A DNA stretch of 22,830 nucleotides from IMG/VR virus record IMGVR_UViG_3300042892_002359, positions 1 through 22,830 of that record, one strand, 5' to 3'. This document shows positions 1 through 22,830 of the stretch, piece after piece; within the stretch, counting starts at the first letter, position 1, and every line of letters starts with the position of its first letter. The position numbers and the translations under genes are program-made. The notes below the pieces were generated by a model, which worked only from the letters and a program-made list of their open reading frames with translations, had not been told where the DNA came from and made no database searches. The DNA is from a virus.

Positions 1-349
1 TGGGCGGTGCATTGTAACCTTCTTTGAGTTCGGTATCAGATATTACTATTACCTGACTGTCTCTATGTTCATGGCAAAATTGGCGAAGCCATACATGATC
101 CCAATCCTCACAGCCCCAGGAAAACACATAGGTATCATAGAATCCTTCTGGCACAATCAAATTTGAATGCCACCGAAGACTGGGCCATTCGTAGTTGAGA
201 CCAAAAAATGTGCGCCCCTGACACAGTTCCAATATCCAGTGCAGATACAGCCGTGCGCTGCGATCACTGAGTCTAGTGAGATCATTGTCTACGATAATCT
301 CAGGATCAAACACAGGATCTTTGGGAAAATGGTTAACCGTATTGTACAT
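1..349 (-). CDS. Unidentified protein, 3'-truncated by window edge
   Basis: An open frame starts with ATG at 349 and reads without a stop to the left edge, giving at least 116 residues (begins MYNTVNHFPKDPVFDPEIIV). It overlaps the last 17 bases of the upstream 332-aa gene on the same strand, which is typical of translational coupling in phage operons. The visible part is rich in aromatic residues (Trp, Tyr, Phe) and includes FSWGCEDWDHVWLRQFCHEH, then a beta-like run QVIVISDTELKEGYN. I do not recognise the family. Its position after two GT10-like genes and an amidinotransferase suggests that it belongs to the same accessory operon. The frame is convincing as coding because it continues the operon exactly and stays open for 349 bases, but the function is unknown. 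Confidence 0.7.
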   Translation of the reverse strand, partial: MYNTVNHFPKDPVFDPEIIVDNDLTRLSDRSARLYLHWILELCQGRTFFGLNYEWPSLRWHSNLIVPEGFYDTYVFSWGCEDWDHVWLRQFCHEHRDSQVIVISDTELKEGYNAPP

Positions 350-1331
350 CGGGTTTCCAATTGCGGTAAAAATGTTTGTTTTCTTCTGCTATTTCAATCA
401 ACCCTTCAAGGGTTCGCATCCATTCTTGTTGGTCCATTTGTGCCAATCTATCAATTTCTTTTTTTATTGCTATGATCCTCTGGTGCAAGTTATCAATTTG
501 ATCATATGATTCATCTATGAAAGGACTGTAGGTTTTGAATCCCAGACGTTTGAGTTCCTGCATTGACCCAGCACCACATAACAAAATAAATGGCTTTCCA
601 ATAGCCAAACATCTCCAGGTTTTTTCTGTGTAATCGCCAAGACGACAATAGTCTGTTTCAGAAACAATTTCAATTTGAAAGTTACACGCCACTTCCGGAT
701 AAGACACAATATTTCTTGGCCAGTTGAACTCTCCAAATTCCCTGTCACGAGCATGATGTTTCCGGGGGTTGGTGCGAGCAATCCACCACTCACGTATGTC
801 TGAGAAATATTTTTCTATTCCCATAATTTGATGGTCAAGATGAGACTTGTCACATTGGAATACAACAAAACTTTTGGTATGATGATGAAAATCCAAATGA
901 TGAGCCATCAATAATCTTCCCAACTGCATGCGACCAAATAAACAACCAAATCGCTTGACGTCAGGAACATCAGGTAAATTTTCCAGCTTGATTAAATATT
1001 GGTTTAGCTCTTTTGATCTCCAAGTCTCGTCCCAGTGATTGTGTGGCACAACAGTGACGCCAGGATGATGGAATTTTTGGTCTCGGATCAACAACAAGAT
1101 TCTGGAGGCAGGAAGGTCAAGTTCTTCCACAATCAAATCTACCATACCACGATATGGAGCAGTGTTCAATGGAGTATTAGCCAACGCATTAATATGCACA
1201 GATCGTTCATTGATGGTCTGTTTAATTTGAAACAATGCATATTTAAAAAATTCAATATTTGATATGTAGTATGGTTTTACAAGTGCGGTAATATCAATAT
1301 CTATTTTGTCAGGATAGTAATTTATTATCAT
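333..1331 (-). CDS. Putative GT10/fucosyltransferase-like protein (332 aa)
   Basis: This 332-residue protein has no signal peptide or obvious membrane segment. The clearest motif is in the C-terminal third: DYTEKTWRCLAIGKPFILLC, followed by ELKRLGFKTY and SYDQIDN. The pattern TEKxWRxLxxGxPxI resembles the nucleotide-sugar-binding motif of family 10 fucosyltransferases and related GT-B phage proteins (established knowledge, recalled). The middle holds KRFGCLFGRMQLGRLLMAHH, which may be the start of a Rossmann-like half. The gene lies 11 bp after the amidinotransferase gene and its end overlaps the next gene, so it sits in a compact operon. It shares the TEKT...LGF...SYD arrangement with the 367-aa gene at the head of the operon. 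The role would be sugar transfer to a surface glycan or virion component. That is inference, and the donor and acceptor are not visible. Confidence 0.6.
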   Translation of the reverse strand: MIINYYPDKIDIDITALVKPYYISNIEFFKYALFQIKQTINERSVHINALANTPLNTAPYRGMVDLIVEELDLPASRILLLIRDQKFHHPGVTVVPHNHWDETWRSKELNQYLIKLENLPDVPDVKRFGCLFGRMQLGRLLMAHHLDFHHHTKSFVVFQCDKSHLDHQIMGIEKYFSDIREWWIARTNPRKHHARDREFGEFNWPRNIVSYPEVACNFQIEIVSETDYCRLGDYTEKTWRCLAIGKPFILLCGAGSMQELKRLGFKTYSPFIDESYDQIDNLHQRIIAIKKEIDRLAQMDQQEWMRTLEGLIEIAEENKHFYRNWKPDVQYG

Positions 1332-1342
1332 TAGAAACTTTG

Positions 1343-2506
1343 CTACCTGTTGGGGAAAAAATTACCTAATGTTCCATCGCGATGCAAATCGTTAGTCACA
1401 CAGTGTATACCGCAATCCCAAAAATATTTGTGCCTAAATGGACTCACATGCATTTCAATTCCATGTCGGACGCAGGCTTTTTCAACCAGTTCATTGTGTG
1501 TACTGACCACAATGTTTTTGGGATCTACAATCAGGATGTTGACGTCAAACACAGTTTCACTGACCTGCCCCACCCACTCGTCAAAGTAGTGATCCACCAG
1601 GTGAACCAAGTTGTTGTCTTGTTCGAACCCGGGCATGAACCATCGACCCTTGTTGCGTTTCATAGAGTACTCAAATTCTCTCATGTGAGCGTAGTTTGAG
1701 GGTGGCAAATACACCACTTCCCAATCAGGAAAAGTATCTGCATAGGTCGGAATGTCATTGAGACTGATGATCAATCCCGGGGTCACTGGGCAGTACACAG
1801 CGTCACCATGTCCTCCTGAATTAACCACACGATTTTGAGTTGTAGGGAACAACTTATTTACTTGATCCAATATCCCTTGTTTGTCATCGTGATAAGTCTG
1901 CGTGGCAAAGTATAAATCTTGTCCTATTCGACTGACAAAACAACCATTGATGAAATCCAAATCAGTGTATACAATTTCTGCATTTTTTTGTATCTCTTCA
2001 AACACATTTGTATAAAAAGATAGTTTCACGTCTAATTGCTGTTGATCAATGATAGAAAATTTTTCAAAACTTTTTTGTATATCAGTGGCGTGTTCAGGCC
2101 AGGCGTCATAAAAATCTTGAGGCCTTACGTAGTCTGGCCACTGGGGATTCTTGTGTTGTCTATAAAACACAGACCATGCGTGGCTTGCATTGGGCAGTTG
2201 AGGAATCCAAAAACGGTCATGGATCATGATAAAATAATCTCTTGGTGCAGTAGGTGGTGGCACCCATTTGCCGTTTATACACAAAGAATCTAAATTATCA
2301 GGCAGATCCGGTCTAAGAACTTTGACTCCAAATTTGTTCTGTAGCAAGCGAATAAGATTTTGATAATCCTCCTCGGTTTCCTGCGCCATGGTTTCAAATC
2401 TTTGTCGAGTTTTGCTGTGTTGGATCCAGTGATAAAATTCAGGAGGGTAGGTTTTGCCTACCAGACAAACTTTTAACGGATCCCAATGTTGATATACTGT
2501 GTACAT
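1343..2506 (-). CDS. Amidinotransferase-family protein (glycine amidinotransferase-like, 387 aa)
   Basis: The protein resembles arginine:glycine amidinotransferase and its guanidino-group-modifying relatives, which move an amidino group from arginine to an amine through a cysteine thio-uronium intermediate. The N-terminus has a PPPTAPRDYF motif (family PRD signature). The catalytic histidine is probably H233 in GGHGDAVYCP, and the nucleophile is probably C369 in DCGIHCVTNDLHR, close to the C-terminus as in the family. The length is close to that of the eukaryotic enzyme core. The segment that should carry the third catalytic residue (Asp) reads INGCFVSRIGQDLYF (N187-G-C) rather than the DAADF-type sequence I recall, so the activity may be altered. 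The gene lies 8 bp after one GT10-like gene and 11 bp before another, so the amine acceptor may be an amino-sugar or amino-cyclitol (inference). A TATAAATT box overlaps the upstream stop codon. Confidence 0.75.
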   Translation of the reverse strand: MYTVYQHWDPLKVCLVGKTYPPEFYHWIQHSKTRQRFETMAQETEEDYQNLIRLLQNKFGVKVLRPDLPDNLDSLCINGKWVPPPTAPRDYFIMIHDRFWIPQLPNASHAWSVFYRQHKNPQWPDYVRPQDFYDAWPEHATDIQKSFEKFSIIDQQQLDVKLSFYTNVFEEIQKNAEIVYTDLDFINGCFVSRIGQDLYFATQTYHDDKQGILDQVNKLFPTTQNRVVNSGGHGDAVYCPVTPGLIISLNDIPTYADTFPDWEVVYLPPSNYAHMREFEYSMKRNKGRWFMPGFEQDNNLVHLVDHYFDEWVGQVSETVFDVNILIVDPKNIVVSTHNELVEKACVRHGIEMHVSPFRHKYFWDCGIHCVTNDLHRDGTLGNFFPNR

Positions 2507-2514
2507 GTTTGAAT

Positions 2515-3600
2515 TTATATATTGTTGTATATATATTGCACAGTCTCTTGATTGATTTTTTCGCTGATTGAATAGAACTTGCCCGATAGCACATGTTCCT
2601 TGTTATGCAAACAACTGGTACGAGTGTTTTCAAAAATTTCCATTGTGCCCATGGACTGAAGGGATTGAATCAATCCAAACATGGCTATCAATCTGTCCAG
2701 GTCAGGTTTGATATTATCATAGGATAAATTTAACCCGTAATCAAATTCAAATCCCAGAGAGCATAATGTACTGTAGGTTTGAAATTGTCCATTGGCAATA
2801 AAAGCAGTTTCTCCCAACAGGCATTTCAATGTTTTTTCTGTAAGGAACGGTCCAGGATAGCTAAAACTCCGTCCATCTGTGTCCCGTCCATCTGAATTAT
2901 AAAATGATTCGTTGGTCACATTTATTGCACAATATTGATACGCCGGGTGATGAAAGTCATTTAATTTTATATGTAATAAATTATTATTGGCCGAGTAGCT
3001 TAACACATCATCGATATATTGACATTCACCTGCATACGTATCAACTTCATTGAGTAACGCATCAAAATCAGAATGACCAGTCCTACTGTCGTTAAGATAT
3101 GTGCGCCAATGAAGATTCTCATTCAGACTGACGATGCTGTCATGGCTGTGATATTTTTTTACAGCAGCCAATGCTATCATTTTGTTAGGTTTAGATATAC
3201 GTACCAACGAACTTATTTTTTTTGTAAGTTGCTTGGTTACCACAGGAGAAAAATTATGCAACATTGCCTGAAGATGATAATGCCAATCTACCCAAGGCAA
3301 CCAATGAACCAATGCCACGGGATCAAAAAAGTCTCCGGGATTTACACAACCATTCAGCACAAAAATAGGTGCATCTACTAACTTTGCTTGTCTGGACAGC
3401 CAATCCAGGTCGTGACCTTCTACCTTTACTATATACCCACGATGTCCGGGTGGCAGATCATCAGAACCAAAAGAGTGTGCATGCCAATAGATATCTAGCC
3501 CAATGAACGACCGTAACAATTGCCATTCATAAAATTCCGTAGCGTCATCTATCACTCCCTGCCGGGTATCAATAAAAAAACCAGAATGTTCTTGCAACAT
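2515..3600 (-). CDS. GT10-like C-terminal motif protein, first gene of accessory operon
   Basis: The C-terminal region carries PGPFLTEKTLKCLLGETAFI, then LCSLGFEFDYGLNLSYDNI. This is the same motif order as in the 332-aa protein of this operon and resembles the TEK motif of GT10 fucosyltransferases. INVTNESFYNSDG just before it resembles the FENS-type lead-in of that family. The N-terminal half (HSGFFIDTRQGVIDDATEFY, with a Trp/His-rich stretch) is not recognised. Start choice: ATG at 3600 (MLQEHSGF) is used. The frame also allows TTG at 3618, giving 367 aa, but that lies at the expected transcription start of the promoter at 3625-3653 and would be leaderless. No good Shine-Dalgarno sequence precedes either. 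A sugar-transfer role is likely but unproven. Confidence 0.6.
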   Translation of the reverse strand: MLQEHSGFFIDTRQGVIDDATEFYEWQLLRSFIGLDIYWHAHSFGSDDLPPGHRGYIVKVEGHDLDWLSRQAKLVDAPIFVLNGCVNPGDFFDPVALVHWLPWVDWHYHLQAMLHNFSPVVTKQLTKKISSLVRISKPNKMIALAAVKKYHSHDSIVSLNENLHWRTYLNDSRTGHSDFDALLNEVDTYAGECQYIDDVLSYSANNNLLHIKLNDFHHPAYQYCAINVTNESFYNSDGRDTDGRSFSYPGPFLTEKTLKCLLGETAFIANGQFQTYSTLCSLGFEFDYGLNLSYDNIKPDLDRLIAMFGLIQSLQSMGTMEIFENTRTSCLHNKEHVLSGKFYSISEKINQETVQYIYNNI

Positions 3601-3624
3601 AGGCAGTATAAGGATCAATCATTG

Positions 3625-3653
3625 ATTGTAACACAAACACAACGGGTTGTCAA
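3625..3653 (-). promoter_or_regulatory. Host-type sigma70 promoter with extended -10
   Basis: On the minus strand, TTGACA (3653-3648) is followed by a 17-bp spacer and TACAAT (3630-3625), which is preceded by TGT to give an extended -10. Eleven of twelve hexamer positions match the sigma70 consensus at the optimal spacing. It lies in the 42-bp gap after the gp13-like gene and directly ahead of the four-gene accessory operon. The predicted transcription start is near 3618. Confidence 0.7.
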
Positions 3654-3660
3654 GTAAGGT

Positions 3661-4425
3661 TTACCCAATAACCCAGGTAAGCGGTTGACTTGCATCCACA
3701 TACATTTTGAGTTCTTCAATTTTGGCATCCATGATGGCTTGCCCTTCTGATTTCATTGCAGCACCGTTTAGTTGCCCGCCACCTTGTGGTCCAGCAATAG
3801 TTGAGAATTTTTCACGGGCTTCTCCAATGATCATTTTACAAGCACCGACCATGTAGTCCCGGATCCATTGGCTGATTTGGTAGTCACTCAGCAGTTGGAT
3901 TTCGGGTTTGGTTTGATACACCCAAAGCAAGACATTTTCGCCAGTGCCTTTTGGATCACGAATCAGTTGCAGTTTCTTTGTGACTGGATTCCAGGTATAG
4001 TTCATGTATGCGCCAAACATACGTCCGGCAAGTTCCACATACTGTGAGTAGAAGTCGTATGTGGCAAGTCCGCCTGCCACGTTGAAGTTCATGAGGTACA
4101 CGTTAATTGAGGCCTGTGCAAAAGGATCAAAGTTTGACGCAAACGGTCCTGTTGAATCACCAAATGTTCTGCGGAATATTTGACGCACACTATACACTTC
4201 TTGGGGCAAAGTGTAGATGTTCAAGTCTCGAATCAACTCCATAAAAATGTAGGCTTCTTCATAGGCGTTGTTGGCACGTTGACGATAGGTACCAATTGTG
4301 CGTTGATATGCGGCTTCGTAGTGTGCAGGGTCTAATTCAAGATCAATGATTTGATCACCCATGGTCAATTTGCAATACTCAATAAGATTTTGCTTTAACT
4401 CAGGTAGTAGGTTTTGTTCAGCCAT
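3661..4425 (-). CDS. 13: T4 gp13-like neck (head-completion) protein
   Basis: This 254-residue protein aligns by eye with T4 gp13, which forms part of the neck joining the filled head to the contractile tail. The N-terminus ELKQNLIEYCKLTMGDQIID...LDPAHYEAAYQRTIGTYR matches the gp13 opening ([21 protein letters not shown]-type). The C-terminal region WIRDYMVGACKMIIGEAREK followed by GPQGGGQLNG and the ending WVIG matches the WVKDYATALAKELNGQ...LPGGVTIDG...ILVG order in T4. It is shorter than the 309-residue T4 protein, mostly through loss of central loop sequence. The ATG at 4425 has a GGAG (4432-4435) six bases upstream. It follows the 375-aa gene closely on the minus strand, while its usual partners gp14 and gp15 are on the plus strand. 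That order is unusual for T4 relatives. Confidence 0.82.
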   Translation of the reverse strand: MAEQNLLPELKQNLIEYCKLTMGDQIIDLELDPAHYEAAYQRTIGTYRQRANNAYEEAYIFMELIRDLNIYTLPQEVYSVRQIFRRTFGDSTGPFASNFDPFAQASINVYLMNFNVAGGLATYDFYSQYVELAGRMFGAYMNYTWNPVTKKLQLIRDPKGTGENVLLWVYQTKPEIQLLSDYQISQWIRDYMVGACKMIIGEAREKFSTIAGPQGGGQLNGAAMKSEGQAIMDAKIEELKMYVDASQPLTWVIG

Positions 4426-4444
4426 TGGGAACTCCGTTCCCCCT

Positions 4445-4452
4445 TATTTACC
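4445..4452 (-). promoter_or_regulatory. Possible T4-like late promoter box before gp13
   Basis: The minus-strand octamer GGTAAATA matches the NATAAATA late box except at one base and overlaps the stop codon of the 375-aa gene. The predicted start would leave a short leader that includes the GGAG ribosome-binding site of the gp13-like gene. This is weaker than the box at 14028-14035. Confidence 0.35.
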
Positions 4453-5575
4453 AGGCTTTGAGTACGATCAGGTTCTCGGTTCCGCGAGCATTCCACGGCG
4501 TTTCAGTAGTGGTCAAATCCTTGTAGATCTTACGTGCTGCTGGCTTGCCTGCGGCCTGTATAGCTCGGATGACATCTGCTGGTTTACGCACAGTTTTTTG
4601 TAGTGTTTCTACGGTACTGTATCCAATTACACTGTTGTTCTTAATAGTGAACGCCTGTGTATGGCTATCTGCTACCACATGAATCAACTTGCGTTTCTTG
4701 GTGTCATACAACCAGGCTTCGGCCTTGTCTACCAGGCTTGCGGCTGGCAAACCTTTGATTTTGAGTTCCAAAAACTCTACTGTGTGCTTGAACTTGGCCG
4801 CACGTTTTTCTGGGGGTACTGTCCGGACCTTGCGTGGTTTGCGTTCCACTTTCTTGATCTGTACATAAGCACCACAGTCATTGATCACTGCTTCGCAAAA
4901 CTTCACACAGTTACGCAATTGGATCTTGGTCAGGTACGAGTATGCTTCTACCAACAACGCATCCTTGCCTTCTACCGCTTCTTCAAACTCTGCCAATTTG
5001 CGTTTCCAACGATTGGAGATTTCACTGATCATTTGTGGTACTACGTTCATGCCACGGATTACCATGATGGGCTTGTAGTCTGCTGACATCTTGGCACCGG
5101 CCATCATGAATTCATCAAACATGCCATCCAATTCAGCCGCACACTCTCCAACTTTTTCTCTCAGGCGATCTTGTATGTTTGGCTTGGCCGGACCTTCTGC
5201 AACTGGCTCAGTATCCGCCTCAACTGTTTGTTTACTGGACAAAATTTCTTTTAGCAAATTGTCTAGTTTGATCTGTTCTGTTTCACTCAGTTCCAGGCCC
5301 ACCATCTTCATGCGACACAACCAGCCTGTGGTCAGGCGTATGGCAGAATCTGGGATACTTTTTAGTACTCGCACATCTGCCTTACGGTCCTGTGACTCCA
5401 AATAGTTCACAATCATGTCACGGGCATCTTTTTTGCCGTAGAAGTAGTTGTACCAACTGAATGCTTTGCTCAGGGCACTGATGCGATTTTCTGTGGGTTG
5501 TGTTCGCCAAGGAGGTTCCCCGCCCATGACATTGGTATCTGAACTACGGGGGTTTAGCAGTTTAATGGGTTTCAC
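4448..5575 (-). CDS. Unidentified basic, helix-rich protein upstream of gp13 (375 aa)
   Basis: I do not recognise a named family, although I believe similar unnamed proteins accompany structural genes in aquatic T4-like phages. The N-terminal third (about 1-125) is helical in character. Residues 115-140 hold an acidic, low-complexity linker (SSKQTVEADTEPVAEGPAKP). The central part is helical (coiled-coil-like ISNRWKRKLAEFEEAVEG). The C-terminal half is strongly basic, including KKVERKPRKVRTVPPEKRAAK, which suggests nucleic-acid or capsid contact (inference). The start is GTG at 5575 with a strong AGGAG (5581-5585) six bases upstream. A sigma70-type promoter lies just before it. The gp13-like gene follows after 22 bp, so the two are probably co-transcribed, which makes a head or neck role plausible. 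Confidence 0.75.
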   Translation of the reverse strand: MKPIKLLNPRSSDTNVMGGEPPWRTQPTENRISALSKAFSWYNYFYGKKDARDMIVNYLESQDRKADVRVLKSIPDSAIRLTTGWLCRMKMVGLELSETEQIKLDNLLKEILSSKQTVEADTEPVAEGPAKPNIQDRLREKVGECAAELDGMFDEFMMAGAKMSADYKPIMVIRGMNVVPQMISEISNRWKRKLAEFEEAVEGKDALLVEAYSYLTKIQLRNCVKFCEAVINDCGAYVQIKKVERKPRKVRTVPPEKRAAKFKHTVEFLELKIKGLPAASLVDKAEAWLYDTKKRKLIHVVADSHTQAFTIKNNSVIGYSTVETLQKTVRKPADVIRAIQAAGKPAARKIYKDLTTTETPWNARGTENLIVLKAW

Positions 5576-5602
5576 GCCGGCTCCTTTTGTATTAATGCAG
5601 TA

Positions 5603-5631
5603 ATTATAACACTTTGAGATTTATTGGTCAA
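5603..5631 (-). promoter_or_regulatory. Host-type sigma70 promoter for 375-aa gene and gp13
   Basis: On the minus strand, TTGACC (5631-5626), a 17-bp spacer and TATAAT (5608-5603) are present, with TGT directly before the -10 to make it extended. Eleven of twelve hexamer positions match consensus. It sits in the divergent gap between the 375-aa gene and the gp14-like gene, with AGGAG and a GTG start downstream. Confidence 0.72.
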
Positions 5632-5637
5632 CCTGCC

Positions 5638-5645
5638 CATAAATA
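5638..5645 (+). promoter_or_regulatory. T4-like late promoter box before gp14
   Basis: CATAAATA, followed by CTA, fits the NATAAATA late box of T4-like phages. It ends only seven bases before the ATG at 5653, so a transcript starting at the usual distance would have almost no leader. No Shine-Dalgarno sequence lies between. Confidence 0.45.
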
Positions 5646-5652
5646 CTACATT

Positions 5653-7026
5653 ATGCCACGCCTAAGCCTATACCGCCCAAATCGAACCCGCGATTACCAA
5701 TTTTTGGATCGCACAATCTCCGAAATGTACACCGTTGGGGGGATGGATATTTTTATCCACAAATACATGGGGCCGCAAACTGGCGGTGAGGATTCGGCAT
5801 TTTCCGGCAACTATGATATCACTCAACCCATATACGAAACCCTGGATCCATTGAACATTCAAGACTTGCTGTTGCTGGAAAACCGTGACAGAATTTACGA
5901 TCAAGATGTGTATTGTATGCGAGGCGTTTACAATCATCAAGACATTGACTTTGACCTAACACAATTTGGACTGTTCTTGAACAACGATACGCTGTTTATC
6001 ACATTCCACTACAATGACATGATTGACACCTTTGGTCGTAAACTCATGAACGGCGATGTGTTGGAAGTGCCCAACTTGAAAGATTATAATCCACTAAACG
6101 CTACCATTCCACAACCGCTGCCCAGATACTATGTGGTTCAAGATGCAGACTTTGCCACAGAAGGCATGAGCCAAACCTGGATGCCACACACCTGGCGTGT
6201 GAAAGCAACACCAATGACCAACAATCAAGAGTTCAAAGACATACTGAAAAAACCAGTTGTGTCAGAAAACATCTGGGACAATGGCAATTTCTATCCCACT
6301 GGCTGGATTACCAACTCGGGTGACGTGTACTATCGTGCTCGACAAAATACTCCTGCTGGTACAGAAATCACCAATACCAATTATTGGGAACTATACAATC
6401 CGGCCACACAAAGTGAAGTGTTTAGTACTCGCACCAAGGACAACCAAATCAACGATGCAATTCTTGCACAAGCCGACGTTGAAGTTCCTGCAAGTGGTTA
6501 CGACACCCAGCCGTTGTATATTTTGCCAACCTTGGCAGATGGACAATCAGCCAATCCTGTATCACTGACTACTGATAGTAATGTCACTGTGGATGGCACA
6601 CAAGGTGGTATGAATATAACTCCTCAAGCTGATGGGTATACTGTTGGGTATCTCACTGGAGATGGTGTACCACCAAACGGGCTGCCAGTTGTTACTGGTG
6701 TACAGTTCCCGTTGAATCCTTCAGCCGGCGACTACTGCTTACGATTGGATTATTTTCCCAATCGTTTGTTCCGTTATGATAGTCGACGTTGGGTCAAGAT
6801 CGAAGACAAGGTACGTACCAATCTCAACAACGGCTCGACCAACGATACTTTGCGCTCCAGCTTTGTCAACAATACATATACAACACGTACCACAGACATG
6901 GGCAATATTCCAAGTCGTCAAAGTCTCAGTGAAATTCTTCGACCACGTGCTGACAACGGAGATCAAAGCGGTGATAAAAATCCCAATCCGTATCCACCGA
7001 CCCAGCCAGGCCAGAAATCGAGTTAA
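5653..7026 (+). CDS. 14: T4 gp14-like neck protein (457 aa, enlarged)
   Basis: This is the neck protein that works with gp13 at the head-tail joint. The N-terminus MPRLSLYRPNRTRDYQFLDR, followed by VGGMDIFIHKYMGP, is the opening I recall for gp14 of aquatic T4-like phages. Residues about 75-170 (DLLLLENRDRIYDQDVYCMR, FGLFLNNDTLFITF, GDVLEVPN) parallel the T4 region around DLIFGEDL, FGMQVQDEVTLSI and GDLIYFP. It is much longer than T4 gp14 (256 aa). The extra sequence includes a chitin-binding-type-3-like segment (DVYYRARQNTPAGTEITNTN followed by YWEL) near residue 230. The C-terminus ends in a Pro/Gln-rich tail. ATG 5653 is chosen over an in-frame TTG at 5614, because the extra 13 residues would be read through the late promoter box. 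The gp15-like gene follows after 3 bp. Confidence 0.85.
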   Translation: MPRLSLYRPNRTRDYQFLDRTISEMYTVGGMDIFIHKYMGPQTGGEDSAFSGNYDITQPIYETLDPLNIQDLLLLENRDRIYDQDVYCMRGVYNHQDIDFDLTQFGLFLNNDTLFITFHYNDMIDTFGRKLMNGDVLEVPNLKDYNPLNATIPQPLPRYYVVQDADFATEGMSQTWMPHTWRVKATPMTNNQEFKDILKKPVVSENIWDNGNFYPTGWITNSGDVYYRARQNTPAGTEITNTNYWELYNPATQSEVFSTRTKDNQINDAILAQADVEVPASGYDTQPLYILPTLADGQSANPVSLTTDSNVTVDGTQGGMNITPQADGYTVGYLTGDGVPPNGLPVVTGVQFPLNPSAGDYCLRLDYFPNRLFRYDSRRWVKIEDKVRTNLNNGSTNDTLRSSFVNNTYTTRTTDMGNIPSRQSLSEILRPRADNGDQSGDKNPNPYPPTQPGQKSS

Positions 7027-7029
7027 ACA

Positions 7030-8430
7030 ATGCAACAATTTTTTTACGATGCGCAAATCCGACGTTTCCTACTACAGTTTACCCGGATCATCAGCAACTT
7101 TCAAATTGAATATGGCAACGAAACAGATGGCGTGAACAATGCTACCTTGATACGTGTGCCTGTTCGTTATGGAGATGCCAGTCGCAACGCACAAGTTATT
7201 ATTCAAGAGAACAGTCGTAACTCAATGCCAGCGTCGCCGCTGATGACATTCTATGTGTCAAGCCTGGATTACGATCGTCCCAGAATGCAAGAGCCTTATC
7301 ATGTGAGCAAGGTCAATGTACGCCAACGCACTTACGACACTGCCACTGAGTCATATGAAACCACACAAGGCAATGCCTTTACCATAGAACGACTCATGCC
7401 TGTGCCTTACAAGTTGGGTATTACACTGGATATTTGGACCTCAAACACCAATCAAAAAATGCAGTTGTTGGAACAACTGCTGACCTTGTTCAACCCCAGT
7501 CTTGAAGTACAAAGCACAGACAACTTTATTGACTGGACCAGTTTGAGCACAGTTGATCTAGAGGCGGTGACCTGGACTTCAAGAACTGTGCCAATTGGCA
7601 CTGAGAATCCCATTGACATGGCCACTATCAAATTCTCATTACCAATTTATATTTCGGCTCCGGCCAAGGTCAAGAAACTGGGCGTGGTTGAACGCATTAT
7701 CATGAGCATGTATGACGCTCAAGGTGATTTGAGTAATGCTGTCACAGACAATGATCTGTTGTTGGGCACCAGAGTTTTAATTACTCCAGGCAATTATGAA
7801 TTGGTAGTGATTGGCAATCAATTGCAGTGTTTACAGCCACGAACTATTGTACCAAATGGCAGCAACAATGACCTTGATCCTGCGTCGATTGTGTCGGGTA
7901 GTAGCCTGCTTTGGCCAGCTGTGATTGGCATGTATGGCACATTACGTCCGGGCATTAGTCAAATTCGTCTGGAACAACAAGATGGATCATTTGTTGTTGG
8001 TACAATTGTGATCAATCCCAACGATGATAGATTTGTATTGTTTGATGTTGATCCCGACACTGTGCCACAAAATACCTTGGATCCCATTGATGCTGTGATC
8101 AACCCCTTGGCCAGTGGTCCTGCCGATGGGCTAGATTCAGCCATAGAAGGTCAACGCTATCTATTGACTGAGGCCACTGGTTCACAAAATAATGTTGGAC
8201 CAGCGTCGGCCTGGGTTGGTGCCAACGGTAGACCCTTGATTGCAGAAGCCAATGACATTATTGAATACACCAATAGTTACTGGCGAGTGGTTTTTAGAGC
8301 CAGTGGACAAGCCGCTGGTCAGTATGTGACAAATATCACTACCAGTATTCAATATGAATGGGATGGTGAAGCCTGGGTCAAGAGTTATCAAGGGGTGTAT
8401 GTTGGAGGCACATGGAGTCTAGTGCTTTGA
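7030..8430 (+). CDS. 15: T4 gp15-like tail completion protein (466 aa, C-terminally extended)
   Basis: The N-terminal ~230 residues match T4 gp15, which caps the tail tube and sheath and docks to the neck. FFYDAQIRRFLLQFTRIISN corresponds to FFYNSSFRRYATLMGDLFSN-like sequence in T4. Matching blocks follow: ATLIRVPVRYGD, PYKLGITLDIWTSNTNQKMQ and LEQLLTLFNPSLEV. T4 gp15 has 272 residues, and here about 220 extra residues follow KVKKLGVVERIIMSMYDAQG. The extension contains beta-rich sequence and, near the end, EGQRYLLTEATG...AWVG...YWRVVFRASG and YEWDGEAWVKSYQG, which resembles DUF2793-type phage domains (tentative). The ATG lies 3 bp after the gp14 stop and the end overlaps the Nudix gene by 19 bp. 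Confidence 0.83.
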   Translation: MQQFFYDAQIRRFLLQFTRIISNFQIEYGNETDGVNNATLIRVPVRYGDASRNAQVIIQENSRNSMPASPLMTFYVSSLDYDRPRMQEPYHVSKVNVRQRTYDTATESYETTQGNAFTIERLMPVPYKLGITLDIWTSNTNQKMQLLEQLLTLFNPSLEVQSTDNFIDWTSLSTVDLEAVTWTSRTVPIGTENPIDMATIKFSLPIYISAPAKVKKLGVVERIIMSMYDAQGDLSNAVTDNDLLLGTRVLITPGNYELVVIGNQLQCLQPRTIVPNGSNNDLDPASIVSGSSLLWPAVIGMYGTLRPGISQIRLEQQDGSFVVGTIVINPNDDRFVLFDVDPDTVPQNTLDPIDAVINPLASGPADGLDSAIEGQRYLLTEATGSQNNVGPASAWVGANGRPLIAEANDIIEYTNSYWRVVFRASGQAAGQYVTNITTSIQYEWDGEAWVKSYQGVYVGGTWSLVL

Positions 8431-8852
8431 AGGCAGTTGGTGTGTGGTTCCGCAGCCGGGACACCAAACGCTATCTATATCTCTTGAGAAACGATGCCAA
8501 ACATCCAGGATCTTGGGGCCTACCCGGCGGCAAAATTAAAACAGGCGAAACACTGTTGGGTGGTATGGAACGTGAGTGTATGGAAGAATTGGGATTCTTT
8601 CCCACTTACTTGAGACTGGTACCTCTGGAAAAATTTACTTCAGCAGATTTAGCCTTTGAATATCACACCTGGATTTGTGTTGTGGATACTGAATTCACTC
8701 CCAGACTAAACTACGAACACCTGGGCTACGCCTGGATTGATGCAGGTACCTGGCCTCGACCCATGCATCCTGGATTGTGGAATACCATGAACATTGATGC
8801 AGTGCAACAGAAGATCATGTTGGTTGAGCAGGATTTTTTAAGTAGAAATTAA
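8412..8852 (+). CDS. Nudix hydrolase (146 aa)
   Basis: Nudix enzymes hydrolyse nucleoside diphosphates linked to another group (X), using metal ions held by the Nudix box. A complete box is present: G40, five residues, E46, seven residues, R54-E55, then E58-E59-x-G61 with a following Phe. WGLPGGKIKTGETLLGG is the core. The length and single-domain layout are usual for the family. KAVGVWFRSRDTKRYLYLLR at the N-terminus is the first strand pair. The start ATG has a perfect GGAGG (8404-8408) three bases upstream, inside the gp15 gene, so the two are coupled. The end overlaps the convergent oxygenase-like gene by 4 bp. The substrate is unknown. Nucleotide-sugar or ADP-ribose type substrates would fit the glycan-related neighbours (inference). 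Confidence 0.92.
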   Translation: MESSALKAVGVWFRSRDTKRYLYLLRNDAKHPGSWGLPGGKIKTGETLLGGMERECMEELGFFPTYLRLVPLEKFTSADLAFEYHTWICVVDTEFTPRLNYEHLGYAWIDAGTWPRPMHPGLWNTMNIDAVQQKIMLVEQDFLSRN

Positions 8853-10069
8853 TCAAAAAAGAATATTTGCCACAGGCGACAATTTTGCATGTTGTAGCCA
8901 AAATACTCATTTGCACTGTGTAGATATCCTGCATTGAAAATCAACAAACGATTGTATACATTGCCCAACACATCCACTGGTTCAAAAATTGTTCTATCAA
9001 GATTTTTTGATCCTGGTCTAAATGCCTGCTTGATACCCGCATGATCTCTATGTCGTATGCCAGTATCTTTCAGTGCAAAAGTTGATGTACCTGTGCTGTA
9101 AGGAGCATCAGGAGTGAGATAAAGCATGCCAGCCCACTTTTGATCGTCACAGTGATGTGCCAAGGGTTCACCTTCTGTACAATACTGAAAGCGGCCGTTC
9201 ATGCCGTGCTCTTCCCAACGAGTGATTTTTTCTCCCATGATGCGTTCAAATTCTTGTTTGAGTCCTGGGAATAGAAATTGTTGTTTGGTGCGACTACCTA
9301 TGTAGTATCGGTCAATACCACCATGGTCGTATTCCTGTTCCAAAGCCAAGGCTCGTATTGCGTCAGGATCTTGATAAAAGTTGTCCACAATCCAAATGCC
9401 TTTGGTGTAGTTTTTGTTGACTTGCTCGCATGATCTATCCACTGTAGAATTGGCCACTATAGGTATCACTGCAGGTTTTTTTGGTCGGATCACTGGCTGA
9501 GACAATTTGACTAATTCTGTGGGCCACCCACAAGTTTTTAAATTGTTGTCAACTGCGGTAAGATGATTTTGATCAAGATCATGATTGAGTTTGAGATCTT
9601 GCATGATCTGTCGAGATTCTTCTCTATGGCCTACCCACCATGCTGCCACACCCTTTTGAAACAACAAAGCATAAGATCCAGGGTACCCCATGTGAGTTGG
9701 CAAAGGTGACAGATCAAGTTGGGCCTGGGCCAGGCCAAAACAGGCCATGGTGTAACTGTTTTGCCAATTTTGTCTTGCTTCGTGATACTTGCTCAATAAA
9801 AAATATGCCTCGGGACGATGCATCATGAGCACAATGGCTTTTTCTAAAATGGTTTTTTCAGTGTCATCCCTTGTGCGTTGCGCGGCAAAACAGATGGCCA
9901 TGCGTAACAAGGCTTCGTACTGTTGGATGTCACTGGTTGATCTTTCAGCAGCCCTGAGATAAAAAGATATAGCGGCACCTGTTTGTCCCATGTCTTCATA
10001 TTCACAGCCCAGAGAAAAATTTGCCCTGGCATCTTCTTGATTGTGGATGTAGTTTATCAACTGTTTCAT
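8849..10069 (-). CDS. TPR-like N-terminus fused to 2OG-Fe(II) oxygenase-like domain (406 aa)
   Basis: Residues about 10-185 are helical repeats of tetratricopeptide type (ANFSLGCEYEDMGQTGAAIS, AYFLLSKYHEARQNWQNSY), probably for protein contact. Residues about 225-406 look like a 2-oxoglutarate/Fe(II) dioxygenase of the DUF6445 kind: GIWIVDNFYQDPDAIRALAL, then H306-x-D308 in LAHHCDDQKWAGMLYLTP, distal H384 in AGYLHSANEYFGY and R398 in CRLWQIFFFD. These supply the two-His-one-carboxylate metal site and an Arg for 2-oxoglutarate. The strand spacing fits a double-stranded beta-helix fold. The ATG overlaps the stop of the preceding three-domain gene (ATGA), implying coupled translation and probably a shared pathway. 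Hydroxylation of a sugar, peptide or small molecule is possible, but the target is unknown. Confidence 0.78.
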   Translation of the reverse strand: MKQLINYIHNQEDARANFSLGCEYEDMGQTGAAISFYLRAAERSTSDIQQYEALLRMAICFAAQRTRDDTEKTILEKAIVLMMHRPEAYFLLSKYHEARQNWQNSYTMACFGLAQAQLDLSPLPTHMGYPGSYALLFQKGVAAWWVGHREESRQIMQDLKLNHDLDQNHLTAVDNNLKTCGWPTELVKLSQPVIRPKKPAVIPIVANSTVDRSCEQVNKNYTKGIWIVDNFYQDPDAIRALALEQEYDHGGIDRYYIGSRTKQQFLFPGLKQEFERIMGEKITRWEEHGMNGRFQYCTEGEPLAHHCDDQKWAGMLYLTPDAPYSTGTSTFALKDTGIRHRDHAGIKQAFRPGSKNLDRTIFEPVDVLGNVYNRLLIFNAGYLHSANEYFGYNMQNCRLWQIFFFD

Positions 10070-12681
10070 GGGTAAAATTTCACAGGTTGCGGTGCAGGAT
10101 GTGCACCATTTTCACAACGAGTACAAATGTCATAGCATGTTTGTGCTTGTGGTATCACTTGCTCATATGTTTGTGTTTTGAGGTTGCCAATGATGTTGTT
10201 CAGGCCATAGTCCATGCAACACAGACTCACATCGCCATTGGGCAACAACACATTGTGGTAGAGATGTTCTACACAGCCACACGTGCGAACACCATCTGTG
10301 TGGATTTTTTCTTGCCAACTGCTGGCCAATGAGGCCAATTCTGGTTTGAGCACTGCTTCTCTGCTGAGGTTGCCGGCTCTGCCCCACATGATGGGTTTGG
10401 GTGCCCAGTCAAACAAGTGACGCACACTGTCATGCACTTGGTGTCCCATGTTCATCACATAAAAATTCTGTATTCTATCTCTATTTTGGCTCAGCCACTC
10501 CATGCTTCGGATAAATCCTGGAGTTATAGGGTGTCTGGCCAATAGTTCACTGTCTGGCAAGTGCAGTGTGAATCCGCCGTTGGGGCCTCCAGCAAAAGGC
10601 ACATGTGCAATGCGTTCAAGATCTGCAACGCTCAATCCAACCCCTGTGGTAAACACACTCACAGGATGTCCACGATCATGTGCCAACAGCAACATGTCGG
10701 TGCAGTTCTTGTTCATCCAAGGTTCTATAAAACCTGAGAAAGTTATGCGCACTTCAGGTGGCACTGTATCAATCATGGTAGCAAAACTGTCAACCGTCAT
10801 GATTCTTTCGCCTTGATAGGCCTGTTCCAACACACGTTGTGGACAAAACACACAGTCTACTACACAACCTTTTTCTGGCACAATGGTAGTTATTTCAAGA
10901 GTAGGCCAAGGGAATGTGTTAATTTTGGTTTTTTGCTCCAATGGCACACGATTGTCAATGTAGATGGTTATGGCCATGTAGTGTTCAATGAACCAGTCGC
11001 TCCAGAGATCATGTTTGATATCCACATTGTCCATGCTGAATATTCTGTGACTCACCATGTTGGCCAAGTAGAGATCACGAAATTTTCTAAATTTTGCCTT
11101 GAGTTCAGGTGTGTTGAGATGAAACTCACCTGTGATTTTTTTCACGCTGCGTTGAATCCACTCAAAGTTCTTTTCATTGAATATGTCGTACTCGCCACCT
11201 TCACAATCGGTTTTCAAGAAATCAATCTGTTGTATTTTGTGTTCACGGATCAAGGTATCAAATGCAATGGTTTCCATTATTGAGCCATCCGTGCCGTCGG
11301 TTATGGCCTGTTTGGTTTCATCGTACAGACCGGCCACATAGTTTGTGCCATCCTGGGCACCCAGGGCCTTGTTTAACACCACAAAAGGTACGCCGGTGGC
11401 GGCTAAATTTTTCTCTAGAGTTTGATAAAATTCCAATTCGGGCTCAAGACAGATCAACTGTTTTGGTTTTTTATGTGCCACACTCCAGGAGAATGGACCC
11501 ACACTCGCTCCAACGTCAAGCACTGTGTCTCCAGGCTCAACTTCAAAAAACTTTTCGTATACCTTGTCCACAAATACTTCTTTGCTGACTGTGTTGAAAA
11601 ACCAAGTGTTGCGAGCCATCTTGCCCCAGTCAAAGTTTTTGGCTGTGTCATTGATATCAGAAAACCAAGGTGTGTGTGAGGGCCATACAATTTGATCCAC
11701 CAGGTGTCGGGGCATTTTTAAAATAAATGCTGAATTGTCTTGGAATCCAAAACTCAACATCAAATGATTGTCATGCCAGGCGGCACCACAACAGAACTCA
11801 ATGTCTGCTCCCATAAAACTAAAGGGATCGGTATATCTTACCATGTTCCAATCCTGATCCCAAACCACCAAGCGGTGTCTATACACAGCGTCTTTTTCAC
11901 CAGCTGGGGATTTGAACAAGTCCACTTCGTGTGTGCAGGCCAGGTAGTAGTCGCCATAGGGTATCACGTGACTGCTGCCTCTAAAGGCCGGCACATTTGC
12001 CACGCTTTTGTTTTGGTCCAATGCCACAGTCACACATGTGTTGGATACCTCATCATATTGCACAACTTCAGTGGGATTGCTCCATTTTATCCATTGACCC
12101 GCATGATCCAATATGGGCATCCAGTTTTTCTCACAGTAGGTGTCGTCGAGCCCAGGTGCTGGCACACGAGTCCTTGCAATTTCTGTCACTGCATGATCGG
12201 TCACCTCCAGCTCACTCAGTTCCATACGACCTTGGCCGTTGGTTGTGGTATCTCTTCGCACACCACTGATGTATAGGCGTTGGTTCCAACGAAACAGTCT
12301 GGCATCTTCAAGTCCCACAAATGTCCAAAGAGGTTCTTGATCAAATCGGGAGGTGTCGATCTTTTGACAGGTTTTGATTGACAAGTCTGCATTCAAGGTC
12401 AACAGATAATTCCAGGTGCGCAGATGCGGATCGTTTTCGGGGTGCAGGTACTGCAAGGGTCCAAATCTGTGCTGGAATCGTTTGTTTTCAGAATGATACA
12501 AGGTGTAATTCACATGTCGTAAAATACACAAAATTTCATTGCCGTCAACATACACAGACGGATTCATAAGGCCGGTGCCATTGGTATCTTTGGCCGGAAT
12601 AATCAGCGGATGTATGCTTCCGCCAGCATCAAGTGTGGATTTAACCAGCCCTTGAGTAGATATTTGAGTGGATATTGTCAT
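10066..12681 (-). CDS. Three-domain fusion: beta-propeller (GH130-like), FkbM methyltransferase, radical SAM/SPASM-like
   Basis: Residues about 20-350 form a glycosidase-type five-bladed propeller, with LWTFVGLEDARLFRWNQRLY, FRGSSHVIPYGDYYLACTHE and IEFCCGAAWHDNHLMLSFGF as blade motifs. Residues about 355-580 form an FkbM methyltransferase, with SAM motif GDTVLDVGASVGPFS near residue 386 and the signature IDFLKTDCEGGEYDIF near 492. Residues about 590-871 form a radical SAM domain with C606-VVD-C610-VF-C613, and a C-terminal Cys-rich region (CGCVEHLYHN, DVSLCCMDYG, CYDICTRCENG) like SPASM/twitch auxiliary cluster domains. All three domains lie in one uninterrupted 871-codon frame. The ATG at 12681 has no strong Shine-Dalgarno sequence, and a palindrome lies just upstream. 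Methylation plus radical chemistry on a glycan or peptide is the likely job. The substrate is not visible. Confidence 0.85.
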   Translation of the reverse strand: MTISTQISTQGLVKSTLDAGGSIHPLIIPAKDTNGTGLMNPSVYVDGNEILCILRHVNYTLYHSENKRFQHRFGPLQYLHPENDPHLRTWNYLLTLNADLSIKTCQKIDTSRFDQEPLWTFVGLEDARLFRWNQRLYISGVRRDTTTNGQGRMELSELEVTDHAVTEIARTRVPAPGLDDTYCEKNWMPILDHAGQWIKWSNPTEVVQYDEVSNTCVTVALDQNKSVANVPAFRGSSHVIPYGDYYLACTHEVDLFKSPAGEKDAVYRHRLVVWDQDWNMVRYTDPFSFMGADIEFCCGAAWHDNHLMLSFGFQDNSAFILKMPRHLVDQIVWPSHTPWFSDINDTAKNFDWGKMARNTWFFNTVSKEVFVDKVYEKFFEVEPGDTVLDVGASVGPFSWSVAHKKPKQLICLEPELEFYQTLEKNLAATGVPFVVLNKALGAQDGTNYVAGLYDETKQAITDGTDGSIMETIAFDTLIREHKIQQIDFLKTDCEGGEYDIFNEKNFEWIQRSVKKITGEFHLNTPELKAKFRKFRDLYLANMVSHRIFSMDNVDIKHDLWSDWFIEHYMAITIYIDNRVPLEQKTKINTFPWPTLEITTIVPEKGCVVDCVFCPQRVLEQAYQGERIMTVDSFATMIDTVPPEVRITFSGFIEPWMNKNCTDMLLLAHDRGHPVSVFTTGVGLSVADLERIAHVPFAGGPNGGFTLHLPDSELLARHPITPGFIRSMEWLSQNRDRIQNFYVMNMGHQVHDSVRHLFDWAPKPIMWGRAGNLSREAVLKPELASLASSWQEKIHTDGVRTCGCVEHLYHNVLLPNGDVSLCCMDYGLNNIIGNLKTQTYEQVIPQAQTCYDICTRCENGAHPAPQPVKFYP

Positions 12682-12684
12682 ATA

Positions 12685-12706
12685 GTGTGCTATAATTTAT
12701 GCACAC
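12685..12706. promoter_or_regulatory. Inverted repeat around a late-promoter-like box
   Basis: Perfect 6-bp arms, GTGTGC (12685-12690) and GCACAC (12701-12706), flank a 10-bp AT-only core. The minus-strand octamer CATAAATT (12701-12694) is a one-mismatch late box. The element sits just upstream of the three-domain fusion gene (ATG at 12681). It could be an operator over a promoter or simply chance in an AT-rich gap. Confidence 0.4.
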
Positions 12707-12767
12707 GTCACAGCTGAGAGTTTTTTATTGTGTGGATTGATTGCGTGATCGTTGAGTTGTGTGTAGA

Positions 12768-13487
12768 TCACAGTCCGTATCTGCTTTTTACCGCATTATA
12801 ATTTTGTGTGATTTCAATGGTGGACAACGCACGATTATAAACCAACACCTGGGAAATCCTTGCTGTGGCAAATTCACCAGCATCTGGATCACCACCAACA
12901 AAAAACGGCATGGCAGTCACTCTCAAATCTGGTTGATCAGCGTCTCGCAAGCCCACTTGTGTGCCATTTACATACATCTTCATGTTGTTGGTTCCTGCTT
13001 GGGTACCATCGTAAATCACACATATATTCTGCCACACGTTGAGTGTGAACGCCTGAAATATTTCTGCAGGATACATCTCAAATTTTTGAGTGGTCAATTT
13101 GTAAAATCTCAGAAGGCTGGTTCCTCTATAGCCCATGAGAATAAAACTGTCTGAATTTCCTGTTGGATATGCCCAGATGTTCCAGGTAAATGCAGTGGAC
13201 GCCGTTTGTATCGGCGTCTGATAGGTAAAACTGGTTCTCTGTGATGCACCACTTCCAAAACTAAAATAACTTGCATCTCCAGCAGATGTAAATGCGGGAC
13301 TATTGACCAGTGTTCCGTTGTTGCCGTTGCCGCTGATGTCATTCCAGGCAGTGCCTGAGCCAGAATAACTGGAGGTCTGTCCAGCGTCAATATACACCTG
13401 CAACCCTGTGAGAACTATGTCAGGACCAGGAGTATTTTGTATGGTGATTCCTGGACCTATGGTGATTCCTGGTCCTATTGTGGGCAT
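12768..13487 (-). CDS. LamG/concanavalin A-like lectin domain protein (239 aa)
   Basis: Residues about 25-235 read as a ConA-like (LamG/laminin-G-3) jelly-roll. LQVYIDAGQTSSYSGSGTAW, followed by NDISGNGNNGTLVNSP, is the classic opening. FTWNIWAYPTG, FTLNVWQNICVIYDGT, MKMYVNGTQVG and FATARISQVLVYNRALSTIE give the remaining conserved strands and the closing NRALS motif. The N-terminus has a short repeat (IGPGITIGPGITI). Such domains bind carbohydrate and are frequent in phage fibers and other surface proteins. The ATG lies 6 bp after the stop of the Peptidase_G2-like gene, so the two are one transcript. It is likely to be a virion adhesin at or near the long fiber, but free-standing use cannot be excluded. 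Confidence 0.82.
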   Translation of the reverse strand: MPTIGPGITIGPGITIQNTPGPDIVLTGLQVYIDAGQTSSYSGSGTAWNDISGNGNNGTLVNSPAFTSAGDASYFSFGSGASQRTSFTYQTPIQTASTAFTWNIWAYPTGNSDSFILMGYRGTSLLRFYKLTTQKFEMYPAEIFQAFTLNVWQNICVIYDGTQAGTNNMKMYVNGTQVGLRDADQPDLRVTAMPFFVGGDPDAGEFATARISQVLVYNRALSTIEITQNYNAVKSRYGL

Positions 13488-13493
13488 GGCGTG

Positions 13494-14003
13494 TTAGACT
13501 TTGCCTACAACAATTTCTATAGTGCCTGACTCGCCCACAAAGTCTTCCAGGGCTTTGCCAATAACTGTGCCCACAGCAGGGGTAGCACATGCTTGTGCGT
13601 GGCCGTTGCCCGCAGAAATCATCATGGCACCTTTGGTCACAGGTCCAATCACACAGGTTGGTACTCTGCCTGCCAAAGCCAGTGTAACTATGTGTGTGCC
13701 TTGCACTGAACTGTTCATCACATGTGCAGGATTTGTACTCACTACTCCTGCCACACATGTGCTGCTGGATTGAGTGCTCAAGGTCACTTCGTGGTGCCCC
13801 CCAAAATCCAGCACCGTGCCAGGCACATATTCAGCATCAGCCACGTACATTTCTGCCAAGTCAGCATATTGTGCTGATGTGGCCTTGATAAATGCTGTGT
13901 TAAAATAAGCAGTGGCGTTGCCAATATTACCTACTCCATTGCCGGCATTGTTTAATATAGCAGGTACAGTTGCTCCTATGGTTCCATCTAGTGTAATTGG
14001 CAT
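13494..14003 (-). CDS. Peptidase_G2-like fiber-associated protein (169 aa)
   Basis: The centre carries YADLAEMYVADAEYVPGTVL, then GGHHEVTLSTQSS, CVAGVVSTNPAHVMNSS and a closing VIGKALEDFVGESGTIEIVV. This DLAE-Y-(A/P)GTV...ST.PA..MN pattern is one I recall from C-terminal domains of phage fibers and bacterial surface proteins annotated as Peptidase_G2 (intramolecular-chaperone or autoproteolytic type). Here it forms its own small gene directly after the giant fiber, with an N-terminal part (AILNNAGNGVGNIGNATAYF) resembling the repeats at the end of that fiber. The ATG has AAGGA (14012-14016) at good spacing and a clean late promoter box upstream. It may cap, trimerise or process the fiber (inference). 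Confidence 0.72.
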   Translation of the reverse strand: MPITLDGTIGATVPAILNNAGNGVGNIGNATAYFNTAFIKATSAQYADLAEMYVADAEYVPGTVLDFGGHHEVTLSTQSSSTCVAGVVSTNPAHVMNSSVQGTHIVTLALAGRVPTCVIGPVTKGAMMISAGNGHAQACATPAVGTVIGKALEDFVGESGTIEIVVGKV

Positions 14004-14027
14004 GTTTTTGATCCTTGTTCTGTTGAG

Positions 14028-14035
14028 TATTTATC
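14028..14035 (-). promoter_or_regulatory. T4-like late promoter
   Basis: The minus-strand GATAAATA, followed by CTC, matches the NATAAATA late-promoter box. It lies in the 45-bp gap between the fiber stop and the Peptidase_G2-like start, leaving a leader of about 20 bases with an AAGGA ribosome-binding site. This is the best-formed late promoter in the window. Confidence 0.65.
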
Positions 14036-14048
14036 TAATAAATTGTTA

Positions 14049-17000
14049 TCATATGATTGAAAACACACTTGTTGACGGTATAGTCAGGGTCAATCCTGAC
14101 GGTATCACTAGATTACTAAAAGCCACGCCGTTGGTGTTGGCTGACTGTGTGACATTGCCTAGTAGGCTTTTTGGTGTGGTAAGTATGCCTGCATCTACAA
14201 ATCCCGCAGTGGCCAAATTGCCACCCGTAATGGTGCCTGTGACCGAAACAACGCCAGTGACAAATTCTCCTGTGGTTGCAAACACAGCCACATTTGACGT
14301 TCCACCTATGCCAACTGTGACATTGCCGCCTGAACTGACCACAGTGACATTGGAGGTTCCGTTGTTGATATTGCTGGACGATGTGGAAACTCCAGTCAGT
14401 TGTGATCCGTTACCAAAATAGTAGTTGCCAGAGACATTTCCTGTGACACTTAGACGTGTGGCAATGTTGACATTGCCCGTGCCATTTGGAGTCAACACAA
14501 TATTGGCATTGGCACCAGATGTTTGAATATCTAACTGAGCTGAATCAACAATGGCACCCGACAATATTAGGTTGCCACCTGTGATATTACCAGTGGTAAC
14601 TGTCAGACTTGAGCCAGTAATGCCAGCACCTGTCACCGCGCCTGACACAGATATACTCGAACCTGTCATCACGCCACCCACAACTGATGCACCTGTTACT
14701 ATACCGGTTACTGATGCGGATGAGCCAGTGATTACGCCACCTACTACTGATGCGGCTGTGACTCGTCCAGTTACACTCAAATTGGCGCCAGTGTTGACAT
14801 TACCGGTGCCATTTGGAGTCAACACAATATTGGCATTGGCACCAGATGTTTGAATATCTAACTGAGCTGAATCAACAATGGCACCCGACAATATTAGGTT
14901 GCCACCTGTGATATTACCAGTGGTAACTGTCAGACTTGAGCCGGTAATTGCTCCACCTGTTATAGCGCCAGTGGCTGAAATTAATCCAGCTGTGCGTAAA
15001 TTACCAGCTTGAACGTTTGCAGTAGCACTAAGCGTAGTTCCAGAAATTACGTTTGCGCCTGAAATATTACCGCCAGATCCTGAAGTAATAATATTACCGC
15101 CAGTGATGTTACCAGTGGCACTTACTACCCCGCCTGTGTTGATGTTACCACCTGTGATGTTACCTGATACAGATACCGTAGTACCTGTGTGTGTGGTAGC
15201 ATTGACATTGGCTCCGCCCAAAACATTGCCACCTGTGATGTTACCTGACAATGACAATGCACCTGTAGCAGCATTAAATGTAAATTTTGTGGTTGTTACA
15301 TTGGCAACTTGATTACTGCCGTTAGCACCTACCATGACTGGATACAAAGTTGTAGTAGATGTATTGTCTGTGGCAAGAATGATATTACTAGGTCCTGCAA
15401 TACCTTGTGTGCCTTGAATGCCTTGTGCTCCAGTTGTGCCCTGTGTGCCAGTGGCGCCCTGTGTGCCAGTTGCGCCTTGTGCCCCTGTCGCTCCTTGTGT
15501 ACCAGTTGCCCCTTGAGTACCGGTTGTCCCTTGTGCGCCAGTTACCCCTTGTATGCCTTGAGTGCCTTGAGTACCGGTTGTCCCTTGTGCGCCAGTTACC
15601 CCTTGTATGCCTTGAGTGCCTTGAGCGCCGGTTGCGCCCTGTGTGCCGGTAGCACCTTGAACGCCTTGTGTGCCTTGGGTGCCAGTTGCGCCTTGAGCAC
15701 CTGTAGCACCTTGAGCGCCTGTCACTCCTTGAATACCTTGTGTTCCTTGAGCACCAGTTGTGCCTTGAGCACCTGTCAATCCCTGAATGCCTTGAGTGCC
15801 TTGGGTGCCGGTAGCACCTTGAGCGCCGGTTGTGCCTTGAGCACCTGTAGCACCTTGAGCGCCGGTTGCGCCCTGTGTACCACGATCGCCAGTTCTGGAA
15901 AAATCTGTAGCAAGATCGGCAGCATTGGTAGGTAGAGAACCTGACACATAAGTTACAGTGATCTTGTAATAACCAACGGCTGAAGTTACCGCGGTAACAT
16001 TCCAGACATTTACTGTGGTTCCAGAAGAGGATCCTGAGGTAATATATAGATAGCCTTCGCTGGTAGTATTGGTTGAATCATCCCAGGTGTCATACCAGCC
16101 AGTTTGAGTATTAGATAAGGAATCTGTATTGTCAATAAAGATTTGTGTTACTGAGCCTATGGTAGCATTATTATATCTAATTACACCTGTGCCAGGATCA
16201 CTGTCAGTTATGGTTGTACTAAATGTATAAGGCACACCACCTCTATTGCCAGTTGTTCCTGTAGTACCTTGTGTGCCAGTTGTGCCTTGAGCACCGGTTG
16301 CGCCTTGAGCACCGGTCACTCCTTGAATGCCTTGAGTGCCTTGGGTGCCGGTAGCACCTTGAGCGCCGGTTGTGCCTTGAGCACCTGTAGCACCTTGTGT
16401 GCCAGTTGCGCCTTGGGTACCGGTGGTGCCCTGTGTGCCAGTAGTACCTTGGGTGCCGGTTGTGCCTTGAGCACCTGTAGCACCTTGAGCGCCTGTCACT
16501 CCTTGAATACCCTGTGTGCCTTGAGCGCCGGTTGTGCCTTGAGCACCTGTAGCACCTTGAGCGCCAGTTACTCCTTGAATGCCTTGTACCCCTTGAGCAC
16601 CAGTTGCACCTTGAGCGCCAGTTACTCCTTGAATGCCTTGTATTCCTTGTGAGCCTGTCACTCCTTGAATACCCTGTGTGCCTTGGGTGCCGGTTGTGCC
16701 TTGGGTGCCGGTTGTGCCCTGAGTACCAGTCACACCCTGAATGCCTTGAATGCCTTGGGCGCCGGTTGTGCCTTGAGCACCAGTAACACCTGAAACTAAT
16801 GCTAGAGATATTGCTAAATTATTAGCAAATCCAGTAGTACCTGTACCACCAGATGAGGACAAACTGGCTGGTATTTCAGTAAACGTAGGGTTTTGTGTAA
16901 TTGATGATGTGATGGTCCAGATTTGGTAATTGTCGCTATTGCCCGAGTCTTGAATAATAAAGGTTTCAGTGGTCTGCAAAGTGGCCAAGAAAATGTCAAT

Positions 17001-20000
17001 ATCAACACCTGCTGTGGTCAAGTGGCTTACATTGACCTGTGTGGCTGATGTTTGTGTGGCATTGTTCCAGATCAAGAAACCACTGCCTGGATCTCCCGAT
17101 GTCACACCAGTTTTGGCTTGGTATGCAAAGAAACTGCTAGATGATCCTGTAGTACCTTGAGTTCCTGTAGTGCCTTGAGCACCGGTTACTCCTTGAATGC
17201 CTTGAGCACCAGTTATACCTTGGATACCTTGGGTACCAGTAGTGCCTTGAACGCCTTGAACGCCTTGGGTACCAGTAGTGCCTTGGGTACCAGTAGTGCC
17301 TTGTGTACCAGTTGCGCCCTGTGTGCCGGTTACTCCTTGAATACCCTGTGTGCCTTGAGTGCCGGTCGTGCCTTGAGTGCCGGTTGTGCCTTGAGTGCCG
17401 GTTGTGCCTTGAGCACCTGTCACTCCTTGAATGCCTTGGGTGCCTTGAGTGCCGGTTGTGCCTTGTGTGCCGGTTGTGCCCTGTGTACCTGTAGTGCCCT
17501 GTGTACCTATCTCACCTTGTGTGCCGGTTGTGCCTTGAGCACCGGTGGTGCCCTGTGTGCCAGTAGTACCTTGTGTGCCAGTTGCGCCTTGGGTACCGGT
17601 GGTGCCCTGTGTGCCAGTAGTACCTTGGGTGCCGGTTGTGCCTTGTGCGCCAGTGTCTCCTTGGGTGCCGGTTATACCTTGTATGCCTTGGGTGCCCTGT
17701 GTACCTGTAACTCCTTGAACGCCTTGGGTGCCCTGTGTACCAGTTTCACCTTGTGCGCCAGTGTCTCCTTGGGTGCCGGTTATACCTTGTATGCCTTGGG
17801 TGCCCTGTGTACCTGTAACTCCTTGAACGCCTTGGGTGCCCTGTGTGCCGGTTGTGCCCTGTGTACCTATCTCACCTTGGGTACCTTGGGTGCCGGTTAT
17901 ACCTTGAACTCCTTGTGCTCCAGTTATGCCCTGGGCACCTGTCACTCCTTGAATGCCTTGGGTACCTTGAGTGCCGGTTGTGCCCTGTGTGCCAGTTGCA
18001 CCTTGTGTGCCGGTTGTGCCCTGTGTGCCGGTTGTGCCCTGTGTACCAACACCTCCTTGCACTCCTTGCACTCCTTGAGCGCCTGTCTCACCTTGAGCTC
18101 CTGTCACTCCTTGAATGCCTTGAACGCCTTGAACGCCTTGTGTTCCAGTGTTACCTTGAATACCTTGTACTCCTTGAGCACCTGTCTCACCTTGAACGCC
18201 TTGAATGCCTTGTGCACCTGTAGTACCCTGTGTACCTGTCTCGCCTTGCGTACCTGTCTCACCTTGAATGCCTTGGGTGCCCTGTGTACCTGTAGTGCCC
18301 TGAGCACCAGTCACTCCTTGAACGCCTTGAGTACCAGTAGTACCTTGAGCACCAGTAGTGCCTTGAGTGCCGGTTGTGCCCTGTGTACCAGTTTCACCTT
18401 GGGTGCCAGTTTCACCTTGGGTGCCGGTTATGCCTTGAACGCCTTGAGTACCAGTAGTACCTTGAGCACCAGTAGTACCTTGAGTGCCGGTTGTGCCCTG
18501 TGTACCAGTTTCACCTTGGGTGCCAGTTTCACCTTGGGTGCCGGTTATGCCTTGAACGCCTTGAGTACCAGTAGTACCTTGGGTGCCGGTTATACCTTGA
18601 ACGCCTTGAACGCCTTGTATGCCTTGAGCACCAGTAGTACCTTGAGCACCAGTGATGCCTTGAACACCAGTGATGCCTTGTATGCCTTGAGCACCAGTAG
18701 TACCTTGAGCACCTAGCGTTCCGCCTAAATTCACAGTCCAACTTGAGTAAGTACCTGATCCTGTCACAGTCACAACATTAACCACTAATGCTCCTGTGCC
18801 TGTATTGTACGAAGTCACAGTACCTTCCATTACGTTGGAGGCATCAAAGGCAATAATTGCTGTTTGTCCGGGAGTATAGTTTAATCCTGTGCCAATTGTG
18901 AGTGTTTTTACTGCAACACTTATTGTCAAACTAGTGGCACTGGTTGTTTCGTATCTATCGCCTAACCCTTGTACACCTTGAGTGCCTTGTGTACCCTGGA
19001 CACCTTGAACGCCTTGTGTGCCTTGAGCACCAGTTGTGCCTTGTACGCCTTGTATGCCTTGAGCACCTTGAGCACCAGTTTCGCCCTGAACACCTTGTGT
19101 GCCTTGAACACCTTGTGTACCTGTTTCACCTTGAACTCCTTGTACACCTTGAGCACCAGTTTCGCCCTGAACACCTTGTGTGCCTTGAACACCTTGTGTA
19201 CCTGTTTCACCTTGAACTCCTTGTACACCTTGAACGCCAGTTATACCTTGTGTACCTTGAGTGCCAGTTATACCTTGTGTGCCTTGAACACCTTGTGTAC
19301 CTGTCTCACCTTGAACGCCTTGAACGCCTTGTGTGCCTTGAGCACCTGTTGTGCCCTGAACGCCTTGTATGCCTTGAGATCCAGTAGCACCTTGGGTGCC
19401 AGTGACTCCCTGAATACCCTGAACGCCTTGAACACCAGTGATGCCCTGTATACCTTGAGTGCCGGTTGTGCCCTGTGTACCAGTTATGCCTTGGACTCCT
19501 TGGGTACCAGTTGTGCCTTGGGTACCAGTTGTGCCTTGAGCACCTGTTATGCCCTGAACACCTTGAGCCCCTGTTACCCCTTGAATGCCTTGAACGCCTT
19601 GTGTGCCTTGAGCACCTGTTACCCCTGAAACCAAGGCCAATGACACAGCCAAATTATTGGCAAAACCAGTAGAGCCTGTGCCGCCAGATGTGGACAAACT
19701 GGCTGGAATTTGAGTAAATGTCGACCCAAGAGTGATTGGGGCGGTGATGGTCCAGGTTTGATAATTGTCACTATTGCCCGAGTCTTGAATAATAAATGAT
19801 TCAGTAGTCTGCAAAGTGGCCAAGAAAATATCAATGTCCACTCCTGCTGTGGTCAAGTGACTGACATTGATCTGTGTGGCTGATGTTTGTGTGGCATTGT
19901 TCCAGATCAAGAAACCACTACCTGGATCGCCTGATGTCACACCAGTTTTGGCTTGATATGCAAAGAAACTGCTAGATGATCCTGTAGTACCTTGGGTGCC

Positions 20001-21665
20001 TGTGGTGCCTTGAACGCCCTGCACCCCTTGAGCTCCTGTAACTCCTTGAATTCCTTGAATGCCTTGAACGCCTTGAATGCCTTGAACGCCTTGAGCACCT
20101 GTTGTACCTTGAACGCCTTGAGTTCCTGTGGTTCCTTGCGTACCTGTCACTCCTTGAATGCCTTGGGTTCCTGTGGTTCCTTGCGTACCTGTCTCACCTT
20201 GAACGCCTTGGGTGCCTTGTGTACCTGTAGTGCCCTGAGCACCAGTCACTCCTTGAACGCCTTGTGTTCCTTGAACTCCTTGAATTCCAGTAGTACCTTG
20301 GGTGCCCGTAGTACCCTGTGTGCCTGTCACTCCTTGAATGCCTTGAGTGCCTTGAGTACCGGTGGTACCTTGTGTGCCAGTTGCGCCTTGAGCTCCAGTT
20401 ATGCCTTGGGCACCTGTCACTCCTTGGACGCCTTGAGCTCCTGTCACTCCTTGAATGCCTTGTAAACCTTGAATGCCTTGTGTTCCAGTTATTCCTTGAA
20501 CGCCTTGAATGCCTTGAATGCCTTGTGTTCCAGTTATCCCTTGAATGCCTTGAGTACCTGTCTCACCTTGGATGCCGGTGGTACCTTGAACGCCTTGCGT
20601 ACCTGTTTCACCTTGAACTCCTTGTACACCTTGAACTCCTTGAGCACCAGTGTCGCCTTGAATGCCAGTAGTACCTTGAATGCCTTGGGCGCCTTGAGCA
20701 CCTGTTGTGCCTTGTGTTCCGGTGTTGCCTTGTGTTCCTGTCTCACCCTGAATGCCTTGAGCACCAGAACTGAGCGAATTGAAAGTGATTGTGTTTGTGA
20801 CTGTGTTGGCAGTCATAACAATGTTTGCGCCAGGGACAAAGGTTAGAGTCGATGACGTGTTGGCACTCAAATTGGCCGTATTTGCAACCACATTTAAAAA
20901 TGCATTGGTGGTGGCTACCCCAGTCAGTAGTGAACCGTTTCCTTGAAAAAATGCACCAGTTATGTTGCCTGTGGCAGAAACGCTGGACGCTGTGATATTT
21001 CCACCCAGGGTAGATGATCCAGTTCCAGAAAATACTGTTTGCCCACCAACTGAATTGGTAATTGTCAGCGCAGAGGCGTTGGCACTGATTGTACTATTGC
21101 CCAAATTGATGGTGCTGCCACTGAGATATAAATCATTGAATCGTTGTGTAGCAGTGCCAAGATTATAAGCATTGTTTGCAGACGGAACAATATTGGCAGC
21201 TACTGTTACATTTGAAGAATTAAAAACAGCCACATTGGCAGTTCCATTTACACTAACTGTTACAGGAGCATTTGAATCTGCTATCCGCACATTGCTGTTG
21301 GCATTGAGAATTTGACTGCCAGCACTGACTGTGATTCCTGTCAGTGCTGAACCATTGCCTTGATAATAGGCCGCATGCACTGTGTCGTATCTGTAGTCAG
21401 GATTTCCCAGATCAAACACTGCATCTGTGGAAGGACGCACACTACTGTTGGTCACAACATTACCAATTCCGTTGCCCTGCAGAATTAAATTGCCGTTGGT
21501 ACCGTTGATTGAGATGGTGTTGTTGGCTATCGCAACATTGCTGCCAACAGGACCTGCTGTGTAAACTTCTGTGAAATTGTCATTTACCGCAGTAAAGGCT
21601 TCACGCAGGCCCTCACCGGTGCCATCATTGGCAGTGGTGCCCACATCGATTATCTGTTGTGTCAT
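14049..21665 (-). CDS. Giant collagen-like tail fiber protein (2538 aa)
   Basis: The N-terminal ~300 residues begin [20 protein letters not shown] (then [10 protein letters not shown]), an opening I recall from phage fiber proteins, followed by beta-rich repeats with [12 protein letters not shown] and [12 protein letters not shown]. Five collagen-like Gly-X-Y stretches follow, at about residues 301-562, 681-899, 986-1507, 1626-1806 and 1929-2090 (some 450 triplets). They are interrupted by four globular inserts: A1 (563-680), B (900-985), A2 (1508-1625) and C (1807-1928). The C-terminal ~450 residues are repeats of the [10 protein letters not shown] type. The triplets contain no Pro, Lys or Arg, and Y is almost always Gln or Thr. 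This should be a trimeric fiber hundreds of nanometres long if fully helical. A one-mismatch late box and AGAGGA precede ATG 21665. There is no frameshift across 7.6 kb. Confidence 0.9.
14481..14615 (-). repeat. 135-bp perfect direct repeat, copy 1 (fiber C-terminal region)
   Basis: Identical base for base to 14808-14942. It encodes the [20 protein letters not shown]...[14 protein letters not shown] segment of the fiber. The distance between copies is 327 bp, a multiple of three, so the frame is kept. Confidence 0.9.
14808..14942 (-). repeat. 135-bp perfect direct repeat, copy 2 (fiber C-terminal region)
   Basis: Second copy of the segment at 14481-14615, with no difference seen. Complete identity, including synonymous sites, suggests a recent duplication or gene conversion. 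Confidence 0.9.
15511..15618 (-). repeat. 54-bp tandem repeat in collagen region
   Basis: Two adjacent identical 54-bp units (15511-15564 and 15565-15618), equal to six Gly-X-Y triplets each. Confidence 0.8.
16791..17144 (-). repeat. Globular insert A2 (duplicate of A1) within the fiber
   Basis: Encodes a 118-residue non-collagen domain starting [20 protein letters not shown]. It differs from insert A1 at 19626-19979 at about twelve residues, and the DNA is also closely similar. It carries an SDPG/GDPG...NNAT...TQI pattern related to insert C, a domain type I recall from other phage collagen fibers. Confidence 0.85.
17641..17856 (-). repeat. 108-bp tandem repeat in collagen region
   Basis: Two adjacent 108-bp units (from 17641 and 17749), twelve triplets each. 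They are identical over about the first 98 bp and then diverge. They encode the segment with the GDTGAQG triplets. Confidence 0.75.
18316..18549 (-). repeat. 117-bp tandem repeat in collagen region
   Basis: Two adjacent 117-bp units (18316-18432 and 18433-18549), thirteen triplets each, differing at one base that I can see. The beginning of a third copy follows from 18550 for about 30 bp. Confidence 0.82.
19066..19227 (-). repeat. 81-bp perfect tandem repeat in collagen region
   Basis: Two adjacent identical 81-bp units (19066-19146 and 19147-19227), nine triplets each. Confidence 0.85.
19626..19979 (-). repeat. Globular insert A1 within the fiber
   Basis: The partner copy of insert A2, 118 residues, ending [20 protein letters not shown] where the collagen triplets resume. 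Both copies begin after GTTG and end before GVTGAQG, so the duplicated block includes its collagen junctions. Confidence 0.85.
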
Positions 21666-21688
21666 AGGTAAGCCATGTCCTCTCAGAG

Positions 21689-21696
21689 TATTTAGC
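21689..21696 (-). promoter_or_regulatory. Possible late promoter box for the giant fiber
   Basis: The minus-strand GCTAAATA, followed by CTC, is one base from NATAAATA and shares the ATACTC tail with the box at 14028-14035. AGAGGA (21683-21678) follows, then the fiber ATG at 21665. Confidence 0.45.
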
Positions 21697-21720
21697 TTGA
21701 TAACACATTTGAGCTTTTGG

Positions 21721-22305
21721 CTAAATTTCTTTGGACTCCAAACGCCGTTGAAAGGTCACAATGTCCACATGTGCCAGGTTAGGCACCGCCTGCAGATCAC
21801 GTATTTCAGCAGTGGTTTCTCCAGTCACTCGGAAAAAACTTGTTTTGGAAAAATCCTTGGCAATTTGTTTGATTTGCCGAGTCCAGTTGCCAGTAAATGT
21901 AGGATTGGCCGAACTTTTTTTGTAGAATTCTGTGTCAGCATAACAGTTGTTGAATCTGCCTGTGCGATTCGGGCCCATGTCAAACCCTATCAAATACACA
22001 GCTCTTGCCCCGTCCAGTGCAGCTTGTGCCACTGCCACTGGTCCGGAACTGTATCCAAAATACTGCTGAGTAATACGCAAGGCACCTGCATCTGGCAAAG
22101 GTTTACGAGTATAATGGATATGGCTTCGGCTGTAGCCTTCGTGTTGAATACGTTCGCTTATGGGTGCATCTGTGCTGATCAGCACGTCAGGTTCAAACTC
22201 TCGATAGATAGCGTTACAGCCATACACACGCCCAAGCGTTTTTAGCAAGTTCAAATCAATTTGTCTACGGCTTATGCCGTTACCCAATACAAATGCCGCG
22301 GTCAT
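21721..22305 (-). CDS. DUF115/MAF-like putative sugar-modification protein (194 aa)
   Basis: The N-terminus [20 protein letters not shown], then [20 protein letters not shown], resembles the nucleotide-binding opening of DUF115 / motility-accessory-factor proteins and related small glycosyltransferase-like enzymes (GNGPS..D...N..Y..F.PD....D pattern, recalled). The middle segment [20 protein letters not shown], followed by IGFDM, is a typical Rossmann-type helix and strand, as in the sialyltransferase-like and DUF115 folds. The full length is close to that of the minimal domain. ATG 22305 has GGGAGG seven bases upstream, but that sequence forms the 3' arm of a hairpin. The gene lies between a virion-type protein and the giant fiber, so modification of a virion or host glycan is possible. 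The assignment is tentative. Confidence 0.6.
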
Positions 22306-22338
22306 AAAAAATCCTCCCAGTATGTAGCTGAGAGGATT
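22306..22338 (-). terminator. Hairpin with U-tract that also holds the next gene's ribosome-binding site
   Basis: On the minus strand, AATCCTCTC (22338-22330) pairs with GGGAGGATT (22318-22310) over nine pairs (one G-U), with an 11-base loop, followed by a T run to 22306. It begins 15 bases after the stop of the upstream gene and looks like a rho-independent terminator. The 3' arm GGGAGG is at ideal spacing from the ATG at 22305. Confidence 0.7.
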
Positions 22339-22353
22339 GATGGGGGTGACAAA

Positions 22354-22830
22354 TTAGGAAGTGACGTTGTCCACAATGGCCAGATCCAACAGATTTTGTT
22401 GGCCTGCGGCCACAGTGCCTGTGTTGGCTGCACCTGTGGTTCCTGACTTGATCACTGTGCCTTCGTCTGTGAAGAAGTTGGTGGCATAGCGTTTGTCCGC
22501 AACAACAGAAGTGTCAGCATAGGTTGAACCGCCGGTCCAGTCCAGCAAGAACTTGTTGGTGAGTTTGCTGATTGTGGTAGCAGTTGAATCGCCTGTGGTA
22601 AAAGTAATTGCCATTAGTCCTGCGGCAGGAGTTGCATCGTCAGCCAACACACACACTCCCACACTATTGGCTGTGCCCGATCCTGCACCGCCCACTGAGG
22701 TGGCTGTGAATATGGTGCCTACGCCAAAGTTACTGGGAGCCCCTGCGGCTGTCCAATTGGTGGTTCCTACAGAAGTGATTTGATAGGCTTGACCCACCAC
22801 AAAACTTCCATCGTTGACACCGGTGACATC
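22354..22830 (-). CDS. C-terminal part of a virion-type beta-rich protein (5'-truncated by window edge)
   Basis: The frame is open to the right edge: DVTGVNDGSFVVGQAYQITS precedes the first internal GTG at 22800, so the true start is outside the window. The segment GQAYQITSVGTTNWTAAGAP, with GTIFTATSVGGAGSGTA, is a short beta motif I recall being repeated in phage structural proteins. The rest (TFTTGDSTATTISKLTNKFL, WTGGSTYADTSVVADKRYAT) is Thr/Gly/Ala-rich and lacks Cys, except in one VCVLAD stretch. It resembles a head decoration or tail-surface protein rather than an enzyme. At least 158 residues are visible. It ends with TAA at 22354-22356, and the terminator-like hairpin follows. Confidence 0.7.
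   Translation of the reverse strand, partial: DVTGVNDGSFVVGQAYQITSVGTTNWTAAGAPSNFGVGTIFTATSVGGAGSGTANSVGVCVLADDATPAAGLMAITFTTGDSTATTISKLTNKFLLDWTGGSTYADTSVVADKRYATNFFTDEGTVIKSGTTGAANTGTVAAGQQNLLDLAIVDNVTS

Follow-up and report, generated by a model that had tools for sequence, protein, structure and literature searches.

Virus-encoded modification of virions is already known for chloroviruses, mimivirus and some mycobacteriophages, according to PMC9614988 and PMC12619734. The A064R protein of PBCV-1 combines two glycosyltransferase domains with a methyltransferase and builds the O-methylated end of the virus's own capsid glycan, and L230 of Mimivirus, a collagen lysyl hydroxylase-glucosyltransferase, acts on a virus-encoded collagen-like protein (both PMC9614988). 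In mycobacteriophages, glycans are carried by capsid and tail-tube subunits (as cited in PMC12619734 and PMC11256854).

The locus described here lies in a window of 22,830 nucleotides, the whole stretch of viral DNA that was analysed (IMG/VR record IMGVR_UViG_3300042892_002359), and belongs to an aquatic phage. On its minus strand, positions 10066..12681 encode a fusion protein of 871 aa made of a GH130/GT108-type propeller, an FkbM methyltransferase and a radical SAM/SPASM domain. With about even confidence, we propose that the phage uses a cassette, with this fusion gene providing the main enzyme, to decorate its own collagen-like tail fibre, a reading in which both target and chemistry are our inference.

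Domains of the fusion protein and its partner

The 871-codon frame was confirmed at these positions, and the claim of a first-pass annotation, made without giving the strand, that three enzyme-type domains share it was borne out. Because full-length copies with 96% (L002) and 68% (L003) identity exist, a chance origin of the frame is excluded. The AlphaFold model of the full-length chain reached a pTM of 0.45, which does not fix the relative placement of the active sites. A search of the window for tRNAs and for known RNA families at the gathering threshold returned none.

The propeller takes up residues 1-332 overall, and the domain at residues about 10-334 (11680..12654, minus strand) was delimited by a family HMM, an AlphaFold model (pLDDT 92.7) and PDB matches. 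It had been annotated as a glycosidase-type propeller, correctly, and the predicted model assigns it more specifically to the GH130/GT108 fold of mannoside phosphorylases and mannosyltransferases; GT108 is the family name of the Leishmania mannosyltransferases. GH130 structures ranked first against the model with Z values of 20.5-23.9, compared with 18.2 at most for GH43. The top Foldseek matches included a mannoside synthase and GDP-Man-dependent mannosyltransferases. The Leishmania mannosyltransferases (Z 17-18, VIA-align) were no closer than the best GH43, so that the Z values give no preference to a transferase. The Pfam scan of the window protein's propeller gave no match, PF04041 (GH130) included, and the protein is therefore not classified in family GH130. 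Among the propeller-alignment members, 20 of 55 matched PF04041 at E values up to 0.1 (best 4.9e-5), and L010 scored 16.7 against a cut-off of 26.

The mannose-subsite residues of GH130 enzymes, one Asn and two Asp, are named in PMC4264767. Weak profile matches to the Teth514 enzymes (E 0.12 and 0.4), consistent in their numbering, aligned N40 (12562..12564, minus strand) with the subsite Asn (N28 of Teth514_1789), D126 in the sequence GLEDAR (12304..12306, minus strand) with the subsite -1 Asp (D98) and D315 (11737..11739, minus strand) with the second subsite Asp (D287). All three were conserved in 107/107 propellers, as was E125, the Glu that precedes the subsite Asp. Such a Glu is a trait of the GH130_NC group, which includes phosphorylases (PMC4264767). 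Together with the finding that the nearest structures are mostly phosphorylases, E125 would suit a metabolic role in which a mannoside phosphorylase supplies sugar phosphate to the infected cell and the fused domains are unrelated. We consider such a role improbable, as a fusion to methyl and radical chemistry, a constant TPR partner and fibre neighbours are ill-suited to energy metabolism.

The assignment of the central region (residues about 345-585; 10927..11649, minus strand) to the FkbM methyltransferases was correct: PF05050 matched residues 389-536 with an E value of 4.2e-11 and 43.7 bits against a cut-off of 22.7 (Pfam), and TIGR01444 matched the window protein at 1.2e-20, scoring 74.4 against 37.7 (NCBIfam).

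The C-terminal part proved to be a radical SAM/SPASM region as annotated, with the CX3CX2C motif at C606/C610/C613 (10843..10866, minus strand). PF04055 matched the radical SAM core at residues 604-693 (10603..10872, minus strand) with a score of 22.2, under the curated cut-off of 29.5, and exceeded it in two of the five radical SAM-bearing relatives scanned (29.6 in L009 and 35.9 in L011). The SPASM match, PF13186 at residues 803-843 (10153..10275, minus strand), was marginally over its cut-off in the window protein (21.7 vs 21.5) and above it in 5/5 of those relatives. In 70 of 72 radical SAM domains, a set that includes the window and two plasmid homologues, CX3CX2C was conserved, the exceptions being L007, truncated by its contig end, and L013, with CX3CX3C; a P[N/D]GxxxxCCxD SPASM motif was present in 71/72. 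The homologues on rhizobial plasmids, at about 30% identity, were functionally uninformative, and a profile search for a solved structural relative of this domain gave none at E 0.001. A possible role in anti-phage defence was dropped, as the defence matches were weak and covered only generic methyltransferase and radical SAM stretches.

Family matches of the radical SAM domain were mixed. A weak likeness to the sugar enzyme DesII was detected by phmmer (E 0.59), by NCBIfam (E 1e-5, well under the family's cut-off) and by Foldseek (E 2.2e-5, rank 44), whereas spiro-SPASM outscored DesII and a tungsten-cofactor maturase was also matched (NCBIfam). Radical SAM enzymes that modify peptides often carry a SPASM domain, and proteusin pathways are known to include Asn N-methyltransferases of the FkbM family. 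Both facts, and the high regularity of the fibre repeats, would fit a scheme in which the radical SAM and FkbM domains act on the fibre polypeptide itself, by epimerisation, C-C changes or N-/O-methylation of Gln or Thr of the kind met in certain ribosomal peptide natural products, and the propeller adds a sugar to the product. We hold this scheme to be rather unlikely: no RRE/PqqD-like peptide-recognition domain is among the five Pfam families matched in the fusion, and a nucleotide-sugar enzyme is among the weak radical SAM matches.

Downstream of the fusion gene, a partner gene (8849..10069, minus strand) encodes TPR repeats and a DUF6445 domain, and its start overlaps the fusion stop by 4 bases. 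Across 109 clusters, the next gene was a TPR gene in 100, and in 98 of these the distance was 10 bases or less, overlaps counted. DUF6445 is of unknown function in Pfam and is labelled 'minor coat protein' in PHROGs; in the window partner it carries the HxD...H...R residues as in 2OG-Fe(II) oxygenases, which were found by strict pattern in 62/67 of these domains, the other five retaining H, D, H and R by eye.

Collagen-like fibres and distribution of the cassette

The proposed target is a collagen-like tail fibre of 2538 aa (14049..21665, minus strand) with a longest unbroken Gly-X-Y run of 176 triplets, rich in Thr and Gln. Next to it are a small protein (13494..14003, minus strand) of a neighbour family shared with fibre C-termini, with a weak tail-fibre match, and, between the fibre and the fusion gene, a laminin-G/concanavalin-like domain protein (12768..13487, minus strand). 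The repeats contain Gln at 0.64 in position Y and Thr at 0.37 in X and 0.24 in Y. Across 43 loci, Gly-X-Y repeats held 0.10-1.16 Thr and 0.00-0.03 Lys per triplet; the Thr threshold of 0.1 per triplet is low, and the Thr figures describe cassette loci, since collagen fibres from cassette-free loci are almost absent from the set.

At the tail-sheath-stabiliser locus, a collagen-like ORF accompanied the cassette in 19 of 24 loci and was found in 1 of 66 cassette-free loci (Fisher 5.5e-14, relatedness ignored). The comparison covered 90 of the 191 clusters that have the stabiliser, at a limit of at least 3 kb of fibre-side DNA and with one locus per cluster; left out were clusters whose DNA was shorter and those that showed the TPR part without a propeller. 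It is a case-control set and not a random one, in which cassette rows came mostly from cassette scans and cassette-free rows mostly from stabiliser scans, and three added scans queried with stabilisers of cassette-bearing loci fed the final table. L316, with 8 triplets that may be due to chance, was counted as collagen-positive, and the five cassette loci lacking a collagen-like ORF were L131, L083, L099, L101 and L337. The first stabiliser scan taken alone gave 36 loci with at least 3 kb, none with cassette or collagen; merged with the cassette loci at 3 kb, it gave collagen in 17/21 loci with the cassette vs 0/28 without.

When seven independent starred-branch pairs on the tree were compared, collagen followed the cassette in 5.9, opposed it in 0.0 and showed no difference in 1.1 (averages), with a median sign-test p of 0.031 (range 0.0156-0.125). 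An earlier, smaller tree test with three independent pairs was not significant. Outside the stabiliser context, a collagen-like ORF occupied position -1 in 15/61 loci, and 6 of 344 genes at positions +1 to +10 were collagen-like. Among all 122 clusters, only 50 had a collagen-like ORF among the mapped neighbours, many contigs ending there. Synechococcus phage S-SCSM2R (L012), whose record names a laboratory host, has propeller and TPR-FkbM-oxygenase genes, and no collagen-like gene was seen among the four genes upstream of its propeller and the five downstream. Relatives of the fusion gene tend to appear and disappear with collagen-like fibre genes, which suggests that the phage chemically decorates its own collagen-like fibres.

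Regions of tail fibres often collect accessory genes, and gene clusters for surface polysaccharides frequently contain FkbM methyltransferases and glycosyltransferases. The cassette might then sit in an accessory-gene hot spot and alter a host surface glycan, blocking superinfection or opening the envelope, and two window ORFs (333-1331 and 2515-3618) do look glycosyltransferase-like by eye, with no Pfam or PHROGs match. The co-occurrence is, however, with collagen-like fibres and not with fibres in general, as all six cassette-free loci with fibre-side DNA read by eye hold large fibre-type ORFs at the site; moreover, no membrane partner was recognised by eye in the neighbour maps, in which most genes are unnamed. 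On this evidence, action on the host surface is unlikely. Phages also glycosylate DNA (PMC12619734), and a cassette that modifies the bases of the phage's DNA, or some secreted small molecule, was considered as well; since it is structural fibre genes that the cassette was found to accompany, and no DNA-modifying partner was recognised in the maps among the mostly unnamed neighbours, we give this reading very little credence. Ten recurring neighbour families were scanned, of which three were sugar-related (GT2, GT17 and a cytidylyltransferase with a mannose-P-isomerase-type domain).

The order of the three domains had been put forward as belonging to no named system. Exact-word searches of open-licence PMC for such a fusion, or for a phage cassette serving collagen-like fibres, found none, which agrees with that statement; the order itself is not singular, as it recurs in about three dozen fetched viral loci, and its domains can also be spread over individual adjacent genes. 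In the 122 locus clusters, window included, there were 32 intact propeller-FkbM-radical SAM fusions and six cut by contig ends, six propeller-radical SAM fusions (seven when counted by representative loci), four tpr-fk-rs and four tpr-fkA-fk-rs fusions, and elsewhere the same domains were encoded by separate or otherwise fused adjacent genes. Propeller-radical SAM fusions appeared at two points far apart on the tree (L089; L150/L157), and L106 and L109 lack FkbM and are otherwise 97% and 95% identical to L104 and L108, respectively.

So many copies rule out a unique gene. The propeller scan of viral contigs returned at least 600 stretches, with 595 of those listed confirmed, and the cassette seems widespread among viruses. 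In genome contigs, six propeller loci were confirmed, all in metagenome-assembled genomes or bins and possibly viral themselves; an origin in host genomes was dropped on these grounds. As a separate matter, transfer of one physical block could also produce joint occurrence of cassette and collagen.

Proposed decoration of the fibre

The proposal that the phage decorates its fibre draws directly on the observed domains, motifs, predicted fold, kept gene pairing, module shuffling and co-occurrence with collagen-like fibres. From these we infer the donor sugar, the linkage, the order of steps, the acceptor residue and the benefit to the phage, which could be adsorption, fibre stability or protection. 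With a sugar phosphate or a nucleotide sugar as donor, the propeller would transfer a mannose-like sugar and form a beta link, the FkbM domain would O-methylate a sugar hydroxyl, and the radical SAM/SPASM domain would make a further change at an unreactive sugar carbon, for example a dehydration, an epimerisation or an oxidation. The TPR partner, whose translation is coupled to that of the fusion, may grip the repetitive fibre while its oxygenase-like domain adds a hydroxyl group, and the abundant Thr of the Gly-Thr-Gln/Gly-Thr-Thr repeats would be the likely attachment sites. The earlier suggestion that the fusion assembles a single modified sugar or peptide in successive steps is plausible, with the neighbouring collagen-like fibre now the likely target.

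More tentatively, these phages may possess a chemically modified collagen, in which exchangeable modules (glycosyltransferase, methyltransferase, radical SAM and 2OG oxygenase) equip the Thr/Gln-rich Gly-X-Y repeats of tail fibres with glycan or backbone groups that no collagen is known to bear. If so, fibre chemistry would differ from phage to phage with the modules present. Decoration of collagen-like phage fibres by radical SAM chemistry and a GH130-type propeller would add a new branch to virus-encoded virion modification, and a mostly unnamed enzyme family would gain a function.

Comparison with described systems

PBCV-1 A064R resembles the fusion, by analogy only, in joining glycan-transfer and methyl domains in one viral protein; it differs in its GT-A type domain 1 and in its substrate, the N-glycan of an algal-virus capsid protein, and radical SAM is not mentioned in the available part of PMC9614988. 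As with Mimivirus L230, the cassette is encoded beside a collagen-like virion protein, in the window and in the 19 stabiliser loci. According to the same partial source, which for L230 mentions neither FkbM nor radical SAM, L230 acts on Lys, whereas the phage repeats are almost Lys-free. Virion glycosylation in mycobacteriophages has other targets, and no methyltransferase/radical SAM fusion is mentioned in the available parts of PMC12619734 and PMC11256854.

The GH130 mannoside phosphorylases and the Leishmania enzymes MPT-1, MPT-2 and MPT-4 have the predicted propeller fold in common with the phage proteins, and each of the three mannose-subsite residues of GH130 has an aligned, invariant counterpart in the phage propellers. 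Sequence identity is 8-15%, and the phage propellers, unlike GH130/GT108 enzymes, lie on viral contigs and are fused to or paired with methyltransferase, radical SAM, TPR and oxygenase-like modules.

Synechococcus phage DSL-LC02 (OR032571) has the same cassette, with 51% identity. The main text of its describing paper, as far as available, mentions neither mannosyltransferase, FkbM, radical SAM nor collagen; the genome record labels genes 'beta-mannosyltransferase' and 'FkbM family methyltransferase'. In this phage, the cassette is split into a propeller gene, a TPR-FkbM-radical SAM gene and an oxygenase-like gene, and it adjoins the gene of a collagen-like protein.

The fusion gene and its domains

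The 871-codon frame noticed by the first-pass annotation was recovered by ORF calling as an intact gene on the minus strand (10066-12681), and four bases at its stop overlap with the start of the downstream gene (8849-10069), which encodes TPR repeats and a DUF6445 domain with 2OG-Fe(II) oxygenase residues. The 22.8-kb virus record carries T4-like tail genes, among them that of the sheath stabiliser (7030-8430). Upstream of the fusion gene, all on the minus strand, lie three genes: 12768-13487 encodes a laminin-G-type protein, 13494-14003 a small protein related to fibres, and 14049-21665 a collagen-like tail fibre of 2538 aa. Elsewhere on this strand, the C-terminal parts of ORFs 333-1331 and 2515-3618, both without a Pfam or PHROGs match, resemble phage glycosyltransferases by eye, and ORF 1343-2506 (387 aa) looks amidinotransferase-like, its sole PHROGs match being the function-unannotated PHROG 25854, with none in NCBIfam.

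The same annotation had read a propeller, an FkbM methyltransferase and a radical SAM (rSAM)/SPASM region in this frame. FkbM was clear in Pfam and NCBIfam profile searches. SPASM scored barely above the Pfam cut-off in the window and above it in five of five relatives, whereas rSAM fell under the cut-off in the window and passed it in two of the five. The Cys motifs were kept in 70/72 rSAM and 71/72 SPASM domains. One virus record, whose stated host is Methanomicrobiales, has a stand-alone homologue of the rSAM domain with CX3CX3C spacing (L013, 5989-6729) close to its terminase and head genes; rhizobial plasmids also carry homologues of this domain, near the nodulation or nitrogen-fixation genes nodD2, nifQ and nifS (L015, 7941-8795) or nifB and nifZ (L016, 7842-8801).

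The propeller of the window protein had no Pfam match. Its predicted model (pLDDT 92.7) matched GH130 structures best (Z 20.5-23.9), with GH43 behind (Z at most 18.2); Leishmania mannosyltransferases scored no higher than GH43 (Z 17-18), and Foldseek places them above it. In a weak profile match (E 0.12), N40, D126 and D315 align with Asn28, Asp98 and Asp287 of Teth514_1789, residues that are described in PMC4264767. Chain 7fip, which its title indicates to be Teth514_1789, is offset from the published numbers by a constant 11 at all three residues, and Teth514_1788 by 1 at two of three positions. All three residues are kept in 107/107 propeller domains, the window's included. Prediction of the whole chain gave good domains, but their relative placement is uncertain (mean pLDDT 80.9, pTM 0.45).

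Module shuffling among relatives

Scans and record look-ups yielded 168 sequences including the window, in 122 clusters defined by a shared exact 400-base stretch. Six modules recur as neighbouring or fused genes, hereafter the cassette: propeller, TPR, two FkbM types (FkbM and FkbMA), rSAM/SPASM and the oxygenase-like domain. The propeller-FkbM-rSAM order is not confined to the window: counting the window's own, the fetched loci had it in 32 distinct intact ORFs and in 6 cut by contig ends. The other distinct ORFs were propeller alone (64), propeller-rSAM (6, or 7 counted by representative loci), rSAM alone (15), TPR-FkbM-rSAM (4), TPR-FkbMA-FkbM-rSAM (4), TPR-FkbMA (39), TPR-oxygenase (25), TPR-FkbMA-oxygenase (21) and oxygenase (23). 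A 1085-aa protein (L009, 6168-9425) combines a TPR stretch with three or more stretches of methyltransferase type, including two FkbM domains in tandem that are of the window type.

One clade of the propeller tree (support 86, not starred) takes 31 of the 32 three-domain rows, and also contains FkbM-less forms (L106, L109) and propeller-alone forms (L025, L026, L028, L030); propeller-rSAM is found elsewhere on the tree (L089, L150, L157). L106 lacks FkbM, yet is 97% identical to L104. Across the intact fusions, L002 aside, identity to the window was lowest for FkbM (47-64%, against 61-70% for the propeller and 63-72% for rSAM). The TPR protein is the next gene in 100/109 clusters; in the remaining nine it lies at most five genes away (6) or in the same ORF (1), one shows no gene on the downstream side, and L014 has no TPR protein. 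The same modules are repeatedly fused and split, the pattern expected of enzymes sharing one pathway.

Co-occurrence with collagen-like fibres

ORFs with at least eight perfect Gly-X-Y triplets were among the mapped neighbours in 50/122 clusters, many of which end close to the cassette. Such an ORF stood immediately upstream of the propeller gene in 18/37 fused loci vs 15/61 others; among downstream genes (+1 to +10) the counts were 0/231 and 6/344.

Control loci were retrieved via the neighbouring sheath-stabiliser gene, cassette rows mainly from cassette scans, and the comparison was limited to loci with at least 3 kb of fibre-side DNA (90/191 clusters). A collagen-like ORF was present in 19/24 cassette loci, being absent from five, vs 1/66 cassette-free loci (Fisher 5.5e-14, relatedness ignored); 2-, 5- and 7-kb limits gave concordant results. 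Six cassette-free loci read by eye had large fibre-type ORFs of a different repeat type at the site. In phage S-SCSM2R, no collagen-like ORF was seen adjoining the cassette.

In the stabiliser tree, the window phage is nested in a cassette-free clade (99, starred), yet has both cassette and collagen-like fibre. Across independent switches, collagen tracked the cassette in 5.9 of 7 and the reverse never occurred (median p 0.031, range 0.0156-0.125); a smaller preceding tree set, with 3 pairs, was not significant.

Other minus-strand ORFs that look rSAM/SPASM-like by eye (L183, 6454-7410; L185, 4973-6067; L221, 3309-4397) occur in cassette-free relatives, close to genes for the neck and tail. 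The window's 194-aa protein (21721-22305, minus) matches sialyltransferase CST-I very weakly (E 0.058), and a gene similar-looking by eye adjoins cassette-free fibres in L193 (14618-15202).

Proposed pathway and known systems

Domains, motifs, predicted fold, gene pairing and co-occurrence are observed; donor, acceptor and products we infer. In the probable mechanism, the propeller would add a mannose-like sugar, which FkbM would methylate and the rSAM domain would alter at a carbon position, while the TPR partner would hold the fibre repeat and its oxygenase-like domain would hydroxylate. In 43 loci with at least 20 triplets near the cassette, the repeats hold 0.10-1.16 Thr and 0.00-0.03 Lys per triplet, with Pro mostly low; Thr is most likely the anchor because it is their abundant hydroxyl residue. 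The first-pass annotation had suggested that one modified sugar or peptide could be built stepwise. Peptide modification in place of glycan building appears less likely. Similarity of the rSAM domain to the nucleotide-sugar enzyme DesII is weak and does not decide the matter.

Among phage records of the collection searched, only DSL-LC02 and S-SCSM2R have the propeller at >45% identity; DSL-LC01 carries a more distant copy. DSL-LC02 is a metagenome assembly, and the cassette genes go unnamed in the main text of the paper describing it. The nearest parallels in design are PBCV-1 A064R with mimivirus L230 (PMC9614988) and mycobacteriophage virion glycosylation (cited in PMC12619734; PMC11256854), all described, in the accessible parts of these sources, without this cassette's domain set. 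On the reading proposed here, the cassette would be a case of virus-encoded virion modification, a known kind of system, in which both the enzymes and the target are unusual.

Follow-up and report, generated by a model that had tools for sequence, protein, structure and literature searches.

Organization of the Fibre Locus

The window, by which we mean the whole 22,830-nucleotide stretch of viral DNA analysed here (IMG/VR record IMGVR_UViG_3300042892_002359), carries a tail-fibre gene followed on the same strand by genes for two smaller proteins and two multidomain candidate enzymes (Table 1). The fibre protein comprises an N-terminal structural module of ~300 residues, five collagen-like runs with inserted domains between them, and a 445-residue C-terminal part built of β-repeats. 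It is identified as a tail fibre by matches to PHROG families 6320, 5073, 819, and 366 and by an adjoining tail sheath stabilizer gene; its match to Pfam Collagen (PF01391) scores 650 bits against a cut-off of 27.2. In run 3, Gly occupies every third residue, unbroken over 176 triplets, and the run carries a recent 117-nt tandem duplication (18316–18581). A plus-strand ORF at 17157–18716 (519 aa) was rejected as a gene, being a mirror of the repeats with no gene-like sign.

Relatives of the insert domain, which is present in two near-identical copies, were found at 68 viral loci, attached to collagens of widely differing composition. Some of these are proline-rich GPT collagens, implying that the proline-free rod occupies the place of an ordinary collagen. 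In other viral fibres the insert domain bears Gly-X-Y repeats of the GSS/GTS/GYS type.

With respect to the neighbouring genes, that for the 169-aa protein adjoins the fibre gene in many related phages, and the 239-aa LamG-like protein is, from its sequence matches, probably virion- or fibre-associated. Comparison of the 194-aa protein with PDB profiles returned mostly GT42 members, at weak E values of 0.007–0.95 (best 0.007–0.018) and mainly over residues 1–36.

Table 1. Features of the fibre locus, in the order of transcription
Feature	Position	Strand	Basis
194-aa protein, weakly GT42 sialyltransferase-like	21721..22305	-	Upstream of fibre; PHROG 1.7e-5
Tail-fibre protein, 2538 aa	14049..21665	-	ORF; Pfam Collagen E=1e-200; PHROG tail fibre families
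Gly-X-Y run 1, 88 triplets	19974..20765	-	Exact run scan
Insert domain copy 1, aa 565-680	19626..19973	-	Near-identical to copy 2
Gly-X-Y run 2, 74 triplets	18960..19625	-	Exact run scan
Gly-X-Y run 3, 176 triplets	17139..18722	-	Exact run scan
Insert domain copy 2, aa 1510-1625	16791..17138	-	Near-identical to copy 1
Gly-X-Y run 4, 62 triplets	16233..16790	-	Exact run scan
Gly-X-Y run 5, 56 triplets	15387..15890	-	Exact run scan
Small fibre-associated protein, 169 aa	13494..14003	-	PHROG matches to ends of larger proteins including tail fibre
LamG-like (concanavalin A-like lectin) protein, 239 aa	12768..13487	-	Pfam Laminin_G_3 E=4.5e-16; PHROG virion structural
871-aa candidate enzyme: GH130/GT108-fold β-propeller (K1, aa 1-~340), FkbM methyltransferase, radical SAM/SPASM	10066..12681	-	Domain and fold matches
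K1 domain	11557-12681	-	Five-bladed β-propeller, fold match
406-aa protein: TPR domain (J1), DUF6445 with HxD...H...R pattern of 2OG-Fe(II) oxygenases	8849..10069	-	Domain, motif and fold matches

Composition and Gln/Thr Order of the Collagen-like Runs

The initial annotation, made from the letters alone, had described some 450 Gly-X-Y triplets; we counted 456, in five runs on the minus strand. Its statement that these contain no Pro, Lys, or Arg is true of the run bodies and, for Lys, throughout, but Pro occurs once (GPS) and Arg twice (GDR and GNR), in each case at a run end. Pro takes 1 of the 912 X/Y positions, so that the Pro/Hyp enrichment usual in collagens is absent, and charge is low, with acidic residues at 3% of X/Y positions. 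The Y position, reported as nearly always Gln or Thr, is occupied by Gln in 287 triplets, Thr in 157, and other residues in 12 (97% Gln/Thr).

The proposed order, in which a Thr-Y triplet is followed by a Gln-Y triplet while Gln-Y triplets are free to repeat, is evident in the neighbour counts (TQ 153, QT 154, QQ 128, TT 1). The single TT pair compares with 53.3 ± 4.8 expected when triplets were shuffled within runs, the minimum in 10,000 shuffles being 36. Successive Thr-Y triplets lie an odd number of triplets apart in 122 of 151 cases (0.81, versus 0.69 ± 0.035 for a null without TT), which is the hexapeptide register G-X-Q-G-X-T. An almost exclusive pairing of acidic or Asn X residues with Thr-Y had also been noted. 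It is found in the window gene, where E, D, or N is at X in 23/157 GxT but 0/287 GxQ triplets (Fisher, 1.4e-11) and the remaining four such triplets are GEI (twice), GDR, and GNR. As a general rule the pairing was rejected: acid at X, pooled over proline-free loci, amounts to 1.5% with either Y, and one locus (L466) has 35 GEQ triplets.

Across viral loci picked independently of the order rule, 24 proline-free Gln-rich collagens gave observed/expected ratios of 0.27 for TT and 0.35 for neighbouring non-Gln-Y triplets. The corresponding ratios were 1.10 and 1.03 for 24 proline-containing Gln loci (Mann-Whitney between these two groups, 6e-8), and 1.04 and 1.00 for 51 proline-containing loci low in Gln. 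Loci L129–L246 were left out of these figures because their search pattern itself contains the alternation. The constrained order is thus borne out beyond the near-absence of TT in the window. In the sequences compared, avoidance of successive non-Gln-Y triplets is restricted to the proline-free Gln-rich class, in which Gln is the common Y residue, with the qualification that all of the collagens come from different phages, which partly confounds lineage with composition. The suggestion that Gln stabilizes the helix without proline gains backing from the comparison to the extent that Gln-less pairs are avoided solely when proline is absent.

A Downstream Cassette Linked to Proline-Free Collagens

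The N-terminal K1 domain of the 871-aa protein is assigned by fold to the GH130/GT108 superfamily and is a candidate enzyme: matches to GH130 have Z scores of 20–23.5 over 267–283 residues (best, 23.5, for mannoside phosphorylases), and those to the GT108 Leishmania GDP-Man transferases ~17.7–17.8. The Pfam GH130 match is weak (E 0.19), and a K1 profile run against PDB sequences gave no usable match to solved GH130 members. An E125-D126-x-R128 motif is invariant in 12 relatives and may include the counterpart of the known catalytic Asp.

The ATG of the 406-aa gene overlaps the stop of the 871-aa gene (ATGA). Its TPR part has human OGT as best fold match (Z 17.4), the fold-match rows covering essentially the TPR half alone. 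In the DUF6445 part, the H and D of HxD and the C-terminal Arg are invariant in 12 sequences, with the distal His present in most; a profile of this part gave no match among PDB sequences. Foldseek places AspH, likewise a TPR plus oxygenase protein, at the top of its matches to the 406-aa protein, but with a TM of 0.28 over both domains. Motif and weak fold matches together make DUF6445 a putative 2OG-Fe(II) oxygenase. Prolyl hydroxylation by this protein was rejected for the window collagen, with its one Pro in all.

By genomic context, the cassette is linked specifically to proline-free Gln collagens. Where at least 2 kb of downstream sequence is available, it follows 17/38 of these collagens and 0/77 others; for loci fetched by collagen pattern alone the figures are 18/84 (proline-free, Gln-rich) and 0/152 (p=2e-9). 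Loci fetched by K1 alone have the TPR partner in 79/80 cases and a Gly-X-Y run in 43/80, with 37 of the 43 runs proline-free and Gln-rich and the nearest run upstream of K1 on the same strand in 42/43. A run is present in 13/21 K1 clusters at 65% identity, and in 0/80 control loci of an unrelated tail gene. Nearly all close relatives of the 2OG domain sit in the cassette, making that domain useless as a negative control. Hundreds of public viral loci contain the K1 domain; bacterial genomes gave only six matches, which are probably phage contigs in metagenome bins. In the cultured freshwater cyanophage DSL-LC02 (a Synechococcus phage), the same cassette is flanked by a collagen-like gene on one side and a tail-fibre gene on the other. 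The tie between a GH130/GT108-fold plus TPR cassette and proline-free viral collagens is new here; we did not find the cassette described together with collagen in the open-access literature.

About half of the proline-free collagens with downstream sequence have the cassette, and their composition is the same with or without it, indicating that the cassette is not required for a proline-free helix. Moreover, of the 35 K1 loci whose upstream sequence extends for at least 8 kb, 10 lack a collagen and some of these lie in glycan-gene clusters, implying that K1 and TPR can serve other ends.

Discussion

The explanation we favour overall, at a probability of roughly 0.6, combines Gln-Y-stabilized proline-free rods with a downstream cassette that modifies the fibre. 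The phage would be a large freshwater T4-like or jumbo phage, and the Gly-X-Y stretch the shaft of its long trimeric tail fibre, with five collagen triple-helix rods joined by β-rich domains. With proline nearly absent, Gln-Y would provide stabilization and be needed at minimum in alternate triplets; Thr or any other Y residue would be tolerated only one triplet at a time, with Gln-Y on either side, which yields the G-X-Q-G-X-T register. There is a fair probability that the helix is then covalently modified by the enzymes of the downstream cluster, the GH130/GT108-fold domain transferring a glycosyl group, the TPR domain targeting, and the FkbM methyltransferase, radical-SAM, and 2OG-oxygenase domains carrying out tailoring steps. 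We infer that a triple helix forms, that Gln is physically responsible for the rule, and that the cassette acts on the fibre. We would put at even odds the stronger proposal of a dedicated phage collagen-modification island, in which a GH130/GT108-fold glycosyltransferase, a TPR targeting protein, and interchangeable FkbM, radical-SAM, and 2OG domains act on proline-free Gln/Thr fibres.

The Gln/Thr order might be a mere footprint of growth, an 18-nt G-X-Q-G-X-T unit having been copied and G-X-Q inserted, with constraint absent now. Gln (CAR) and Thr (ACN) codons are at least two bases apart, so that Y residues would seldom interconvert, and the X residues Thr, Ala, Val, and Ile are one step apart; tandem repeats of period 18 and related periods run throughout the array, Thr-Y spacing is mostly odd, and longer-range copying leaves a weak signal at lag 6 (z 3.2) and lag 13 (z 3.8). 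However, silent-codon identity between triplets one or two positions apart is at chance level (z = 0.1 and 0.7), indicating that the copying is old and that recent duplication is not the cause of the order, and of 125 distinct 27-nt contexts around Thr-Y triplets, 123 still continue with Gln-Y. TRF periods of 9, 27, and 45 suggest that the copied units spanned odd multiples of 9 nt, which would be expected to make Thr-Thr joints, and the same avoidance recurs in unrelated proline-free collagens that use a different set of X residues, but not in proline-containing ones. We consider a growth footprint improbable on these grounds; at the sequence level, the order in the window shows selection-like maintenance. 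We give still less credence to a non-collagen fold (e.g. a glycine-rich polyproline-II bundle or β-structure) that the order rule would serve. The near-absence of proline, the few charged residues, and the sharing of the insert domain with GSS/GTS/GYS repeats would suit such a fold, but the strict third-residue Gly of run 3, the strength of the Pfam Collagen match, the attachment of related insert domains to GPT collagens, and the typical presence of Gln and Thr at Y in bacterial and viral collagens (PMC3368898) argue for the triple helix.

The cassette could alternatively act on the host, altering its surface (LPS O-chain, superinfection exclusion), or on a different virion protein, and cluster with the fibre gene via a hypervariable host-recognition region. 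We regard this as unlikely, though of some weight: it is the usual reading of glycosyltransferases adjoining tail fibres (PMC7029224), the fibre gene is preceded by a GT42-like one, and some K1 loci are within glycan-gene clusters with collagen absent. The confinement of the linkage to one chemical class of collagen stands against it, as do the near-constant upstream, same-strand position of the collagen and the near-universal TPR protein, whose best match to the TPR of protein O-GlcNAc transferase suggests a protein substrate. The specific linkage makes modification of the fibre plausible, and the cassette probably glycosylates or otherwise modifies it, with a substrate and chemistry that we infer. 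Sugars specifically on Y-position Thr, as first proposed, are unsupported: Thr-Y falls to just 3–6% in the cassette-linked collagens L471, L451, and L425, and among such collagens Thr at X is no less constant than Thr at Y.

Textbook collagen requires proline and hydroxyproline. The window and its many relatives indicate that virus fibres can bear very long Gly-X-Y rods nearly without proline, and the rule that no two neighbouring triplets may both lack Gln-Y is simple and would be directly useful in recombinant collagen design. In the linked cassette there is a concrete candidate for a pathway by which phages could modify collagen with enzymes of their own; a modification island, if true, would be the prokaryotic-virus counterpart of the animal system of prolyl/lysyl hydroxylases and collagen glycosyltransferases, with different chemistry.

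Known prokaryotic and viral collagen-like proteins (PF01391; Scl1/Scl2, BclA, and the E. coli prophage EPcl) likewise have long unbroken Gly-X-Y runs, a preference for Gln/Thr at Y, and a phage tail-fibre context (PMC3368898, PMC8968730). Published tables give the Scl1/Scl2, BclA, and EPcl group 19–48% Pro at X, and charged residues are often numerous. In contrast, the window collagen has Pro near zero, low charge, and the rule against consecutive non-Gln-Y triplets. In BclA, Pro is used at X and nearly all Y positions carry Thr; both collagens are rich in Thr-Y, which in the window is almost never consecutive. The BclA collagen of Bacillus anthracis/cereus is glycosylated, with the sugars proposed to aid the helix (PMC8968730), and a K1/TPR cassette is not described there. 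OGT and AspH, which act on proteins, resemble the 406-aa protein in having a TPR domain adjoining a modifying domain, although its catalytic half is weakly matched. K1 shares its five-bladed β-propeller with GH130 mannoside phosphorylases and the GT108 Leishmania MPT, but at 8–14% identity, and differs in being fused or paired in phages with TPR, FkbM, radical-SAM, and 2OG domains. Mimivirus encodes a collagen hydroxylase and glycosyltransferases (PMC9546862), and its L230/R699 (lysyl hydroxylase, glucosyltransferases) offer the parallel of a virus with both collagen and modifying enzymes, including a 2OG oxygenase and a glycosyltransferase; there, however, hydroxylysine is modified, whereas the window collagen has no Lys and its neighbouring genes encode a GH130/GT108 propeller, TPR, FkbM, and radical-SAM domains.

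Triplet Order in the Fibre Collagen

We take the source of the window, a 22.8-kb virus fragment, to be a T4-like jumbo phage, presumably of freshwater, to judge from the contig origins. Its tail sheath stabiliser shares 28–35% identity, along most of its length, with large-phage proteins (Atu_ph07, PA5oct, and Sinorhizobium phage Phosso) and is matched at 72–98% identity by many short IMG/VR contigs. A NUDIX hydrolase gene overlaps the stabiliser gene, as it does in the annotations of Pseudomonas jumbo phages (PA5oct group).

Features of the window discussed in the text
Feature	Position	Strand	Evidence or note
Tail sheath stabiliser and overlapping NUDIX hydrolase genes	7030–8852		
406-aa protein	8849–10069	minus	TPR domain and DUF6445 domain
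871-aa enzyme	10066–12681	minus	K1 at N terminus
Tail-fibre protein, 2538 aa	14049–21665	minus	PHROG; Pfam Collagen E=1e-200
Gly-X-Y run, 88 triplets	19974–20765	minus	
Gly-X-Y run, 74 triplets	18960–19625	minus	
Gly-X-Y run, 176 triplets	17139–18722	minus	
Duplicated 117-nt unit	18316–18581		within the 176-triplet run
Gly-X-Y run, 62 triplets	16233–16790	minus	
Gly-X-Y run, 56 triplets	15387–15890	minus	
GT42-like gene, 194 aa	21721–22305		just 5′ of the fibre gene

At the collagen rise of 0.286 nm per residue, the five runs would form rods of ~75, 64, 151, 53, and 48 nm, in the order tabulated. The initial annotation had read a constrained order of triplets with Thr or Gln at Y (Thr-Y, Gln-Y), and the constraint proved stronger than claimed: Thr-Y follows Thr-Y once, versus 53.3 ± 4.8 times (minimum 36) in 10,000 shuffles. 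The number of triplets between Thr-Y triplets is odd in 122/151 cases (0.81), versus 0.686 ± 0.035 under a null that already excludes Thr-Thr neighbours; this spacing is a six-residue register. Y is indeed nearly always Gln (287) or Thr (157), with 12 other residues. The reported absence of Pro, Lys, and Arg from X and Y is exact for Lys (0) but not strictly so for Pro (1) or Arg (2, at run ends).

The runs contain tandem repeats of 18, 27, 36, 45, and 54 nt and longer, and the 117-nt unit is tandemly duplicated with 99% identity, the sole clearly recent duplication of such size in the collagen runs. Silent-codon agreement is 0.440 between triplets one apart and 0.475 between triplets two apart, versus 0.439 and 0.464, respectively, when codons are dealt at random. 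Because neighbouring silent codons are at chance level, and Gln-Y comes next after Thr-Y in 123 of 125 distinct nucleotide contexts, the arrays are old as DNA, with the amino-acid order retained.

The Rule across Viral Collagens

The order was compared among loci from three fetches, none picked for the rule: by Gly-X-Y pattern (fixing just the first two bases of Gly codons), by the fibre insert domain, and by K1, the GH130/GT108-fold domain of the 871-aa enzyme. In proline-free Gln-rich collagens (n = 24), Thr-Thr neighbours occur at 0.27 and successive non-Gln triplets at 0.35 of expectation. The corresponding values are 1.10 and 1.03 in proline-containing collagens with Gln (n = 24), 1.04 and 1.00 in proline-containing low-Gln collagens (n = 51), and 0.93 and 1.01 in proline-free low-Gln collagens (n = 12). 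The rule is best put as follows: without proline and with Gln as stabiliser, pairs of adjacent triplets with no Gln-Y between them are avoided. The pairing of acidic or Asn X with Thr-Y, also annotated initially, holds in the window gene (23 Glu, Asp, or Asn at X with Thr-Y, none with Gln-Y); as a general rule, confinement of acidic X to Thr-Y is ruled out by proline-free loci, where acid at X is 1.5% whichever the Y residue, and by the 35 GEQ triplets of the L466 collagen.

Relatives of the insert domain (fibre residues 565–680 and 1510–1625) occur in 68 viral loci, where they are attached to proline-rich GPT collagens (e.g. L367, Pro at 39% of X/Y), GAT/GVT collagens, or GSS/GTS/GYS repeats. 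The closest, in L327, adjoins a proline-poor Gln/Thr collagen (Thr-Thr 0 versus 25 expected). Since the domain joins both sorts, the proline-free rod takes the place of ordinary collagen in fibres of the same type. Viral fibres of L342–L348, L385–L392, L061, L063, L101, and L128 carry extended Gly-X-Ser repeats (GSS/GTS or GYS/GIS/GFS), and some of these fibres share the insert domain with collagen fibres.

An Enzyme Cassette Downstream of the Fibre

The fibre gene is followed 3′ on the same strand, with short gaps, by genes for a small fibre-associated protein, a LamG-like protein, the 871-aa enzyme (K1, FkbM methyltransferase, and radical SAM/SPASM domains), and the 406-aa protein, whose ATG overlaps the preceding stop. 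The AlphaFold model of the enzyme (mean pLDDT 72.8; K1 mostly 80–94, radical-SAM part poor) matches mannosylglucose phosphorylase (Z 23.5 over 278 residues) and Leishmania GDP-mannose-dependent MPT-2 (Z 17.8) in its K1 part, which places K1 in the GH130/GT108 β-propeller group. The TPR domain of the 406-aa protein best matches the OGT TPR (Z 17.4); its DUF6445 domain has a 2OG-Fe(II) oxygenase pattern, with HxD and Arg invariant and the distal His mostly conserved. Top Foldseek matches of the whole protein are to the TPR-plus-oxygenase AspH, with a TM of just 0.28. K1 and the TPR domain are a near-obligate pair, the latter being found in 79/80 loci fetched by K1 and fused to it in some (L453, L163, L164, L156). 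FkbM (32), radical SAM (35), and 2OG (37) domains are variable partners in differing fusions.

L466–L468 and L470 carry an expanded cassette, in which a second K1 copy is fused to TPR and a 2OG domain accompanies two FkbM genes, with GEQ-rich collagen nearby. DUF6445/2OG relatives occur in cyanophages S-SCSM2R, S-SSM7, and Sf-FS3 (L396, L397, and L399), annotated as “minor coat protein” or “prolyl 4-hydroxylase”; the domain belongs to a K1+TPR cassette in S-SCSM2R and, in the other two, sits in a large island of sugar genes, flanked by glycosyltransferase genes of the fucosyltransferase (GT11) and GT25 types. The 194-aa gene bears a weak resemblance to GT42 sialyltransferases, its best matches among PDB profiles being CstII-like (E 0.007–0.018). 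Its relatives lie 5′ of the fibre in both L293 and L327, close to tail genes in L300, L312, and L313, and close to phytanoyl-CoA-dioxygenase-like genes in Pelagibacter phage HTVC008M.

Linkage to Proline-Free Collagen and Its Limits

Among loci fetched by collagen pattern alone, the cassette accompanies 18/84 proline-free Gln-rich collagens versus 0/152 others (p = 2.3e-9), or 17/38 versus 0/77 where at least 2 kb of downstream DNA is available. Conversely, 43/80 loci fetched by K1 alone contain a Gly-X-Y run (25/35 of those with at least 8 kb upstream), proline-free and Gln-rich in 37 of the 43; the nearest run lies upstream of K1 on the same strand in 42. No run was found in 80 loci of an unrelated tail gene from the same phage group. 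Phage ancestry in these counts is handled by clustering alone: when K1 is clustered at 65% identity, 13 of the 21 clusters show the link. Fetching by the 2OG domain alone gave proline-free Gln-rich collagen in 21 of 27 loci with a run. The K1+TPR pair also occurs in two cultured cyanophages: in DSL-LC02, with a collagen-like gene on one side and a tail fibre on the other, and in S-SCSM2R, several kilobases from a Gln-rich run.

Nevertheless, about half of the proline-free collagens whose downstream sequence is long enough lack the cassette, and collagen composition does not differ between those with and without it, so a proline-free helix does not need it. Some K1 pairs lie in glycan-gene surroundings without collagen. 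Of the candidate residues for modification, Gln-Y occurs in all cassette-linked collagens, whose X-Thr is 11–76%; Thr-Y is nearly absent in some. Two cassette-free loci, L249 and L251, with a tail gene 95–96% identical to that of the window phage, have a fibre end of β-repeats, with no collagen seen there as far as the contigs extend; this fits the cassette-collagen link but proves nothing. Among phages whose tail sheath stabilisers are 95–98% identical, L249 and L251 differ from L250 and L248 in whether they carry the two enzyme genes of the cassette; this presence/absence polymorphism is flanked by the NUDIX gene and the fibre.

Comparison with Known Collagens

The link to the enzymes is more surprising than the collagen itself, and it is testable directly on a cultured phage. 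In the open-access literature we found no description of a ban on consecutive non-Gln triplets, or of a K1+TPR cassette tied to proline-free collagen. The usual interpretation of glycosyltransferases close to phage tail fibres is that they modify host LPS (PMC7029224), and mycobacteriophage capsid and tail proteins are glycosylated, according to work cited in PMC12619734. Mimivirus encodes collagen-modifying enzymes (PMC9546862), and B. anthracis has glycosylated BclA and a prolyl hydroxylase (PMC8968730). Viral and bacterial collagens are known to prefer Gln and Thr at Y, with little Pro there (PMC3368898, PMC8968730); the proline-free fibre collagen is a variation on these already known collagens.
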